The notes under the pieces are model-generated. The model had not been told where the DNA came from and ran no database searches. It saw only the letters and a list, made by a program, of their open reading frames with translations. Below, one piece after another: positions 1 to 64,000 of a stretch of 64,000 bases of DNA (positions are counted from its first letter, which is position 1; the number at the start of each line of letters is the position of its first letter). The translations under genes were made by a program, and so were the position numbers. This stretch comes from Nitrospirota bacterium. GTDB lineage: Bacteria > Nitrospirota > Thermodesulfovibrionia > UBA6902. The stretch covers positions 1 to 64,000 of the forward strand of contig JACRLN010000057.1 in NCBI GenBank assembly GCA_016215115.1. The letters run 5' to 3'.

Positions 1-53
1 AGACAATTTTATTGCCGTCTTTTGTAAAGAGGGCAATGGGGGAAGATTTTCAC

Positions 54-1520
<1,467 letters not shown>

Positions 1521-1524
1521 TTAA

Positions 1525-1621
1525 CTCCTTAAAATTAAACTGAGAAATAGGAACTAAAAAGCAGGAACTGTACATAGAGTAAATAATAGTTACTTCTCAG
1601 TTCTCAGTTCTTAGTTCTTAG
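1525..1621. repeat. Simple inverted-type spacer repeat (gaactaagaa / cttagttc family)
   Basis: The spacer between guaB and the SurA-like gene is built of short, degenerate pieces such as gagaaataggaactaa on one side and ttctcagttcttagttctta on the other, which can pair as an imperfect hairpin. Closely similar material occurs at about 55540-55640 (inside ybeY) and 61800-61900, so this is a dispersed repeat family. Function unknown. Confidence 0.6.
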
Positions 1622-2590
1622 TTATAATTTCATCTCAATATACGCTTTTTCTTTCAGTCCCGCTTTCCATTCAAAATACTTTGATTCGAAGGCATTCTCA
1701 AAGAGAATCTCTTTTATTTTGTCCTTTACTTTATCCAATCCTTCTGCTTCAATTTTATCCTCAAGCTTTATAATATGCAGACCTGCGGAACTCCAGAACG
1801 GCTTGCTGACCTCGCCAACGTTTAATGATAAAGCAGCGTCTTCGACCTCTTTCAGTACACTGCCCCTGCTGATATATCCTAAATCACCCCCGAATTGCCT
1901 GCTCACATCCTCGGACAGTTCACCTGCAAGTTTTGAAAAATCTTCTCCTTTGTCAATCCTCCGGATTACTTCATGAGCTTTTACTTCAACAAATGGTTTT
2001 TCCGAGTTATCCTTTGGCGCAGCAAAGAATATCTGCCTGATTTTTAGTTTTTCCTTACTGCTAAGCTTATCTTTGTTAGCCTCATAATATTCCCCGATTT
2101 CCCTGTCATTAATGACAATATTAGCCTTAACTTCAAAATTAACAACCTTTGAAAGCAGAATCTGTTCTCCAAGCTTGGCCCTGTAATCTTCCAGGCTCAG
2201 GCTTTCCGCCTCTAATGAATTCATCAATTTCTCATCTGTTATGTTATATTTATTTTTAATATCTGCAATGGCGCTTTCTATCTCTGCTTTACTCACATCC
2301 AGTCCCTTTTTCCGGGCTTCCTGGAGTTGCAGTTTCATATCAATCAAACTGTTCAAAAAGTCCTTCTCAAGTTCCTTCTTTACCTCTTCTTTCTTATTTT
2401 CGGGTACTTTCTCTAAAAAACTTTTTCCTTCATGTGAAATAACGTTCCTGAGTTCACTCCAGGTTATAACTTCGTTATTAACTACCGCAACAACTCTGTC
2501 CAGCAGAACGGCAGCATGAGCATTTTGAAAAACATGAATTTGCAGGAGAAACGTTGTAATCAGAAAAACTATTGGTATGTTCTTTTTCAT
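1622..2590 (-). CDS. SurA-like periplasmic peptidyl-prolyl isomerase/chaperone
   Basis: Predicted periplasmic foldase acting on outer-membrane proteins. The N-terminus is a signal peptide (KK..PIVFLITTFLLQIHVF, cleavage near the Ala pair before VLLDRVVAV). Residues about 28-170 match the SurA N-terminal chaperone domain (DRVVAVVNNEVITWSEL), and about 180-275 a single parvulin domain (KLKIRQIFFAA, then GGDLGYISRGS and FWSSAGLHIIKL). At 322 residues it is shorter than E. coli SurA (about 428) because it has one parvulin domain instead of two, a common variant in other phyla. Its role is inferred from family; close relatives are annotated only as peptidylprolyl isomerase. Confidence 0.88.
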   Translation of the reverse strand: MKKNIPIVFLITTFLLQIHVFQNAHAAVLLDRVVAVVNNEVITWSELRNVISHEGKSFLEKVPENKKEEVKKELEKDFLNSLIDMKLQLQEARKKGLDVSKAEIESAIADIKNKYNITDEKLMNSLEAESLSLEDYRAKLGEQILLSKVVNFEVKANIVINDREIGEYYEANKDKLSSKEKLKIRQIFFAAPKDNSEKPFVEVKAHEVIRRIDKGEDFSKLAGELSEDVSRQFGGDLGYISRGSVLKEVEDAALSLNVGEVSKPFWSSAGLHIIKLEDKIEAEGLDKVKDKIKEILFENAFESKYFEWKAGLKEKAYIEMKL

Positions 2591-2939
2591 AAAAAAATTA
2601 ATTTATAAATTTCATTTGTCTGTCATTCCGGCAGTCTCCCCGATTACTGCCTTCGGGGACAGGCTTAAGCCGGAATCCACCCTTCGGCAGGCTCAGGTCG
2701 GTACGACTCGTTCCGAGGTGACATTGCCTGTCATGGTGAGCCCTTCGATAAGTGTCACACTGAGCTTGTCGAAGGGCGACACTTACTCAGGACCAGCTCT
2801 GTCGAACCATGGATTCCTGTTTTCACGGGAACGACGAACCGGCAATTTATAAACAAACTCTAATTATAAGAGAAGTTACTCTATTCTATAGGTTGTAAAT
2901 ACCAACTTCAAGAAGGACTATTTTTAAAACTCGGTAATT
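2591..2939. repeat. Intergenic region with composite palindromic repeats
   Basis: This 349-bp spacer between divergent genes holds two dispersed repeat modules and no credible gene. At 2621-2680 a tgtcattccgg...aagccggaatccacc palindrome carries a nested ccccgattactgccttcgggg hairpin; at about 2736-2840 a second module contains gagcccttcgataagtg paired with cttgtcgaagggc and ends in ttcctgttttcacggga. The first resembles the copies near 50119 and 54009. The open frame crossing the region (2577-2852) is repeat sequence, not a protein. A promoter for the downstream regulator must lie near 2850-2935, but I cannot pick out clear boxes. Confidence 0.7.
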
Positions 2940-3602
2940 ATGACATGGTTAAAAGCACTAAAGCAAGCGGGCCAGCTTGACAAAAAAAAACAAAATAATT
3001 ATGATGTTCATATCATGAACAATCATGAGGGAAACAAGCACGAAACCATAACATTAAGAATCCTCGACGAATTAAGCCGCGAATCATTAATCACACAGCG
3101 TACTATTGCAAGCAAATTGAATATAGCGCTCGGACTGGTCAACACTTATATTAAACGTCTGGCAAAAAAAGGCTATTTAAAGATTACAAAGGGCCCCATG
3201 AACAGGGTCAAATACGCCGTTACACCAAAGGGTTTTACCCACAGGGTGGGATTAACATACAATTACATGCAATCATCAATCAGCTTTTTCAAAGATGCCA
3301 GAGATAGAATAGACGGTATATACAGAAAAATGGTAACAGCCGGCGTAAAAAATATCCTCATCTGGGGAGATGGTGAAATTGCTGAACTTTGTTACATCTC
3401 ACTTCGGGGACTTCCTCTCAGACTGGTTGGTGTTATAGATAGTAAAAGCAATGGAAAAGACTTCTTCGGATATAACATCTATACATATGAAGATACGCAA
3501 GGTCTTGATTATGATGCTATATTGATAGCTTCATTCAGCAATAGAGATCTGGAGCGGATAAAGTCGCTCGGCATTGATGAGAAAAAGATTTATTCACTCT
3601 GA
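2940..3602 (+). CDS. Winged-helix regulator with C-terminal Rossmann-like domain
   Basis: Likely transcription regulator of the polysaccharide cluster it heads. About residues 33-105 form a MarR/winged-helix module (ETITLRILDELS, then SQRTIASKLNIAL-type recognition helix, then YLKITKG wing), as in EPS-associated MarR-like proteins. Residues about 135-220 form a Rossmann-like domain (NILIWGDGEIAELCYISL, then VGVIDS and DAILIASFSN) resembling the nucleotide/sugar-binding N-domain of PglD-type proteins, which suggests ligand sensing. The ATG at 2940 lacks a convincing ribosome site; an internal ATG at 3015, just before the winged helix, is an alternative start. Specific ligand unknown. Confidence 0.72.
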   Translation: MTWLKALKQAGQLDKKKQNNYDVHIMNNHEGNKHETITLRILDELSRESLITQRTIASKLNIALGLVNTYIKRLAKKGYLKITKGPMNRVKYAVTPKGFTHRVGLTYNYMQSSISFFKDARDRIDGIYRKMVTAGVKNILIWGDGEIAELCYISLRGLPLRLVGVIDSKSNGKDFFGYNIYTYEDTQGLDYDAILIASFSNRDLERIKSLGIDEKKIYSL

Positions 3603-3692
3603 AATCAGAGTTAAGAGTTTAGAGTCAGGAGTTTGGTTAGGTTGCAGAAATGTAACTGAAAGGGCGGAGCAGTATCTATATAATATTTTAAA

Positions 3693-4520
3693 ATGAGCAA
3701 CGATTTTGATTTAATCATAGAACCCGGCAAAGGCATAAAACAATACTGGGCCGATTTGTGGCGTTACCGGGAGCTTTTTTATTTTCTTGCCTGGAGAGAT
3801 ATCCTGGTGCGCTATAAGCAGACTGTCATCGGCGTTGCGTGGAGCGTTATCAGACCGGTGCTGACAATGGCCGTCTTCAGCGTTATCTTTGGCAGGCTGG
3901 CGAAGTTCCCCTCCGACGGGGTACCTTATCCTGTACTGGTTTTTGCTGCAATGCTGCCCTGGCAGTTGTTCTCGAATTCCCTGTCAGAAAGCAGCAATTC
4001 CCTGATTGCCAGCAGAAATATGATTACAAAAATTTATTTCCCCCGTCTGATTGTGCCGAGCAGTTCGGTAATTGTCTGTCTGGTGGATTTTCTGATTTCA
4101 ATGGCTATCCTCGGGGTCCTGATGATCTGGTATCATTTCGTGCCCGGATGGCGGATTTTTCTGCTGCCCTTCTTTTTATTCCTGGCCCTGACAACTGCCA
4201 TGGGGGTGGGATTATGGATATCTGCGCTGAACGTCAAGTACCGCGATTTCCGCTACATTATCCCCTTTGTAGTGCAGTTCGGCCTTTATATTTCACCGGT
4301 GGGTTTCAGCAGCGCCGTTGTTCCTGAAAAGTGGCGCCTGCTGTATTCAATTAATCCTATGGTGGGTGTCATTGATGGATTCCGCTGGTCAATAATCGGG
4401 GGCAATTCGCAGATTTATCTTCCGGGCTTCTTTATTTCGGTTGGACTGACACTGGTGATTTTTTTATTGGGGCTCTCCTATTTCCGCAAAACAGAACGAA
4501 CATTTGCTGATGTAATTTAA
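3693..4520 (+). CDS. wzm: ABC-2 polysaccharide export permease
   Basis: Inner-membrane permease that, with the ATPase encoded just downstream, exports undecaprenyl-linked O-polysaccharide. The 275 residues contain about six membrane segments. The N-terminal WRYRELFYFLAWRDILVRYK and GVAWSVIRPVLTMAVFS are hallmarks of the Wzm/KpsM/TagG family. The C-terminus, IYLPGFFISVGLTLVIFLLG followed by RKTERTFADVI, is also typical. Wzm and Wzt genes are usually nearly adjacent; here a 240-bp repeat-bearing spacer separates them. The start at 3693 is the only reasonable ATG. Confidence 0.93.
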   Translation: MSNDFDLIIEPGKGIKQYWADLWRYRELFYFLAWRDILVRYKQTVIGVAWSVIRPVLTMAVFSVIFGRLAKFPSDGVPYPVLVFAAMLPWQLFSNSLSESSNSLIASRNMITKIYFPRLIVPSSSVIVCLVDFLISMAILGVLMIWYHFVPGWRIFLLPFFLFLALTTAMGVGLWISALNVKYRDFRYIIPFVVQFGLYISPVGFSSAVVPEKWRLLYSINPMVGVIDGFRWSIIGGNSQIYLPGFFISVGLTLVIFLLGLSYFRKTERTFADVI

Positions 4521-4540
4521 CCTGAAAAATGCAGTTGAAA

Positions 4541-4734
4541 AACCACAGAGAACACAGAGATGAGTTTTGATTTTTTAAAAGACACTAATTTTAAAAGACT
4601 TCTCCGTGTTCTCATTATTTTTAACTTTAAGAAATTTTAAACATAACTATTGCATAAAAGAGTGCACAGAGTAAAAAGAGAAATATTGTATTTTCTTTTT
4701 TATTTCAATAAATTTCTCTGTGACCTCTGTGGTT
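4541..4734. repeat. Inverted repeat element between wzm and wzt
   Basis: aaccacagagaacacagaga at 4541-4560 pairs with tctctgtgacctctgtggtt at about 4714-4734. A second, shorter pairing involves the central gacttctccgtgttctca. Related sequence (accacagagtcactgagac ... ctccgtgtctctgtgttta) lies at 61790-61920, so this is a dispersed family. Its insertion may explain why wzm and wzt are not contiguous. It could form a hairpin in the transcript; any regulatory effect is speculative. Confidence 0.65.
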
Positions 4735-4761
4735 AAATGCATTATTTGGGTTAATGAATTT

Positions 4762-6018
4762 ATGAACACGGTTATCAAGGTTGACAATTTATCAAAAAAA
4801 TATATAATCGGGCATCAGTCCAAAGAGCCGTATCAAACCCTCCGTGATACTGTAGCCCGAAAAAGCAGGGAGATAAGCAAACGGCTGCTTCATCCCTTTC
4901 TCTCTTCATCAGCTCAGTCCTTTTCCGGCACTGAAGATTTCTGGGCCTTGAAAGATGTATCGTTTGAGGTGCAGGAGGGTGACCGGCTCGGTATTATAGG
5001 AAGGAACGGCGCCGGGAAATCCACTCTGTTAAAGGTTCTCAGCCGTATTACTGAACCGACGAAGGGAAGGATTCATCTAAAAGGAAGGGTGGCAAGCCTG
5101 CTCGAAGTCGGTACCGGCTTTCATCCGGAACTTACAGGCAGGGAAAATATCTTCCTCAACGGCGCTATCCTCGGAATGGGCAAGACGGAGATCAAAAAGA
5201 AATTTGATGAAATCGTGGCGTTTGCAGAAGTGGAGAAATTTCTCGATACACCGGTAAAGCATTATTCAAGCGGGATGTATGTAAGACTTGCTTTTGCTGT
5301 AGCTGCACATCTGGAGCCGGAGATACTTATTATTGATGAAGTGCTCGCAGTCGGCGACGCACAGTTTCAGAAGAAATGTATGGGGAAAATGGAGGAGGTT
5401 GGAAGGGAAGGCAGGACGGTACTATTTGTAAGCCATAATATGACGGCGGTAAAGAGTCTGTGCGAGAAGGTTATCTGGCTGGAATCAGGGCACATCATGA
5501 GCATAGGGAATTCTGACATGATCGTTTCTGAATATTTTCAGAGTGGCACCAATGAGTTACGGGAACAAACATGGGAAAATCCGGAGATAGCACCGGGAAA
5601 TGATAAAGTGCGTTTGCATTATATCCGATTGACCCCTGATGCAGAAAACCATAAAGGGCAGATCAGCCTGGAAACACCACTCAAAATAGAAATAGGGTTC
5701 TGGAATTTTATACCTGAAGCACAACTTAATTTCAGCCTGCATTTATTCACCATGGAAGGGTCATATGTTCTCGCGACGGTTTCAAACGTGTTTGCTGCAG
5801 AGATAGGTATTGTGAAAGGCGCATGCTACATACCAGGTAATTTTCTGAACAACGGAACTTATCGTGTGATGATTAAGATCGTCCAAGATTCAAAAATTTC
5901 TGTCTTTAATTTGAAAGAGGCGCTATATTTCGAGGTCATCGAGGATAGAAGAAATTCCGACTGGTACGGCAAGTGGCCGGGTGTGGTAAGACCAAAATTT
6001 AAATGGAACGTTACGTAA
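4762..6018 (+). CDS. wzt: ABC transporter ATPase with C-terminal O-antigen-binding domain
   Basis: Cytoplasmic ATPase partner of Wzm. It has the Walker A motif GRNGAGKS (residues 80-87 from my start), the signature YSSGMYVRLAFAV, Walker B EILIIDEVLAVGD and the switch His in LFVSHNM. After the ATPase (to about residue 245) comes a linker and a beta-rich domain (about 270-418) matching the Wzt C-terminal domain that recognises the finished glycan's non-reducing end, so export is probably coupled to a terminal modification by one of the cluster methyl- or sulfotransferases. I place the start at 4762 (MNTVIKVDNLSKKY) rather than at the first in-frame ATG at 4720, which lies inside the repeat. Confidence 0.93.
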   Translation: MNTVIKVDNLSKKYIIGHQSKEPYQTLRDTVARKSREISKRLLHPFLSSSAQSFSGTEDFWALKDVSFEVQEGDRLGIIGRNGAGKSTLLKVLSRITEPTKGRIHLKGRVASLLEVGTGFHPELTGRENIFLNGAILGMGKTEIKKKFDEIVAFAEVEKFLDTPVKHYSSGMYVRLAFAVAAHLEPEILIIDEVLAVGDAQFQKKCMGKMEEVGREGRTVLFVSHNMTAVKSLCEKVIWLESGHIMSIGNSDMIVSEYFQSGTNELREQTWENPEIAPGNDKVRLHYIRLTPDAENHKGQISLETPLKIEIGFWNFIPEAQLNFSLHLFTMEGSYVLATVSNVFAAEIGIVKGACYIPGNFLNNGTYRVMIKIVQDSKISVFNLKEALYFEVIEDRRNSDWYGKWPGVVRPKFKWNVT

Positions 6019-6034
6019 CACAATCGGTGCAATA

Positions 6035-7075
6035 ATGCCATTCTTCGCTGCTCTTACAAAAGAGGTACTCTCAAATCTTCGCAACAATTATGCTGACAAC
6101 TTCGACTTCTACAGGTTCGACGGCGAACATGCCAGAAAAGCATCCTCAAAAAAAGGATTATCTCAACTGCGTAGTCATATCGGCTTTTTTCGCAGATTGT
6201 ACCCTCTCCTTGCCGATCAACGGTCGAAAAATCTTCTGGTAAAGTTGTTGGCGTACAGAACATTAGGTTACAAAAAAGTAAAATTGCCTCTTAATAATGA
6301 GCATTTCTGGGGGAAAATTAAAGAAATAGACCGGATTGCAGAACGTCAGGATTATATTCCTATCGCCTCTAAAAACTGGAACCTTTATAGATTCTCCCTT
6401 AATCGCATCGGTGTGCCCCTTGATCTGTATTATACGACCATGGGGGTGTACGTAGACTTCATCATAAAACAATATGAATACCATTCGCCCGATTCCGAGA
6501 TTCTGGCGAAGGAAGGCGATATTATAATTGATGCGGGTGGATGCTGGGGTGATACCGCACTCTATTTTGCCAATGAGGTTGGCGAGGGGGGGCGAGTATA
6601 CAGTTTTGAGTTTATTCCAAGCAATCTTGAAATAATGAAAAAGAATATCGGTCTGAATGATACTATTAAAAATAGTATTTACATTGTTGAGCGACCATTA
6701 TGGAGTGAATCAGATAAAATAATGAATTACAGAGATCGGGGACCGGGAAGCTCAATGAGTTTTACAGAGAGTGATTTAACCGCAGGAAAGGTAACCACCC
6801 TCACAATTGACGATTTTGTGGAACGAAATAATATTCAGAAAATTGATTTCATTAAAATGGATATCGAGGGTGCTGAGTTTGCTGCACTGAAAGGCGCTGA
6901 AAAGACACTACGGCGGAACAAACCCAAACTGGCGATTTCTGTATATCATCAACCGAGCGACTTTTATACAATTCCGCACTTCATTGCTTCTCTTGAATTG
7001 GGATATAAGTTCTACCTCGGTCATGCCACGATTCATGATGAAGAAACTGTCCTTTTTGCAATATCTCAATTATAG
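6035..7075 (+). CDS. FkbM-family methyltransferase
   Basis: Predicted SAM-dependent O-methyltransferase acting on a sugar of the exported glycan. The N-terminal 150 residues are variable. The FkbM domain begins near residue 160 with the SAM-binding motif IIDAGGCWGDTALYFA, followed by VYSFEFIPSNLEIMKKNI. The family signature IDFIKMDIEGAEFAALKGA follows, and the C-terminus has AISVYHQPSDFYTIP. It lies 16 bp after wzt, so the two are probably co-transcribed, and may provide a chain-capping methyl group read by the Wzt C-terminal domain (inference). The substrate cannot be told from sequence. Confidence 0.88.
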   Translation: MPFFAALTKEVLSNLRNNYADNFDFYRFDGEHARKASSKKGLSQLRSHIGFFRRLYPLLADQRSKNLLVKLLAYRTLGYKKVKLPLNNEHFWGKIKEIDRIAERQDYIPIASKNWNLYRFSLNRIGVPLDLYYTTMGVYVDFIIKQYEYHSPDSEILAKEGDIIIDAGGCWGDTALYFANEVGEGGRVYSFEFIPSNLEIMKKNIGLNDTIKNSIYIVERPLWSESDKIMNYRDRGPGSSMSFTESDLTAGKVTTLTIDDFVERNNIQKIDFIKMDIEGAEFAALKGAEKTLRRNKPKLAISVYHQPSDFYTIPHFIASLELGYKFYLGHATIHDEETVLFAISQL

Positions 7076-7212
7076 CTGTAAGGCTTTTGGGGAGGGTCGA
7101 CGGAATGTATGATTTGCTCCAGGAAAATAAGTATGTATTTTAAATACAGATTCACCTTAAAAGCATTGTTACAACCATTTAACTATCTATTGTAAAATGT
7201 GAGGAGAAGATT

Positions 7213-7812
7213 ATGGATAATCAGGCTTATAAACTTAGTTTTAAACATATTGGACAAGATGTAATTATTTGGCCAAAAGCTAAGATTGTGTTTCCTGAGG
7301 TGATATCAATAGGTGATTCAGTTATAATAGATGACTTTGTTTTTCTTACAGGGGGTAAGGAAACCCATATAAAAAATTTTGTGCATATCGCTTCTTTTTC
7401 TTCTATTACGGGTGGGGGAGAATTTATTATGGAAGATTTCTCCGGCCTGTCTGGCGGGGTCAAAATATATACTGGCAATGAAGATTATTCAGGTAGTTGT
7501 TTGACTAATCCTACGGTACCATTTCCTTACCGTCAACCTATTCGTTCTTTCGTTCATATTAAAAAACACGCAATAATCGGTGCGAACTCAGTAATCCTTC
7601 CAGGAGTTGTCATAAATGAAGGAGCAGTTGTAGGGGCTAACTCGCTGATTACTAAAGACTGTGAACCATGGAAGGTTTATTTTGGGTCACCCGCAAGAAT
7701 TGTTAATTCTCGCCCAAGTGAGAAAATCTTTGAGCTTGAGACTCAACTTCGAAAGAAACTTTATGATAATAAAGGGAACTATATCCCTAAAGATAAAAGT
7801 AGCACTCCATAA
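7213..7812 (+). CDS. Left-handed beta-helix (hexapeptide) acyltransferase
   Basis: Likely sugar O- or N-acetyltransferase using acetyl-CoA. The protein has repeating [LIV]-G-x4 units from about residue 20 to 170 (ISIGDSVIIDD, HAIIGANSVILPG, EGAVVGANSLI) and the usual C-terminal VYFGSPARIV. A ribosome site (gaggag, 7202-7207) precedes the ATG by 5 bp. Its position directly before a DegT-type aminotransferase suggests that the pair makes an acetamido sugar, as FdtC/FdtB-type pairs do. That reading is inference, because similar proteins also acetylate hydroxyl groups. Confidence 0.85.
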   Translation: MDNQAYKLSFKHIGQDVIIWPKAKIVFPEVISIGDSVIIDDFVFLTGGKETHIKNFVHIASFSSITGGGEFIMEDFSGLSGGVKIYTGNEDYSGSCLTNPTVPFPYRQPIRSFVHIKKHAIIGANSVILPGVVINEGAVVGANSLITKDCEPWKVYFGSPARIVNSRPSEKIFELETQLRKKLYDNKGNYIPKDKSSTP

Positions 7813-7888
7813 TTTTTTCCACCCGAGGTGAAAACTGATAAATATACTCTTTCCAAAATAAGTTATGGATTATTAGCCGTAACATCAA

Positions 7889-9103
7889 ATGATAAATAAA
7901 GATGTAACACAAATGAAAATAGAAGCTCTTGCTTTCTTAGGCGGGGAGCCCGCATTTGAAAAAAAGCTTCACGTTGGCAGGCCGAATATAGGAAACCGGA
8001 ACCGACTTTTGGAGCGTATCAATGATATCCTTGATCGTCGCTGGCTGACGAATTACGGTTTTTATGTCAGCGAGTTTGAGAAAAAAATTGCCGACCTCAC
8101 CGGTACAAAACATTGTATCGCAATTTGTAATGGGACAATTGCATTGGAAATCACCATACGTGCACTTGGATTGAATGGAGAAGTAATCGTCCCTGCTATG
8201 ACATTCATTGCTACAGCTCATTCACTTCAATGGCAGGAGATCACACCAGTTTTCTGTGATATAAATCCTAAAACACATAATATTGATCCCAAATGTATTG
8301 AGAAGATGATCACTCCCCGTACTACCGGTATCATCGGTGTGCATTTGTGGGGAAGACCGTGTGAAGTGGAAGCACTGGAAGATATTGCAATGCGTTATAA
8401 CTTAAAACTTATCTTCGATGCCGCCCATGCGTTTGGCTGCTCTTATAAGGGGAAAATGATAGGCACTTTTGGAGATGCAGAGGTCTTCAGCTTTCATGCC
8501 ACCAAATTTTTAAATACCTTCGAAGGAGGAGCCGTTGTTACTAATAATGATGAGCTGGCAAAGAAAATACGACTGATGAAAAACTTCGGTTTTGCCGGCT
8601 ATGACAGGGTCATTTATATTGGAACAAACGGAAAAATGAATGAGGTCTCTGCGGCAATGGGACTGACACAACTTGAAAGTATTGAAGAGTTTATAGCCGT
8701 TAATAACAGGAGTTACAAAAAATATGTTCGGGAATTATCAAATGTCCCCGGCATCAAGATCATTACCTATGAAAAGACGGAAAAAAATAATTACCAGTAT
8801 ATTGTCCTCGAAATAGATGAGAGCACCACCTGCATCAGCCGTGATCTGTTAGTTGAAATTCTTCATGCAGAGAATATCTTGGCCAGACGCTACTTTTATC
8901 CTGGGTGTCATAATATGGAACCCTATAGCTCATATTTTCCACACGCCCGGTTACTATTACCGGTAACAGAAGATCTGTCCAAAAGGCTGCTCATCCTGCC
9001 GAACGGAACATCCGTTGATGAACAGGATATAAATAAAATATGCCAGATTATTAGATTTGTTATAGCAAATGCCGCTACAATAAAAAAACAGATTGCGCCA
9101 TAA
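7889..9103 (+). CDS. DegT/DnrJ/EryC1/StrS-family sugar aminotransferase
   Basis: PLP-dependent aminotransferase of nucleotide-activated keto-sugars. The PLP lysine is K206 in SFHATKFLNTFEGGA, preceded by the aspartate of LIFDAAHAFG that contacts the pyridine nitrogen. Other family blocks are WLTNYGFYVSEFE, CNGTIALEI and VIVPAMTFIATAHSL. The 404-residue length is normal, but the first 9 residues look dispensable and an ATG at 7913 (MKIEALAFLGG) is a possible alternative start. No nucleotide-sugar 4,6-dehydratase or keto-isomerase is seen in the window, so the substrate must come from elsewhere. Confidence 0.92.
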   Translation: MINKDVTQMKIEALAFLGGEPAFEKKLHVGRPNIGNRNRLLERINDILDRRWLTNYGFYVSEFEKKIADLTGTKHCIAICNGTIALEITIRALGLNGEVIVPAMTFIATAHSLQWQEITPVFCDINPKTHNIDPKCIEKMITPRTTGIIGVHLWGRPCEVEALEDIAMRYNLKLIFDAAHAFGCSYKGKMIGTFGDAEVFSFHATKFLNTFEGGAVVTNNDELAKKIRLMKNFGFAGYDRVIYIGTNGKMNEVSAAMGLTQLESIEEFIAVNNRSYKKYVRELSNVPGIKIITYEKTEKNNYQYIVLEIDESTTCISRDLLVEILHAENILARRYFYPGCHNMEPYSSYFPHARLLLPVTEDLSKRLLILPNGTSVDEQDINKICQIIRFVIANAATIKKQIAP

Positions 9104-9108
9104 TTCAT

Positions 9109-10230
9109 TTGTCAATGAATAAAATACTCTCTAATCCAAAGATCAGTGTAGTAATATTTTCATATAATTTTGAGAAGTATATCGGGGAATGTATAGAGAG
9201 CGTACTCAGCCAGACCCTCCAGCCGTTTGAAATTATTATCTGCGATGATCATTCAACAGATAATACACACAGTATATTGACCGAATATGCGAGAAAGTAT
9301 CCTGAGCTGATTAAGGTGCATATACATGAAAAAAATATCGGCATTGCCTTGAATGGAGATTTCGGGATCAGACAGCCACACGGTGATTTACTTTCCTGGA
9401 TGGACGGCGATGACCGGTGGCTTCCCCGGAAACTCGAACTTGAATGGAAAGCGCTTTGTGAAAATCCGGAGGCGAGAGTCGCCTATTCCAATATTTTCAG
9501 GATAGATTCATTGGGAAACCGGATTGGGATTTTTCATGATAGTGGGGGATATTTACCCCCAAGCGGGGATGTCTTTTTTCCTGTCTTTTCAAGAAATTTT
9601 TTTCAAAATACAAGCAGCATATTTCGAAATCACCTTATCTATCGCTCGTGTTATGATGAGATAGGCTACCTTGACACAAGCCTTGAAAGCCTGTGGGATT
9701 GGGATGAAAAGATACGATTGGCTGCAAGATATCCCGTCGTATATTCCGGTCAGGCTCTGGTAGAGTATCGAAGCCATCCCGGGGGCTTTAGCAAACAAAA
9801 TCATGAAAAACACCTGAGTGCCTTTATAAAAATATACGAGAAATATGTCAACTTTCTGGAAAGGTATGCGCAAGAAGATAGGGTACGAGTTAAGTGCAGG
9901 CTTGAGAGTATGATAGCGATCAAGCTACCGGCTTCGAGCTACAATGAGAAATATTCCTGTCTTAATGTTTTCTGCAGAATTCAGAGCAGGTTTAAATATC
10001 TTACTAATGAAGCTTGTCAAAGCATAACACAAGAAAACAAGAATTTATTAGAAGCAGTTGAGCGCAAGGCAGTTGAGGAATTTATCTCTGTAAGCTCAAA
10101 ACGTATTGTCCTGAAAAATTTGCTAAAAAATATGATGTTGGAGAATAAAAAGTTTAATCTTAAGCATATAGTTAAATCATTTATTCCTGACTGGTTACAT
10201 GCCTCTATAAATTTTTTTGTAAAAAAATAG
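9109..10230 (+). CDS. Family 2 glycosyltransferase
   Basis: GT-A fold transferase that adds a sugar from a nucleotide donor to the lipid-linked glycan on the cytoplasmic face. It starts with ISVVIFSYNFEKYIGECIESVL, then IIICDDHSTDNTHSI (nucleotide-binding Asp pair) and the metal-binding WMDGDDRW. An acceptor/catalytic-region motif, SLWDWDEKIRL, is near residue 200, and about 130 extra C-terminal residues follow. The open frame begins at a TTG (9109); ATG at 9115 is two codons in and may be the true start. It follows the aminotransferase after 5 bp, so translation is probably coupled. Confidence 0.88.
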   Translation: MSMNKILSNPKISVVIFSYNFEKYIGECIESVLSQTLQPFEIIICDDHSTDNTHSILTEYARKYPELIKVHIHEKNIGIALNGDFGIRQPHGDLLSWMDGDDRWLPRKLELEWKALCENPEARVAYSNIFRIDSLGNRIGIFHDSGGYLPPSGDVFFPVFSRNFFQNTSSIFRNHLIYRSCYDEIGYLDTSLESLWDWDEKIRLAARYPVVYSGQALVEYRSHPGGFSKQNHEKHLSAFIKIYEKYVNFLERYAQEDRVRVKCRLESMIAIKLPASSYNEKYSCLNVFCRIQSRFKYLTNEACQSITQENKNLLEAVERKAVEEFISVSSKRIVLKNLLKNMMLENKKFNLKHIVKSFIPDWLHASINFFVKK

Positions 10231-10342
10231 GATAAATATTTTTTGCCCCGTCTTTTCTGAGGCGATAAAAGGAAGTTATGGGGCTTGTATTCATTAACCT
10301 GATATCGTACAGGAAATCTGACGGAGATCGGGGAGGGAGAAG

Positions 10343-11080
10343 ATGGTTTTAATTAGTGGGGGAATGCCGAAATCCGGCAGTGCTTATATTTTCAATTTAT
10401 TGAATGATCTATTTATATTGTCGGGGGATAGCGACGTCCGTCAAATAAAACGGAAATACAAACTGGATAAGACATTACGCGATTATAATTGCAATATAGG
10501 GAAACTGACACCCTTAAAGTTACTCTTGCTTATTTTATTAAGTAAACGTGAAGGACCGTTTGTTGTCAAAACACACATTCAACCGACAAAATTTGTTGAG
10601 ACTTTAATTAAACTGGATTTTATAAAAGCTATATATATCTATCGTGACCCTCGCGATGCCCTATTGTCAGCAGTCGACCATGGTAAGAGAATACTACAGA
10701 AAGGAGAAAACCATACCTTCGCTGGCATGGTAGATTTTGAAAATGCTTTTGAAGCTGTTCAGGACTGGATAAAAGTATGGGAAAAATGGAATGGATGCAG
10801 AGGCGTTTATTTGCTGCGCTATGAGAATTTAGTAAATAATCCGGTAGAACAAATGAAATTGATTGCAAACTATTTAAACTATAAAGTGAGCTCCGATCAT
10901 ATCAACACAATGTTGAAAAAATACAATAAAAACAATCTTGACGAATTTAAAGAGAGCTATCTGCATTTCAATAAGGGTGTATCAAACCGATACAGGCAAG
11001 ACATGTCAGATGAGCATAAGATGATATTCAAAGAAAAGCTTGGAGAGAAACTGATTCAGATGGGTTACCACACAGACTAA
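10343..11080 (+). CDS. Sulfotransferase (PAPS-dependent) 1
   Basis: Predicted transfer of sulfate from PAPS to a hydroxyl of the glycan. The 5'-phosphosulfate loop is GGMPKSGSAYIFNLL (residues 6-20), and the 3'-phosphate motif AIYIYRDPRDALLSAVDHG starts near residue 95. A conserved LLRYENLVNNP segment follows. The 245-residue length suits a single sulfotransferase domain without a membrane anchor, so it would act in the cytoplasm on the polymer before export. The ribosome site ggggaggg is good (about 6 bp before the ATG). Confidence 0.88.
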   Translation: MVLISGGMPKSGSAYIFNLLNDLFILSGDSDVRQIKRKYKLDKTLRDYNCNIGKLTPLKLLLLILLSKREGPFVVKTHIQPTKFVETLIKLDFIKAIYIYRDPRDALLSAVDHGKRILQKGENHTFAGMVDFENAFEAVQDWIKVWEKWNGCRGVYLLRYENLVNNPVEQMKLIANYLNYKVSSDHINTMLKKYNKNNLDEFKESYLHFNKGVSNRYRQDMSDEHKMIFKEKLGEKLIQMGYHTD

Positions 11081-11134
11081 CAAAGCATCGTTGATTATCT
11101 TTGCCGCGTAATGGTATTTGTTTGAATAAAAATT

Positions 11135-12100
11135 ATGGATACATCAAGTGAACATTTAATTTTCTTAATCTCTCAGCCTCGCTCCGGTTCAACACTATTA
11201 CAGCGGATTTTAGGAGGCCATCCCGAAATTCATACGACAGCAGAGCCATGGATAATGTTACATCCATTCAGCGCGTTACGGAAGGACGTCTGCAAGGCTG
11301 AGTACGATGCGTCAATAGCACATAATGCGTTAGTGAACTTTTTTGATACCCTCCCAAAAGGAGAAGATACTTATTTCGAAGGAATTCGAATGATGTTTAC
11401 CTATCTCTATGGCGAAAGTGTACAGAAAACGGGCAAGAAATACTTCCTTGACAAGACCCCGCGTTACTATTCGATCATACCTGAGCTGAATCGCACTTTC
11501 CCCTCAAGCAGATTTATAATTCTGCTCAGAAATCCTTTAGCAGTTTTATGCTCGATAATGAAAACCTATGTAAAAGGACTATGGGAAAACCTGTACCACT
11601 ACAGGCATGATCTGATAGACGCTCCCGGACTTTTGATTGACGGTATCAGTCAATTAAATGATAGGGCTATATTAGTACATTACGAGAACCTCCTCTTGAA
11701 TCCGGAAACGGAAATAAAAAGAATTTGCGACAAGATTGGAATTGAGTTTACTCCTGACATAATCCACTACGGAGATCAGAGCCTGCCTTTCTGGAAGTAC
11801 GGTGATAAGAAAACTGTTTACCAGAAAAACATGCCTGATCCCGGCAATATTGCCCGTTGGGTCACGGAGCTGCAGCACCCTCAAATCTGGCGTATTCTCA
11901 AAGATTATCTTTATATTCTTGGTCCCGAAATGATGAAGAACATGAATTATTCTTTTGAACAATCCGAACGTATGTTGCAAGAGAAAAGACCCAAATTCTA
12001 TCAGTTATGGAATACATTCCCACTCCATGTTTTACTATGTAATCCAAAGCCTAAAACTATATTAAGCAGACTAACCCGGAAAATGCATTATTCGGGTTGA
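11135..12100 (+). CDS. Sulfotransferase (PAPS-dependent) 2
   Basis: A second, divergent sulfotransferase of 321 residues. The PAPS loop is FLISQPRSGSTLLQRIL (about residues 10-26), and the 3'-phosphate motif is RFIILLRNPLAVLCSIM (about 125-142), with VHYENLLLNPETEI downstream. It is only distantly similar to the gene before it, so the pair is not a recent tandem duplicate and probably sulfates different positions or residues (inference). The gap to the preceding gene is 54 bp. Confidence 0.88.
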   Translation: MDTSSEHLIFLISQPRSGSTLLQRILGGHPEIHTTAEPWIMLHPFSALRKDVCKAEYDASIAHNALVNFFDTLPKGEDTYFEGIRMMFTYLYGESVQKTGKKYFLDKTPRYYSIIPELNRTFPSSRFIILLRNPLAVLCSIMKTYVKGLWENLYHYRHDLIDAPGLLIDGISQLNDRAILVHYENLLLNPETEIKRICDKIGIEFTPDIIHYGDQSLPFWKYGDKKTVYQKNMPDPGNIARWVTELQHPQIWRILKDYLYILGPEMMKNMNYSFEQSERMLQEKRPKFYQLWNTFPLHVLLCNPKPKTILSRLTRKMHYSG

Positions 12101-12154
12101 TGCATATATGACCTCGATATCGAACAAACTTGTTTACATGTCCCTCTGACCATT

Positions 12155-13018
12155 ATGGATGAAAAGATATTCATACTCCTGCCTGTCCATAGCCGCCGGC
12201 AAACTACAGAAGATTTCATTCAATGCCTAAAGTCTCAGGTGTACAATAATTATCATCTTGTCCTTATTGACGACGGCTCAACTGACGGAACTGCTGAAAC
12301 AGTGCGCAATCATATAAAAAACCTCACGGTGCTGATAGGGAAAGGCGACTGGTGGTGGGCAGGCAGTTTGCAGCAGGGAATAAACTGGCTGAAAAAAGTT
12401 AAGCCGGATAAACGTGATATTGTATTGTTCATTAATGATGATGTAACATTCGACTCTCATTTTCTGAAAAACGCGCTGGAAATACTACGAAAAAAGCCTA
12501 ATACGCTTCTCTTGCCACAGTCACTCGATATGCAAACCGGTCACCCGGTAGAATCTGGAATTGAAGCGGATCTTACAAAGCTGACGTTCAGAAAAGCCCT
12601 GGCGCCGGAAAAGATCAATTGCCTCTCAACACGGGGACTCTTTGTCAGATGGAGCGATCTGCTGAAAATCGGAGATTTCCGCCCGTTTATCCTGCCTCAC
12701 TACCTCTCCGATTATGAGTTTACTATTCGTGCGCATAAAAAAAGATTTGCCTTGTGTACGCATCCCGAACTGATCCTGCTTTCTCAAGGTCATACCAGCG
12801 GGTACAGGGAGTTTAAAAAAATGAGATTCGGAGAATTTATTAGAAGCTATTTCTCAAAGCAGTCTGCTGTCAATCCGCTCTACTGGACGGTTTTTACTAT
12901 TCTTGTTTCTCCCAAAACTGCAATTCTAATGAACATAGTACGGATATGGAAATCTGCACTTGGCACGTTGTTGAAGCATCTGCTGCCGGTACATGCCGAT
13001 AATCAGGCGAACTCATGA
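12155..13018 (+). CDS. Family 2 glycosyltransferase (rhamnosyltransferase-like)
   Basis: GT2 enzyme with FILLPVHSRRQTTEDFIQCL, the donor-binding LIDDGSTDGTAETV and the DxD-type FINDDVTFDSHF. GDWWWAGSLQQG near residue 65-75 is typical of GT2 proteins from O-antigen clusters. DYEFTIRAHKKRF lies near residue 190-205 in the acceptor/base region. It overlaps the truncated sulfotransferase fragment downstream by 4 bp (ATGA), the sign of translational coupling. Donor and acceptor are unknown. Confidence 0.87.
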   Translation: MDEKIFILLPVHSRRQTTEDFIQCLKSQVYNNYHLVLIDDGSTDGTAETVRNHIKNLTVLIGKGDWWWAGSLQQGINWLKKVKPDKRDIVLFINDDVTFDSHFLKNALEILRKKPNTLLLPQSLDMQTGHPVESGIEADLTKLTFRKALAPEKINCLSTRGLFVRWSDLLKIGDFRPFILPHYLSDYEFTIRAHKKRFALCTHPELILLSQGHTSGYREFKKMRFGEFIRSYFSKQSAVNPLYWTVFTILVSPKTAILMNIVRIWKSALGTLLKHLLPVHADNQANS

Positions 13019-13236
13019 AAAAACCTGCTTCCGAAGCAATCATAAAAGGGACAGTTATTAAGATAAGGCGCAAGCTTATTTCTGGGACAAATATAAACGC
13101 AAAAAACTTGCCGAAGATTATCAAATACAAGGAAAATAGAAGAGGAATATATCTGTACCACATTAGAAAGACTGGCAGCACGAGTCTGAATCAGATGTTC
13201 CTTTCATTAGGAGGAAAGGATGGACGTGCGGTCTAA
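13015..13236 (+). pseudogene. Truncated sulfotransferase-like fragment
   Basis: This 73-residue frame ends just after the segment GIYLYHIRKTGSTSLNQMF, which matches the PAPS 5'-phosphosulfate loop of Sulfotransfer_2-type (carbohydrate) sulfotransferases. The remaining roughly 200 residues of such an enzyme, including the 3'-phosphate motif, are absent, and the next gene begins 49 bp later. The start (ATGA overlap with the upstream glycosyltransferase) looks native, so I read it as a third sulfotransferase gene that lost its 3' part by deletion. It could still be translated, but it should not be catalytic. Confidence 0.7.
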
Positions 13237-13284
13237 AGGGGCAGCGAGATACGCGGTCTCAGCAATAAGGGACAGGAGGGGGGA

Positions 13285-14205
13285 ATGAATTTAGCCCCAA
13301 TCGTTCTCTTTGTTTATAATCGGCCTGGCCATATACAGAGAACAGTCGAGGCGTTACAGAAAAACGAGGTTGCAATGGAGAGCGATCTCTTTATATACTC
13401 CGATGGGCCGGGAAATCAGGAAGAGGAGGAACATGTATCTGCGGTCAGAGACTATATTAAAACCGTGAAGGGATTCAGGACAGTTCGCATTGTGGAAAGG
13501 GAAAGAAATCTCGGCCTCGCTTCCTCGATAGTATCAGGCGTCACTGAAATCATCGGGGAATACGGAAAGATAATCGTAATGGAAGACGACCTTATCAGCC
13601 ATACGAAGTTTTTGGCCTATATGAACGCGGCCCTCGAAAAATATGAGGACAGGAAAGAGGTCTTTTCCATTACCGGATATTCTCACCTATCAGATATAGA
13701 GGGCAACCTTTCCGACAGCACGTACTTCCTGAAACTGACAAGTTCATGGTCATGGGCCACCTGGAGCAACAAATGGAGATATTTCGATAAAAATGTTGAC
13801 GGATGGGAAGAATTATTAAGAGACAGGAAAAAGAAAAGACTCTTTAACTATGACAACTCTTACGATTACCTTGGTTTGCTGCAAAAACAAAAACAGGGTG
13901 CGATAGACTCCTGGGCAATATGTTGGTACTGGTCCGTTTTCAAAGTTGGCGGGTTAACGCTGTATCCCCGAAAGTCGCTTGTTAAAAACGTGGGATTTGA
14001 TGGAAGCGGCACTCATTGCAGCGAAACAACGCATGACCAGGTACTCTCAGGAGATGTGTTCCCTATTGAGTTGACAGATGAAATCTATGAGAAGAAAAAG
14101 ATGAGGGAGGCAGTGGCCTGTGCTTTAAAAAACCTTTATCCGGATGCGAAAAACAGATTGCTTAATAAGATAAGAAGGAATTCGGACAGATGCTCGCAAC
14201 TCTGA
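13285..14205 (+). CDS. Glycosyltransferase, GT2-like
   Basis: GT-A type enzyme opening with [21 protein letters not shown], then LFIYSDGPG, a [12 protein letters not shown] block and the metal-binding [11 protein letters not shown]. Later motifs are [13 protein letters not shown] and [15 protein letters not shown], seen in hypothetical GT2-like proteins of polysaccharide clusters. The ribosome site caggagggggg directly precedes the ATG. The last 16 bp overlap the acyltransferase gene downstream in another frame. Sugar specificity is unknown. Confidence 0.85.
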
Positions 14206-14759
14206 GACAAAAACTGTTACGTTATATAATACGTGATGTGAACTGTGTGAAAGGAAGTAATACCGTTGTGCATGCAAGCGCCCATATTATTAATACTCTC
14301 AATAAAAAAGAAAATATTTCGATTGGGAATTGGTGTCACATAAAAGGGGAATTATTACTTTTCGGTCATGGAGGAAAGATCATAATGGGTGATTATTGTT
14401 ATGTCGGAGAAAATACCCGAATCTGGTCTGCAAAGGAGATCCGGATCGGCAACAGGGTTCTCATATCACATAATTGCAACATATTTGATAATGATACCCA
14501 TCCACTTGATCCGGGTGAACGACATATGCAATTTAAGCAGATAATCTCAACGGGTCACCCCAAAAAAATCGACCTGAAAGAAAAAGCTGTGCTGATAAAA
14601 GATGATGTGCTTATAGGCGCGAGCTCCATAATACTGAAAGGGGTAACCTTGGGCGAAGCATCAGTGGTTGCCGCAGGAAGCGTAGTCACCCGTGATGTCC
14701 CTCCTTATGTTGTTGTTGCCGGAAATCCGGCGCGTGTTATAAAAAAAATAAATGTTTGA
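14190..14759 (+). CDS. Hexapeptide-repeat O-acetyltransferase (WbbJ/maltose-acetyltransferase type)
   Basis: Left-handed beta-helix acyltransferase of 189 residues. Repeats such as [39 protein letters not shown] and [13 protein letters not shown] are followed by the [14 protein letters not shown] end typical of galactoside/maltose O-acetyltransferases. The probable catalytic His lies in [17 protein letters not shown]. It overlaps its upstream neighbour by 16 bp and its downstream neighbour by 8 bp, so it sits inside a tightly packed operon. It probably acetylates the surface polymer. Confidence 0.87.
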
Positions 14760-15639
14760 GCCCAATCCTGTATTAAAAAAGATGCGTCTCATGATTGAGA
14801 AATTGGCGCATATCGCGGCTAACATGCACATAAGGTATAGAAAATATAATTATGTCAGAACAGGCCGGATTCCCTGGGCAAGAGGTTATACTGAATATAA
14901 GTATGATTTCATTGGGAATATTATTAATAGCGACGACCTTACCTGCTTTAGCTCCGGAAAATTACCCCCTGGGTACGGCTACAGACTTGACGAGCGGGCA
15001 GTGGAATACCCATGGTTCTTTTCTAGACTGAGAAACGACGAGATCTGCATCCTGGATGCTGGATCAGCTTTGAACTTCAAGGAAGTGCTGACTTCAAACA
15101 AAATGTCCGGCCGGAAAATATTTATTGTTACACTTTCCCATGAGCAGGACCTTGACGTCGGATTCTATCCTTCTTATATATATGAGGACCTGCGGGATCT
15201 TTGTTTCAAAGCTGATTTTTTTGATGCCATTTGTTCCCTCTCGACAATCGAACATATCGGCCTTGACAATACCATGCTCTATACTCATGACGCCTCAAAA
15301 AGAGAAAACGACAAATATGCTCATCTTCAAGCAGTTCGCGAGTTTTGCAGGGTATTGAAAAAAGGAGGCACCCTGTACCTTTCAGTCCCCTTCGGAAAGC
15401 ATAAAAATCATGGATGGTTCCAAATCTTCGATGCGGAGATGATCAATAGAGTTATTGAGACCTTTTGTCCTGCTGAGGTCGAAAAAACCTTCTTTAAATA
15501 TGAAGATGAGCAATGGAATTTCTCGGATGAACTGAATTGCCGCAACAGCGGCTATTTCGATATACACAAAGAAAAAACTTTCGAGAAAGATTACCTGGCT
15601 GCTTCCCGTTCTGTTTGCTGTGTCAGAATGATAAAATAA
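14752..15639 (+). CDS. Class I SAM-dependent methyltransferase
   Basis: Predicted methyltransferase of 295 residues. The SAM motif is [16 protein letters not shown] (about residues 98-113), the acidic region is [29 protein letters not shown], and the [19 protein letters not shown] block is typical of methyltransferase_11-type folds. It overlaps the acyltransferase by 8 bp. The sugar-related substrate is inferred from context only. Confidence 0.82.
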
Positions 15640-15646
15640 ATAACGT

Positions 15647-16462
15647 ATGGGCAATACATACCATTCATGGGAAAGTGCAGTGATATGGATGAAATCTCAA
15701 AAGGATATGCAGGACATTGTAAGAGCCTGCTTTTATGATGATCCGCTAAAGGAAAGCGCTGAAAGGTATCACCGGTCTTCAGAATGGAAAGAAACAAGGG
15801 ACATGCTTTCAGGCATTGCAAAAGGGACAGCACTGGATATCGGCGCGGGCAGGGGCATCAGCTCGTATGCGCTTGCTCAGGACGGCTGGAATGTGACTGC
15901 CCTTGAGCCCGACCTCAGCGATGTAGTCGGAGCAGGTGCCATCAGGAAGCTTTTCCGTGAAGCAAATCTCCCTGTCACGATACATGAACAATCCGGCGAA
16001 AATCTCCCCTTCCCCGAAAACAGCTTTGATCTTGTATACGCAAGACAGGTCCTGCATCATGCAAGGGACTTGAAGAAATTATGCAGAGAGATCCGCAGAG
16101 TTTTAAGACGTAACGGCATATTTTTGCTGACGCGAGAGCATGTTATCAATAGTGAAAAGGATCTTAAGACCTTCCTCAATAACCACCCACTGCATCGATT
16201 GTACGGCAGAGAACATGCGTATACCCTGAGCGAGTACAAGAATGCACTCAAAGGGAGCGGCCTGAAGATAGACAGGGTATTGGCTCCATACGCTTCCGAC
16301 ATCAATCTTTTCCCCGATACGCAGGTTCGGTTACGGATGGAGCTTTCCGTGAAACTGAGGTTTTCCATCCCGAACTTTCTGTTCAGGTCCATAGTAACAT
16401 TTCTTAATGTCTGGACAACAACGCCAGGCAGACTCTATTCCTTTTCAGGTCATAAACTTTGA
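15647..16462 (+). CDS. Class I SAM-dependent methyltransferase (Methyltransf_11)
   Basis: 271-residue enzyme with the SAM-binding motif TALDIGAGRGISSYALA near residue 63, then VTALEPDLSDVVG, and motif IV-VI segments FDLVYARQVLHHARDLKK and IRRVLRRNGIFLLTREH. The C-terminal 80 residues resemble those of UbiE/COQ5-like sugar-cluster methyltransferases. The stop overlaps the TTG start of the epimerase gene by 4 bp (TTGA), indicating coupled translation. Together with the preceding gene it gives a tandem methyltransferase pair of low mutual similarity. Confidence 0.85.
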   Translation: MGNTYHSWESAVIWMKSQKDMQDIVRACFYDDPLKESAERYHRSSEWKETRDMLSGIAKGTALDIGAGRGISSYALAQDGWNVTALEPDLSDVVGAGAIRKLFREANLPVTIHEQSGENLPFPENSFDLVYARQVLHHARDLKKLCREIRRVLRRNGIFLLTREHVINSEKDLKTFLNNHPLHRLYGREHAYTLSEYKNALKGSGLKIDRVLAPYASDINLFPDTQVRLRMELSVKLRFSIPNFLFRSIVTFLNVWTTTPGRLYSFSGHKL

Positions 16463-17370
16463 GAAAAGTCCTCATAACAGGTACCCACGGTTTTCTCGGC
16501 AGGCATACCGCTTCCACATTCAAAAAACTCGGCTACAACGTCACCGGCGTTGGACACGGCAAATGGGAAAATGAACATTTCAGAGATTACGGGATAGACG
16601 CATGGTTTGAAGCGGACATTACCTTTGATTCCCTTAAGACGGCAAATAGCAACTTCGACATTATCGTTCACTGTGCCGGCAGCGGTTCGGTCGGGGACTC
16701 CATAAAAAACCCTGCCCTGGACTTTCAGAAAACAGTGGACACCAGTCTGGCGGTTCTTGAATATATGAGAATTAGTAATCCGGAAGCTCTGCTTATTTAC
16801 CCTTCCAGCTCCGGAGTGTATGGTGAAAAAGACGACCGGCCGATTTCCGAAACAGAGGATCTCGCACCTGCTTCACCTTACGGCTCTAATAAAAAAACAA
16901 CCGAAGAATTATGCAGATATTATTCAAACAACTTCGGGCTGCGGATTTCCATAATCAGGTTTTTCTCGCTCTATGGAAATGGTCTCAAAAAACAGTTGTT
17001 ATGGGATGCGTGTAAAAAATTATCCAAAGGCGAAAACACGTTCTATGGCACTGGTGAGGAGACAAGGGATTTTCTTCATATAGACGATGCAACAGAACTC
17101 ATCTACAGACTTGCTGAAACCAACGGTGCATTCGAAATCTTCAATGGCGCGGCCGGCAGGAGATTAACGATCAAAACGATATTGAACATGGTCGCCTCGG
17201 AACTTGGCAAAAACACTAAAGTGGTCTTCGACGGAAAATGCCGTAAGGGAGACCCTCGATATTATCATGCCGATATTTCGAAAGCATTGAAGCTCGGATG
17301 GTGTCCCAACGTAACGATTGAAAATGGAATAAAAGCGTATATAGACTGGTATAAAAGGAATGATGATTAG
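16459..17370 (+). CDS. NAD-dependent sugar epimerase/dehydratase (extended SDR)
   Basis: Nucleotide-sugar modifying SDR enzyme of 303 residues. It has the Rossmann motif VLITGTHGFLGRHTA (GxxGxxG), the SSSGVYGE strand and the catalytic YGSNK (YxxxK), then RFFSLYGNGL. TRDFLHIDDATELI is typical of GalE/RfbD-like proteins. Translation starts at TTG 16459, overlapping the stop of the preceding gene by 4 bp. It could be a 4-epimerase or reductase; the exact reaction cannot be fixed. Confidence 0.87.
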   Translation: MRKVLITGTHGFLGRHTASTFKKLGYNVTGVGHGKWENEHFRDYGIDAWFEADITFDSLKTANSNFDIIVHCAGSGSVGDSIKNPALDFQKTVDTSLAVLEYMRISNPEALLIYPSSSGVYGEKDDRPISETEDLAPASPYGSNKKTTEELCRYYSNNFGLRISIIRFFSLYGNGLKKQLLWDACKKLSKGENTFYGTGEETRDFLHIDDATELIYRLAETNGAFEIFNGAAGRRLTIKTILNMVASELGKNTKVVFDGKCRKGDPRYYHADISKALKLGWCPNVTIENGIKAYIDWYKRNDD

Positions 17371-18574
17371 AGTAGCTTTTTTAGACCTGAGCACAAAAAA
17401 TTGGATGGGGGGATTAAACTATTTATGGAATCTCTTATATGCGGTATCCGAAATAAAAGATAAAAAAATAGAGCCCGTCCTGTTTATAGGTAAAAATACC
17501 GACAGCAGATTAGCAAATAGATTTAAACCATATGCGGAAATAATATCCACAAAACTTTTTGACCGTGGAAGCATTTACTGGTTTATTTATAAAACAACGT
17601 ACAGACTTACCGGTTCTCTTTTTCTTATCAGCAGGTTGTTGAAGAAACATGATATTCATGTCGTTTCTCATTCTGCGATTGCCGGCAGACATATCCCTTA
17701 TAAAAATATAAACTGGATCCCTGATTTCCAGCACGTCCATCTTCCATACATGTTTCATAAAAAGGAATTAAAGGCCCGAAACAAAAATTTTATGAGGATG
17801 GGAAGGTTCAGTGATGTTATCATTCTCAGCAGTTATAATAGTCTGAATGACTATAATAATTTTTTACCGGACTATGCTGATAAGGCAAAAGTGATGCATT
17901 TTGTTTCGAAGCCGGACCCCGCAGTTTATGAAATGGCAGTAACAACTGAGATAGAATTGAGATATGACTTTAAAGGAAAGTTCTTCTACTTGCCGAACCA
18001 GTTCTGGAAGCATAAAAATCATAAGGTTCTTTTCGACGCAGTTAACTTACTTAAAAAAAGGGGCAAAGACATATTAGTGCTTTGCAGCGGCCCGATGGAT
18101 GATTACAGAAATTCTGAACACATTGAATATCTAAAAAACTACATCGCCGAGCATGGTCTTGAAAAGAATATCAAGCTGCTGGGAGTCATTGATTATAAAG
18201 ACGTCTTATGTCTTATGAGAAACTGTATATCAATAATCAATCCGTCTTTGTTTGAAGGCTGGAGCTCAACCGTCGAGGAAGCAAAAAGCATAGGAAAAAA
18301 CCTGATATTATCAAACATAGAAGTTCACAGGGAGCAAAACCCTCCGAATAGCATTTATTTTGATCCAGGAAGCGCATTGGAAATGGCTGAAATATTGATC
18401 CGGAAATGGGAAAATTCCCAGGGCGGCCCCGATTCTGAATTAGAAGAAAATGCAAAGAGACACATGGAAAACAGGTTCCATGAGTTTGGATTAGAATATC
18501 AAAACATTGTATTTGAATGTATAAGCCGTTCCGAAAAATCTTTACATAGAATTTCCTGCAACCACAAGAAATAA
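17360..18574 (+). CDS. Glycosyltransferase, GT-B fold (group 1/GT4-like)
   Basis: 404 residues with two Rossmann-like halves. The N-half begins RVAFLDLSTKNWMGGLNYLWNLL (glycine-rich acceptor loop). The C-half has KFFYLPNQFWKHKNHKVLFDAV, VLCSGPMDDY and the donor-binding INPSLFEGWSSTVEEAKSIG, which contains the E-x7-E motif of GT4 retaining enzymes. Its start overlaps the epimerase stop by 11 bp. Probably cytoplasmic/peripheral; donor sugar unknown. Confidence 0.88.
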   Translation: MMIRVAFLDLSTKNWMGGLNYLWNLLYAVSEIKDKKIEPVLFIGKNTDSRLANRFKPYAEIISTKLFDRGSIYWFIYKTTYRLTGSLFLISRLLKKHDIHVVSHSAIAGRHIPYKNINWIPDFQHVHLPYMFHKKELKARNKNFMRMGRFSDVIILSSYNSLNDYNNFLPDYADKAKVMHFVSKPDPAVYEMAVTTEIELRYDFKGKFFYLPNQFWKHKNHKVLFDAVNLLKKRGKDILVLCSGPMDDYRNSEHIEYLKNYIAEHGLEKNIKLLGVIDYKDVLCLMRNCISIINPSLFEGWSSTVEEAKSIGKNLILSNIEVHREQNPPNSIYFDPGSALEMAEILIRKWENSQGGPDSELEENAKRHMENRFHEFGLEYQNIVFECISRSEKSLHRISCNHKK

Positions 18575-18636
18575 TTAATCGATTCTTAAACCTAACAAAC
18601 TAATAAAAACATCCACATCCTGCTATTGAAAAGTAT

Positions 18637-19536
18637 ATGAATAAGCCAGATCATCCCGATAAAATCAGCGGAGGTGGGCGTATGCGTGGAGAGTTCCGCA
18701 AAAAAACAGGACCGGAACGTCCGTTGGTCAGCATAATAACAATAGTCCGTAATGGAGAGAAAACTCTGGAGAAAACTATCCAGAGCGTCCTGAACCAAAC
18801 ATACGACAACATTGAATACATAGTCATAGACGGAGGATCTCTTGACAGGACACTTGATATTATCCACAGGTATGAAGACAGGATTGCTTACTGGGCAAGC
18901 GAACTGGACAACGGCATTTATGATGCAATGAATAAAGGAATTGATTTAGCTGCAGGGGAATGGATAAATTTCATGAATGCAGGTGATGAATTTTACGAAC
19001 CCGATACCATCAGGAATATCTTCATTAGAAACCTGGAAGATACAGATTTAATATACGGGCATACGCAGGTTATTTACACTAATGGATTTACACGGATACA
19101 ACAAGCAGAGGAATTAAAAAAAATATGGAAGAAAATGATATTTTCCCATCAAAGTGCTTTTTTTAAAACAGAAGTACTAAAAAAATATAAATTCAAAAAC
19201 AGCAACAAACATGCTGCTGACTTTGAGGTTATATATACCCTGTATACGAACGGATATAACTTTTATAATTCTGGAGCAATTATTTGCAAATATTTGACCG
19301 GTGGTTTCTCTGATGCACAAAGATTACAAGGTGTGTATGCAAGGTTTTTGACTGTAAGAAAATCTTCAAAATTCCCTGGAGTTATTCTCAATTATGTCTA
19401 TCAGCTTGTTGATCAACTCATAAAAGATACAATAAAAAAGGTATTGCCCGATAGCGCAGTAAATATGATTATCAGGGCCAAATATAAACTGATCAAGATA
19501 TATGAAATTTTTTCTCTAAATAGGCACGGGCTGTAA
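18637..19536 (+). CDS. Family 2 glycosyltransferase
   Basis: GT2 enzyme of about 299 residues with PLVSIITIVRNGEKTLEKTI, then VLNQTYDNIEYIVIDGGSLDRT and the motif WINFMNAGDEFYE (metal-binding site of the WcaA/PGL type), with KIWKKMIFSHQSAFF in the acceptor region. The first about 25 residues are poorly conserved, and an internal ATG at 18682, within ggaggtgggcgtatg, may be the real start since it has a ribosome site. Acts in glycan assembly; specificity unknown. Confidence 0.87.
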   Translation: MNKPDHPDKISGGGRMRGEFRKKTGPERPLVSIITIVRNGEKTLEKTIQSVLNQTYDNIEYIVIDGGSLDRTLDIIHRYEDRIAYWASELDNGIYDAMNKGIDLAAGEWINFMNAGDEFYEPDTIRNIFIRNLEDTDLIYGHTQVIYTNGFTRIQQAEELKKIWKKMIFSHQSAFFKTEVLKKYKFKNSNKHAADFEVIYTLYTNGYNFYNSGAIICKYLTGGFSDAQRLQGVYARFLTVRKSSKFPGVILNYVYQLVDQLIKDTIKKVLPDSAVNMIIRAKYKLIKIYEIFSLNRHGL

Positions 19537-19569
19537 TAATACGTATTTTTATAATATAGCTCTGCAATA

Positions 19570-20634
19570 ATGAAAAATTTACTGTTTATAACAGCGCATT
19601 ATCCTTCATTTTCTGTGCCTCAGGCGGGCCAGAAGATTACGCAAAATATTTTAGAGGGATATGCAAAACACTACAACATCTATTTAGTTGCCTTTTACAA
19701 TGAAGCCGAAGAAAAATTTATAAATGAGGACAACGCCGGGTTATGCAAATATATCTATTTGTCAAGAATATCCAGTTTCAGGAGGATTGTTTCAATAATA
19801 TCGCATATTGTATTACCCATTAAGGCATCAGTAAGGGCCAGTTCAAAAGTCAAGAAAATACTGCAGGAATTACAGCGAGAAGTAAAATTTGACCTCGCAC
19901 ATTTTGAATTCACATCCGCTGCTTACTATATGAAATGGATTAAAAATGACGTCAAAAAAGTGATCACAGAGCATGATGTTACATACCAGGCACTGGAGAG
20001 AAAGACAAAACAGGCCTCTAAACTTGCCAGAGTTTTTTATAATCTCGAATACATAAGACAGAAAAAGTGGGAATTAAATGTGTTGAAAAAAGTGGATGAA
20101 ATAATCGTATTAAATGAAAAAGACAAACTATTGCTCGTAAACGATGGAATACCGCCACATAAAATAAAAATTATTCTTCCAGACATCAATCCGGTTTTTA
20201 AAAATATTCAAAGAAACTGCATTGAAAAATATTCAATTTTATTCTGGGGAGCAATGAACAGAAAAGAGAATATCGATGGCATTGAATGGTTCATTAACAA
20301 GATATTTCCTATAGTTCTGCAGCAATGCAGTGAATCAAAATTATACATCGTTGGGGCCCATCCATCTGTCAAAATAAAAAAACTGGAATCAAAGAATATT
20401 ATCGTTACAGGTTTTGTGGAAAATCCGGCGCCTTACTTTGAAAAATGTCAAATTGCCATTGCCCCGTTAAGGATAGGTGCCGGCATAAAAATAAAGGTCC
20501 TTGAATATCTGGAAGCAGGAATGCCTGTCATAACTACATCTGTCGGCGCAGAAGGAATAAGCCGTGGGAACCTTTTTCTTGCCGACAATAAAGATGATTT
20601 TGCAAATATGATTCTTTATCAATTTGCTTCATGA
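19570..20634 (+). CDS. Glycosyltransferase, GT4-like
   Basis: GT-B fold enzyme of 354 residues. The N-half starts LLFITAHYPSFSVPQAGQKI and has FDLAHFEFTSAAYYMKWI. The C-half has YSILFWGAMNRKENIDGIEWF, LYIVGAHPS, IIVTGFVENPAPYFEKCQIA and APLRIGAGIKIKVLEYLEAG with the donor-binding Glu, then PVITTSVGAEGI. This layout is common to GT4 enzymes of surface-polymer clusters. It follows the previous gene by 33 bp. Confidence 0.88.
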   Translation: MKNLLFITAHYPSFSVPQAGQKITQNILEGYAKHYNIYLVAFYNEAEEKFINEDNAGLCKYIYLSRISSFRRIVSIISHIVLPIKASVRASSKVKKILQELQREVKFDLAHFEFTSAAYYMKWIKNDVKKVITEHDVTYQALERKTKQASKLARVFYNLEYIRQKKWELNVLKKVDEIIVLNEKDKLLLVNDGIPPHKIKIILPDINPVFKNIQRNCIEKYSILFWGAMNRKENIDGIEWFINKIFPIVLQQCSESKLYIVGAHPSVKIKKLESKNIIVTGFVENPAPYFEKCQIAIAPLRIGAGIKIKVLEYLEAGMPVITTSVGAEGISRGNLFLADNKDDFANMILYQFAS

Positions 20635-20660
20635 TTAACCTCTTGCAAGTTTAATTTTTT

Positions 20661-21404
20661 ATGTCTCAGTTTAATTTGAATACTTTTATAAAAAAATTGC
20701 GCACGCGGGTTTTTCCAAATCTGTCATATCTGCCACAGACCAGAATTCGCTACTGCAAATGCTGCATGATGCTGTCTGTATTTATAAGCCTCAGCGAAGG
20801 AGATGAGTATAAATTATGTATAAGATGCAGGGCCAATACAAGGTATGAATTGATTGCAGCATATCTTCGGTCTACCTGCCAGGACTTAAGCAATCTTGTT
20901 TTGGTTGAACTTGATAATCGATCGCCATTAAGAAGATATCTGTCTAACTCAAAAGAATATATTCGGACTTATTATACTGTTGATGCCTCCCCCGGCTCAA
21001 CGAGTGAAAACGGTTCACGCTGTGAAGACATAACCCATTTAACATTTCGGGATAGCAGTATAGATGTAATAATTTCCAGTGATGTTTTAGAACACGTGCC
21101 GAATTTATCTAAAGCCTTCCAGGAAACATACCGGGTGCTCAAGCCGGGAGGCTTCCATTTGTTCACTGTCCCCGTATGCAGCAAAACAGAAAAAAGAGCA
21201 GAAATAGTTAATTCCGAACTTATACATATAAAAGAGCCTGTATATCACAGTGATCCTTTAAATCCGGATGGAATTCTTGCTTTTTGGGACTGCGGCCCAG
21301 ATCTGGGTGAGATCTTTTCTACAGATGATTTAAAGATAACCATCGTTGATGGGCCTCTTGGTAAAGATCGACGCATTTTGTGGAAGGCTGAGAAAATAGT
21401 TTGA
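20661..21404 (+). CDS. SAM-dependent methyltransferase with N-terminal Cys cluster
   Basis: 247-residue Methyltransf_11-type protein. Two cysteine pairs (C32/C35 and C53/C56) near the N-terminus look like a zinc-binding knuckle ahead of the catalytic fold. The core shows LVELDNRSPLRRYL, DASPGS, IDVIISSDVLEHVPNLSKAF and TYRVLKPGGFHLFTVPV. The SAM motif I is degenerate (no GxGxG), as in several sugar-cluster members, so activity is likely but not certain. Similar Cys-knuckle methyltransferases occur beside glycosyltransferases. Confidence 0.8.
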   Translation: MSQFNLNTFIKKLRTRVFPNLSYLPQTRIRYCKCCMMLSVFISLSEGDEYKLCIRCRANTRYELIAAYLRSTCQDLSNLVLVELDNRSPLRRYLSNSKEYIRTYYTVDASPGSTSENGSRCEDITHLTFRDSSIDVIISSDVLEHVPNLSKAFQETYRVLKPGGFHLFTVPVCSKTEKRAEIVNSELIHIKEPVYHSDPLNPDGILAFWDCGPDLGEIFSTDDLKITIVDGPLGKDRRILWKAEKIV

Positions 21405-21475
21405 ATCCCATCCGAAATGGTATGTTCATTATTAAAAAAAATTCTGAATAATCGATGGTAATTCCGAGGTAATAT

Positions 21476-22399
21476 TTGAATATAATAAGTATAATTATCC
21501 CCACGTTAAACGCCTCGAAATTTTTACCGGACCTGTTAACAAAGCTGGTACTTCAGACCGTTAAAGACAAAGAGATAATGGTAATAGATTCATCTTCAAG
21601 AGATGACACTGTTGAGATAGCAAAATCTTTTAATGCCAAAGTTGTCTTCATCCCTAAAGAGGAATTTGATCATGGCGGAACGCGGAATTTAGGCGGAATA
21701 GAGTCTAAAGGTGATATTCTCGTATACATGACCCAGGATACCATACCGGCCAATGAGTACTCGTTGGAAAACCTCATAAAACCTCTTCACAACAATAATG
21801 AGATAGCTGCAATTTTCGGGCGTCAACTGCCAAATGCCGATGCTTCTGCATTCAGTGCGCATTTAAGATTGTTCAATTACCCGGATACTTCATGTGTGCG
21901 TTGCCTGGAGGACAGAAGTGTTTACGGAATAAAAACCGTTTTTTTTTCAAACTCGTTTTCTGCTTACAGAAGGAGCGCCCTGGAGGAAATCGGCTGGTTC
22001 AAGAAAGGGCTGATATTCGGAGAAGATACCCATGCAGTTGCTAAATTGTTATTTGCAGGATATAGAGTTGCCTACGCTGCTGACGCTCTTGTCTATCACT
22101 CACACAACTATACGGCTTTCCATGAGTTTAAAAGATATTTTGATATAGGAGTTCTGCACAGGACTGAAAATGGGATACTGAAAGAATTCGGAAAGACAAA
22201 AGGGGAGGGTAAAAAATATATCAGGTCTGAAGTCCACTATCTCATGGAGCATAAAAAATACAGCCTTTTCCCCGCATTTATTTTAAGAAATGCGCTGAAA
22301 TACCTCGGATATCATTTAGGTCTTAAATATTCTCATATCCCTAAAAACCTTGCGTGCAAGATGAGTATGAATAAAAACTGGTGGGAAAACAGACCCTGA
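21476..22399 (+). CDS. Family 2 glycosyltransferase (rhamnosyltransferase-like)
   Basis: The last gene of the polysaccharide cluster. The signature SIIIPTLNASKFLPDLL, IMVIDSSSRDDTVEIAK and especially EEFDHGGTRNLGG are typical of RfbN-like rhamnosyltransferases. Metal-binding region: DILVYMTQDTIP; acceptor region: FGEDTHAVAKLLFAGYRVAY. The open frame begins at TTG 21476 (aggtaatatttg context, gaggt about 6 bp upstream) and no ATG lies near the start of homology, so TTG initiation is likely. It converges with the K+-channel gene, with 1 bp between the two stops. Confidence 0.9.
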   Translation: MNIISIIIPTLNASKFLPDLLTKLVLQTVKDKEIMVIDSSSRDDTVEIAKSFNAKVVFIPKEEFDHGGTRNLGGIESKGDILVYMTQDTIPANEYSLENLIKPLHNNNEIAAIFGRQLPNADASAFSAHLRLFNYPDTSCVRCLEDRSVYGIKTVFFSNSFSAYRRSALEEIGWFKKGLIFGEDTHAVAKLLFAGYRVAYAADALVYHSHNYTAFHEFKRYFDIGVLHRTENGILKEFGKTKGEGKKYIRSEVHYLMEHKKYSLFPAFILRNALKYLGYHLGLKYSHIPKNLACKMSMNKNWWENRP

Positions 22400-22400
22400 T

Positions 22401-23396
22401 TCACACACCGACCAGATCTTCAAGCGCTTTCAATTGTTTTGTCTCCCCCATTGCAACAAGTGTATCGCCTTTTTTTATTATGCTTGTTGACGTCGGATTG
22501 AATTCCATTGCTCCTGATTCCCTCTTTATCGCAACGATTATTATACCGAGCTCCTTTCTTATCCCGCATTCATCAAGAGCCTTGTTTACTATGTGGGAAG
22601 ATTCTTTGACCTTTATTTCTTCCATCTGCAATTCTATGTTTCCGCTTTTTGTTGCAAATTCAATAAAATCAACAACTGCAGGCTTTAAGATTGTATGCGC
22701 TATTCGCAACCCTCCTATGAAATAAGGGGAGACAACATTGTCTGCGCCTGCCCTGAATAGTTTTTGTTCCACTCCTTCATCACTGGCCCTTGCCACTATC
22801 CTGAGTTTTGGATTTAAGCCTCTTGCAGACAATACAACATAAAGATTGTCTGCATCAGTTGACAGCACCGAGATCAGTCCTTTCGCCTTTTCAATTCCTG
22901 CTTCTTTTAATACAGCATCCTGTGTTGCGTCACCCTGAAGTGAAAGAAGCTCCTTATCAATGGAAGCAAACACTTCCGAATTTTTTTCAGTTATTACAAA
23001 GGGCGCGCCATGTTGTATCATTTCCCTGCAAATTATCTTTCCCATTCTTCCATAACCGCATATTATGTAATGATTTTCAAGCTTCTCTATTTTTTTGCTC
23101 AATTTTCTCCTCCCGAATATTTCTCTTAACTCCCCCTCAAGGAGTAGCTTTGCTCCAACACCCAATGAGTATAGCATGGTCCCGACACCGGCAAGTATCA
23201 GAACAATAGTAAAAACCCTTCCCGGATGTGATAGGCCATGAACTTCTTGATACCCTACAGTCGTCAGAGTAATAACTGTCATGTAAAGGGAATCGAAAAG
23301 GTTCCATCCTTCGACCACCGAGTATCCGATTGTCCCAAATAAGATAACACCGCTTATAAGAATAACCAGGAATAGTATTCGCTGTTTTGGATTCAC
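22401..23396 (-). CDS. Potassium channel with RCK (TrkA-N/TrkA-C) domains
   Basis: Two-helix pore (TM1 about 7-27, pore loop 36-54, TM2 about 60-85) joined to cytoplasmic TrkA-N (Rossmann motif GYGRMG at 114-119) and TrkA-C (about 245-330) domains, the layout of MthK/Kch-type K+ channels. The selectivity filter reads TTVGYQE (residues 45-51), with Gln where most channels have Gly. NAD(H) or another ligand is expected to gate it. The length, 331 residues, is normal. It lies convergent to the polysaccharide cluster and is unrelated to it. Confidence 0.92.
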   Translation of the reverse strand: MNPKQRILFLVILISGVILFGTIGYSVVEGWNLFDSLYMTVITLTTVGYQEVHGLSHPGRVFTIVLILAGVGTMLYSLGVGAKLLLEGELREIFGRRKLSKKIEKLENHYIICGYGRMGKIICREMIQHGAPFVITEKNSEVFASIDKELLSLQGDATQDAVLKEAGIEKAKGLISVLSTDADNLYVVLSARGLNPKLRIVARASDEGVEQKLFRAGADNVVSPYFIGGLRIAHTILKPAVVDFIEFATKSGNIELQMEEIKVKESSHIVNKALDECGIRKELGIIIVAIKRESGAMEFNPTSTSIIKKGDTLVAMGETKQLKALEDLVGV

Positions 23397-23477
23397 TTTT
23401 TATTATAAAATATTAATTTCACAGATTGTTATTAGATTACACAGATGTGAATACATTTTACAATGTCCAGAAGCCAT

Positions 23478-24899
23478 CTAAAAATTCAACAACTTTTTTG
23501 CAAGCTCAAGCGCCTCTTCACGGCTGGTAATTTTTCCTTCATCCTGGGCGCTTCTGACCTCCGCAAGTATCCTTCCGATTTCAGGTCCCGGTTCCATGCC
23601 AAAAGTGATCAGGTCTTTACCGGTGATAAGGTCCGGGCTCTCTATTTGCACCTTTATCCTTTCGTAGAAATCCCTCACACTCTGTTTTGACCAGTTGATA
23701 TGGCGTTCTCTGTATTCTTCTGTTGCGTCAGGCCCCAGAATGCCCATTGTATCAGCCATACTCAGGATAATCGCCGGAACCGAATCATCGCCTATCTTGC
23801 GGAACCATTTCATCTTCGTAGTTGCTTTAACATCCCCGGAGACAAGATTAAGCGCATGGAGATGTTCCCCTACGAGGAGAACCATGAAATCCCTGTGCCG
23901 GTTAGACATCTTCAATCTTCCCGCGATCAGGTCAATAAGTCTTGCGCCTTCTTTATCATGATGATAAAAAGTGATTCGTCCTGTGTCCGGATTTACCACG
24001 CTGGTTGCCGGTTTACCCACATCGTGGAGCAGGGCAGATAACTTCAAAAGAGAAAGGCGGTTATCACTTTCAAGATTATTTGCTATATCAATGCCGCGTT
24101 CTCCGAAATAATCGGAGAGCTTATTGATAATGTGCTCAGTATGTTCCATGACAAGCAAAGAATGTTCCCATACATCCATATGGTGATATCCGTTCTGGGG
24201 GCAGCCTTTCATCGCTTTTATTTCCGGAAAGATTATATCAAGAATCCCAAGTTCATCCATGTGCCTGAAATAGAAAGAGCTGCGTGGATTTTTCAGTATG
24301 AGCAGCAATTCTGCTGTCATTCGTTCGGCGGAGATGCCCTTCAGCAGGGCAGCCCTGTGTTTCATCTCTCCGAGTGTTGATTCGTCAATAATAAAGTTCA
24401 GTGAAGCGGCAAGGCGGACTGCGCGCAATATTCTCAAAGGATCCGAAATAATGGATTTATCATTGACCATTTTGATTGTTCTTTTTGCAATATCATCAGT
24501 TCCTTTCATAGGATCGATAATCTTTCCTAAAGAACCGTCTTCTTTTATCTCGATAGCAATTGCATCTATTGTAAAGTCCCTCCGGTCAAGGTCCTCGTAT
24601 ATATTATCCCCCCGCATCTCTGCTATGTCTAAAAAATTATCGCTCTTGTCCCTGTCAACCACCCGGTAGCAGGGCTCATCAGGTTTTTTCTCCATGGGAA
24701 CAAAAGCAGCATTTTTGCATCCGGCAAGACTGCCGGCAAACGCCCCGGCATCTATGCAGACAAGATCAAAGTCTTTGGGAGAAGCATTAAGCAATAAATC
24801 CCGGACCGTCCCCCCGACGAGATACAATTGCGGAATTTTAATGTCTTTACAGCTTAACCAATTCTTAAGTGATGTTAAGCACAGGCTGTTATTTTCCAT
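23478..24899 (-). CDS. cca: CCA tRNA nucleotidyltransferase / poly(A) polymerase family with HD domain
   Basis: Class II nucleotidyltransferase adding or repairing the 3' CCA of tRNA. The head has LVGGTVRDLLL (residues 28-37) and the metal-binding D43-F-D45, then MRGDNIYEDLDRRDFTIDAIA. An RNA-binding ERMTAELLLIL segment follows, and an HD phosphohydrolase domain (LLHDVGKP, about residue 290) sits in the C-half, as in many Gram-negative Cca proteins. 473 residues is normal. The family includes CC-adding, A-adding and poly(A) enzymes, so exact specificity is uncertain. Confidence 0.9.
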   Translation of the reverse strand: MENNSLCLTSLKNWLSCKDIKIPQLYLVGGTVRDLLLNASPKDFDLVCIDAGAFAGSLAGCKNAAFVPMEKKPDEPCYRVVDRDKSDNFLDIAEMRGDNIYEDLDRRDFTIDAIAIEIKEDGSLGKIIDPMKGTDDIAKRTIKMVNDKSIISDPLRILRAVRLAASLNFIIDESTLGEMKHRAALLKGISAERMTAELLLILKNPRSSFYFRHMDELGILDIIFPEIKAMKGCPQNGYHHMDVWEHSLLVMEHTEHIINKLSDYFGERGIDIANNLESDNRLSLLKLSALLHDVGKPATSVVNPDTGRITFYHHDKEGARLIDLIAGRLKMSNRHRDFMVLLVGEHLHALNLVSGDVKATTKMKWFRKIGDDSVPAIILSMADTMGILGPDATEEYRERHINWSKQSVRDFYERIKVQIESPDLITGKDLITFGMEPGPEIGRILAEVRSAQDEGKITSREEALELAKKLLNF

Positions 24900-25226
24900 A
24901 CTGATACACCGCTGTCAAAAAAGACTATTTAGTGTTTGTCCATAAATTGCTATTTTTTATTTTTGTCATGCCCGAAGCCTGCCCTCGAATGTCGTAATCG
25001 GGGGTCTTTAATCGGGCATCCAGAACTTATTAAAAAGACTGGATTCCCGCTCAACAGACTGCGGGAATGACGCCTCCAAGAATGTACAGACTATTATGAA
25101 ACCCTTATTAATCAATTCAACCAATATAACTAATAAAGCAACTACAATTATTATAATGCAGAAATCACAAGAAAAAGATTAAAATTAATATTACCTTGAT
25201 TTTAAATTATTATTTTTATTTATACC
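24900..25226. repeat. Intergenic region with a two-arm palindromic repeat
   Basis: A 327-bp spacer between divergent genes. At 24965-25073 a repeat begins gtcatgcccgaag, carries aatcgggcatccagaac, and continues with a second arm actggattcccgctcaac to gactgcgggaatgacg. It is the same family as at 44659-44732 (which shares ttcccgctcaacagactgcg). The remainder is AT-rich; no gene is visible. The AT-rich stretch 25090-25220 probably contains the promoter of the downstream membrane protein, but I cannot assign boxes. Confidence 0.7.
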
Positions 25227-25892
25227 TTGGATACACAAGAAAAGATTAAAGGGAAAATGAGCCCCAAGATCTTCTGGCTCACCATCTTCGGAATTGCAAT
25301 GGCATTTGTTGAATCAGCCGTTGTTGTCTACCTTCGTGCGATATTCTATCCAGAAGGGTTTAAAGTCCCCCTGAGAACAATCACAGATTATAAAATTATT
25401 ATTGAGGTCTTCCGGGAAATTGCAACCATCTTCATGCTTTTATCTGTTGCCTTTCTTTCCGGTAAGACCCGATGGGAAAGGTTTACTTATTTTATGCTGT
25501 CCTTTGGTATATGGGATATTTTCTACTATATTTGGCTCAAGGCATTAATAAATTGGCCGGCATCAATATTTGACTGGGATATTTTGTTTCTTATCCCCCT
25601 TCCATGGATAAGCCCTGTAATTGCCCCGGTGTCTGTTTCGTTGTTGATGATAATTTTCAGCATCCTCATCGCTCATTCAATTCAGAAAGGTTATGACTTC
25701 AAACCAGCATTATTACCACGCATTCTTGCATTAGTAGGGATAGTATTGATACTCTACTCTTTCATGCATGATATTAATGCAACATTGCATCAGCAGATAC
25801 CAAAGCCGTATCGTTATGAGCTTCTGGTAATCGGGGATGGCTTGTTTATTGCAGCATTCTGGGTTTCATATTTAAGATCAAGACGCGGCTAA
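25227..25892 (+). CDS. Uncharacterised integral membrane protein
   Basis: I do not recognise a family. The product (about 211-221 residues) has about six hydrophobic segments: MSPKIFWLTIFGIAMAFVES, FREIATIFMLLSVAFLSG, FTYFMLSFGIWDIFYYIWL, a long stretch around LIPLPWISPVIAPVSVSLLM, ILALVGIVLILYSFM, and a last one ending at VSYLRSRRG. Conserved-looking polar residues (E in AFVESAVVVYLR, W/D in GIWDIFYYIW) lie within membrane segments. The open frame starts with TTG at 25227, but ATG at 25257 has an aaaggga site in front of it and is my preferred start. No functional inference is possible from its neighbours. Confidence 0.75.
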   Translation: MDTQEKIKGKMSPKIFWLTIFGIAMAFVESAVVVYLRAIFYPEGFKVPLRTITDYKIIIEVFREIATIFMLLSVAFLSGKTRWERFTYFMLSFGIWDIFYYIWLKALINWPASIFDWDILFLIPLPWISPVIAPVSVSLLMIIFSILIAHSIQKGYDFKPALLPRILALVGIVLILYSFMHDINATLHQQIPKPYRYELLVIGDGLFIAAFWVSYLRSRRG

Positions 25893-25962
25893 TCTTGATA
25901 AATTCTTGTACTGAATTACCTTGCCAAGAATCCTGTGAAAGTGGTTAAATAGTCTGGACTCT

Positions 25963-26238
25963 ATGAAAGATAAATCAGACTCAAACATCACCGGGCCTGT
26001 ACGAGGCGAATTCATTGCACCGCCGGAATTGAGCACCGAAGAAGAGTTTACCGATGCGTTACCGCCTCAGGAAGATTTCTGGCGACCGCCGGTAAGGTTT
26101 GGGAGCGCTCCTGTTGAGAAGGAGCCTCTCGGCTGGGATCGCAGGCGAGGGTTCAGAAAACTTTTCCCTGTAGTCTCTCTGCCGACGCATGTTGATGAGC
26201 GGGTCTCTTTCAGTCGTGAAAGAAGTGGAGAAATTTAG
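25963..26238 (+). CDS. Small hypothetical protein, doubtful
   Basis: A 91-residue frame rich in Pro, Glu and Arg (EDFWRPPVRFGSAPVEKEP, LGWDRRRGFRKLF). It is less AT-rich than the genes that follow. It ends inside the decayed gatB fragment, so its last about nine codons are read from gatB sequence in another frame. That, and the lack of any recognisable domain, makes its native status uncertain. It may itself be the remnant of a larger gene cut by the rearrangement that left the gatB tail. Confidence 0.4.
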   Translation: MKDKSDSNITGPVRGEFIAPPELSTEEEFTDALPPQEDFWRPPVRFGSAPVEKEPLGWDRRRGFRKLFPVVSLPTHVDERVSFSRERSGEI

Positions 26239-26346
26239 AGTAGGCTAAGAGAAACTCCTGGGCTTCTTGTCGGACAGATTATGAAGATGACAAAGGGCAA
26301 GGCCAATCCTAAGATCGTGAATGAGATATTGAACAACAATGAATGA
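26213..26346 (+). pseudogene. gatB: Decayed 3' fragment of gatB
   Basis: Read with two corrections, this stretch gives VVKEVEKFRVG, then EKLLGFL, then VGQIMKMTKGKANPKIVNEI. This is the conserved C-terminal tail of the Asp/Glu-tRNA amidotransferase subunit B (YatY tail: LGFLVGQVMK...GKANP..VNE). An in-frame TAA (26246-26248) replaces the expected Lys codon of GKEK, and one base is missing near 26270 (ttcttgtcgg where ttcttggtcgg would restore the frame). No other part of gatB is nearby. The natural gatB stop (TGA 26344-26346) coincides with the start of the nuclease-helicase gene, so this marks a rearrangement or integration boundary. Confidence 0.72.
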
Positions 26347-28702
26347 AGTCGATATTATTAAATGCTCTGAAGAAGAGAAGTACTTTTATAATCGAATTAT
26401 CTCTCAAACATTAAAAGAAACCAGTTATAAGAATGTATATCCTCAACATATTTTTATTGAAAGTACAGGGCGACAAAGAAAAATAGATTTCGCAATAATT
26501 ACCAATAATACAAAGATTGCTATTGAACTTGATGGATATACTTATCATGCCAGAGAGAAAGTCGGTCGAGATAAATTCGATGATGATTTACAAAGACAAA
26601 ATGAATTAATTTTAGATAATTGGAAAGTTATTAGATTTTCTTGGGATCAAGTACAGAAAAATCCCGAAACTTGCAAGGATTATTTAAGAAGATTAATTGT
26701 TTCTGATCCAGAACTGCATCCTTCCTTAAATTGCGTTATTTTTGAACCTCATATTTTACAGATCGAAGCTTTAAACCTTCTTCAAGAAAGCAGAGAGAAA
26801 GGAAATAAAAAAGGATTAATTGTTATGGCAACGGGGCTTGGGAAAACTTATTTATCAGCATTTGACTCCAATAGATTTGAAGGGAGAGTATTATTTATAG
26901 TTCATAATAATTCGATACTTGAACAGGCAAGAGAGTCTTTTTTAAAAGTAGCCCCTCAAAGATTATCGGGCTTTTTCAATGGATATGAAAAACAACCAGA
27001 GAAAAATTTACTTTTTGCGAATATCAATACATTGGGTAATGACAACTATTTAGCAAAATTTAATAATGATGAATTTGATTATATAATTATCGATGAATTC
27101 CATCATAGTGCTACTCAACGTTATAAGAAGGCAATTGATTACTTTAGACCGAAGTTCTTGTTGGGAATGACGGCAACCCCTAATCGAACTGACAAGAAAT
27201 CCATTCTGTATTTAGTGGACAATAATTTAGTTTATCAAGTGACTCAACTTGAAGCTATTGAAAGAGGATTTTTAACACCATTTTATTACTATGCACTCAA
27301 AGATAACGTTGATTATTCAAATATCAGGCATAATGGATACCGGTATAATTTGTACGACTTGAATAAAGCTTTGATAATAAAAAAGCGCGATGAAGAAATT
27401 ATAAAAAAATACAAAGAGATGACTAATTGTGCAAAAGCAATAGCTTTTTGTGTAACGATTGATCATGCAAAAAGAGCTGCAGAACATTTCAACGAAGCCG
27501 GTATTCCTTCTATTGCAATACATTCAGGTCTGAGCAATGAAGAAAGGATAAATCATATATCAGACTTCAGGCAGAATAAATACAAAGTTGTTTTTGTTCG
27601 AGATATTTTCAACGAAGGGATTGATTTCCCCGATGTTGAAGCTCTATTGTTTATGAGACCCACTGAATCTAAAATAATATTTACCCAACAACTTGGCAGA
27701 GGATTAAGGTTAAGCAATTCAAAATCGGCTGTTAAAATCCTTGACTACATTGGGAACTATGTGAATGCGGATAAGATTGTTGAATATCTCTCTTCTTACG
27801 GCAAGACGTTAACCTTAAATGATCTTAAGATGAAACCACTGTTTTATTTTGACAATGGTTGCAGGGTAGAGTTTGAACAATCGTCTATCGATATGCTTAC
27901 TGCATTAAATATTAATATCCCTTCTGAAGATTCCCTGCTTAAAGCTTTTTTTGAGCTTTGTATTAAATTGAGAAGAACTCCAACTATGCCAGAGATACAA
28001 TCTCAATGCAAATATAAAATTAAAAACTATTTAGAAAAATATATTACCTGGAATAACTTCATAGAAAGAATAAGAACTTTAAATTCTGAAATAGATACTA
28101 CGAATTTGCAAGTAACCAGAGAATTGTCTTTAGAAAAAGCTGAAGAATATGCAGAACTCTTAGATCATGATTTTGCCGAGTTTAAAGAAGAAATCATTCA
28201 ATGTTTAGATGCTGTAAATTCAGTTAAAGATAAATTTATAAATATCGGGCATAATCTAACACAAAATGAGAGTAGAGATTCTTTGCAGGGCATACTTGAA
28301 GTCATAGATAACCCTATCATTAGATTAAAAGAGATAACTTTGATTCTTAGTCTCAGATTTGAGAAGCCCGATAAAATATTATTAGGCGAACCTGATATTG
28401 GGGAAGACAAAAACAAATTACTTCTTGAATCGCTTGAATTTGATAATAAGGCAATATCGGATTATAGCGAGTTAGTCGCAATAAATTTACGGTCTTTCTG
28501 TAATTCGTCACTGGCATATACTTTCCCGAGAGGTTTTATACGTATTATTCATCTTGCTCAGCAGTATTCTTTTTTAATTAAACAAATAGATGAAAATGAA
28601 TGTGACGTTTTGAGCAATTTATATATGATTGCGATACAAATGTTACGACTCCTTGTTGAAGCAAAATCTGATATTGATAAGATGTTGGAACTAAGTTGTT
28701 AA
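26339..28702 (+). CDS. Nuclease-helicase fusion (Vsr/DUF559-like N-domain plus SF2 helicase)
   Basis: 787-residue protein, probably a DNA-targeting defence enzyme. Residues about 1-125 resemble a PD-(D/E)xK/Vsr-like nuclease of the DUF559 type (ID50FAI, AIE63LDGYTYH70, DLQRQNELILDNWKVIRFSW). A superfamily 2 helicase follows: Walker A MATGLGKT (163-170), DEFH box (252-255), LGMTATPNRTD, and motif VI TQQLGRGLRLS. The last about 260 residues are helical, with no recognised domain. The start lies in the gatB tail with no obvious ribosome site. Codon use is AT-rich compared with flanking genes, consistent with acquisition. Target and cofactors are unknown. Confidence 0.85.
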   Translation: MNEVDIIKCSEEEKYFYNRIISQTLKETSYKNVYPQHIFIESTGRQRKIDFAIITNNTKIAIELDGYTYHAREKVGRDKFDDDLQRQNELILDNWKVIRFSWDQVQKNPETCKDYLRRLIVSDPELHPSLNCVIFEPHILQIEALNLLQESREKGNKKGLIVMATGLGKTYLSAFDSNRFEGRVLFIVHNNSILEQARESFLKVAPQRLSGFFNGYEKQPEKNLLFANINTLGNDNYLAKFNNDEFDYIIIDEFHHSATQRYKKAIDYFRPKFLLGMTATPNRTDKKSILYLVDNNLVYQVTQLEAIERGFLTPFYYYALKDNVDYSNIRHNGYRYNLYDLNKALIIKKRDEEIIKKYKEMTNCAKAIAFCVTIDHAKRAAEHFNEAGIPSIAIHSGLSNEERINHISDFRQNKYKVVFVRDIFNEGIDFPDVEALLFMRPTESKIIFTQQLGRGLRLSNSKSAVKILDYIGNYVNADKIVEYLSSYGKTLTLNDLKMKPLFYFDNGCRVEFEQSSIDMLTALNINIPSEDSLLKAFFELCIKLRRTPTMPEIQSQCKYKIKNYLEKYITWNNFIERIRTLNSEIDTTNLQVTRELSLEKAEEYAELLDHDFAEFKEEIIQCLDAVNSVKDKFINIGHNLTQNESRDSLQGILEVIDNPIIRLKEITLILSLRFEKPDKILLGEPDIGEDKNKLLLESLEFDNKAISDYSELVAINLRSFCNSSLAYTFPRGFIRIIHLAQQYSFLIKQIDENECDVLSNLYMIAIQMLRLLVEAKSDIDKMLELSC

Positions 28703-28845
28703 TAATTTTCGTATGATGTACAGCATAAAACGCAAGGCTGCCGAGATGTGGTGTAAGCAGAGAGGAATGGAGTATTTTATTGCGACGATTTGATAATGCG
28801 GTATAAAGCGGGTAGGAATTAGTCTGAGGAAAATATGAGAGAAAG

Positions 28846-29824
28846 ATGAGTGTTATCGCGGGGTGTTCTCTATTTAACGGAGTTATTCTTTTAGCTGACT
28901 GTAGGGTTACTATAAAAAGATTCGGTAAGCCGGACGTATTATGTGATAATGCCCAAAAATTATTTCCTTTAACTAACACAACAGCAGTTGGGTTTGTAGG
29001 CGACTTAAATGCAGCTTCACAGATAATCAGAGAACTTTTCAGACAGATAACTTTCTCATATAAGAGAGGCAAAACAAACGGGCTCCATTCATTAAGTATA
29101 TCTAAATGGTTGCCTCGTTATTTTCGTTTTTATTATAGACAATTGTCGAAAAAGCAAAGTGTAAGTCGTATAGATTTTATGGTAGGCTCTGTTATTTTGG
29201 ATCGTCAGAATATAATTGAACGATCAAAAGTAGTTGAGATTATGGAAAGATTCAGATTAGGGAAATTATCCATTCAGAGAAATTGGATACCAAACATTCT
29301 TGTTAATATTCTCAAGGCTAATAATTCTCATATTATCTTGTCTGATGTCCCAGCCAACTTGCTTTATTATATGCAGTCTCCAGACTTTATCCCACAGCAT
29401 CTTGTTCCTTTAGAATTTGCTGCTATTGGTTCAGGACAGGACACCATAATTGAAATTGACAGAAATGCAGACTGGATTTTTGCCGGAGATGTAGGCAATT
29501 CTTTTATGGAAGCAAGTGCCTTTCGCCAAACTGTCAGTTCATTTATCGAAAAAAAATTCAATCTTGTCGGTCGGTGGTATGTATCCAGTCATAAAAATTC
29601 ATAGCAAAGGGTTAGAACTTCTTGGCCAAAGTGCTCAAATCCCTATCGGGGGCACAACATTTGAATTGAAGATAGATTCTAACGGAAAATGGATACAGAG
29701 AAACAGCACAACAGGAAAAGAAATTAAATTATTGTTGCCATGGGAAATCGATCCTCATAAATTTCATAAGGATGAAAGATTTGATGACCTTAAAGATGCT
29801 TTAAATAAATTTCGGATGTCATAG
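28846..29824 (+). CDS. Proteasome-like Ntn hydrolase, frameshifted near its 3' end
   Basis: The N-terminus MSVIAGCSLFNGVILLADCR aligns with the start of 20S beta/HslV/Anbu subunits. With Ser2 as residue 1, the Asp (D18) and Arg (R20) fall exactly at canonical positions 17 and 19. AQKLFPL with K38 corresponds to the KKLFQI segment carrying Lys33, and VGFVGD to the AGLVGD strand. Removing Met would expose Ser2 as the nucleophile, with no propeptide. The first frame ends at 29604; from about 29575 the +1 frame continues (GGMYPVIKIHSKGLELLGQ to a stop at 29822-29824), giving about 325 residues if joined. No ATPase unfoldase lies beside it. Possibly a defence protease or self-compartmentalised peptidase (inference). 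Confidence 0.72.
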
Positions 29825-29892
29825 TGATATGTATAATTATCAATTACGACATCAAATATCGCATGAGGTGGGGGGGGTGAGGAGGAATAAGT

Positions 29893-32121
29893 TTGTCCTT
29901 TGAAATAAAAGCCAACTTTGCAAATCTAAAATTGAAATTTTTACAATGGCGAACTGCATCCTTTGTAAGAATCGGTAAGACTTGGAGTCATATCAGTTTT
30001 TACAGTATTACCATTTTAAGCATACTTATGGCTTCTATACTTTATCTGCCATCTGCTCAAAAGGCTATTGCTCAATTTAATAATGTTGATACCTTATTAA
30101 TAGCTATTGGCGGGATGCTTGGGACAATGATTGCTCTTGTCTTTACCCTCTCGGTTATCCCGATTCAGCGGGCAGTTGAAACCTTCAGCCCCTCTGTTAC
30201 ATGGATGTATAGAAATGACCGCATAACACAATTTATTTATTTTGTTTTAGCTCTATTTTGCTTATTGCAATTTATGTTTGCAATCGAAAATGTCATTCAA
30301 GTGAGTAAAGTTTTGCTATTACCTGTTGGAATTTTCATGTTGGGAGCATCTTTTGATTTGCTTCGCTGGCATTATCGGAGAATAAGCCAAATGCTTGATC
30401 CAGGAGAGGCGATTAAGCGGTTGACAGCGGAGATTGAGAACTACATAAGACGGACCCAACAAAGACTATCTCGTTTAGCTCAAATTCAGTGGGATATGAT
30501 GACAGAGAAACAAAAAAAGGAACAGCATAGAATACAGATTGAATCAGCCTATTATTTGAGTTTAAAAGGCTACAATAACCAAATTAATCGATGGACTGGT
30601 GAACTGGCGGAGATTTCATATAAAGCAGTTGGTAAGAGTGAAATTTATTCTTCTGAAATTGCAATTGCTGCATTAGTGAGAATCGCCTGTTATTATTTAG
30701 ATACCCGGAAAGATAACATGATTGTTTATTCTTCTCCTGACGAATATTTTCTGTCTTCAGAAAGTGACGTTAATGCTGTGCTGACATCAATATATGAGCA
30801 CATGAAGAATATAAACCGAAGTGCGGTCACTCTCAAGGCTGAAACATCATGTATTCATATTGTAAGAGCGCTTGGCAGAATTGCCAGCCACACAGCGAGC
30901 CTTCAGTCTCCAGCTTTCCGGGAATACTCTGTGCCCATTACGAATTTGCCACTCGGATATTTGGAAGAATGCATATTGTCCGCTCAAAGAAATTGTCTGG
31001 ACGATGTTGTATTACAGGGAAGCAGAGATGTGCTGCATGTTACAAAAAGTGTACCCCATAACGTGCAGATTACCGATGTCTACTTGTCTGCAATAAAGGC
31101 GTGGAATAGTATGATACTTACTTTTCTTGTAACGGGAAAGGGTGTATTTGCGAACGAGATTACAAAGGATTTAATGGCGTTTTTATTCCATTTGCTTAAA
31201 CAAAAACATTATCAATTTAATAAAACTCTTGGAGAAGTTCTTGAGAAAATTGAGGGCTTGTTGCCATATGCAATAGCGCATGAAAAAATGTTCGGTTCAC
31301 CATATGTTGGCTTGCCGCTTTCGGTCCCATATGATCTTTTAACTTCCTTATCTATTGCTGATCTGGTTGCACAAGTTGAAGTACAAACAAAAGAGGAAGA
31401 TGACAAAGAATGGGTGAATCCATATCATGATTTTATAGAAATAAACGAGACAATATATCGCCATTTTCGTAGCATTGCAGAAAATGTTGATTTTGGTTCA
31501 AGCTTTCTGCTATGGCATATCATGCAGGCGATTAAACAAATTGCCAAGGTTTATTTACACCATCTGGACGATCCAGTAACTGAAGATATCGGACATCAAG
31601 CGAAGCTTGCTAACCAAGTATCCTGGTACTTATCATTTTTCTGGGTTACTTTTTCAAAAGCATCTACATTTAATTATCTTCGTGCTCGTGAAGCATGTGA
31701 TATCATTGCGTGGACTGGCTTATCTTTTCATAAATATCGAATGCTTTATCTTGCAGGATTATCCTCTAATATTACAGAATCATGTATCAGTAATATTTCA
31801 TCAATTGTGGAATCATATTGCAGATTAACTAAAAATGTTGATCCATATCAAATAGCAGAGCTTTTAGGTTATCTCTGCTATATTCGAATGCTTGCCGAAA
31901 AAGAAAACGATAAATCACTGTTGAAAAAAACTGATGAAATAATTAAAAAACCAAAATCGCTTTCAGACGAAAAGTGGGCAGAGGTAATAGAATCATTAGA
32001 GGATCAAAAGGAACACCTTCAGAACGAACTTACAAAAGATAGAGATTACAGTTTGATGGATAATGTAATGACTCTGCTACAAAAGCTTTTACGGCAGAGG
32101 GATAATCAGGAGAAGCATTGA
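29893..32121 (+). CDS. Large DUF2254-like membrane protein with long cytoplasmic C-domain
   Basis: 742 residues. The N-terminal third has four hydrophobic segments (about residues 33-52, 68-92, 110-132, 136-156), with LIAIGGMLGTMIALVFTLSVIPIQ resembling the DUF2254 family of predicted membrane proteins. The rest (about 160-742) is soluble and mainly helical, without recognised motifs. It starts at TTG 29893, supported by a strong ggaggaata site 4-12 bp upstream and by the lack of an in-frame ATG nearby. Its stop overlaps the TTG start of the Schlafen-type gene by 4 bp, so the two are translationally coupled. It may be a membrane effector or anchor of the island (inference). Confidence 0.72.
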   Translation: MSFEIKANFANLKLKFLQWRTASFVRIGKTWSHISFYSITILSILMASILYLPSAQKAIAQFNNVDTLLIAIGGMLGTMIALVFTLSVIPIQRAVETFSPSVTWMYRNDRITQFIYFVLALFCLLQFMFAIENVIQVSKVLLLPVGIFMLGASFDLLRWHYRRISQMLDPGEAIKRLTAEIENYIRRTQQRLSRLAQIQWDMMTEKQKKEQHRIQIESAYYLSLKGYNNQINRWTGELAEISYKAVGKSEIYSSEIAIAALVRIACYYLDTRKDNMIVYSSPDEYFLSSESDVNAVLTSIYEHMKNINRSAVTLKAETSCIHIVRALGRIASHTASLQSPAFREYSVPITNLPLGYLEECILSAQRNCLDDVVLQGSRDVLHVTKSVPHNVQITDVYLSAIKAWNSMILTFLVTGKGVFANEITKDLMAFLFHLLKQKHYQFNKTLGEVLEKIEGLLPYAIAHEKMFGSPYVGLPLSVPYDLLTSLSIADLVAQVEVQTKEEDDKEWVNPYHDFIEINETIYRHFRSIAENVDFGSSFLLWHIMQAIKQIAKVYLHHLDDPVTEDIGHQAKLANQVSWYLSFFWVTFSKASTFNYLRAREACDIIAWTGLSFHKYRMLYLAGLSSNITESCISNISSIVESYCRLTKNVDPYQIAELLGYLCYIRMLAEKENDKSLLKKTDEIIKKPKSLSDEKWAEVIESLEDQKEHLQNELTKDRDYSLMDNVMTLLQKLLRQRDNQEKH

Positions 32122-33791
32122 CTCTGGAAGAACTCAAAAAGCTATTAGATGAATTAAGAAGATTGCCTTCTGAAACCGAGTGGATTGAATTTAAAGAGGC
32201 AAAGCATACTTTTCACTTTAATGAAATAGGAAAATATTTCTCTGCTCTAAGCAATGAAGCAAATCTCAAAAACAAGGAATGCGGCTGGTTAATTTTTGGT
32301 ATAGAACATAAAAGCAGAAAGATTATCAATACACGATTCCGGTCAAACAGAACTGACCTCGACAGTTTAAAATCGGAAGTCGCTAATAAAACATCAAACC
32401 GTATTACTTTTATCGAAATCTATGAACTTCATCTCCCCGAAGGGCGTGTAATCATGTTTCAGATACCAGCAGCGCCTAAAGGCATTCCTGTCGCATGGAA
32501 TGGTCATTACTACGGCAGGGATGGCGAGTCTTTAGTAGCCCTGAACCTTCAGGAGATTGAACAAATCCGCAATCAGGGACAGCAATATGATTGGTCAGCC
32601 CAAATTTGCGAAGGCGCAACCATAGATGATTTAGATGTTGCTGCAGTTGTAAAAGCCAGGGAAAAATACAGAGAGAAGTTTTCTGCCAAAACCGATGAAG
32701 TAGACAGTTGGGATAACATCACTTTCCTGAACAAAGCAAAAGTTACTATTCAAGGGAAAATTACCAGAACCGCAATTATCCTTCTCGGTAAAAACGAATC
32801 AGAGCACTTTCTGAGCCCCTCGGTTGCCCGAATCTCGTGGATATTAAAAGACGAGCACAACGTTGAGAAAGATTATGAACATTTCGGCCCACCGTTTTTG
32901 TTGAATATCGAAGCGGTATATGCCAAAATCCGAAATCTGAAATATCGCTATCTTCTTGATAATACCCTTTTCCCTACCGAAGTAACGAAGTACGAGCCCT
33001 ACGTTATCCGCGAAGCATTGAATAATTGCATTGCTCATCAGGATTATGAACTTCACGGCAGAATTGCTGTTGTCGAGGGACCGGATGACCTTCTGTTTAC
33101 AAATCTTGGAAGTTTTTTGCCTGAATCCGTTGAAAAAGTTATAGAGCAGGACTCGCCGCAGGAATATTACCGCAATGCTTTCCTTGCACAGGCAATGGTA
33201 AATCTCAACCTGATTGATACTCAGGGTGGCGGTATTAAGAAAATGTTCTCCCTGCAAATGAGCCGCTGTTTCCCTTTACCTGATTATGACCTCTCGGATC
33301 CCAGTAAGGTAAAAGTGCGGATTACCGGAAAAGTGATTGACGAAAAATATACGCGGCTGCTTATCCGAAAGACCGACCTTGATCTCAAGACCATCATATT
33401 ACTCGACCGCGTACAGAAGAAAGGAATCATCGCAAGAGAAGACGCATCCCGTCTGAAAAAAATGAAGATGATAGAAGGACGATATCCTACTCTTTACGTA
33501 GCGGCTCCTATTGCATCGGCTACCAATAAGCGGGCCGAATATATACGCAACCGTTCTTTTGATGCTGAACATTATAAAAAAATGGTCGTTGCATTTATTA
33601 AAAAATACGACTCTGCAAGCAGACCGGATATCGACAAGCTATTAATGGATAAGTTGTCGGATGTATTGAATGAAAATCAAAAGTCAAATAAGATACATAA
33701 TTTATTATATGAAATGTCTAGAAGAGATAAGACTATCAAAAATATAGGAAGCAGGAAAAGACCTGAATGGGTTTTGACTTTTAAAAATTAG
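32118..33791 (+). CDS. Schlafen/AlbA_2 protein with GHKL-type ATPase region
   Basis: 557 residues. The AlbA_2 (Schlafen-like) domain is at about 15-150 (ETEWIEFKEAKHTF, with E21, E24 and K26; GWLIFGIEHKSRKI; YYGRDGESLVALNLQEIEQI). About residues 290-385 give REALNNCIAHQDYEL and TQGGGIKKMF, the HATPase_c_4 region of RecG-like/Schlafen regulators. The C-terminus is helical and possibly winged-helix. Such proteins are known as predicted regulators, tRNA/RNA nucleases or components of anti-phage systems. It overlaps the membrane-protein gene by 4 bp (TTGA) and ends the island. Confidence 0.85.
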   Translation: MTLEELKKLLDELRRLPSETEWIEFKEAKHTFHFNEIGKYFSALSNEANLKNKECGWLIFGIEHKSRKIINTRFRSNRTDLDSLKSEVANKTSNRITFIEIYELHLPEGRVIMFQIPAAPKGIPVAWNGHYYGRDGESLVALNLQEIEQIRNQGQQYDWSAQICEGATIDDLDVAAVVKAREKYREKFSAKTDEVDSWDNITFLNKAKVTIQGKITRTAIILLGKNESEHFLSPSVARISWILKDEHNVEKDYEHFGPPFLLNIEAVYAKIRNLKYRYLLDNTLFPTEVTKYEPYVIREALNNCIAHQDYELHGRIAVVEGPDDLLFTNLGSFLPESVEKVIEQDSPQEYYRNAFLAQAMVNLNLIDTQGGGIKKMFSLQMSRCFPLPDYDLSDPSKVKVRITGKVIDEKYTRLLIRKTDLDLKTIILLDRVQKKGIIAREDASRLKKMKMIEGRYPTLYVAAPIASATNKRAEYIRNRSFDAEHYKKMVVAFIKKYDSASRPDIDKLLMDKLSDVLNENQKSNKIHNLLYEMSRRDKTIKNIGSRKRPEWVLTFKN

Positions 33792-33824
33792 CAATAAAAA
33801 GCTATAAAATTAGCAATAAAAAGC
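33785..33824. repeat. Tandem direct repeat, 18 bp x2
   Basis: aaattagcaataaaaagc occurs at 33785-33802 and again at 33807-33824, a 22-bp period with tata between the copies. The first copy includes the stop codon of the Schlafen-type gene. The following 130 bp, to the CAAX-protease gene, is AT-rich with no gene. It may mark the right-hand edge of the accessory island, but no matching copy is seen at the left edge. Confidence 0.6.
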
Positions 33825-33958
33825 ATAGTTCTTCTTATAACGTATTGAGAAATAAGCAATCAACAAATCTTGCTATTAGCTATAAATAGCCAGATTTCTA
33901 TATTTACATTAGCGATAGAAAATTGAACTTATGCTATTGATGAGGACAACTTGATTTT

Positions 33959-35213
33959 ATGAATACATATCTTATCTTAATTATTGCCGCCTACTTTCTC
34001 GTAGTCATCTTCGGCTACTGGCTTGACTATTTAAATCTTTCACATTTAAAAAAATATGGTCCGATTATCCCTCCTGAATTTGAAGGGTATATTGACCAGG
34101 CCTTGCTGAGCAAGACACAGGCTTATAATATTGAACATACAAAGTTTGATTTTATCTCATCTATATTTAACAATGTCGTATTCCTGATATTTATATTTAT
34201 CTTCCTGAATATCTACAATTCATGGATTGTTTCACTCAATCTTTCCTTTATATTGTCCGGACTCGTTTTCTTTCTGCTTTTGACATATGCCGAAACTATA
34301 ATATCAATACCATTCAATACCATTCAGTCTCTACAGTACATTTAAGATAGAGAACAGGTACGGGTTCAACACAATGACATTTAAACTATGGATAAGCGAT
34401 ACGATAAAATCCCTCTTAATCTCGACTGTCCTGATGGGTTTAGTCATAACCATCGGACTTCTTATTATTCAAAAAAATCCTGACATATGGTGGCTATGGG
34501 TGTGGTGTTTCTTCCTTGGGTTCGGAGTCTTCATGATGTACATTTCACCGTATGTAATAGAACCGCTTTTTCACAAGTTCACACCAATTGAAAACGAAGA
34601 ACTTGAAAGCGGAATCCGCAATCTCATGCAAATAGCCGGAATAAAAGTGAGCAGGGTTTTCAAGATGGATGCGTCAAAAAGGACCAAACATACGAATGCA
34701 TACTTTACCGGTATCGGAAAGGTTAAAAGGATCGTGCTTTATGATACACTTATTGAGAAAATGAATAAAGATGAAGTCCTCGCAGTCCTGGCCCATGAAG
34801 CCGGCCACTGGAAGAAAAAACATCTTTTGAAACATTTAATTGCTACAGAGGCTATTGCGCTTATTGTTATGTTTGTTTCATATCAAATCCTTCAAAGTAA
34901 TTTTCTTTTAGCTCTTTTTCACATTGAAAACAGCTCTTTTTTTGCAAAGATCGTTATTCTGGGATTCATCGGTTCGATTGTCTCCTTTCCTTTCAGTCCC
35001 GCATTTAATTATTTTTCAAGACGGCATGAAAATGAGGCTGATAAGTATTCTTATGAAATGACAGGAAATAAAGAGAGCATGATAAGCGGGCTTGTTAAAC
35101 TTTCAAAGGACAATCTCTCCAACCTGCATCCCCATCCCCTGTACGCCCTGTTCCACTATTCCCACCCGCCTGTGCTGAAAAGAATACGAACGATACGTGA
35201 ACTGGTGAAGTAA
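33959..35213 (+). pseudogene. M48 CAAX-type (Ste24) zinc metalloprotease gene split by a 10-bp duplication
   Basis: Two adjacent frames (33959-34345 and 34374-35213) together encode one Ste24-like membrane protease: N-terminal membrane helices (YLVVIFGYWLDYLNL), then after the break the zinc motif HEAGH (codons 34794-34808) and the third ligand Glu in ENEADKYSYEM. The break is an exact tandem copy of caataccatt (34305-34314 and 34315-34324). Deleting one copy restores ISIPFSLYSTFKIENRYGFN, the conserved Ste24 junction (F.LYSTF.IE..FGFN.MT). As written the gene is disrupted. It could be an allele prone to slippage, a true pseudogene or a sequencing/assembly error. The separate downstream frame keeps all the catalytic residues. 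Confidence 0.9.
34305..34324. repeat. 10-bp tandem duplication disrupting the M48 protease
   Basis: caataccatt is repeated head to tail with no spacer. The identical sequence extends by 1 base to the left and 2 to the right (34304-34326). Ten bases shift the reading frame by +1; loss of one unit gives an open frame of 1245 bp. Short perfect tandem units of this kind can expand and contract by replication slippage. Confidence 0.95.
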
Positions 35214-35252
35214 ATTGACAGCTTAATTGAAAGGCAACTATAATCTTCTGAT

Positions 35253-37613
35253 ATGAAAGGATTTGTCATTAAATCTTTACTCCTTCTTTTCGTCCTCGTT
35301 ACCGGTGTGTTAACAGGCGGTTATCTTGCTCTTGTCAGGGGAGTGCCCCAAATAGAAGAGATTAAAGGTTATATGCCGGCAAATGGAACAAAAGTTTACG
35401 CAGATGATGATACATTTGTCGGTGAATTCAAGATTGAGAAAGGCATACATGTTCCTATCAGCAAAATTCCTGAAAATTTAATAAGAGCTGTAGTGGCTGT
35501 TGAAGATTCAAGGTTCTGGCAGCATAAGGGTGTAGATTTTATTGCAATTGTAAGGGCGATGTTAAAAGATGTTATCGCCCGCAGAATAAAAGAAGGGGCA
35601 AGTACAATTACTCAGCAGCTTGCAAAAGTAATTTTTCTTTCTCCTGAAAAGACAGTAGCAAGGAAATTGAAAGAAGCTATTCTGGCGTTCAGATTGGAAA
35701 AAAATCTGACCAAGGAAGAAATCCTTGAGCTTTATCTTAATAAGGTATATTTCGGGCATGGCGCATACGGAGTTGAGATGGCAGCCCGCGCATATTTCGG
35801 CAAATCCGTTTCTGATTTAAACCTTGCAGAGGCAGCCCTGCTAAGCGGTCTTGTCAAGGCTCCAAGCAAATTTTCGCCCTACAGCAACCTTGATAAGGCG
35901 AAGGAAAGACAGTATGTTGTTCTTAAGAGGATGCAGGAGGAGGGATATATAACCAAAGAAGATGCGGGAAAAGCTTATAAACAGCCGCTTCATCTTTCAA
36001 GCACAAGATACGAGCTTTATACACAAAATTATTTTCTTGAATATGTCAGAAAATATCTCGAAGACAAATACGGCGTTGATACAGTCTATAAAGGGGGACT
36101 AAAAGTATATACGGCTTTAAACATGAAAATGCAGGCCGCAGCGGTAAACGCCCTGCAGAACGGGCTCAGAGAACTGGATAAAAGGCAGGGTTACAGAGGC
36201 GCCATCGGCCATAAGGATATTGATTTAAAGGAAGAACTAAGTGGAGAAAAGCAGTTTGGAAAAGTTGTCATGCAACAGGGTGATATCATGACAGCGACTG
36301 TAATCACGGTGTCTGATTCTCAGGCAAGAGTAAAGGCAAGCGGAATTTCGGGGAGTATATTTCTTAAGGACATACTGTGGGCCAGGAAGCTTATTGATTC
36401 AAAGGAAAAGGTGATCAAAGATTATAACAATCTCAGACTCTACAATATCCTGAAATCGGGCGATATTATCAGGGTGAAGGTAAAGGACATGATCGGCAGC
36501 GAACCTGTTTTCACGCTTGAACAGGAGCCTCTTGCGCAGGGAGCAGTGGTTGTCGTGGAGCCGTCAACAGGTTATATTAAGGCCATAGTGGGCGGGTACG
36601 ATTTCAATAAAAGTGAATTTAACAGGGCTGTATTTGCAAAGCGGCAGGCAGGTTCGGCATTTAAGCCGATAATTTATGCCACTGCAATGGACAACGGCTT
36701 TACTCCGGCAAGCACCATAATGGACGAGCCTGTAAGTTATTCAACAGAACAATTCGGGGAGTGGAAACCGGAAAATTATGACAGGAAATTTCACGGGCCT
36801 ACAAGACTGCGGGAGGCGCTTGCATATTCAAGGAATATTGTTACCATTAAACTCCTTGAAAAAGTAGGCGTTGACAGGGTTATTAAATTTGCCAATTCAC
36901 TCGGCATTCCCAACCCCCTCCCTTACAACCTGTCTCTTGCGCTCGGAAGTTTAAGTGTGACCCCTCTTGAACTGACGTCCGCCTTTTGTGTGTTTGCACA
37001 GAGTGGCACAAAAATGGATCCCATTGCAATTAAATATATTATTGACCCGGACAAGAACGTCCTTGAAAATAATCAGCCTGGGGGGAGTAATGTTATAAGC
37101 CCCCAGACAGCATTTCTCGCTACATCAATGCTTGAAGATGTCGTAAAATACGGGACTGGTAAGCGTGCAAGAGCGTTCGGAAGACCTGTCGCCGGGAAAA
37201 CGGGCACAACAAACGATTACAAGGATGCATGGTTTATAGGCTACACTTCTGAATTAGCAGCAGGGGTATGGGTAGGTTTTGATAATATGCGCTCATTGGG
37301 AACAAAAGAGACAGGTGCAAAAGCGGCATTGCCGGTATGGGTTGATTTTATGAAACAGATGTTTCCTGAAGCTGTTTCATCTGAAAACGGCGACGTTGAT
37401 AAAGGATCATTTCCAGTCCCCAATGGCATTGTTACCGCCGTGATCGATCCGTTGACCGGGCTTCTTGCTACCAATGAGACCGAAAAAATGGTAGAATTCT
37501 TTAAAGAAGGAACGGTTCCAAGGGCCTACTCGACAAAGGCTCAAAGAGACTATGTAAAAAAGAGGAAGGCGGAATACGGGGCACCTGAAGAAGCAGAGCA
37601 TGAGGTTGATTAA
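35253..37613 (+). CDS. mrcA: Class A penicillin-binding protein 1A
   Basis: Bifunctional peptidoglycan synthase anchored in the inner membrane (TM about residues 5-27). The glycosyltransferase GT51 domain (about 50-225) has VVAVEDSRFWQHKGVD with the catalytic Glu, EGASTITQQLAK and RKLKEAILAFRLE. A PBP1A OB-like insert lies at about 310-420. The transpeptidase domain has active-site S-x-x-K in RQAGSAFKPIIYA, the SRN triad in AYSRNIVTIK, and KTGTTN. 786 residues fits PBP1A. It follows the split protease gene by 39 bp. Confidence 0.95.
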   Translation: MKGFVIKSLLLLFVLVTGVLTGGYLALVRGVPQIEEIKGYMPANGTKVYADDDTFVGEFKIEKGIHVPISKIPENLIRAVVAVEDSRFWQHKGVDFIAIVRAMLKDVIARRIKEGASTITQQLAKVIFLSPEKTVARKLKEAILAFRLEKNLTKEEILELYLNKVYFGHGAYGVEMAARAYFGKSVSDLNLAEAALLSGLVKAPSKFSPYSNLDKAKERQYVVLKRMQEEGYITKEDAGKAYKQPLHLSSTRYELYTQNYFLEYVRKYLEDKYGVDTVYKGGLKVYTALNMKMQAAAVNALQNGLRELDKRQGYRGAIGHKDIDLKEELSGEKQFGKVVMQQGDIMTATVITVSDSQARVKASGISGSIFLKDILWARKLIDSKEKVIKDYNNLRLYNILKSGDIIRVKVKDMIGSEPVFTLEQEPLAQGAVVVVEPSTGYIKAIVGGYDFNKSEFNRAVFAKRQAGSAFKPIIYATAMDNGFTPASTIMDEPVSYSTEQFGEWKPENYDRKFHGPTRLREALAYSRNIVTIKLLEKVGVDRVIKFANSLGIPNPLPYNLSLALGSLSVTPLELTSAFCVFAQSGTKMDPIAIKYIIDPDKNVLENNQPGGSNVISPQTAFLATSMLEDVVKYGTGKRARAFGRPVAGKTGTTNDYKDAWFIGYTSELAAGVWVGFDNMRSLGTKETGAKAALPVWVDFMKQMFPEAVSSENGDVDKGSFPVPNGIVTAVIDPLTGLLATNETEKMVEFFKEGTVPRAYSTKAQRDYVKKRKAEYGAPEEAEHEVD

Positions 37614-37663
37614 TTTGAATGAGTAATGAACAATTAATAATTATCAATTAAGGAACAGGTTAT

Positions 37664-37773
37664 GTCATTCTCGCGAAGGTCTATGACCCGTGGGTCACGA
37701 CCCATAGGTCGGGAATCCAGATTAAGGACGTATCGCAATACGCCACTACAGATTCCGGACAAGCCGGAATGAC
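37664..37773. repeat. Dispersed palindromic repeat
   Basis: gtcattctcgcgaaggtcta...ggtcgggaatccag forms the left arm with an internal acccgtgggtcacgaccc hairpin; gattccggacaagccggaatgac forms the right arm. Same gtcattc...gaatcc / ggattcc...gaatgac architecture as the copies near 24965, 43394, 50119, 54009 and 63707. It lies between the penicillin-binding protein and the TPR-protein gene. Confidence 0.75.
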
Positions 37774-37786
37774 AAAGGGAGGAAGA

Positions 37787-38068
37787 ATGAAAATTATCAG
37801 TATGATTTTAGTGATCCTGATTTTGTCTTTTTCGATGTGTTGGGCGCAGAAGACCCCGATGGAAAAGGCATATGGTCTGTATTTTCAGGGTAAAATGAAA
37901 GAAGCGATTAAGATAATGGAAGAACAGGGTAAAGAAAACCCCAACCCACAGACTTACTATTTTATCGGCTACGCCTACTACAAAATGAAAAAAATGGATA
38001 TGGCAAAAGAGTATTTTGACAAGGCGTATCAGTTGGAGTCGTTCTATAAGCCCGTAGTAAAGAAATAA
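37787..38068 (+). CDS. Small secreted TPR-repeat protein
   Basis: About 93 residues: a signal peptide (MKIISMILVILILSFSMCWA, cleavage before QKT) followed by two tetratricopeptide-like units (AYGLYFQGKMKEAIKIME and TYYFIGYAYYKMKKMDMAKEYFDKAYQLE). It is predicted periplasmic or outer-membrane-attached, for protein-protein contact. I start it at ATG 37787, which has gggaggaag 3-4 bp upstream, rather than at the ATG at 37769 inside the palindromic repeat. Partner unknown. Confidence 0.82.
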   Translation: MKIISMILVILILSFSMCWAQKTPMEKAYGLYFQGKMKEAIKIMEEQGKENPNPQTYYFIGYAYYKMKKMDMAKEYFDKAYQLESFYKPVVKK

Positions 38069-38095
38069 GGTCCTTCGTTAAGAGCCCTTCTTATT

Positions 38096-38303
38096 GTCAT
38101 TCTCCGGCTTGATCGGAGAATCCAGTTCTTTCCCCTGGATTCTTGCTTCCTCACTATTGCACTTTTGCACTTTTGTACTTCTACGCTTCCGCACTTCCCC
38201 CTTGCCCGTTTAACGTCATTTCGATTAGAATTAGGCGAGTGATTTTTGAGGGAGAAAGGGTAAGGGCTAAAATTTTACGACATATCGGTGCCAATTGCAA
38301 TAA
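38096..38303. repeat. Palindromic repeat and simple repeat before the RM gene
   Basis: At 38096-38126 gtcattctccggcttgatcggagaatcc forms a hairpin of the dispersed family, followed by tggattcttgc. At about 38152-38200 runs of cacttttgcacttttgtactt, with tacgcttccgcacttccc, make a degenerate simple repeat. No gene is visible here; the promoter of the restriction-modification gene is presumably in 38200-38300. Confidence 0.6.
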
Positions 38304-41300
38304 ATGTTAAAGAAATATTTAAAAAATATATTTGAGGTCAGCAAACGAGGGGACGCAACTGAATCAAGTTACTACTCCTGCATCGATGAGCTTTTTAAGA
38401 ATTATGCTGAATCAATAAACAAGAAGCAAGTTCATGTTACGACTATCCCTCAAAAGACCGATGCCGGAAACCCGGATTTCAGGGTATGGGATGGGAAACA
38501 GCATATCATTGGGTATATTGAAGCTAAAGCTCCAACCGTTAAATATCTGGATCAAATAGAAGACACTGAGCAGTTAAAACGCTATCTGCATACCTTCCCG
38601 AATTTGATATTAACCAACTTCTTTGAATTCAGACTTTATCGGGATGGTCGAATGATTGATAGTGTGCAGATTGCCAGACCTTTTTTAATACAAAAACTAA
38701 ACACAATTCCACCCGTTGAAAAAGAGCAGGAGTTTTTGAAGCTCCTTGAAGGTTTCTTTTCTTTTTCACTGCCAAAAGCATATACGGCAAAGACCCTCGC
38801 TGTAGAGCTTGCAAAAAGGACAAGGTTTTTAAAAGAGCAGGTCATAATTGAGGAATTGAAAGAGGAAGAGAAAAAGGGCAAAGGATTTATCCTCGGCTTT
38901 TATGAGGCGTTTCAGAAGTATCTTATACACGGCCTTTCAAAAGAAGATTTTGCAGACCTGTACAGTCAGACAATAGCCTATGGACTTTTTGCGGCAAGGA
39001 CACGCGCTGAGAACGGTTTTAACAGAAAGCTTGCATTCGACTATATACCGAGGACCATCGGGATATTAAGAGATGTTTTTAAGTTTATCTCCCTTGAAGA
39101 TTTACCTCCTCAGATGGAATGGGTTGTTGACGACATATCCGAAGTCCTTTCAGTTGCCGATGTAAAACAGATACTTCATAAATTTTATCATGAAGGCAAA
39201 GGGAGCGACCCGATCATTCATTTCTATGAGACATTCCTCGCGGAATACGACCCGAAGGAAAGGGAAAAGCGAGGAGTCTATTACACACCTGAACCTGTTG
39301 TCTCTTATATTGTCCGTTCTTTGCACAATATTCTAAAGAACTATTTTGATAAGGGAGACGGCTTTGCATCAGGCTCCGTAACCGTGTTGGACCCTGCGGC
39401 TGGAACGCTTACATTCCTTGCTGAGGCGGCCAAATTGTCGGTTGATGAATGCACTTCCAAATACGGCGAAGGAACCAGAACACCCCTTATAAAGGAATAT
39501 ATCCTTCAAAATTTCTATGCCTTTGAATTAATGATGGCGCCTTATGCTATCGGTCATTTGAAAATGTCTTTTATGCTTGAAGAGCTCGGATATAAACTTC
39601 AGAAGGACGAGAGATTTAATCTCTATCTCACAAATACCCTTGAAATGGATGAGCTTGAGCAGACCTCACTGCCGGGGATGGCGTCACTTTCAGAGGAATC
39701 GCATCTTGCGGGAATTGTTAAAAAGGAAAAACCCATACTCGTAATACTTGGCAATCCACCTTATTCAGGCCATTCAACCAATATCGGAGACTGGATATCA
39801 AAAGAGATAAAGGCATATTATCATGTTGACGGCAAGCCTCTCGGTGAAAAAAATCCCAAATGGCTTCAGGACGATTACGTGAAATTCATACGTTTTGCGC
39901 AGTGGAAGATAGATCGGGCAGGTGAGGGAGTTTTAGGCTTTATCACAAACCACAGCTACCTTGATAATCCGACATTCAGGGGAATGCGGCATTCATTGAT
40001 GCAAAGTTTTGACGAGATTTATCTGCTCGACCTTCACGGCAACAGCCTTAAGAAAGAGAAGAGCCCCGGCAGCTCAAAAGATGAGAATGTATTTGATATT
40101 CAGCAGGGCGTTGCCATTTCACTGTTCATTAAAAAAGGGGAAAAGAAAAAAGAGCCGTTCTATCCAACGCCGGAGCCTTCACCCCAGATGGATATTTTTA
40201 CGGAGGAAGAAAAGGAGGTTGAAGAAAAGCCCAAAAGGCACAAATGCAAGGTTTACCATTCGGAAATATGGGGACTCAGGGAGCATAAATATGACTGGCT
40301 CAGTAAGAACGACATAACAACAACGAAATGGAAAAAGTTAAAACCCAAATCCGAATTCCATTTCTTTGTGCCGAGAGATGAAAAACTGTTGAAGCAGTAT
40401 GAGTCATATCCGAAGATAACAGATATCTTCCCTGTTAACAGCGTGGGAATCGTTACTTCAAGAGATGGCTTTGTTATAGACGATGATAAAACGATTCTTA
40501 AGCGCCGTATCCGTATGTTCATAGATAAAAAAATGACGGATGATATTATAAGGCAGACCTTTTCGTTGCCCGACACCTCAAAATTCAATTTAGAAAAAGC
40601 TCGTGAAGCTGTCAAAGACGATATAAATTGGGAAGACAAGATAACGAAGATTCTATACAGACCTTTTGATGAGCAGTGGATTTTTTATCATGATGCCGTT
40701 ATCGAACGTTCACGCAGAGATGTTATGCAACATATGATGCAAGAGAACGTGTCTATTTGTTTTATGAGACAAGTTTCTTTAGAAGAAAGCTACACTCATT
40801 TTATTGCAACTGAACACATAGTTGATAACAGGACATTTTTAAGCAGTAAAGGGATTATTCAGCAAGCACCCCTCTATCTTTACAAGCCAAAAGAAAAACC
40901 TAAAAAGCGTTCCTTAAACAGCGTCATGATGCTATTTGAACCGGAGGCAGAGTATTTTGTGAGAAAGCCGAACATTGCTCCGGCAGTGTTTGAAAACCTG
41001 GAAAAGGCTTTTAAGAAAAGACCGGAATCCGAACAAATCTTCTTTTACATTTACGCCGTGCTTCATTCAAACATCTACCGCACAAAATATGCCGAGTTCC
41101 TGAAAACAGACTTTCCAAGAGTCCCTTTTACGAGAGACCGTAAGTTTTTTATGATAATGGCTGAGTACGGCAACTCCCTTGTCGAGCTTCACCTGATGAA
41201 GGCTAAGGAGCTGGATAAAACCAAAGTAAAATTTCGGAGCGGCAGGAATAAGATAGAGAAGCTAACATATGATTCCGAATCAGAACGTCTTTACATAAAC

Positions 41301-41519
41301 GAAGATCAGTATTTTGAGGGAATAGTGAATGAAGTATGGGTGTACCGGGTAGGTGGTTATCAGGTTTGTGAGAAATGGCTGAAAGACCGAAAAGGAAAAA
41401 CATTATCTCTTGAGGACATAAAACATTACTGCAAAGTTGTGACCGCTTTGCAAAAGACAATAGAGATTCAACACTTAATTGATAAAATTTACCCTGAAGT
41501 TGAGAAGGAAGTTGTTTAA
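38304..41519 (+). CDS. Single-chain restriction-modification enzyme (type IIG/ISP-like)
   Basis: 1071 residues combining nuclease, adenine methyltransferase and specificity parts. The N-terminal PD-(D/E)xK nuclease has GNPDF with D58 and YIE73AK75AP. A helical region follows. The methyltransferase has SAM motif I VTVLDPAAGTLTF (about residue 358) and motif IV LGNPPY (N484), so it makes N6-methyladenine. The C-terminal about 450 residues match the type ISP specificity region (KVYHSEIWGLREHKYDWL, FRSGRNKIEKLTYD, IKHYCKVVTALQKTI). No helicase domain is present, unlike LlaGI-type ISP enzymes. It stands alone, with no separate methylase or specificity gene, and protects the host from foreign DNA. 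The recognition site cannot be read from sequence. Confidence 0.9.
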   Translation: MLKKYLKNIFEVSKRGDATESSYYSCIDELFKNYAESINKKQVHVTTIPQKTDAGNPDFRVWDGKQHIIGYIEAKAPTVKYLDQIEDTEQLKRYLHTFPNLILTNFFEFRLYRDGRMIDSVQIARPFLIQKLNTIPPVEKEQEFLKLLEGFFSFSLPKAYTAKTLAVELAKRTRFLKEQVIIEELKEEEKKGKGFILGFYEAFQKYLIHGLSKEDFADLYSQTIAYGLFAARTRAENGFNRKLAFDYIPRTIGILRDVFKFISLEDLPPQMEWVVDDISEVLSVADVKQILHKFYHEGKGSDPIIHFYETFLAEYDPKEREKRGVYYTPEPVVSYIVRSLHNILKNYFDKGDGFASGSVTVLDPAAGTLTFLAEAAKLSVDECTSKYGEGTRTPLIKEYILQNFYAFELMMAPYAIGHLKMSFMLEELGYKLQKDERFNLYLTNTLEMDELEQTSLPGMASLSEESHLAGIVKKEKPILVILGNPPYSGHSTNIGDWISKEIKAYYHVDGKPLGEKNPKWLQDDYVKFIRFAQWKIDRAGEGVLGFITNHSYLDNPTFRGMRHSLMQSFDEIYLLDLHGNSLKKEKSPGSSKDENVFDIQQGVAISLFIKKGEKKKEPFYPTPEPSPQMDIFTEEEKEVEEKPKRHKCKVYHSEIWGLREHKYDWLSKNDITTTKWKKLKPKSEFHFFVPRDEKLLKQYESYPKITDIFPVNSVGIVTSRDGFVIDDDKTILKRRIRMFIDKKMTDDIIRQTFSLPDTSKFNLEKAREAVKDDINWEDKITKILYRPFDEQWIFYHDAVIERSRRDVMQHMMQENVSICFMRQVSLEESYTHFIATEHIVDNRTFLSSKGIIQQAPLYLYKPKEKPKKRSLNSVMMLFEPEAEYFVRKPNIAPAVFENLEKAFKKRPESEQIFFYIYAVLHSNIYRTKYAEFLKTDFPRVPFTRDRKFFMIMAEYGNSLVELHLMKAKELDKTKVKFRSGRNKIEKLTYDSESERLYINEDQYFEGIVNEVWVYRVGGYQVCEKWLKDRKGKTLSLEDIKHYCKVVTALQKTIEIQHLIDKIYPEVEKEVV

Positions 41520-41526
41520 GAAAACG

Positions 41527-43110
41527 TCAATCAATCCAGGTTACCGTCTGATCTTTTCTGCAGGCAGTATGTTTCTGCCAGTTGTCGCCTTTTGACTTGC
41601 AATCGGAACGGTAGTGGGCCCCGACACTGCCTTTTCTTGCAAGCGCAGCGTCAGTAATAAGTTGTGCAACGGTCAGCATGTTCTTCAATTCAAACCCCCT
41701 CCGGTTTTGAAAAGACATATCCAGAATAGCATTTTTCTTATCGAGCCACTTTTTTGCAATGGACAGAGATTCTCCACATCTTATGATTCCAACCTTGTTC
41801 CACATTACCTGCCTCAGGGTGCTCCTTGTTTTTTCAACATCAAGAGCGGACATTGAAGACGCTTTGTCAGAGAACCCTTCAGGATATGATTCAATGCCGG
41901 CAATATCTATATTTTCCTTATCGATATAGTGTGCCGCCTGTTTTCCCGTCCTCGCTCCATATACAAGTCCCTCGAGGAGGCTGTTTGATGCAAGACGATT
42001 TGCGCCGTGGACCCCTGTGCTGGCAACTTCCCCAGCAGCGAAAAGCCCCTTGATACTGGTTTCCCCATAGATATTTGTGTAAACACCGCCCATAATGTAA
42101 TGGGCAGCCGGAGAAACAGGTATCAGATCTTCAGTGATGTCAATGTTGTACTGAAGGCATGTAGCGTAAATGAGGGGAAATCGTTTTTTTGTAAATTCTT
42201 TATCTAAATGAGTAAGGTCCAGATAAACATGCCTTGAGTTCGTCTTGACCATTTCAGAAACGATGGCCCTTGTTACAGCATCCCTTGGAGCAAGCTCTGA
42301 CATTTCATGATACTCAGGCATAAACCTTTTTCGTTGAGTGTTTTTTAATACAGCGCCTTCGCCTCTCATCGCTTCACTTAACAGGAAAGGCGGCGCCGCC
42401 GGAAAATAAAGTGTAGTTGGATGGAACTGTATAAACTCCATATCAGAAATTAAAGCACCTGCCCTGCAGGCAATTGCTATCCCGTCACCGGTTGCGATCA
42501 TCGGGTTTGTGGTCCTTGAGAAAACCTGCCCAGCTCCCCCGGTTGCTAAAATCACTGCTTTTGCAAAAATATTAAAAACTGTGTCGTGTCTGAGAACAGT
42601 AGCGCCGACGCACCTGTCATTCTCCAAAATCAAATCAAGTGTAAAGGCAAAATCAAATCTTGAAATAGAAGGAAAGGAACGTGCTTTGTTGATAAGGACC
42701 CTCTCAATTTCTTTCCCGGTAGCGTCACCACGGGAATGAAGGATTCTTTTCCTGGAGTGAGCCGCTTCCATTGTAAAAGAGAGCTTACTTCCTTCCTTGT
42801 CAAATTCAGCGCCCCATGATATTAATTCAAGTATGAGACCCGGCCCTTCTTCAACCAGTATCCTGACGGCATCTTCCCTGCAAAGCCCATCGCCGGCCTT
42901 TATGGTATCATCATAATGGATGCCAACTTCATCTTCATCGCTCAAGGCAACGGCGATACCACCTTGAGCATATTCTGTACTGCTTTCCGTAGGTTTGTCT
43001 TTTGTAAGTACAAGTACACTGCCTTTTGGGGCCAGTTCAATAGCCGCTCTCAGCCCGGCAACTCCTCCTCCGATTACAAGAAAATCCACAGTCTTTATGG
43101 AAGGTTTCAT
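41527..43110 (-). CDS. nadB: L-aspartate oxidase
   Basis: FAD enzyme that turns L-aspartate into iminoaspartate for NAD synthesis. The FAD-binding loop is VIGGGVAGLRAAIEL (residues 11-25), with STEYAQGGIAVALS, the catalytic-region HSRGDATGKEIE and MEFIQFHPTTLYFP. AGEVASTGVHGANRLASNSLLEG is diagnostic for the NadB/SdhA family, and the substrate features SEAMRGEGA and PAAHYIMGGV fit NadB. 527 residues is normal. nadA and nadC are not adjacent. It converges with the restriction-modification gene, with 7 bp between them. Confidence 0.95.
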   Translation of the reverse strand: MKPSIKTVDFLVIGGGVAGLRAAIELAPKGSVLVLTKDKPTESSTEYAQGGIAVALSDEDEVGIHYDDTIKAGDGLCREDAVRILVEEGPGLILELISWGAEFDKEGSKLSFTMEAAHSRKRILHSRGDATGKEIERVLINKARSFPSISRFDFAFTLDLILENDRCVGATVLRHDTVFNIFAKAVILATGGAGQVFSRTTNPMIATGDGIAIACRAGALISDMEFIQFHPTTLYFPAAPPFLLSEAMRGEGAVLKNTQRKRFMPEYHEMSELAPRDAVTRAIVSEMVKTNSRHVYLDLTHLDKEFTKKRFPLIYATCLQYNIDITEDLIPVSPAAHYIMGGVYTNIYGETSIKGLFAAGEVASTGVHGANRLASNSLLEGLVYGARTGKQAAHYIDKENIDIAGIESYPEGFSDKASSMSALDVEKTRSTLRQVMWNKVGIIRCGESLSIAKKWLDKKNAILDMSFQNRRGFELKNMLTVAQLITDAALARKGSVGAHYRSDCKSKGDNWQKHTACRKDQTVTWID

Positions 43111-43582
43111 GATGGAAAAATAATAAGGTATTTAAGGGGGCAAGTCAAATCATATTTCAGGAAAGGTGCAACTTCACACTTTCTTCAAAGTTTTTATATA
43201 TCCTATAAACAAGGATGCTGACTCTGATGTTAAAGGTTATTTCCTGCCTAAGCTAAAAGCCCGATACTTTAACTTCAGCCATGTCCCCTCATGGGTCAGC
43301 ATCCTTTTTATCTTATCGGCTAAATCTGCAAAATATATTAATTGCTGTAGTGCGGCCAACGCTTCTTTACATATATTTCGAGAGTTTTGAGCCGTCATTC
43401 CCGCAGTCCTTAGGCGGGAATCCAGAGTTCTTTGTTTCTTAAAGACACTGGATTCCCGATTACTACCTCGGGAATGACAATAATTGCCGTGGTTTTTTTT
43501 AGTTAAATCAGTTACAAATATAAAATTCTTATGGTATAACTAAAAGTAATGGCTGTGATTAAACATCGAAGGAGATAGTATT
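43111..43582. repeat. 472-bp intergenic region with palindromic repeat
   Basis: Between nadB and the PPC-domain gene. The only structured piece is at 43394-43479: gtcattcccgcagtccttag...gcgggaatccagag, a spacer, then ggattcccgattactacctc to gggaatgacaa, a two-hairpin member of the dispersed family. A 74-codon frame at 43166-43390 has no ribosome site and no recognisable features, so I do not call it. An aaggagat ribosome site at 43569-43576 serves the next gene. Confidence 0.65.
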
Positions 43583-44017
43583 ATGAAATACCAGACAGGG
43601 AAACCAGGGAGAATAATTGTTGCGAGATTTGAGGACCATGAGGATGTACTTGAGAATCTTGTCAGCATCGCAAAAAAAGAGGCTATCAGGGCAGGGGTCT
43701 TTTTTCTTGTAGGCGGAATGCGTGAAGGTCGAATTGTTGTTGGCCCGGAAACAGATTCATTTCCTCCTGAACCGGTATGGAAAACACTTGGTCAAAGCCA
43801 TGAAGTACTTGGTAATGGAACAATCTTCTGGCAAAATGATGAACCCAAAATTCATTTTCACGGAGCCTTCGGTAAGAAAGATATGGTAAAAGTAGGATGT
43901 CTCAGGGAACAGTCAGAGACGTTTCTTGTACTTGAAGCTGTTCTCATTGAAATTGAAGGCATTACTGCAACAAGAGAGCTTGACCCTGTTTCCGGGATGG
44001 TGCTGTTGAAATTGTAA
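43583..44017 (+). CDS. PPC/DUF296-domain protein
   Basis: 144 residues making up a single PPC (plants and prokaryotes conserved, DUF296) domain: IIVARFEDHEDVLENLVSIA, FFLVGGMREGRIVVGPE, then PKIHFHGAFGK and the VLEAVLIEI strand. The family's characteristic histidine-rich H.H strand is present as HFHGAF. Members form trimers; plant versions are fused to AT-hooks, while the function of the free-standing bacterial proteins is unknown. The aaggagat site lies 6 bp upstream of the ATG. Confidence 0.88.
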   Translation: MKYQTGKPGRIIVARFEDHEDVLENLVSIAKKEAIRAGVFFLVGGMREGRIVVGPETDSFPPEPVWKTLGQSHEVLGNGTIFWQNDEPKIHFHGAFGKKDMVKVGCLREQSETFLVLEAVLIEIEGITATRELDPVSGMVLLKL

Positions 44018-44058
44018 ATCCGCCGCCGAAATTTATAAAAATTTTTGATTGATAATTC

Positions 44059-44595
44059 TTATTTGCTCATTGCATTCAATACCCTTTCATATTCACGTGC
44101 CTTTTCTTCAGGCACCTTGCCGCTTATTAAAAGCAGGATGTTGTCTTTTCTGAATATCCACCATGCAGGGGATTTGGGATCTTTATTCATTATTGAATAG
44201 TATGTTACGGATTCCCTGAGCTTATCCTCTGAATCATAACTGGATACGGTTCCACCAATGTCATTACCATAAGAAGGAATTAGAAAGACTGTACTCTCCT
44301 TTGCGCCTGCAGCACCTATAGTAAGTCCATACTTCACATCTACAATCTCCAGGGCGTTATCTTTTAGGGCCTTTACAACATCTTTACTCTCCCATTTGTA
44401 AAAAGACGATTTCTCCCGAAATTGTTGAGGGGGTTGTTGGAATGGCTGAATAACCGGGGGGTGAACCTGGCGGATAACTTTTGCTGATGAGATATCAAAA
44501 AATACAAATAAAATCGCGCAGATAATAAAGCAGGGGAACACCCCCCTAACCCCCCTTGATAGAGGGGAACAATATCTCATACCTTTTGCTTCCAT
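44059..44595 (-). CDS. Uncharacterised secreted protein with repeat-derived N-terminus
   Basis: About 178 residues; no recognised family. It has a signal-peptide-like stretch (GVFPCFIICAILFVFFDISSA), a Pro/Gln-rich linker (HPPVIQPFQQPPQQF), then a globular region with AKESTVFLIPSYGNDIGGTV and SPAWWIFRKDNILLLISG. The first about 15 codons (CSPLSRGVRG) are translated from a copy of the cccccttgatagagggg repeat (44533-44572), so either the repeat created a new N-terminus or the true start lies further in. Probably periplasmic. Confidence 0.7.
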   Translation of the reverse strand: MEAKGMRYCSPLSRGVRGVFPCFIICAILFVFFDISSAKVIRQVHPPVIQPFQQPPQQFREKSSFYKWESKDVVKALKDNALEIVDVKYGLTIGAAGAKESTVFLIPSYGNDIGGTVSSYDSEDKLRESVTYYSIMNKDPKSPAWWIFRKDNILLLISGKVPEEKAREYERVLNAMSK

Positions 44596-44620
44596 TAGTT
44601 GTTATAATTATGATTTAGTA

Positions 44621-44768
44621 ACACTTACTAAGCAGTTCATTAGGATGAAGACACGTTTGTCATGCCCGCAGGTAGTAAGCGGGCATCCTGTGCCTTTCCG
44701 GATTCCCGCTCAACAGACTGCGGGAATGACGCTTATGTATTCTTACTTATGAACTAGTTAGTAAGTGT
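44621..44768. repeat. Nested inverted repeat around a palindromic element
   Basis: acacttactaagcagttcat (44621-44640) is matched in inverse orientation by atgaactagttagtaagtgt (44749-44768). Inside them sits a palindromic repeat (44659-44732): gtcatgcccgcagg...gcgggcatcc, then ggattcccgctcaacagac to gcgggaatgacg. The outer arms are not seen around other copies in the window. The region separates a minus-strand secreted-protein gene from plus-strand lptF, so it covers both promoters. Confidence 0.75.
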
Positions 44769-44805
44769 AATAACAATGTTAATTTATATATTATAGAATT
44801 CAAAA

Positions 44806-45891
44806 ATGATAATTCACAGGACAATATTCAAAGAACTCTTTATAAATTTAGTCGTTATTATTTTTTCCCTTTCCATTATTCTTTTTATGGAAAAATTTGT
44901 CAAGATTACCAGGCTTCTTATGGGGAAAGGGACTGATATTAATGATATATTTAAAATATTTATTTATCTGCAGCCATCCATTTTATTGCTCTCCATCCCT
45001 ATGGCGATACTAATCGCCATATTTATCACTTACGGGAGAATGTCCACTGACAGTGAAATAGTCGTGTTGAAAGGATGCGGCCTGAGTTTTTTGGGGATGT
45101 CCAGAGCGGCTCTTATACTATCAGCAGTTTTTTTCGCGGCCCTTTTATTCGTCAGCCTTTATTTGTTGCCGCGGGGTATGGTTTCCTTTAAAAAGACCTT
45201 GTATGAAACTATAATAAGGAAGGCCTCCATGACATTTGAGGAAGAGGCTTTTTCTGATGTGTTTAAGGGCAATGTCATATATGTTAAAGAATTATCGTCT
45301 ATGAATCATTTTAAGGGGATTTTTGTTTACAGGGAAACAGCGAAAACAGATAATGAGCCCAAAATGCCTATGGTGATTGTCGCTGAAGGTGGGATGATGA
45401 GTTCTAACCCGGAAGAAGGATTAATAAATTTGACTATGAATAACGGATTTATTCATACATTTAATAAAAACACGTCATCTGAAATCGCTTTCTCTAAATA
45501 TGATCTGGTGCTTACTACAGGGATAGACCAGGAGAAGATAAAGCCTGAAGATATTAAAACCATTAAGCTATGGAAGGGCAGCAATAAAATAATTCCATGG
45601 GCGATAGAATTACACAGGAGATTGGCTTTGCCCTTTGCCTGTATTATTTTTGGTATTCTCGGGCCGGCGCTTTCTAACAGAATGGGGAAAATAGGAAGGC
45701 TTGGCGGCCTTTCTCTGAGCCTGTCAATCCTTATATTCTATTATTTGCTTCTTATTATTGGAGAGTCTCTTGCAAGGACCGGAAAGATACCGGCCTTTTG
45801 GGGAGGCTGGACTCCGAATTTATTTTTTGGCGTTCTTGCCGGGGTATTTTTTTACAGGGCCTATAAAGATAAACCAATTAAAAGATTTTAA
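44806..45891 (+). CDS. lptF: LPS export permease LptF
   Basis: Inner-membrane subunit of the LptB2FG ABC transporter that extracts lipopolysaccharide for transport to the outer membrane. 361 residues with six membrane helices in a 3+3 layout (IHRTIFKELFINLVVIIFSL, QPSILLLSIPMAILIAIFITYGRM; LPFACIIFGILGPALS, SILIFYYLLLIIGESLA, FFGVLAGVFFYRAY) and a periplasmic beta-jellyroll between about residues 125 and 255. It is followed after 6 bp by lptG. The pair implies an outer membrane with LPS and links functionally to the O-polysaccharide cluster upstream. Confidence 0.92.
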   Translation: MIIHRTIFKELFINLVVIIFSLSIILFMEKFVKITRLLMGKGTDINDIFKIFIYLQPSILLLSIPMAILIAIFITYGRMSTDSEIVVLKGCGLSFLGMSRAALILSAVFFAALLFVSLYLLPRGMVSFKKTLYETIIRKASMTFEEEAFSDVFKGNVIYVKELSSMNHFKGIFVYRETAKTDNEPKMPMVIVAEGGMMSSNPEEGLINLTMNNGFIHTFNKNTSSEIAFSKYDLVLTTGIDQEKIKPEDIKTIKLWKGSNKIIPWAIELHRRLALPFACIIFGILGPALSNRMGKIGRLGGLSLSLSILIFYYLLLIIGESLARTGKIPAFWGGWTPNLFFGVLAGVFFYRAYKDKPIKRF

Positions 45892-45897
45892 ATTATC

Positions 45898-46968
45898 ATG
45901 AAGATTCTCAGAAAATATTTTTTAAAAGAGTTCATCAAATATTTGTTTATTTTCCTTTTCGGTTTTACAACGATCTCAATTGTAGCGGAGTTTTTTGACA
46001 AGGCAAACGAGTTTTACAGTCATGACGCCCCTTTGTTTATTGTAGTTCAATACTTTTTATTACAGGCTCCAGGCGTTATGTTGTATGCATTGCCATTTGC
46101 AATATTGTTTTCCATACTCATCATTATCGGGATAGCTTCAAAATGGAAAGAAATAATAATTATCAAGGCATCCGGCGGCAGCACAAAAAGGCTTTTTACA
46201 AATTTCCTTTTGCTTGGAGTTGGTTTTACCCTCTTTGCCCTGATATTGGGAGAAACTGTTGTACCGGACTTAACGAGAAAGGCTGCATGGATAAGAAAGG
46301 TAAAGATACTAAAGGAAGAGCCTAAAATCATATACAGAGAAGAAGCCTTATGGCTGAAAGGACTTGATAAAAGCCTCATCCGTATCGATGGTTTTATAGC
46401 AGATGAAAATAAGGTACTGAAAACAAGCATTTTTAATTTCAGCCCTTCTTTCGGATTGGAAAAAAGAATAGAAGCAGATGAAGCTGTATGGATAAACGGG
46501 GTCTGGAAACTCAAAAATGTTACAGTTTTTGATTTCAGCAACAACACTACAAAAAGATATAATTCTCTCATTTCTGCTGCCATAGAAGAACCAAAAATAT
46601 TCAGAGAGGAAATGAAAAAGCCTCAAGAGATGAATTTTGCCGAACTTTATACATATTACAGTCGTCTTGAGAAAGCTGGATTTAAAAACCTTAAATATGT
46701 TGTCCGCTTATATGAAAAACTTTCTTACCCGACGATAAATTTTATTATGGCTCTTTTTGGCATCTCACTTGCATTAAATTCAAGATGGGGCGGCGGTATT
46801 AAGGCCGCGGGTTTTGGAGTTATTGTCAGTGTAATCTATTGGCTTATTTACTCAACTGGTATCTCGCTTGGTAATATAGGTATTCTCCCTCCGTGGTTCT
46901 CTCCATGGATTTGTCCGGTTGTCTTCGGCTTCACAGGGGGATTAATGTACTTCAATATTAAAGAATAA
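45898..46968 (+). CDS. lptG: LPS export permease LptG
   Basis: Second permease of the Lpt transporter, 356 residues, paralogous to LptF: KYFLKEFIKYLFIFLFGF, QAPGVMLYALPFAILFSILIIIGI, a periplasmic domain (about 120-260; WLKGLDKSLIRIDGF), then LYEKLSYPTINFIMALFGIS and the last helices ending FTGGLMYFNIKE. The 6-bp gap after lptF indicates co-translation in one operon. LptF/LptG assignment rests on order and similarity; the two could be swapped. Confidence 0.9.
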   Translation: MKILRKYFLKEFIKYLFIFLFGFTTISIVAEFFDKANEFYSHDAPLFIVVQYFLLQAPGVMLYALPFAILFSILIIIGIASKWKEIIIIKASGGSTKRLFTNFLLLGVGFTLFALILGETVVPDLTRKAAWIRKVKILKEEPKIIYREEALWLKGLDKSLIRIDGFIADENKVLKTSIFNFSPSFGLEKRIEADEAVWINGVWKLKNVTVFDFSNNTTKRYNSLISAAIEEPKIFREEMKKPQEMNFAELYTYYSRLEKAGFKNLKYVVRLYEKLSYPTINFIMALFGISLALNSRWGGGIKAAGFGVIVSVIYWLIYSTGISLGNIGILPPWFSPWICPVVFGFTGGLMYFNIKE

Positions 46969-46980
46969 ACCTAAAAAAGC

Positions 46981-47110
46981 ATTTCAGCCACGAATTTTCA
47001 CAAATTATCTCGAATAACAGGGAGCTTGTGACTGTTCAATTTGTCACCATTTTGGTTAAAGATAAAATCTGTCTTCAAGTTTATTTCATTCGTGTTCATT
47101 CGTGGCAACA
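46981..47110. repeat. Inverted repeat spacer (cacgaatttt / attcgtg)
   Basis: agccacgaattttcacaaat at the left and attcgtgttcattcgtggca at the right can pair imperfectly across a roughly 90-bp loop. It lies between convergent lptG and the prenyltransferase gene, so it could act as a bidirectional terminator-like hairpin, though no U-tract is evident. It resembles in style, but not in sequence, the cacagag repeats. Confidence 0.5.
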
Positions 47111-47117
47111 GCCGTAT

Positions 47118-47987
47118 TTAGAATAAAGGGAGCAAGTAATCAAACAATGTAAATATAAATACAGTGATGCTGATATAACCATTCATATTAAAAAAGGCAA
47201 TATTGAGTTTACTCAGGTCAGTAGGCTTGACCAGGGCATGTTCATACAGCAAAAGCCCTGATGCTATTAGAACTCCGAGGAGATAAATACCACTTAAATT
47301 AAACTGGGGGATAAGGCTCAAAAGCAACCCGATGGTGATTATATGAAATATTCTCGCTGTCCAGAGTGAGGCCTTTATGCCGAAGATGCTCGGGATAGAA
47401 TAAATACCATGTCTTTTATCGAAATCCATATCCTGCAGGCCGTAAAGGGCGTCAAAGCCCGCTACCCAGAACATTACCGCAAAGCAGAGCGGCAGAATTT
47501 TATAATCAAATGCTCCTTGTACGGCAATCCATGCGCCGAGTGGAGCGAGTGAAAGCGCAATTCCAAGTACGATATGACAAAGCCATGTAAACCTTTTCGT
47601 ATACGAATAAGTAAGCAGTACCAGGACAAACAAAGGTGAGATTTGTAAACAAAGCGGGTTGAGCTTGTAAGCAGCAAGCAATAATAATGCAAAAGCAATA
47701 ACAGTGAAAATAAACGCTTCCCACGTTTTTATAACACCTTTCGGAATTTCTCTGTTCTCCGTCCTTGGGTTTAATGCATCAATTTTCCTGTCTATGATCC
47801 TGTTCATACCCATCGCACCTGATCGGCCGCAAACCATAGCTACTGTTATCCAGAAGGTCTGATAAAGTGATGGAATTCCATTAGCTGCAATAAGCGCTGA
47901 TGTAAATGCAAAAGGAAGTGCAAAAATGGAATGTGAGAATTTGATGAGTCTTAAATAGTCTATGATTTTCTTAAAGATAACAGTCAT
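47118..47987 (-). CDS. UbiA-family aromatic prenyltransferase (UbiA/MqnP type)
   Basis: Integral membrane enzyme that attaches a polyprenyl chain to an aromatic acid during quinone synthesis. 289 residues and about eight or nine helices. The first Asp-rich motif is in MGMNRIIDRKIDALNPRTENREIP (N-x3-D-x3-D), and the second is in GLQDMDFDKRHGIYSIP. In lineages with the futalosine route this subtype is called MqnP and works in menaquinone synthesis. Which quinone it serves here cannot be decided from the window. Confidence 0.9.
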   Translation of the reverse strand: MTVIFKKIIDYLRLIKFSHSIFALPFAFTSALIAANGIPSLYQTFWITVAMVCGRSGAMGMNRIIDRKIDALNPRTENREIPKGVIKTWEAFIFTVIAFALLLLAAYKLNPLCLQISPLFVLVLLTYSYTKRFTWLCHIVLGIALSLAPLGAWIAVQGAFDYKILPLCFAVMFWVAGFDALYGLQDMDFDKRHGIYSIPSIFGIKASLWTARIFHIITIGLLLSLIPQFNLSGIYLLGVLIASGLLLYEHALVKPTDLSKLNIAFFNMNGYISITVFIFTLFDYLLPLF

Positions 47988-48074
47988 AAATCTTCAGGTA
48001 GAGTAAATCTTTGATAAGCTTTATTGTAATTTTTAGGAAAGCTAAAAGCAACCGTAGGTTTATTTACTTCGCGG

Positions 48075-48473
48075 TCATTTATAAAAACTTAGCGCCAAAT
48101 CTACTAATATGGAAATTATTGAGAGGAGAAAAATGATCAAATAATTAGTATCCTCATGGGATTTTTTTAATGATGAAAGAAGAAATGTTACTACCTCTCT
48201 TTCTTCTTCCGAAAGGCAGGCGTTGGCCCTGACCTTTTCAATCAGTTCGAAATCTCTAATTACATTCTTTCTTTTTCTTGCAATAGCATAGCGATACATA
48301 AAGAAACCGATATACCCCAAAACCCCTATATACCAGACCGGTCTTACCCATTCGGGCTCGATCCGCTGAAAAACGATAATTATTCTAAAGGCAATGGCTG
48401 AAACGATGCCAAGTAAAAAAAAGCTGAAGCTTATATATCCCGGAACGGTATGCGGAAGTTTCTTTTTGGTCAA
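48075..48473 (-). CDS. Small membrane protein coupled to the sigma-54 activator
   Basis: 132 residues, unrecognised family. Three membrane segments (ISFSFFLLGIVSAIAFRIIIV, VWYIGVLGYIGFFMYRYAI, and C-terminal LIIFLLSIISILVDLALSFY) flank a charged cytoplasmic region with NACLSEEEREVVTFLLSSL. Its start overlaps the end of the sigma-54 activator gene by 4 bp, so the two are co-translated. It may tie the regulator to a membrane signal, but nothing proves this. Confidence 0.75.
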   Translation of the reverse strand: MTKKKLPHTVPGYISFSFFLLGIVSAIAFRIIIVFQRIEPEWVRPVWYIGVLGYIGFFMYRYAIARKRKNVIRDFELIEKVRANACLSEEEREVVTFLLSSLKKSHEDTNYLIIFLLSIISILVDLALSFYK

Positions 48474-50002
48474 CTTCTTTCTTCCAATCCATATTTTTTT
48501 ATCTTATACCCTATCTGACGCGGCGTAATTCCAAGCAGTTTTGCCGCCTTGGCCTGAACCCATCCCGACTTTTCGAGGGCGTCGCGGATATTTGTTTTTT
48601 CAATCTCCGAGATATTAGTTATTAATGAAACGGATTTATTCAAACCCTTTAACCGGCGCACACTTAGTGAATCAGGCAAATCTGAGGGGGCAATTATATC
48701 GGAAGTTGACATGATTACCAACCGCTCTATGGTATTTTCCAGCTCCCGCACATTACCGGGCCAATCGTAGTTCATAAGAATTTGCAGGGCATTTTTATCA
48801 AGATGCACAGAACGGTTATGTTCGTTATTGAATTTTGCCAGAAAATATTCTATCAGCGCAGTGATATCCTCGCTTCTTTCCCTGAGGGGCGGCAGAAAAA
48901 CAGGGATAACGTTTAACCGGTAATACAGGTCTTCCCTGAATTTCCCCTGTGATACGAGGTATTCGAGATCCCTGCTTGTTGCAGTAATTATCCTTACATC
49001 TACCTTGATGGTCTTTTCACTGCCGACCGGCTCAAATTCTCTTTCCTGTAAAACCCTCAGGATTTTCGGCTGAAGCGTCAAGGGCAGGTCGCCGACTTCA
49101 TCGAGAAAAATCGTTCCTTTGTTTGCGAGCTCGAATCTGCCTTTTCTCGAAAATATGGCGCCGGTAAATGCGCCTTTTTCATGGCCAAAGAGCTCTGATT
49201 CCAGAAGTCCTTCCGGTATTGAAGCGCAGTTAAATTTAATGAAGGGCCTCTTGCTCCTGGGACTCATATAATGGAGGGCCCTGGCAATCAGCTCTTTGCC
49301 CGTGCCGCTTTCTCCCCGTAAAATTACCGATGCCTTTGTGGGGGCTACGCGATGCACAGCCGCAAAGACTTCCTGCATCCTGTCTGATTGCCCTATAATT
49401 TTATCTATGCTGTATCTTTCCTTTAATTCCCTCTTTAAATTCTCCTTCTCTTTTTCTATCTTTTCATAGCTTTCCCAGAGCCTTACAAACTGTGCAATCA
49501 AGGAAGCGACAATTGTCAAAACCCTCAGGTCATCATCTACATTTCCATGCTTTTTTGAATAAATCCTGTCTACGCTTAATACGCCTAATCCTTCATTTTT
49601 AAATTCTATTGGTACACTCAGAAAAGAGATTCCGTCTTTTTCAGGACGGGAACCTGTCTTGTTTAAAAAAAGCGGTTCTTTCCCGATGTTGGGAATCACC
49701 ATTGGTGTTCTTTTTTCAAGGACACGGCCTACAATTCCTTCTCCAATACGGTATTTACCCTTTTCGATATTCTGCTTTGTAAGTCCGTGAGCAGCAGCGA
49801 TGCGAAGCTCCTGTGATAGCGGGTCCAGGAGGAATACGCATCCCCTCTGCATCTCGAGGAGATTGCCGAGGGTTGCCATTGCTGATGATAGATTCTTTTC
49901 GAGGTCAAAAGACGCCGTGAGAACCTTGCTGACCTCAAGGATGGCGGCAAGCTCCCGGTTTTTATGAACTATCAACTCTGTTTTCTGGTTCTTATCGGTC
50001 AT
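48470..50002 (-). CDS. Sigma-54-dependent activator with N-terminal GAF domain (NifA-like layout)
   Basis: 510 residues. A GAF sensor domain (about 20-175), an AAA+ ATPase with Walker A GESGTGKE (about 228-235), the sigma-54 contact loop GAFTGA and an RLNVIPVFLPPLRER segment, and a C-terminal Fis-type helix-turn-helix (AKAAKLLGITPRQIGYKI). GAF-AAA-Fis is the NifA/FhlA-type order. The GAF ligand is unknown. There is no nif or hydrogenase gene nearby, so the regulon is undetermined. It is co-translated with the following small membrane protein. Confidence 0.92.
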   Translation of the reverse strand: MTDKNQKTELIVHKNRELAAILEVSKVLTASFDLEKNLSSAMATLGNLLEMQRGCVFLLDPLSQELRIAAAHGLTKQNIEKGKYRIGEGIVGRVLEKRTPMVIPNIGKEPLFLNKTGSRPEKDGISFLSVPIEFKNEGLGVLSVDRIYSKKHGNVDDDLRVLTIVASLIAQFVRLWESYEKIEKEKENLKRELKERYSIDKIIGQSDRMQEVFAAVHRVAPTKASVILRGESGTGKELIARALHYMSPRSKRPFIKFNCASIPEGLLESELFGHEKGAFTGAIFSRKGRFELANKGTIFLDEVGDLPLTLQPKILRVLQEREFEPVGSEKTIKVDVRIITATSRDLEYLVSQGKFREDLYYRLNVIPVFLPPLRERSEDITALIEYFLAKFNNEHNRSVHLDKNALQILMNYDWPGNVRELENTIERLVIMSTSDIIAPSDLPDSLSVRRLKGLNKSVSLITNISEIEKTNIRDALEKSGWVQAKAAKLLGITPRQIGYKIKKYGLEERS

Positions 50003-50118
50003 CAGTAAATTTTACATGAATTGAGCACTTTTTGTAGCCGAAACCTTCAGGTTGCGAATTCTGAATAAGCTTTGTAATTATACCTGTACATAGCGTCATA
50101 AATAATTGCGCATAAATC

Positions 50119-50225
50119 GTCATTCCCGCAGTTCTTAAGCGGGAATCCAGAAGCAGTTGATTTGAAAGAATACTGGATTCGTCCCCGAAGGTCTTTATCG
50201 GGGATAAAAAACTTCGGGAATGACA
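50119..50225. repeat. Dispersed palindromic repeat (copy nearly identical to 54009-54121)
   Basis: Left hairpin gtcattcccgcagttctta..gcgggaatccag, then agcagttgatttgaaagaat, then the right hairpin actggattc...cgggaatgacaa with a nested ccccgaaggtctttatcgggg stem. The central 20 bp differ from the 54009 copy by a single base (ttgaaa versus ttaaaa), which suggests recent spread. It fills the spacer between the sigma-54 activator and mnmE. Confidence 0.8.
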
Positions 50226-50273
50226 ACGGGCTAAAGCCTGTGACAGGATTTTACCTGTATACCTGAATTTAAA

Positions 50274-51737
50274 TTACTTCCCAATACAAAAATTGCTGAA
50301 TATCTTGTTTAGAATATCATCGGGGGTTGTAATCCCGATAATTTCACCAATTGCATCAAGGGCGTCTCTTAATTCAACAGACAGGAATTCAGGAGAGGTT
50401 TTATTCGTGACCGCAGTGAGGAAAGAATTAATTGATACAAGGGCTTTTTCAAGAGCATGTACATGTCTGATATTGGTAACGACATCTGTGTTGCTTTCAA
50501 TATGGCCGTGTAAGACAGTGTCTACTATCCTGGTTTTCAGTTTCTCAATCCCGGATCCTTTTTTGGCGGAGATCCGGACTATTTTTTGCTTCAAAAATAT
50601 CTCCGCTGCGTCATTCCGGGCTTGACCTAAAATCTCGTAGGGGCAACCCTTGTGGTTGCCATTCATGGGGGCAGGTACAAGACCTGCCCCTACATTCCAA
50701 TCTATCTTTTGTGGAAGGTCGGTTTTGTTTATGACTAAGATAGTATTCTTTGAAAGCGATTTCTCGATCAGTTCAATGTCTGTTTTCTGCAAAGCGCTGC
50801 TTCCATCGAGGATGAGGAGCACCATATCCGCATCTTCCATTGCATTGAGACTCCTTTTTACTCCTTCTTTTTCAGCAATGTTTTCAACATTTCTTATGCC
50901 TGCGGTATCCATAATTTTTACCGGAAGTCCCTTAATGTTTAAATATTCCTCAATAACATCCCTTGTGGTCCCAGGCATCTCTGTCACAATAGCCCTGTCA
51001 TGTTCGAGCAGTGCATTGAGTAAAGACGACTTGCCGACATTCGGCCTGCCTATAATTGCGGTTTTCAGCCCTTCACGCAGTATCATGCCGTAGCGTGAAC
51101 TGTCTATGAGATTCCTTAAGGATTGCTGAATTTTTAATGCCTTGTTTTTCATGTCTTTTAATGACAGAGACGCTATATCTTCTTCCGGGAAATCAATGTA
51201 TGCCTCAACAAATGCGGTCAGTTCGATAAGTTCTTCCCTTATTGCTTCCAGTTTTTTTGAAAGTCCTCCTCTGAGCTGCGCTATTGCGCTCTTTTGGCTT
51301 TGCTCTGTCAGTGCGTTTATAACATCAAGCACTGCCTCTGCCTGTGCAAGATCGATTCTGCCATTGATAAATGCTCTTTGTGTAAATTCTCCAGGTTCTG
51401 CAAGTCTTGCCCCGTTATTTAGAACTTGTTCTAATACTTTTTTCAGAGGAAAGACGCCTCCGTGACAATTTATTTCAACAATATCTTCTTTTGTATAAGT
51501 ATTCGGCGCTTTCATTACTGACACAAGTACCTCGTCTACAACGTCTTTATTCAAAGGATCTATGATATGTCCGAAGAGGATTCGGTGGGTTGGCGTTTGT
51601 TTGATCTTTTTCTTTTTGGGAGAGATGAAAATCTTCTCAACTATCTTTATTGCGTCTTTGCCGCTGAGCCTCACAATGCCGATGCCGCCGCGGCCTAACG
51701 GAGTGGATATGGCGGCTATTGTGTCTTCGGTATGCAT
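50274..51737 (-). CDS. mnmE: tRNA modification GTPase MnmE
   Basis: With MnmG, makes the 5-carboxymethylaminomethyl-type modification at U34 of tRNAs. It has the N-terminal folate-binding domain (DTIAAISTPLGRGGIGIVRLSG), helical domains, and the G domain with G1 GRPNVGKSS, G2 GTTRDV, G3 DTAGIR and G4 NKTD. It ends in CIGK, the C-terminal motif with the functional Cys. The 487 residues exceed the usual 450-460 because a repeat-encoded peptide (core GAGLVPAPMNGNHKG) is inserted after the G4 motif, corresponding to 50610-50699. All GTPase motifs remain intact, so the enzyme is probably active. Confidence 0.95.
   Translation of the reverse strand: MHTEDTIAAISTPLGRGGIGIVRLSGKDAIKIVEKIFISPKKKKIKQTPTHRILFGHIIDPLNKDVVDEVLVSVMKAPNTYTKEDIVEINCHGGVFPLKKVLEQVLNNGARLAEPGEFTQRAFINGRIDLAQAEAVLDVINALTEQSQKSAIAQLRGGLSKKLEAIREELIELTAFVEAYIDFPEEDIASLSLKDMKNKALKIQQSLRNLIDSSRYGMILREGLKTAIIGRPNVGKSSLLNALLEHDRAIVTEMPGTTRDVIEEYLNIKGLPVKIMDTAGIRNVENIAEKEGVKRSLNAMEDADMVLLILDGSSALQKTDIELIEKSLSKNTILVINKTDLPQKIDWNVGAGLVPAPMNGNHKGCPYEILGQARNDAAEIFLKQKIVRISAKKGSGIEKLKTRIVDTVLHGHIESNTDVVTNIRHVHALEKALVSINSFLTAVTNKTSPEFLSVELRDALDAIGEIIGITTPDDILNKIFSNFCIGK
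50610..50699. repeat. Palindromic repeat inserted in frame in mnmE
   Basis: gtcattccgggcttgacc is a left half of the dispersed family; it is followed by taggggcaacccttgtggttgcc and gggcaggtacaagacctgcccctac, two hairpins. The length keeps the mnmE frame open and encodes about 30 residues between the G4 motif and the next strand (IVRISAKKG) of the GTPase domain. Confidence 0.85.
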
Positions 51738-51809
51738 GAGTTTCTCAAATGGCCCTCTCTACAGCAAGACAGAAATACGGTTATCTTCAAGCTATAGGAA
51801 ATATCAAAT

Positions 51810-53342
51810 TTATGCTGCTTTTTTATTCACAAAGTACTGCTGGGTAATTCCAAGTATATTATTTACAAGCCAGTAGAGAACCAGACCGGAGGGGAAGGTC
51901 AGAAACATAAAGGTAAATATAATCGGCATGAACATCATTATCTTTGCCTGTGCAGGGTCCATGGTTGAGGGTGTCATTTTCTGCTGAATCACCATTGTAA
52001 CGCCCATGGTGATAGGAAGTATGTAATAAGGATCTTTTGCGGCGAGGTCGGTTATCCAAAATGCGAACGGCGCGCCTCGCAACTCAATTGCCTTATTGAG
52101 AACATTATAAAGAGCAATAAAAACAGGTATCTGCAGTAACATCGGCAGGCACCCGCCAACAGGGTTTACCTTGTGTTTTTTATAAAGCGCCATCATTTCT
52201 TTCTGCATTTTTTGCGGGTCTTTTGAATATTTTTCCTTTATCTCAGCCATCATGGGCTGGATTTTTTGCATCTTCTTCATTGACTGCTGGCTTTTGTTCA
52301 GGATGGGAATAAATGGTATTCTTACGACTATTGTTAAAAGAATTATTGTCCAGCCGTAGTTCCCCAAAAACTTATGAAAGAATTTCAATACCCAGAAGAG
52401 GGGCATCGCAACAACTGTAAACCATCCAAAATCAACTATATGTTCGAGTCCCTTGTTTAAGTTTTTAAGCCTGTCGTATTCCTTGGGCCCTGCATAGAAG
52501 ATGAAATCCTGTTTAGGTTGCGTCACTTTAAATGCAATTTCCGGCGAAGCGCCTTCTTTCCAGACGTTTGCGCCTTCAGTTTGAGCAAGAGGTACCAGAG
52601 CTGCGGTAAAATATTTATCCTCCTGGGCAATCCAGAGGATGTTGCCTGTAAAATTCAATTTTTCTTTCAGCTTCTCATCAAATTCCTTTCTGTCTGAATC
52701 GATCAGGAGGACCGGCCCTTTATGCTCCTTTTGCTGTTTATCAAAGACGCCGAAGTCTGTTCCTACAGGAAGGATGTATGATGGGGTGTTAACTGTTTCT
52801 ATAGAAAGATCGACCTTGAAATCATTATTGTAGAAAACGAATTTTTTCTTGACGGACATAACATTGTTGCTGAAAGTAAATATCAATTCCCCCTGTGTGT
52901 TCCCTTTAGACAGCATGAGTTGTTTAATATTGGGTTCATAAATTAGTTTTAACGGCAGGGTGCGGTTTGCATCTTCAAAAATTATTCCAAGAGGCGGAAT
53001 AGAGCCGGGTTCATTCAGGAGAACAACAGGCATTTTGTGACTGTCCATATAAGTTTTTAGTTCCCATGATTTAATTATCGCCCCTTCAGTAGAAAAGACC
53101 GCTTTGTACAGGTCTGTCTCAACTATAATATCGTTTGCCAGGGTTTCTTTTGTTCCTGGATATTCGATGGAGGGCTGCGAGGAAGGTTGTGTTGTTTCTG
53201 TTTTGACCGCCGGCTCTGTTTTCAGGGGGGCCTGTTCAGAAGGACGGGTCTTTTGCGGAGCATATTTTTTGGGAAAAAAATAGGACCAGCCTAACAATAT
53301 AAAAAGCGACAATATGACGGCTAACAGTGTGCGTTTTTCCAT
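51810..53342 (-). CDS. yidC: Membrane protein insertase YidC
   Basis: Inserts and folds inner-membrane proteins, with or without SecYEG. 510 residues: an N-terminal membrane anchor (RTLLAVILSLFILLGWSYFF), a Pro/Thr-rich linker, a periplasmic beta-super-sandwich domain (about 75-300), then the conserved five-helix core (YGWTIILLTIVVRIPFIPI, QKIQPMMAEIKEKY, NPVGGCLPMLLQIPVFIALY, MFMPIIFTFMF, SGLVLYWLVNNIL). This is the Gram-negative long form. It lies in the classical order mnmE-yidC-yidD-rpmH. Confidence 0.96.
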   Translation of the reverse strand: MEKRTLLAVILSLFILLGWSYFFPKKYAPQKTRPSEQAPLKTEPAVKTETTQPSSQPSIEYPGTKETLANDIIVETDLYKAVFSTEGAIIKSWELKTYMDSHKMPVVLLNEPGSIPPLGIIFEDANRTLPLKLIYEPNIKQLMLSKGNTQGELIFTFSNNVMSVKKKFVFYNNDFKVDLSIETVNTPSYILPVGTDFGVFDKQQKEHKGPVLLIDSDRKEFDEKLKEKLNFTGNILWIAQEDKYFTAALVPLAQTEGANVWKEGASPEIAFKVTQPKQDFIFYAGPKEYDRLKNLNKGLEHIVDFGWFTVVAMPLFWVLKFFHKFLGNYGWTIILLTIVVRIPFIPILNKSQQSMKKMQKIQPMMAEIKEKYSKDPQKMQKEMMALYKKHKVNPVGGCLPMLLQIPVFIALYNVLNKAIELRGAPFAFWITDLAAKDPYYILPITMGVTMVIQQKMTPSTMDPAQAKIMMFMPIIFTFMFLTFPSGLVLYWLVNNILGITQQYFVNKKAA

Positions 53343-53363
53343 TATTTTCCTTTAAAGAAACAT

Positions 53364-53591
53364 TTAACAGGCGTTGTCCAGATGTTCTACAGGATCATAT
53401 CCACCCGGGTGCAGAGGATGACATTTTGTGATCCGTTTAGCTGAAAGCCACATCCCCTTTAATAAACCATATTGACTTATTGCCTCAATGCTATAACTGG
53501 AACACGACGGATAAAATCTGCAGGTGTGAGGCAGGAACGGTGAAATGTATTTTTTATAATGCGTTATAATAAATATTGCTGATGATTTCAT
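53364..53591 (-). CDS. yidD: Membrane protein insertion efficiency factor YidD
   Basis: 75 residues with the family signature [20 protein letters not shown], then [22 protein letters not shown] and HPGGYDPV. YidD associates with the inner membrane and helps YidC-dependent insertion. It lies 21 bp upstream of yidC in the same orientation. Confidence 0.95.
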
Positions 53592-53665
53592 TCTCTCGTT
53601 ATTTAAATTATATTGTCCGGATGTCGAGGTTGCTGTGCTGGACCTTTGAATCTTGGTGATATCAA

Positions 53666-53803
53666 TTATACGGCTAATTTTTTCCGACCCTTTGCGCGCC
53701 TTCTTTTAATTACATTCCGGCCGCCTTGTGTACTCATTCTTTCAAGAAAACCATGAGTCCTTTTGCGTTTCTTATTATGTGGACGGTAAGTTGTATATGT
53801 CAT
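53666..53803 (-). CDS. rpmH: 50S ribosomal protein L34
   Basis: A 45-residue basic protein, reverse frame from ATG at 53803 to TAA at 53666-53668. It reads [19 protein letters not shown], then [20 protein letters not shown] and RKKLAV, the L34 consensus (T.QP....R...HGF..RM.T..G..V...RR.KGR..L). A purine-rich ribosome site (taaggagatt) lies 5-11 bp upstream. Only 74 bp separate it from yidD; the rnpA gene normally found here is absent. Confidence 0.96.
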
Positions 53804-54195
53804 AATAATCTCCTTATGGGAATAACAAGGAACTTCAAACAGAGAGAAGTCCTGAATTTATGAACTGGTATTTTACCTTTACCCTTTCAAAAAAATCAAT
53901 GAACGCTGCATTTGACAGGAAAGGTTTATGGTTCAAGCAAAGACGCTGGAGGACACTGAGGATAAAAAATCTGGTTCTTCCGGGAAGAGTGTGGATAAGC
54001 TATACGCTGTCATTCCCGCAGTCTCCCCGATTACTACCTTCGGGGACCGGCTTAAGCGGGAATCCAGAAGCAGTTGATTTAAAAGAATACTGGATTCCCG
54101 ATAAAAAACTTCGGGAATGACGAGACGACACTTTGCATATATCTTGATTGATATAAAAAGGTTATACCCACAGAAATGTCGGACGAACGAAAAAT
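53804..54195. repeat. Intergenic region upstream of rpmH with palindromic repeat
   Basis: 392 bp. It contains the dispersed repeat at 54009-54121 (gtcattcccgcagtctcccc ... ttcgggaatgacg), nearly identical to the 50119 copy in its central part. One perfect DnaA-box-like 9-mer (tgtggataa, 53990-53998) lies beside it. An 86-codon frame (53860-54120) crosses the repeat and is not a gene. The rpmH promoter should lie near 53820-53900. Confidence 0.7.
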
Positions 54196-54636
54196 CTATT
54201 TCAAATTTTTAAAAAAGTGCAGGTAATAAACAAGGCTTGACAGTATCATGGCTCCGCCGAAACCTATGTATATGATCGCAAGATAAGGTTTTGGTATCGG
54301 CGAATGCCTCAGGATTATCCCCAATAAAATCATAACAACAACAATTAAATAACTTTTCCATGTCTGAAAGGCAAAAATACACACCTTTCCTTCTTTTGAC
54401 AGGATGCGGTCGGTATTCTTAGAAACTAATTTTAGAAAACCGAAACGATATATCAGAAACGCGAGGATAAATCCTGCCAATCCCGGCCATATAGCATTTT
54501 GCCGGCTGGCCTGAGATAACCAGTAAACAGCAAGCCTGCAGAGCATTATCCCGACAACACTCCATAAAATCCCGGAAAATAAAATCAGGAACCTTTTATC
54601 GACTGCAGGGTCATATTTTTTTATTTTAGAGTGCAT
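54196..54636 (-). CDS. Uncharacterised small membrane protein
   Basis: 146 residues with four predicted membrane segments (FLILFSGILWSVVGIMLCRL, IWPGLAGFILAFLIYRFGFL, SYLIVVVMILLGIILRHS, LAIIYIGFGGAMILSSLVYYL). The RFGFLKLVSKNTDRI segment between them is likely cytoplasmic. I do not recognise the family with certainty. It is the last gene of the queA-phoH-ybeY-dgkA run and lies 26 bp after the fused lipid kinase/phosphatase gene. Confidence 0.78.
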   Translation of the reverse strand: MHSKIKKYDPAVDKRFLILFSGILWSVVGIMLCRLAVYWLSQASRQNAIWPGLAGFILAFLIYRFGFLKLVSKNTDRILSKEGKVCIFAFQTWKSYLIVVVMILLGIILRHSPIPKPYLAIIYIGFGGAMILSSLVYYLHFFKNLK

Positions 54637-54662
54637 GATTTTTTCAGGTACTTTTATTTTGT

Positions 54663-55361
54663 TTATGAAAATATTTTAAAGAGCAAAAATGTTACAGCTA
54701 TGCCAAGCAGTGCGCCAAGGAGCACCTCAAGTGGTTTATGAACACCTGTGCTGACTCTGCCTTGCGCAATAAGAATAGCCATGATAAATACAAGCAAAGA
54801 AGGTATAAAACTCTCACTGATAAAGGTGATCACAACCCATATTGAAAAGGAAACTGCTGCATGACCGCTGGGCATTCCGCCCCTTAAAGGTTCCCCTTTT
54901 CCAAAAAACGATTTTGTTAACACTACAAGGATGAGCACAACAATGAGTGCAACAACGGCAACATCGGATTCTGCATGTTTTGCAATATACAGGCCGTTGT
55001 AAAAGAAATTTTTTACCGGTTCGTAGAGGATAATAAAGCCTATAACCGCAGCCCCTACGGCAGTTATAAGTACGGCCCCGGCAGCCATGTCTTTAATCCT
55101 TTTGGCCCTTTCGTCATATTCTCTGAATAGTATGTCTGTAATCGTTTCAAGAGCTGAGTTGAGCATTTCAACAGATAGAACAATAATTGACAGTGTTATT
55201 AAGATTACAACTTCCGACCAGCTTATGCCGATGGAAAAACTTATAATGAGTATCAATATTGATGCATAAAAATGGTAACGCATGTGCCGCTGTGTTTTTG
55301 CGGCATGAAGGATACCTTCTATCGCATGATTAGTGCTTTGAATCCATTTTCTTAACGGCAT
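54663..55361 (-). CDS. DgkA-PAP2 fusion (undecaprenol/diacylglycerol kinase with lipid phosphatase)
   Basis: 232 residues. The N-half (about 1-115) is a DgkA-type membrane kinase with the active-site helix IIVLSVEMLNSALETITD. The C-half (about 120-232) is a type 2 phosphatidic acid phosphatase domain with GGMPSGHAAVSFS (catalytic PSGH) and GRVSTGVHKPLEVLLG, where Glu replaces the usual Asp after the catalytic His. It presumably interconverts undecaprenol and its phosphates for cell-wall and O-antigen carriers. Start overlaps the ybeY 3' end by 32 bp. Similar fusions are known in several bacteria. Confidence 0.9.
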   Translation of the reverse strand: MPLRKWIQSTNHAIEGILHAAKTQRHMRYHFYASILILIISFSIGISWSEVVILITLSIIVLSVEMLNSALETITDILFREYDERAKRIKDMAAGAVLITAVGAAVIGFIILYEPVKNFFYNGLYIAKHAESDVAVVALIVVLILVVLTKSFFGKGEPLRGGMPSGHAAVSFSIWVVITFISESFIPSLLVFIMAILIAQGRVSTGVHKPLEVLLGALLGIAVTFLLFKIFS

Positions 55362-55845
55362 TAAATACCTCCAGTTCTTTTTTTCTCATCATCCTTGCTT
55401 TGTAGACTGATTTTTCATGATCATACCCCAGCAGATGCAGCGTTCCATGAATCAGGAGACGTAGAAGTTCGTCGTAAAAACTCCACCCGTAAATCTTCGC
55501 CTGGTATTCCGCATGTGGTATATTTATTACTATATCTCCGAGTAAGAATTGGGAAGTAAGAAGTGGGAAATGGGAAGAAGAAGATAGCATGTTTTTGTCT
55601 TTCTCAAATTTCTTAGTTCTTACTTCCAAGTTCCTATTTATTTGTGGAAAGGAAAGTACATCCGTGCTTTTATTTATTCCCCTGTAATCGGCATTGAGCT
55701 GTGATATTTTTCTATCTCCTACGAAGAGGATGCTTAATTCAGCCATTGGCTTTTCCAAAAGGGAGAGTATCTTGCGGGTTGCTTTTGCTATCTTTGTTTT
55801 ATTTAAAGCTCTGTGCTTTTGCTGGTTTTTTATAAGTATTTTCAT
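55330..55845 (-). CDS. ybeY: Endoribonuclease YbeY with repeat-encoded insertion
   Basis: Zinc-dependent RNase needed for 16S rRNA 3'-end maturation and ribosome quality control. The metal motif HGTLHLLGYDH (H-x3-H-x5-H) lies near residue 137, preceded by STDVLSFP. Between DVLSFPQ and LLGDIVIN, where normal YbeY has 5-10 residues, there are about 35 (RTKKFEKDKNMLSSSSHF and neighbours) encoded by a simple repeat (55540-55640) like those at 1525 and 61800. The 171-residue length (usual about 150) reflects this. Start overlaps the 3' end of the HD-domain gene by 47 bp. Confidence 0.92.
   Translation of the reverse strand: MKILIKNQQKHRALNKTKIAKATRKILSLLEKPMAELSILFVGDRKISQLNADYRGINKSTDVLSFPQINRNLEVRTKKFEKDKNMLSSSSHFPLLTSQFLLGDIVINIPHAEYQAKIYGWSFYDELLRLLIHGTLHLLGYDHEKSVYKARMMRKKELEVFNAVKKMDSKH
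55540..55640. repeat. Simple repeat inserted in frame in ybeY
   Basis: gaattgggaagtaagaagtg and gggaaatgggaagaag on one side, and tttcttagttcttacttcca on the other, form an imperfect inverted repeat of the family seen at 1525-1621 and 61800-61920. Here it keeps the ybeY frame open. Confidence 0.7.
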
Positions 55846-57292
55846 TCTCTATTTCGAAACCCGGGTAATTGATACGCTTATGATACATGCTGCTCAGTAG
55901 ATATACAAAGTTGGTTTTAATTTCCCGAATGTCTTTAAAGGTTAGCTCACAATTGTCAAGTTGTCCGTCGATAAAACAGTGATTGATTATTTTTTCAACA
56001 AGGAGTGAAACTCTCGCCGGCGAGGTATCTGAAAGAACTCTCGATGCTGCTTCAACCGCATCAGCCATAAGCACTAAAGCCGCGACGCGGTTCTGGGGCT
56101 TTGGGCCCGGGTACCTGAAATCTTCTTCTGTAATAGGAGTAAGGCTGTCATGCTGTTCCCTGGCTTTTTGATAAAAAAAGGTCTGTATAGAGGTTCCGTG
56201 GTGCTGTTGGATTATATCTATTACTATCTGCGGAAGTTTATGTTTTTTTGCAAGTTCAACCCCTTCTTTCACATGAGACAATAAAATCATACTGCTCATG
56301 CGGGGAGTAAGTTTTTCGTGTTTGTTTACAGAAGTTATCTGATTCTCGACAAAATAGTCAGGCATTTTAATCTTGCCGATATCATGATAATATGCGCTTA
56401 CTCTTGCAAGTAAAGGATTAACCCCTACTGCTTCTGCTGCACCCTCGGCCAAACTGCCTACTATAATGCTGTGATGGTATGTTCCGGGAGCTTCGACCAG
56501 CAGTTCACGCATAAGAGGCTGGTTGAGGTCCAGGAGTTCAAGGAGGCTGATATCTGTCGTTAATTTAAACAAGTACTCAAAAAGCGGCAAGAGGGCTGAA
56601 ACCAGGGTGGCAACTATAATACCGTTAGCAAAAGCAGAACCTGCTACTAACATGCTGTTAATTGTAAATAATTGTTCTTTGAAAAGAGATATAACCAGCG
56701 CCGTATATATACTGACAAGACTGACATAAAAACCTGCTCTCCAGATCGCCGAACGCTTTTTGCATCTTATGACACCAAATGCACCGGTAAGCCCTGATGC
56801 AAAAATGAATATGGAATAAAGCGGGTCATGGAGCCATAATCCCGCGAGAAGACTTGTTATTACTGTAAAAACTATTGCTGTATGGATATCGATTAACAGG
56901 GCAGCAAGCATTGACCCTATTGCAAGCGGAACTGCGTAAATGGTGAGATAAGGGTCAAAAGTGCCAAGGAATTTTGTAAAACCCTGTAGTACATAGAAAA
57001 GGGTGCGCCCTATAATCAGGTTGCCGGATAATAGGGTACCAATAAGGATAAGGAGCTTGTAATCATGCTTTATTTGAGGGCTATATCTTATGAAATCTTT
57101 GTAAAGGATAAGCAAAAGCAACGCAGTGATAAGAAAAGCGCCGGCTATTGATTCATGATGAATTGTTTGTCCCCAGACTAATGAAACATTCAAAACAGCG
57201 GCAAATACTAAAAGCAAAGATATCTTCAGCAGGATATTCTTATCGAACAGGAAAAACTGTTTTTTCTGATCTGGCAGTTTACCGTTTTTCAT
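55799..57292 (-). CDS. 7TM-HD phosphodiesterase (PgpH-like, without the extracellular HDED domain)
   Basis: 497 residues: about seven or eight membrane helices (7TMR-HD region, residues about 25-240) followed by a cytoplasmic HD domain (ELLVEAPGTYHHSIIVGSL, YYHDIGKIKMPDYF, IQQHHGTS, LMADAVEAASR). In PgpH of Listeria this architecture degrades c-di-AMP. The large extracellular 7TMR-HDED domain that usually follows the first helix is missing, so it is about 200 residues shorter than typical. Its place in phoH-pgpH-ybeY-dgkA order is conserved across bacteria. Substrate (c-di-AMP) is by homology. Confidence 0.88.
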   Translation of the reverse strand: MKNGKLPDQKKQFFLFDKNILLKISLLLVFAAVLNVSLVWGQTIHHESIAGAFLITALLLLILYKDFIRYSPQIKHDYKLLILIGTLLSGNLIIGRTLFYVLQGFTKFLGTFDPYLTIYAVPLAIGSMLAALLIDIHTAIVFTVITSLLAGLWLHDPLYSIFIFASGLTGAFGVIRCKKRSAIWRAGFYVSLVSIYTALVISLFKEQLFTINSMLVAGSAFANGIIVATLVSALLPLFEYLFKLTTDISLLELLDLNQPLMRELLVEAPGTYHHSIIVGSLAEGAAEAVGVNPLLARVSAYYHDIGKIKMPDYFVENQITSVNKHEKLTPRMSSMILLSHVKEGVELAKKHKLPQIVIDIIQQHHGTSIQTFFYQKAREQHDSLTPITEEDFRYPGPKPQNRVAALVLMADAVEAASRVLSDTSPARVSLLVEKIINHCFIDGQLDNCELTFKDIREIKTNFVYLLSSMYHKRINYPGFEIENENTYKKPAKAQSFK

Positions 57293-57362
57293 ATAAATTT
57301 CTTCGTCAGGCCCGTATCTCGAAGCGGATCGATTCAGACTTGCCTGAGGGTATTACTTTAGT

Positions 57363-58388
57363 TCAAGACTTGGTATCATTACGGCTTTTTTCAAATTTTT
57401 CATAAGCCTTTACAATCTCCTGAACAAGTTTATGTCTTACCACATCTTTTTCAGAAAAGTAAACAAAACGCACTTCTTTTATATGTTTCAATATTTTCGC
57501 AGCCTCGACAAGCCCTGAAGTCTTTCCATAAGGCAAATCAATCTGGGTTATGTCCCCGTTAATAACTGTCTTTGAATTAAATCCAAGCCTTGTGAGGTAC
57601 ATCTTCATCTGCTCCGAGGTGGTATTCTGTGCTTCATCAAGTATTATAAAAGAATCATTCAAGGTCCGGCCCCTCATGAAAGCGAGAGGCGCTATTTCAA
57701 TAACTCCTTTTTCTATCAACTGGTATGCTTTTTCAGTCTCCATCATATCAAAAAGAGCATCATAGAGGGGTCTCAGGTAAGGATTAACTTTTTCATATAA
57801 ATCACCCGGTAGAAAACCGAGTTTCTCGCCGGCCTCGACAGCAGGTCTTGCAAGGATAATCCTGCTTACCTGCTTATTAAGAAGAGCATTTATTGCCATC
57901 GCCATAGCGAGATAGGTTTTTCCGGTACCGGCTGGACCTATACCGATCACCATGTCGGATTCTTTAATCGCCTCAATATATATTTTCTGCGCCTCGGATC
58001 TTGGCACTATGAATTTCTTTTTTGATGCAACTGGTATATTGCTCAGGAAAAACTCTTTAAGTGAAGGGGAAGGAGATTCTTGAGGAGATGTTGTGGCATC
58101 ATCCCGGTCTGCAAGGTCTTTGAGTTCTGTATCCTCCATGGCGTTTAAGGCAAATTTTATATCTTCAGGACTTATACTATAGCCGTTGGAATTTATTAAA
58201 TAGAATTCCCTGATAAACTTCTCTGCCTTGTTTACAGACTTTTTATCACCATGGAGAAAGACTTTATTTCCCCTTATCGAAGCTTTAATTCCAAGCGCCG
58301 CTTCCATGATTCTGAGGGCGCTGTCAAGCCTTCCATATATAGATGAAAGGTCTTTTTCCTCGCCAAAATCTAATTCAAGTTTAACCGT
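57363..58388 (-). CDS. phoH: PhoH-like ATPase, probably with a non-canonical start
   Basis: Cytoplasmic RNA-linked ATPase. It has Walker A GIGPAGTGKTYLAMAMAI, Walker B FIILDEAQNTTSEQ and TRLGFNSKTVINGDITQIDLP. From the first ATG (58307) it would be 314 residues, but homology to the N-terminal KH-like region continues upstream (VKLELDFGEEKDLSSIYGRL, SALRI) without any ATG, GTG or TTG. A good GGAG site (minus strand, 58396-58399) stands exactly 7 bases before an ACG codon at 58386-58388, so I propose ACG as start (341 residues) or an ATG-to-ACG change that forces use of 58307. The next gene is the HD phosphodiesterase. Confidence 0.9.
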   Translation of the reverse strand, partial: TVKLELDFGEEKDLSSIYGRLDSALRIMEAALGIKASIRGNKVFLHGDKKSVNKAEKFIREFYLINSNGYSISPEDIKFALNAMEDTELKDLADRDDATTSPQESPSPSLKEFFLSNIPVASKKKFIVPRSEAQKIYIEAIKESDMVIGIGPAGTGKTYLAMAMAINALLNKQVSRIILARPAVEAGEKLGFLPGDLYEKVNPYLRPLYDALFDMMETEKAYQLIEKGVIEIAPLAFMRGRTLNDSFIILDEAQNTTSEQMKMYLTRLGFNSKTVINGDITQIDLPYGKTSGLVEAAKILKHIKEVRFVYFSEKDVVRHKLVQEIVKAYEKFEKSRNDTKS

Positions 58389-58439
58389 AAGTTTTCTCCT
58401 CTTATCTCTTCTCTTATCTTATAAGCAAGTATACCATGA

Positions 58440-58528
58440 AAATACATGGTAAGGCACATAGCGGCAAGGGCACAGAGGTACAAAGTATTTTTCTGCTTTG
58501 TGCCTTTGATCCTTTGTGCTTCTGAACC
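58440..58528. repeat. Imperfect hairpin spacer before phoH
   Basis: ggcaagggcacagaggtaca and aagtattttt are followed by gctttgtgcctttgatcctt, an imperfect inverted repeat of the type (caaagg / cctttg) found as dispersed spacers. It separates queA from phoH. It may interrupt co-transcription, or simply be inserted. Confidence 0.5.
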
Positions 58529-59743
58529 TTATAAAATCAGCATCGCATCTCCATATGAGAAAAACCTGTATCCTGCTTTCTGTGCTTCGGAATACCCCTG
58601 TTTCAAAGTATTAAGTCCTGCAAATGCAGAGGTCAGCATCATCGGAGTTGATTTAGGCAGATGGAAGTTCGTAACAAGGGCATCAATTATTTTAAATCTA
58701 TATCCGGGACAGATGAAAATCGATGCCTTACCTGGCCCGGGGGTTATTTGGTATTGCGCTGGTTGAGAAAATCCCCCCTTGCCCCCCTTTGAAAAAGGGG
58801 GGAGTTCGTTAAGTCCCTCTTTGGCAAAGAGGGATTTATGGAGATTTTCCCAATAAGTTCTATTTACAGATGACTCGAGTGCCCTGGTGACGGTGGTGCC
58901 TACTGCGATAACCTTCCTGTCTTCTGCTTTTGCACGAGTGATTGCATGAGCTGCAGCTTCAGGGATTTCATAGTATTCTTCATCCATTTTGTGTTCCCTT
59001 ATATCATTCACTTTAACGGGCTTAAAAGTGCCATACCCGACATGGAGAGTGATTGTTTCAACCGATACCCCCTTCTCCTTTATAATGTTAAGAAGTCGCT
59101 CTGTAAAATGCAGTCCTGCCGTGGGCGCAGCTATAGCCCCTTCCTTGTTTGCGTAAACAGTTTGATATTGTTCTGAATCTGAAAGAACGGCTTCTCTTTT
59201 AATGTAAGGCGGCAGGGGGATAACGCCGATTTTGTGTAAAAAATATTTAATATCAGGAAAGGTTTGCTCAGAAAATTCCCCTCTCCCGAACCCTCTCCCG
59301 CAAGGGGAGAGGGGACTGTTATCTCCCCTCCCTTGACGGGAGGGGATGAAGGGGAGGGTGACAAATTCAAATGTTACTCTCGCCGAAGCTTCATTTAATC
59401 GCGACACATGTGCCATAATATCCCTGCTCAATATGACTTTCCCCTCACGCAATCCTTTTACAAGAGCTTCCCATGTATTATTGCTTAGTTCTTTTAACAG
59501 CATGATTTCAACCTTTCCACCTGAAGACTTTACACCGAACAAGCGGGCAGGGAGGACTCTTGTATCATTAAGAACAAGAACATCTCCAGGGTTAAAATAG
59601 CTGACAATATCTCTGAAAATCCTGTGTTCGAATCTGTTTGAACTCTTATGAGTTACCAGCAGTTTAGAAGAATCCCTTTCTGTCAGGGGAAATTGTGCTA
59701 TCTGTTCTTGTGATATCTGATAATCAAAATATGAGAGTTTCAT
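58529..59743 (-). CDS. queA: S-adenosylmethionine:tRNA ribosyltransferase-isomerase with two repeat-encoded insertions
   Basis: Makes epoxyqueuosine at tRNA position 34 from preQ1 using the SAM ribosyl group. Family blocks: SYFDYQISQEQIAQFPLTER, DVLVLNDTRVLPARLFG, GAIAAPTAGLHFTERLL, LHVGYGTFKPVK and TNFHLPKSTPMMLTSAFAGL. Usual length is about 340-350; here 404. The excess is two in-frame insertions coded by palindromic repeats, SRQGRGDNSPLSPCGRGFGR at 59276-59361 and AKEGLNELPPFSKGGKGGF at 58769-58852. All catalytic blocks are intact. QueH, the next step, is encoded 1.4 kb away. Confidence 0.95.
   Translation of the reverse strand: MKLSYFDYQISQEQIAQFPLTERDSSKLLVTHKSSNRFEHRIFRDIVSYFNPGDVLVLNDTRVLPARLFGVKSSGGKVEIMLLKELSNNTWEALVKGLREGKVILSRDIMAHVSRLNEASARVTFEFVTLPFIPSRQGRGDNSPLSPCGRGFGRGEFSEQTFPDIKYFLHKIGVIPLPPYIKREAVLSDSEQYQTVYANKEGAIAAPTAGLHFTERLLNIIKEKGVSVETITLHVGYGTFKPVKVNDIREHKMDEEYYEIPEAAAHAITRAKAEDRKVIAVGTTVTRALESSVNRTYWENLHKSLFAKEGLNELPPFSKGGKGGFSQPAQYQITPGPGKASIFICPGYRFKIIDALVTNFHLPKSTPMMLTSAFAGLNTLKQGYSEAQKAGYRFFSYGDAMLIL
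58769..58852. repeat. Palindromic repeat 1 inside queA
   Basis: ccccccttgcccccctttga..aaagggggga hairpin followed by ccctctttggcaaagaggg hairpin. The same element, in the intergenic state, lies between ruvB and ruvA (62957-63035), and a partial copy is at 44533-44572. In frame with queA. Confidence 0.85.
59276..59361. repeat. Palindromic repeat 2 inside queA
   Basis: cccctctcccgaaccctctc and ccgcaaggggagagggg form one hairpin, and tctcccctcccttgacggg with aggggatgaaggggaggg another. The insert is in frame and adds about 28 residues rich in Gly, Arg and Pro. Distinct from, though similar in design to, the ccccctttgaaaaagggg element in the same gene. Confidence 0.85.
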
Positions 59744-59864
59744 GGTTTATTACCACAGAGGGAGTAAGGGATAAGTAGTAAGCAGTAGGCAGTAAGCAGT
59801 ATAAAATAAACCCCATTTACTCCTTACTACATACCCCTTACCCCATACTCCATACCGCTTACTC
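59744..59864. repeat. Spacer repeat (agtaagcagt / cttactac type)
   Basis: The spacer between queA and the SpoIID gene is a degenerate inverted repeat: aagtagtaagcagtaggcag and taagcagtataaaataaacc on the left, tactccttactacatacccc and ccataccgcttactcc on the right. Style is like the 1525 and 61800 repeats. Confidence 0.55.
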
Positions 59865-60902
59865 CTAAGGACTTAAATTCCGGGAATGTATCTCCCCATT
59901 ATATTTCATTATTGCCGTCCCCGGGTAAAAATGTGCGAGGATTTCTTTGTAAGTTTTTCCCTTTCTCGCCATTTCAAGTGCACCCCACTGGCTCAGACCA
60001 ACGCCATGACCGTAGCCTTTACCGTTAAAAATTATTTCTGTATCATTTTTTGTGATTGAAAAATGGGTGCTGGGCAATTCCCTGTATCCGAGCAGTTTGC
60101 GCAGATCAGTTGCCTTGATTTCAATCTCTGATGTTTCTGTAACTATTTTGAGCGTCTTAGACCGGCCTGTTGAAGTATAAGAGGCAATATATATATCCTT
60201 AATTCCATTTATTCCCAGCGCCTTGCTGATTTGCTCAAAGGTAAATTTTTTCTGCCAGCTTTCGTATGGGGCATTTACTCCGTTGCATTCAACTGACTTC
60301 ATGTAAGGATAACTTTCTACCCATACTTCCTCCGGGAGTTCTGTTTTTCCTTCACAAGTTGCATGATATAGAGCATTTATCGGGTTGCCTTCATATGTCA
60401 ATATCTCTCCTTTTGTTCCCTCAACAGCCTGAGTTATGAAGGGATCGGTATTATCACCTTTATACACTTGATGGAGCACACTGGATGTAAGATGGAACAT
60501 ATTCTCTGTATTAAGATTTTTATTGAAAATCGCATAAGTTCTTGCAATTACTGCCTGCGCCTTCAAGGCCTCTATTTCCCAGTCTTTTCCCACTTCAGAT
60601 GCAACAACGCCTTCAATATATTTTTCAAAAGGGAGGTTGTTGATAACATAAAGTCCGTTTTCATCCTTCATAATATCAAAAGAACCCGAATAAGATTGCC
60701 CTTTAAAAAAGACTTTGCCAGTTAAACGTTCAACCTTCTCTGCCTGCTCGGCTGGCAGTGGTTCACGGGGTGATTCAAGCATCAGGATTCTTACGGTATC
60801 GTCAGGGAACGTAGGTTTTACGATTATAAGAGGTATAAATAGAATGACTAAAAAATTTACTGGGATGAACTTCTTACTTCTTTTCTCAAAAATATTTGAC
60901 AT
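59865..60902 (-). CDS. SpoIID/LytB-domain protein
   Basis: Predicted exported cell-wall enzyme or binding protein. It has a signal peptide or anchor (FIPVNFLVILFIPLIIVKPT), a beta-rich region, then the SpoIID domain: LYVINNLPFEKYIEGVVASE, IEALKAQAVIARTYAIFN, EGTKGEILTYEGNPINALYH, and at the C-terminus FNGKGYGHGVGLSQWGALEMA. SpoIID of Bacillus is a lytic transglycosylase that cleaves denuded glycans; Gram-negative homologues without sporulation are common. 345 residues is normal. Residues for catalysis are not well enough mapped for me to confirm activity. Confidence 0.9.
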   Translation of the reverse strand: MSNIFEKRSKKFIPVNFLVILFIPLIIVKPTFPDDTVRILMLESPREPLPAEQAEKVERLTGKVFFKGQSYSGSFDIMKDENGLYVINNLPFEKYIEGVVASEVGKDWEIEALKAQAVIARTYAIFNKNLNTENMFHLTSSVLHQVYKGDNTDPFITQAVEGTKGEILTYEGNPINALYHATCEGKTELPEEVWVESYPYMKSVECNGVNAPYESWQKKFTFEQISKALGINGIKDIYIASYTSTGRSKTLKIVTETSEIEIKATDLRKLLGYRELPSTHFSITKNDTEIIFNGKGYGHGVGLSQWGALEMARKGKTYKEILAHFYPGTAIMKYNGEIHSRNLSP

Positions 60903-60908
60903 AATATT

Positions 60909-61127
60909 TTATTTCCTTCCTAAAAAATAAAAGATTAAGCTCAATAGAATGCTTATCAGAATACTTGTTACGACAGGGAAATAGAAGGTGAAGTTCTTTC
61001 TCTGTATTATAATATCTCCGGGCAATTTTCCTAAAAATGGGATGCCATTTTTAAAAAAAAGCAAACATGCGCCGGTTGCTGCGATGACAATACCAATTAT
61101 TAATAAATATTTTCCTAATTCAGCCAT
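60909..61127 (-). CDS. DUF2905 small membrane protein
   Basis: 72 residues with two membrane helices (LLIIGIVIAATGACLLFF and VVTSILISILLSLIFYFLG) around the conserved loop GIPFLGKLPGDIIIQRKNFTF. This is the DUF2905 pattern; function unknown. It lies between queH and the SpoIID gene and is probably in the same transcript. Confidence 0.9.
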   Translation of the reverse strand: MAELGKYLLIIGIVIAATGACLLFFKNGIPFLGKLPGDIIIQRKNFTFYFPVVTSILISILLSLIFYFLGRK

Positions 61128-61164
61128 AAAAACTAAAAGTAGATTGTTCCGGTTATTAACTGAG

Positions 61165-61764
61165 TCATGTCTGATGATTTGATGGTAAAGTATTTTTCTT
61201 ACGTGCCTTTAATATTTCTTCTGATTTAACCGCATTTTCCCGTTCAAGCTTACTAAAAAGGCATCCGCAGTATTTTTGCCTGTAGAGGCCGAGTTCTTTG
61301 GCAAAAGACATTGCGTCTCTGAAATAGGGTCTGAAATCTTTCATATAAAAATGAAGATTATATTTATTGGCAAGTTTTTTGCCTGTAACAGTAATCTGCT
61401 CAAAATCCTGATAAGGACTTATAAGCAGAGTTGTTGAGAATGCTTCAAAACCCTCATCGCGTGCTTTTGCAGCGGCTTTTTCAAGCCTTAAGGTATAACA
61501 GAATTTGCATCTTTCCGGTGCAGGTTGAGAAAATCCGTTTACACTTTTAAGAAATTCTTCAGGCCTGTATTGTTCATCATAAAAGATATCGATATGCCAT
61601 TCATCCGACAATTTTTTTAATGAGGCAAGCCTTAATCGATATTCATCAACTGGTTGAATATTCGGATTGTACCAGATGCCGGTAAAATCGTGTCCTTCAG
61701 CCCTTAATAATTTGACAGGATAAAGGGCACAGTTACTGCAGCATATGTGGAAAAGGATTTTCAT
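61165..61764 (-). CDS. queH: Epoxyqueuosine reductase QueH
   Basis: Reduces epoxyqueuosine to queuosine in tRNA, an alternative to the cobalamin-dependent QueG. It has the QueH (formerly DUF208) Cys-rich features: HICCSNCALYP near the start, CKFCYTLRLEKAA in the middle and QKYCGC near the end, which would bind a 4Fe-4S cluster and another metal. The open frame runs to 61797, but homology and the ATG MKILFHICC at 61764 set the start. Length is about 199 residues. It works directly after QueA, whose gene is nearby. Confidence 0.93.
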   Translation of the reverse strand: MKILFHICCSNCALYPVKLLRAEGHDFTGIWYNPNIQPVDEYRLRLASLKKLSDEWHIDIFYDEQYRPEEFLKSVNGFSQPAPERCKFCYTLRLEKAAAKARDEGFEAFSTTLLISPYQDFEQITVTGKKLANKYNLHFYMKDFRPYFRDAMSFAKELGLYRQKYCGCLFSKLERENAVKSEEILKARKKNTLPSNHQT

Positions 61765-61789
61765 GGTTATCAAACAGTTATAACACCAC

Positions 61790-61920
61790 AGAGTCACTGA
61801 GACACAGAGAAAATAAACTTAGAAGTAGGAACTAAGAAATAAGAAGTAAAAGACCTCTTTCTTAGTTATCAGTTCTTAGCTTTTAGTTCTCAGTTTTCCT
61901 CTCCGTGTCTCTGTGTTTAA
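61790..61920. repeat. Composite inverted repeat (cacagag plus gaactaagaa types)
   Basis: Outer arms accacagagtcactgagaca and tctccgtgtctctgtgttta enclose inner arms agtaggaactaagaaataag and agttatcagttcttagctt. The outer arms match the element between wzm and wzt (4541-4734), the inner ones that at 1525-1621 and in ybeY. So two families are nested here, between queH and ruvB. Confidence 0.7.
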
Positions 61921-61923
61921 TGA

Positions 61924-62940
61924 TTAAAACAATTCCTCTGTCTTTTTCCTGCCGAAATGTTCATACGCCCTTTTTGTTGCTACTCTGCCCCTCGGGGTTC
62001 TTTCTACGAAACCTTCCTGCAAGAGGTATGGTTCATATACATCCTCGATGGTATCTTTTTCTTCCCTGATTGATGCTGCAAGAGTTTCAAGGCCTACAGG
62101 GCCTCCGCTATATTTTTCTATTATTGCGAGAAGCAGCTTTCTGTCCATTTCGTCAAAACCCATATTGTCAACATCCATAGCATGAAGCGCTTCTTTTGTT
62201 ATTTCCATTTCAATTACTCCTGTGCCCTTCACCTGTGCAAAATCCCTCGTGCGCCTCAGTAACCTGTTTGCTATTCTTGGCGTTCCCCTGGACCTCCCGG
62301 CAAGCTCTGCAGCCGCATCTTCTTTTATTTCCGAATTTAAAATACGTGCTGAACGGAGAAGTATCTTTTCAAGGTTTTTAGGTGTATAAAAATCCAGTCT
62401 GTTAATTATTCCAAAACGGTCTCTCAATGGAGAAGTAAGCAAACCTGTTCTTGTTGTTGCGCCAATAAGTGTGAAACGGGGCAAAGTTAATTTAAGCGAC
62501 CTGGCGCCGGGGCCCTGTCCTATAATGATATCGAGCTGATAATCCTCCATTGCAGGGTAGAGGATTTCTTCTGCAATTCTCGGCAGCCTGTGTATTTCGT
62601 CGATGAAGAGGATATCTTTTTCGCCAAGATTCGTTAGTATAGCTGCAAGGTCGCCCGGCCTTTCAAGCACAGGGCCGGAAGTTACTTTTATGTCCGCTCC
62701 GAGTTCTGATGCGACTATATGGGCGAGCGTTGTTTTTCCAAGGCCAGGAGGACCGCAGAAAAGGACGTGGTCCAGGGCTTCATTCCTCTGTTTTGCAGCC
62801 TGTATAAAGATTTTCAGATTTTCCTTGATCTTTTCCTGCCCAACAAATTCTTCAAAGGTCCCCGGCCTGACGCTCAGCTCGAAGTTGAGGTCGTCCGGTA
62901 CGACTTCAGGGGTAATGTTTCTTTGCGGGATGTCTTTCAT
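61924..62940 (-). CDS. ruvB: Holliday junction branch migration ATPase RuvB
   Basis: Hexameric AAA+ motor that, with RuvA, drives branch migration. 338 residues: [20 protein letters not shown], Walker [13 protein letters not shown], Walker [10 protein letters not shown], sensor 1 [18 protein letters not shown], the C-terminal winged helix with [12 protein letters not shown] and [16 protein letters not shown]. Downstream of ruvA across a repeat-filled 100-bp spacer, part of a ruvC-ruvA-ruvB set. Confidence 0.97.
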
Positions 62941-62956
62941 AATTTGGTTATTTTAA

Positions 62957-63035
62957 GAATCCCCCCTTCATCCCCCTTTGCCAAAGGGGGACTCTAAATA
63001 CCCCTCTTTGAAAAAGAGGGGCAAGGGGAGATTTT
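62957..63035. repeat. Palindromic repeat between ruvA and ruvB
   Basis: tccccctttgccaaaggggga and cccctctttgaaaaagagggg form two hairpins flanked by aatccccccttc and caaggggagattttgc. The same design is found inside queA (58769-58852). It occupies nearly the whole ruvA-ruvB spacer. Confidence 0.8.
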
Positions 63036-63045
63036 GCAAAAACTT

Positions 63046-63633
63046 CTACTTCTCCGTTAAATATTTTAGTGCCTCTCTGATTATATGTTCAATAGTTTTT
63101 GCTCCGTTTTTAACGGATATTTCAACTGCCTTCTCAGATAATGGTCTTTTGTAACCAAAATTTACAAGCGCTGATACAGCGTCTTCCGCGACAGTCCCTT
63201 CTTTAAAAAAAGTCGTTCCTCCAATGTCAATGGAAGGCAGCTTCCCTTTGAGTTCGAGAATAAGCCTTGCTGAAGTCTTTTTACCGAGTCCGGGGATGGT
63301 GGATAACAAAGAGACATCTTCACTATTGATTGCTTCAACAAATCGCTGCACTCGCATTCCTGAAAGGATGGCAAGCCCGAGTTTGGGGCCTATCCCATTG
63401 ATTCCAAGAAGGGTTATAAAAACTTTTCTTTCTTCTTCTGAAAGGAACCCGAACAATTGCAGGGCATCTTCCCTGACATGCGTATATGTATGCAGAAAAA
63501 CAGTTCCGCCTGTTTCCGGCATATCTCCGAGACTGCACAGAGGTATATTAACATGGTAGCCGATACCGTTAACATCTACAATTACGCCTTCAGGTTTCTT
63601 GCTTAAGACGATGCCTTTAATGGATGCAATCAA
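63046..63633 (-). CDS. ruvA: Holliday junction binding protein RuvA
   Basis: Tetrameric DNA-binding partner of RuvB. Starting at TTG 63633 gives LIASIKGIVLSKKPEG at the N-terminus (normal RuvA begins MI..L.G.V), then LHTYTHVREDALQLFGF, helix-hairpin-helix motifs LLGINGIGPKLGLAIL and LSTIPGLGKKTSARLILELK, and the domain III linker and tail for RuvB. The GGAG site 8 bp before the TTG supports this start, although the open frame extends to an ATG at 63678. Length is about 195 residues. Confidence 0.95.
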   Translation of the reverse strand: MIASIKGIVLSKKPEGVIVDVNGIGYHVNIPLCSLGDMPETGGTVFLHTYTHVREDALQLFGFLSEEERKVFITLLGINGIGPKLGLAILSGMRVQRFVEAINSEDVSLLSTIPGLGKKTSARLILELKGKLPSIDIGGTTFFKEGTVAEDAVSALVNFGYKRPLSEKAVEISVKNGAKTIEHIIREALKYLTEK

Positions 63634-63706
63634 AGTGGGTTCTCCAATCTGTGTTCTTAATAGAATATCAGAAGTCAAAGTTTAAATGTCAAATGCTGTT
63701 CCAGTC

Positions 63707-63799
63707 GTCATTCCCACGAAAGTGGGAATCCAGAGACCATCACTGCGAAAGTAGGGAACTGTGTAAAGGAACTGGATTCCCGTTTTCACGGGAATGACG
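63707..63799. repeat. Dispersed palindromic repeat between ruvC and ruvA
   Basis: gtcattcccacgaaagtgg...aatccagag on the left and ggattcccgttttcacggga...atgacg on the right. Two hairpins with a spacer, the same architecture as copies at 24965, 37664, 43394, 50119 and 54009. The open frame that covers it (63682-63897) is not a gene. Confidence 0.8.
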
Positions 63800-63808
63800 G
63801 ATTCCGTC

Positions 63809-64000
63809 TCATGTGCGGAATGACTGAGGTCCCGAATGTATATGGCATATACATAATGCAAGCGCATCGGTACTGTCTTCACTAAGATTTGAGGCATTGA
63901 GGTTGAGGAGGATTTTTACCATTTGCTGCACCTGCCTTTTCTCCGCCCTTCCGTAGCCGGTGAGAGCCATTTTTAGTTCAGTGGAGTTGTATTCAAAAAC
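63809..64000 (-). CDS. ruvC: Holliday junction resolvase RuvC, C-terminal part
   Basis: Partial: only the C-terminal about 63 residues lie inside the window, the 5' part continues beyond 64000. The frame reads VFEYNSTELKMALTGYGRAE, then KRQVQQMVKILL and DSTDALALCICHIH, matching the C-terminal RuvC region with two of the catalytic acidic residues (D-x2-D in DSTDALA). It lies upstream of ruvA in the usual ruvC-ruvA-ruvB order. Stop TGA is 63809-63811. Confidence 0.93.
   Translation of the reverse strand, partial: VFEYNSTELKMALTGYGRAEKRQVQQMVKILLNLNASNLSEDSTDALALCICHIHSGPQSFRT

Follow-up and report, generated by a model that had tools for sequence, protein, structure and literature searches.

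We read this region, with a probability of roughly 0.6, as a chromosomal defence hotspot in which exchangeable anti-phage modules associated with restriction-modification (RM) have been swapped in beside a resident Schlafen-type gene. In a few genomes, type I or type III-like RM operons have relatives of the last three of its four gene families as additional members or as direct neighbours. The features concerned lie in the window, the whole stretch of 64,000 nucleotides that was analysed:

25980–32103, no strand: 6124-bp segment, for which the sister G317 (locus L019) has 205 bp instead (blastn)
26254–26346, plus strand: C-terminal gatB fragment (scar; PF02637, E 1.8e-9)
26339–28702, plus strand: 787-aa protein with an MTES_1575/DUF559-type nuclease region (about residues 46–118) and an SF2 helicase (ResIII 136–283, Helicase_C 360–458; Pfam)
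28846–29604, plus strand: 252 codons for the N-terminal part of a proteasome-like Ntn hydrolase (Ser2, Asp18, Lys38, Gly52; called from these residues and the G008 relative)
29516–29824, plus strand: ORF in the +1 frame that contains the apparent out-of-frame C-terminal continuation of the hydrolase gene, from about 29560 on (motif like that of relatives; similar codon-position GC)
29893–32121, plus strand: 742-aa membrane protein with a DUF2254-like N-terminus, four hydrophobic segments and then a predicted all-helical C-terminal part (Pfam, hydropathy, AlphaFold2)
32118–33791, plus strand: 557-aa Schlafen/AlbA_2 and GHKL-type (HATPase_c_4) protein, in the flank shared with the sister (Pfam)
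38304–41519, plus strand: type IIG restriction enzyme-methyltransferase (PADLOC, E 5.7e-256), absent from the sister

The four plus-strand genes of the original prediction are real and lie where it placed them, the first being a nuclease-helicase fusion as it proposed. Its gatB scar matches the GatB_Yqey family, and the 4-bp overlap between the membrane and Schlafen genes is as described. The AT-richness also holds: GC is 0.356 in the segment absent from the sister, 0.403 in the Schlafen gene and 0.408 in the rest of the window (outside 25980–33791). A promoter/terminator scan did little better than random expectation, with counts of 32 where 27.8 were expected and 5 where 4.8 were.

The limits first drawn for the island did not survive comparison with the sister genome. 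Homology between the two ends at 25979 and restarts at 32104, and the segment in between contains the nuclease-helicase, hydrolase and membrane protein. Since the absent segment stops there, the Schlafen gene is part of the shared flank, and it is kept at the matching sister site with 93% identity. In front of it the sister has an OLD-nuclease-like remnant, a 79-aa ORF with 55% identity over 60 aa to residues 437–496 of a 504-aa OLD-like AAA/TOPRIM protein. The overlap of the membrane and Schlafen genes in the window could reflect real coupling, although this remnant ORF overlaps the Schlafen start in just that way too. The type IIG gene lies about 4.5 kb downstream, where the sister alignment jumps from 38058 to 41561. 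The comparison shows module swapping at one site: the Schlafen gene is retained and its upstream partner exchanged. Compared with the sister, an M48 protease gene next door carries a 10-bp tandem duplication that splits it.

The nuclease-helicase resembles a part of known restriction systems. PADLOC matches it to mREase_IV (E 2.3e-70) over residues 134–591 only, and by phmmer it matches the HsdR of a gammaproteobacterial type I operon (L030; E 3.4e-19). DUF559-type nuclease domains are also fused to methylases adjoining Schlafen homologues (Slf) at two loci (L024 and L051). A phmmer test with eight RM references, including three HsdM and three HsdS (E 1e-5), detected no HsdM, HsdS or MTase among window ORFs of at least 60 aa; the 787-aa helicase was the sole ORF matched, as HsdR-like, and the window does not hold the type I set of HsdM and HsdS with HsdR.

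The Schlafen/AlbA_2-GHKL assignment was borne out by Pfam, with the SLFN_AlbA_2 domain well above its cut-off (E 2.4e-14, 54.3 bits against 25.3). Conserved positions are intact: E19 and E24 are found in 19 of 19 sequences, and N303, G370 and G372 in 20 of 20. The third acidic position, placed by the spacing of the three catalytic residues in SLFN13, is variable (E 8, D 3, N 3, K 2, T 1, R 1, gap 2). PADLOC gave at most 32.5 bits, to pAgo models, which we counted as no known system.

The protein occurs in 15 of 295 phylum genomes, its own included. RM operons carry extra effector genes, and an RM core gene lies nearby at 14 of the 24 Schlafen loci opened, a raw count with no random-gene baseline. 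These neighbours are type I or type III-like: HsdM-HsdS-Slf-HsdR occurs at L021 and L051, the same order with a hydrolase-type gene before Slf at L050 (HsdM-HsdS-hydrolase-Slf-HsdR), and MTase-Slf-ResIII at L022, L024, L006 and L009. We tested the HsdM, HsdS and HsdR labels at L005, L021, L030 and L051 by Pfam. The other ten loci have no RM gene; at four of them (L019, L007, L025 and L049) the contig runs on upstream for at least 1 kb. Plasmids gave 67 records with Schlafen matches, among which the four with at least 80% coverage were opened.

The description of the second gene as a proteasome-like hydrolase with a conserved catalytic set stands in part. The residues of the likely catalytic set, equivalent to the N-terminal Thr/Ser, Asp17, Lys33 and Gly47, are all present, but overall likeness is weak, below family-model cut-offs (PF00227: E 0.0074, 16.4 bits against 22.4; archaeal beta subunit: E 0.00086, 18.9 bits against 224), and the reading frame is broken. 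A single-sequence AlphaFold2 model (mean pLDDT 34) was of no use for judging an alpha-beta-beta-alpha fold. All four residues recur in a close relative in genome G008 (L005; 84% identity over 67 aa at the N-terminus), and Asp18, Lys38 and Gly52 are shared by a protein from a Salmonella plasmid (L032), in which position 2 is Thr. The G008 relative lies 54 bp after HsdM in the cluster HsdR-HsdS-nucleotidyltransferase-HEPN-HsdM.

The hydrolase is otherwise rare. It is found in 2 of the 295 phylum genomes, its own included, and searches detected it in none of the family's 36 other genomes, the class's 229 others or nine relatives of G008. Searches of phages, viral contigs and plasmids at E 1e-3 did not find it; the plasmid search at E 10 returned four records, two of them from Salmonella and printed at E 1e-3. 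Nor was it found in the records behind L030, L004 and L006, in a scan run without a positive control.

The distant hydrolase-type protein between HsdS and Slf at L050 belongs to a different subfamily, with no BLAST match to the window hydrolase at E 1e-3. T2, D22, K37 and G52 are invariant in six members of this second subfamily, which was not found in phages or viral contigs; in four of eight plasmid-collection records its genes have Gabija or Leo-like genes in their vicinity. Aligned as profiles, the two subfamilies match weakly (probability 1 from two rows, 48 from three). An Arcobacter protein matches both, with weak scores. A tentative generalisation from few loci, on balance improbable, is that two or more subfamilies of proteasome-like Ntn hydrolases recur as auxiliaries of type I RM operons and of other defence islands (Gabija, Leo). 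They would work together with a Schlafen-type protein, perhaps as proteases that switch on or set free a backup effector once restriction has failed. If true, a group of proteasome homologues with no known function would gain one.

From its sequence, the window hydrolase gene appears to be frameshifted, its ORF continuing in the next frame to 29824. Just past an A8 run at about 29550, the +1 frame holds a motif like that of four of the eight relatives; chosen post hoc, the motif occurs once in the six frames of the 64 kb and in 0 of 20000 base shuffles. With its frame broken, the hydrolase is probably inactive in this strain. Programmed frameshifting was set aside because the second ORFs of four broken copies (the window, L061, L064 and L065) lie at offsets 1, 1, 2 and 0.

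These breaks raise the alternative that the segment is decaying cargo that is losing function, which we consider unlikely. The frameshift, the split M48 gene and the gatB fragment would all fit it, as would the hydrolase-type genes found in two pieces in three of the eight records (L061, L064 and L065). However, the helicase, membrane and Schlafen frames are open and long, the Schlafen motifs are intact, and the frameshift at the A8 run could be an assembly error.

The membrane protein was correctly called DUF2254-like (PF10011, E 1.1e-9), but over residues 40–214 only: the match covers profile positions 12–197 of 368 (38 bits against a cut-off of 28.8), short of the whole model. Its AlphaFold2 model has a mean pLDDT of 62 and its best-ranked structural matches are designed repeat and general helical-repeat proteins, so we limit the predicted fold to membrane helices and a helical C-terminal part. 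As with the hydrolase ORFs, no PADLOC-DB 2023 model matches it. Among the 295 phylum genomes it occurs only in its own, and it was not found in viral contigs. One homologue lies 6 bp after HsdS in the gammaproteobacterial operon at L030, the only genome of 398 in that phylum to carry it; for the other full-length homologue, on an Ensifer plasmid, none of the scanned neighbours was recognised as an RM gene. A single scan of the genome contig collection with two short membrane-protein patterns gave one relative, with no hydrolase or Schlafen gene nearby. For the membrane protein, as for the close hydrolase, a single relative is linked to RM genes, so the placement could be due to chance.

The original prediction joined the trio of hydrolase, membrane and Schlafen proteins, whether or not the helicase takes part, into one new co-operating defence system, which now seems quite improbable. 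Strand, short spacing and the 4-bp overlap favour it, as does the hydrolase-type protein directly before the Schlafen homologue at L050. That protein is of the other subfamily, however; the trio is found in no other genome searched (295 phylum genomes), the membrane relative from the contig scan stands apart, the sister Schlafen gene has neither partner, and the window hydrolase frame is broken. At the 24 opened Schlafen loci, the membrane protein is at none and a distant hydrolase-type protein at one. Homologues are thus mostly apart, the outcome that had been set beforehand as speaking against a joint system. It is very doubtful that the membrane protein and hydrolase came to lie here by accident and have a general role in stress or in the envelope: DUF2254 is a broad uncharacterised family, and inspection by eye of the genes around an E. 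coli hydrolase-type gene revealed none of RM type, yet relatives of both are placed in RM operons, Gabija and Leo genes lie near the hydrolase type, and both proteins are patchily distributed.

The broader call of a defence-type island has fared better: three of the four genes have relatives with RM-type neighbours, a type IIG gene lies downstream, and the sister has the OLD-like remnant. Homologue contexts are defence-like more than housekeeping, although numbers are small and lack a random-gene baseline. A hotspot of exchangeable modules does not require the four gene products to form a single complex. The 787-aa protein may act alone, like an RM motor-nuclease subunit, and cut incoming DNA. 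The Schlafen/GHKL protein would be a backup effector of a type that frequently accompanies RM genes, and probably an RNase under the control of its ATPase domain; the membrane protein would be a second, membrane-acting effector or an anchor. For the hydrolase, the substrate would be one of these proteins or one made by a phage.

Compared with type IV-like helicase restriction proteins (mREase_IV), the first gene product shares the SF2 helicase core, whereas its N-terminal MTES_1575/DUF559-type nuclease lies outside the matched stretch. With DUF2254 proteins the membrane protein shares the N-terminal membrane part, but its helical C-terminal part of roughly 530 residues is outside the match. 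The closest parallel in gene order is the type I RM operon with embedded modules: in the RRDM island of E. coli, which is active against phage, HsdS and HsdR have DarTG between them (PMC12255303), and Schlafen homologues occupy the same gap at L021, L050 and L051. The window differs in having auxiliary-type genes without HsdM or HsdS, and in its membrane protein and hydrolase. Finally, the hydrolase shows the N-terminal Ser/Thr nucleophile and the Asp, Lys and Gly expected of the uncharacterised proteasome homologues of Fuchs et al. 2021 (PMC8665760), a survey with 22 subfamilies that reports no informative genomic context. If these hydrolases and the DUF2254-like protein are regular extras of RM operons, they would suggest proteolytic control in restriction systems and give a first functional context to homologues that this dedicated survey left unplaced.

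The original prediction took four genes between 26339 and 33791 for a candidate defence-type island and suggested that they may form one new system. All four are present where it placed them:

26339-28702, gene 1, nuclease-helicase, 787 aa, assigned from Pfam
28846-29604, gene 2, proteasome-like hydrolase, all proteasome matches sub-threshold
29893-32121, gene 3, membrane protein, N-terminal part matching DUF2254, four hydrophobic segments
32118-33791, gene 4, Schlafen protein, SLFN_AlbA_2 and HATPase_c_4

The N-terminus of gene 1 is nuclease-like in Pfam (MTES_1575, E 7.5e-8, under its cut-off; DUF559, E 2.4e-5, over its cut-off), and the gene also encodes an SF2 helicase (ResIII, E 7.4e-40). 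When 20 Schlafen proteins were aligned, the window's own among them, E19 and E24 were kept in 19/19 proteins extending to that region, and N303, G370 and G372, which we take to be GHKL-type motifs, in 20/20. Gene 2 has Ser2, Asp18, Lys38 and Gly52 at the positions required of a proteasome-type nucleophile, its triad partners and the oxyanion glycine, roles given in PMC8665760. The action of each island part we infer from its domain type.

Comparison with the sister genome (G317) redraws the island, which had been thought to include the Schlafen gene. The alignment runs to 25979 and resumes at 32104, 14 bases ahead of the Schlafen start codon, so that this gene lies outside the insert; between the two points there are 6124 bp in the window versus 205 bp in the sister. 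The two Schlafen proteins share 93% identity; in the sister the start codon overlaps the 3' end of a 79-aa ORF, mirroring the window's overlap with the membrane-protein gene. Because this ORF resembles (55% identity over 60 residues) residues 437-496 of a 504-aa protein that has AAA_15 and OLD-like TOPRIM domains and comes from another Schlafen locus (L049), the sister-genome site probably used to carry an OLD-type defence gene. A second presence/absence difference spans 38058 to 41561, reduced to 60 bp in the sister:

38304-41519, type IIG restriction enzyme-methyltransferase, in the window, lacking at this site in the sister genome

The gatB fragment in the window marks an earlier recombination. 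Between it and the island edge lies a 91-aa ORF (25963-26238) with no Pfam match at E 1. Downstream, a 10-bp tandem duplication breaks an M48 (CAAX-type) protease gene (33959-35213) into two ORFs; its sister-genome counterpart is a single 414-aa ORF.

The hydrolase, membrane protein and Schlafen protein, predicted to belong together, were seen as a trio solely in their own genome among those searched. Their relatives occur singly in or beside restriction-modification (RM) operons, adjoining HsdS or HsdM. The Schlafen gene was found in 9/37 family genomes (E 1e-30) and 15/295 phylum genomes (E 1e-60), its own included. Excluding the window, we examined 24 Schlafen loci, comprising all family and phylum places and four plasmid records, those with at least 80% coverage out of 67 with a match. 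An RM core gene (HsdM, HsdS, HsdR, N6/N4 methyltransferase or ResIII-type helicase, labelled by phmmer) lies near the Schlafen gene on the same strand at 14/24 loci (L021, L022, L023, L024, L047, L050, L051, L053, L054, L055, L056, L006, L008, L009). Pfam upheld these labels where checked (L021, L022, L023, L024, L050, L051, L053, L006). The neighbour in L047 is a 306-aa helicase fragment ~730 bp upstream, and L006 and L009 are alike, their Schlafen genes being 90% identical in DNA. In L024 and L051, a DUF559 nuclease domain, of the kind seen in gene 1, is fused to the adjacent methylase. Six of the ten loci lacking an RM label reach a contig edge <1 kb upstream (L020, L026, L046, L048, L052, L057); at L019 (the sister-genome locus), L007, L025 and L049, phmmer gave no RM label in the visible neighbourhood. 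Neither the membrane protein nor a window-type hydrolase was found at any of the 24 loci, and a hydrolase-type protein at one (L050).

Two other features of these loci were observed. A DprA-like gene lies downstream of the Schlafen gene at 4/24 (L020, by DNA_processg_A; L026, L046 and L057, by phmmer to the L020 protein), and at L049:6551-12213 three tandem Schlafen/AlbA_2-type genes are preceded by one OLD-like and one AIPR gene.

The window-type hydrolase occurs in 2/295 phylum genomes, its own included. In the other (G008), a 67-residue start, 84% identical and cut by the contig edge, follows HsdM at a distance of 54 bp, the gene order being HsdR-HsdS-nucleotidyltransferase-HEPN-HsdM; the nucleotidyltransferase and HEPN genes sit between HsdS and HsdM within this type I RM cluster (L005:2000-2739). 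Plasmids encode two distant relatives, one of 346 aa from Salmonella and one of 257 aa from Arcobacter, the Arcobacter gene directly following a HEPN/Toprim gene. The membrane protein was absent from the 295 phylum genomes beyond its own. A genome_contigs scan gave 62 pattern matches and one relative (L030, 33% identity), which starts 6 bp past HsdS in the order HsdR-HsdM-HsdS-membrane protein, followed by a weakly HEPN-like gene. One plasmid record, from Ensifer, holds a relative (24% identity) adjoined by a DUF5677 gene and, on the opposite strand, a CHAT gene.

The L050 locus (HsdM-HsdS-hydrolase type-Schlafen-HsdR) represents a second hydrolase-type subfamily, whose protein matches neither the window's hydrolase (BLAST, E 1e-3) nor any Pfam family. 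Its putative kinship rests on T2, D22, K37 and G52, sub-threshold HslV matches and weak profile similarity. Within the phylum, a strong match occurs solely in G251 of 295 genomes, with two more near E 1e-3 in 177-183-aa frames. In the plasmid collection, eight records carry this subfamily, one a 4.9-Mb E. coli record; 126/5426 E. coli genomes contain at least 80% of the E. coli stretch, in which the gene copy examined falls into two ORFs. A Schlafen gene of the window's family lies within 8 kb in 0/8 records, and the annotated ones name no RM gene. Of the four records whose neighbours (eight in all) went through PADLOC, L060 and L064 have GajA and GajB, L059 has Leo proteins and L058 a Ppl-like ATPase; by annotation, the paired-GTPase arrangement of L059 recurs in L061.

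Judged from its sequence, the window's hydrolase gene has a broken reading frame. The motif [STY][IVL]GG-x5-K[VIL][YHF] falls at residues 205-210 in 4/8 second-subfamily sequences (L058, L059, L060, L062) and is absent from L050, L063, the first piece of each of L064 and L065, and hydrolase relatives L032 and L033. A six-frame reading of the 64-kb window has a single occurrence, directly past an A8 run near 29550 and in the +1 frame, against 0/20000 base shuffles of the 300-base local stretch, the motif having been defined after the sequence was seen. The +1 frame is open until 29824, with codon-position GC similar to the hydrolase frame's. The break may be a mutation or an assembly error. The second-subfamily gene is likewise in two pieces in 3/8 records (L061, L064, L065).

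The simplest account is that the island is a defence hotspot put together from modules, in which the Schlafen gene is resident and the slot upstream of it is exchanged. By title, none of the literature matches listed tied a proteasome homologue to RM or Gabija (some preprints and most subscription journals fell outside the scope), and 'Ntn-hydrolase' was absent from the best 12 of 702 matches. For DUF2254 with defense we found no paper within the same scope. PMC8665760 states of its new proteasome homologues that their genomic context gave no hint of a function. Among known systems, Schlafen plus kinase-like proteins are described as backup effectors in BREX (PMC12839542), AlbA_2 genes have been reported from mobile elements, in one case with a type III RM subunit (PMC10561277), and a phage-active island carries auxiliary genes between HsdS and HsdR (PMC12255303).

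Follow-up and report, generated by a model that had tools for sequence, protein, structure and literature searches.

In Anbu, a bacterial relative of the proteasome, the N-terminal nucleophile directly follows the initiator methionine. Fuchs, Alva and Lupas (2021) described 22 further families of prokaryotic proteasome homologues, among them PHD (Proteasome Homolog of Deltaproteobacteria), with reported members in Proteobacteria, Firmicutes and other bacteria (PMC8665760). In that survey the nucleophile of proteasome homologues is either Thr1 or Ser1, propeptides are restricted to most beta and HslV subunits, and no suggestive genome context was seen for any of the survey's families; the insertion sites given in its text are the N-terminus, S3/S4, after H1/H2, H3/H4, and the C-terminus (PMC8665760).

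We have analysed a 64,000-nucleotide stretch of a Nitrospirota genome (the window) that contains a gene related to these systems. It very likely belongs to the proteasome-like branch of the Ntn hydrolases, in a very rare lineage of ~320 residues, and its reading frame is broken in this genome. The original prediction described a 252-residue proteasome-like subunit with an N-terminal Ser nucleophile at 28846-29604. This open reading frame exists as described and Asp18, Arg20, Lys38 and the VGFVGD motif lie where they had been placed, but it is not the whole gene: its end at 29604 is a frameshift stop, and sequence coding for the homologous remainder is found in the +1 frame as far as 29824. Comparison with the longer homologues L005 and L006 shows that the final ~13 residues of the 252-residue product are out of the ancestral frame. 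The features of the gene are as follows.

28846-29604, plus strand: open reading frame of 252 residues as first described, representing the front three quarters of the proteasome-like Ntn hydrolase gene.
28849-28851, plus strand: Ser2 codon, the proposed N-terminal nucleophile at the position of proteasome Thr1.
28897-28905, plus strand: Asp18, Cys19 and Arg20 codons, with Asp18 at the Asp17 position and Arg20 at the Arg19 position in the hhalign register with 20S beta.
28957-28959, plus strand: Lys38 codon, at the Lys33 position in the same register.
28999-29001, plus strand: Gly52 codon, at the oxyanion-hole position Gly47, from the hhalign register and a ten-sequence comparison.
29200-29358, plus strand: S7-S8 hairpin insertion (residues ~119-171), ~50 residues and partly helical, from alignment with L005 and L006 and the secondary structure of two models.
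29416-29436, plus strand: FAAIGSG motif, corresponding to GSG (Ser129) in beta subunits and HslV.
29549-29578, plus strand: site of the frame break, with a run of eight A residues at 29549 and a 4-bp tandem duplication (GTCG) from 29566, and a net shift of one base relative to the homologues.
29566-29824, plus strand: remainder of the gene, in the +1 frame, encoding the strand SVGGMYPV and a C-terminal extension to the true end; the product would be ~325 residues if read through.

The correspondence with the proteasome was established by profile-profile comparison, as the original prediction had suggested. A profile of three long members aligned by hhalign with the 20S beta subunits of the same phylum and the genome's own HslV with a probability of 80.7% and an E value of 1.3e-5, compared to 0.2% for a reversed alignment control, and in the expected register: G12, D18, R20, K38 and G52 are paired with G11, D17, R19, K33 and G47, respectively. 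There is a 4-residue insertion preceding Lys38 relative to 20S beta, and gap-free extension of the alignment places S2 on T1. The proposal that Ser2, Asp18, Arg20 and Lys38 are proteasome-type residues is thus borne out by this register and by the closest homologues (from Nitrospirae, Syntrophaceae and Scalindua), which retain all of them as well as Gly52. Among the ten sequences compared, residue 2 is invariably Ser or Thr and the Asp, Lys and Gly are kept throughout; that Ser and Thr interchange at residue 2 across relatives, with nothing else occurring there, supports a role in catalysis. The FAAIGSG motif is invariant in proteins P0004, P0005 and P0006 and matches AAIGSG in the genome's own HslV, such that the correspondence reaches into the second half of the protein.

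The absence of a propeptide also holds, as only six in-frame codons are present upstream of the ATG of the window gene. The same is true more broadly: nine of the ten sequences compared, including four close family members, have no more than eight in-frame codons before the Met, which excludes a propeptide in these.

Single-sequence profile scores are weak. The window protein scores 15.5-16.4 bits against Pfam PF00227 (16.4 bits at E 0.0074), below the cut-off of 22.4, whereas the homologues P0005 (26.1 bits) and P0006 (30.7 bits) exceed it, so that significance in PF00227 is reached through these family members and not by the window protein alone. Against the archaeal beta model TIGR03634 the window protein scores 18.9 bits (E 8.6e-4), far from the equivalog cut-off of 224 bits, and an NCBIfam scan at E values up to 1 gave no match to an Anbu or proteasome-type protease model. 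Weak matches to the AMO (PF02461) and BlaEC profiles were set aside as chance.

Structural predictions point in the same direction. Two AlphaFold runs on four-row alignments gave mean pLDDT values of only 40 and 35 (23-36 over residues 1-40 in the first model), but despite the low confidence the order of elements agrees between the two models: six strands, two helices, a strand, the helical insertion, further strands, two helices, two strands, and an extra beta region with helices. When the first model was used in a Foldseek search all 50 matches listed were proteasome or Anbu chains, although none had an E value below 0.001. VIA-align comparisons, all to proteasome or Anbu chains (including Anbu 5nyw), gave Z scores of 9.0-10.4 over 91-114 residues with rmsd values mostly of 2.1-2.9 Å, the matches with Z up to 10.4 falling within residues 16-188. 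VIA-align re-ranks Foldseek's own matches. Models that lack a clear match typically reach a best Z of 7-8, which a Z near 10 exceeds only moderately, and the uniformity of the match list is the stronger argument. That the VIA-align list contains no other structural family does not in itself exclude any. The low-confidence model thus gives support rather than proof for the Ntn alpha-beta-beta-alpha sandwich that had been expected. Together with the homologues and the profile-profile comparison, the fold search supports a proteasome-like fold, a Ser nucleophile and a separate lineage, and the original prediction finds support as regards both fold and family.

Two elements distinguish the lineage from the core fold. 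Relative to 20S beta there are ~50 more residues between S7 (residues ~109-117) and S8 (LLYYMQSPDF), an insertion that is absent from both 20S beta and HslV, and the C-terminal extension of ~75 residues contains the conserved stretches GGT..EL, W.Q.N..TGK.I..L.PWE and F.DL. As judged from the alignments, the S7-S8 insertion and the C-terminal extension are particular to this branch.

A scan of 84,980 species genomes identified homologues at four loci.

L005, Syntrophaceae MAG: 321 residues, full length, with the same catalytic residues.
L006, Candidatus Scalindua: 319 residues, full length, with the same catalytic residues.
L007 (the same place as L003), Nitrospirae MAG from the phylum of the window: 84% identical, cut at the contig end.
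L008, gammaproteobacterial MAG: distant, with Thr at residue 2.

The 320-residue form is sparsely distributed. Within the class of L005 it was found in that genome only among 155, and within the class of L006 likewise in its own genome only among 75; no relative was found among 46 other genomes of the same order as the window's genome. Searches of viral contigs (with queries P0001, P0002 and A2) and of phage records yielded no relatives, and plasmids only distant Thr2-type relatives, in Salmonella and Vibrio. The distant Thr2-type homologues (L002:10001-11041 and L004:5001-5804 on the Salmonella and Vibrio plasmids, and L008:8001-9047 in the gammaproteobacterial MAG) have a C-terminal AIA in common, and L008 adjoins a RES-domain gene. 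A relic containing only the C-terminal region of the lineage is present at L057:1477-1857.

The frame break is evident from the intact homologues, which are 319-321 residues long. In L005 and L006 a single frame continues through SVGGLYP to the end, and the part missing from the window frame, the strand SVGGxYPV and ~70 further residues, is found in the +1 frame (from SVGGMYPVIKI to FRMS), ending at 29824. Comparison of the N-terminal 67 codons with those of L003 gives a dN of 0.089 and a dS of 0.83, indicating that purifying selection acted on the gene until recently. Most simply, the frame would have been broken by the 4-bp GTCG tandem duplication from 29566, since with only one copy of the unit the original frame would still read LVGG; the alternative is an indel in the run of eight A residues, such as one extra A. 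The window has many exact 4-base tandem pairs (3.3 per kb), and the duplication is a presumed cause for that reason.

It is possible, though we lean against it, that the break is absent from the organism, either as an assembly or sequencing error or because it is bypassed by slippage at the A run, and that the full 325-residue protein is made. Conservation of the tail matches that of the rest (46-48% identity to both L005 and L006 across residues 240-325), and the A run sits at the break. However, the GTCG duplication lies exactly at the break, and a -1 ribosomal slip on the A run, as read from the sequence, leads to the wrong frame and an early stop. Moreover, the neighbouring M48 (CAAX-type) peptidase gene (33959-35213) is also split, into 33959-34345 and 34374-35213, by a 10-bp tandem duplication starting at 34304 rather than a homopolymer error; reading in the +1 frame across this break gives a normal M48 sequence, and 10-bp tandem pairs are rare, with two in 64 kb. 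The presence of two frame-broken genes 5 kb apart favours real decay over homopolymer error, and the copy in this genome is probably inactive, or rescued only in part. A run of eight G residues (29870-29877) directly before the DUF2254 gene is another possible slippage site.

The lineage resembles 20S beta (PF00227, TIGR03634) in the register of the nucleophile, Asp17, Arg19, Lys33, Gly47 and the GSG motif, and in the order of strands and helices, but differs in having Ser rather than Thr, no propeptide, the 4-residue hairpin insertion, the S7-S8 insertion and the C-terminal extension, as well as in its lack of an alpha partner or ATPase nearby and in its 18.9 bits against the 224 of the beta equivalog. 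HslV is of the same fold family and shares the AAIGSG motif; the protein described here is nearly twice as long, has a Ser nucleophile and has no adjacent HslU, whereas the genome's HslV is beside HslU elsewhere. Anbu shares the nucleophile right after the Met and is among the structural matches, but its length and C-terminus differ and no Anbu model was matched in NCBIfam at E values up to 1. Connectase is a member of the same superfamily in which extra elements have likewise been added to the core, but its insertion is between S3 and S4 (PMC8665760) instead of S7 and S8. PHD and the other 2021 families, compared by description only, are also prokaryotic homologues lacking propeptides and a dedicated ATPase nearby, and PHD too occurs in deltaproteobacteria, but the S7-S8 hairpin is not among the insertion sites in the survey text (PMC8665760).

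The suggestion that this is a distinct lineage of proteasome homologue stands as to its separateness, but because the survey already covers Thr1 and Ser1 nucleophiles and the limits on propeptides, a Ser freed by Met removal without a propeptide belongs to a published class, and the main points of the original prediction fall within a known kind (PMC8665760). The lineage may be related to PHD. It could itself be known, as a member of a 2021 family such as PHD or as a PMI variant, and we hold this as a tentative alternative to a separate lineage: PHD has the broad bacterial distribution noted above (PMC8665760), one homologue is from Syntrophaceae, and three genomes of the phylum of that homologue (L005) contain shorter Ser2 relatives beginning with MS (L058:1159-1782, L059:1495-2133 and L060:1159-1791; 207-212 residues), which are possibly the published PHD family. 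These short proteins have neither the S7-S8 insertion nor the C-terminal extension, however, and the 320-residue form occurs in very few genomes, both of which argue for the separate lineage. The L058 and L059 homologues adjoin a gene whose product, by reading, resembles a methionine-synthase or UroD type protein.

Among the neighbouring genes covered by a Pfam scan, none resembles HslU, Mpa or Rpt, as had been claimed, and the ordinary HslVU pair of this genome is on another contig (C26). Upstream (26339-28702) is a gene encoding a 787-residue helicase with an MTES_1575/DUF559-like nuclease N-terminus, for which the PADLOC model mREase_IV (type IV restriction enzyme) is the best match (E 2e-70). 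Downstream are genes for a DUF2254 membrane protein, an AlbA_2/Schlafen protein (at 32118), the M48 pseudogene, a penicillin-binding protein and a type ISP methyltransferase; the last (38304-41519, 1071 residues) corresponds to a type ISP-like methyltransferase with a specificity domain, apparently without the helicase and nuclease part. A dispersed, MITE- or REP-like repeat of ~110-150 bp at 24924-25076 has over 25 copies in this genome, of up to 99% identity, and also occurs in other genomes of the genus.

Restriction genes are also found beside some of the other members: L007 is placed after type I hsdR, hsdS, a HEPN-like gene and hsdM, and the L057 relic adjoins hsdR and small genes resembling an MNT/HEPN pair (all named by reading). 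These neighbours, with the restriction helicase, AlbA_2/Schlafen and type ISP methyltransferase genes of the window and a patchy occurrence suggestive of horizontal transfer, raise the possibility that the protein is a defence-island effector or accessory protease, cleaving a host or phage protein when triggered. We consider this unlikely, as the full-length L005 and L006 are set among housekeeping genes without restriction neighbours, no neighbour is conserved, and the protein matches no PADLOC model; a literature search on Ntn hydrolases in defence islands found nothing. A role in defence, as suggested by the restriction genes beside some members, is a lead and not a result. The more specific proposal, in which a mobile Ser-type Ntn hydrolase, equipped with an S7-S8 helical insertion and a C-terminal domain of its own, would serve alongside restriction systems as a defence protease and constitute a further, unlisted kind of prokaryotic proteasome homologue, is improbable.

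How intact members of the lineage would act can be proposed from established Ntn chemistry, in which methionine aminopeptidase removes a Met that precedes Ser. Removal of Met1 would free Ser2, the amino group of which would serve as the general base, and Ser2 would then attack a peptide or other amide bond, helped by Lys38 and Asp18. The enzyme may be a peptidase or transpeptidase, possibly without an unfoldase of its own; its substrate could perhaps be a protein, with the extra elements governing assembly or access. That the lineage has kept the fold but is no enzyme, as for proteasome alpha subunits, is very improbable, since although the secondary proteasome-site residues appear not to be kept (the Ser169 position appears to be Val here and Asp166 is not retained, by reading of the alignment with homologues), conservation among relatives at only 16-26% identity is highest at the nucleophile, Asp, Lys and oxyanion Gly.

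The gene adds a rare and well-marked lineage to a family that ranges from degradation machines to a protein ligase, and the intact homologues in Syntrophaceae and Scalindua are on offer for biochemistry. Where the 2021 survey saw no suggestive context (PMC8665760), the restriction genes beside some members provide a testable lead.
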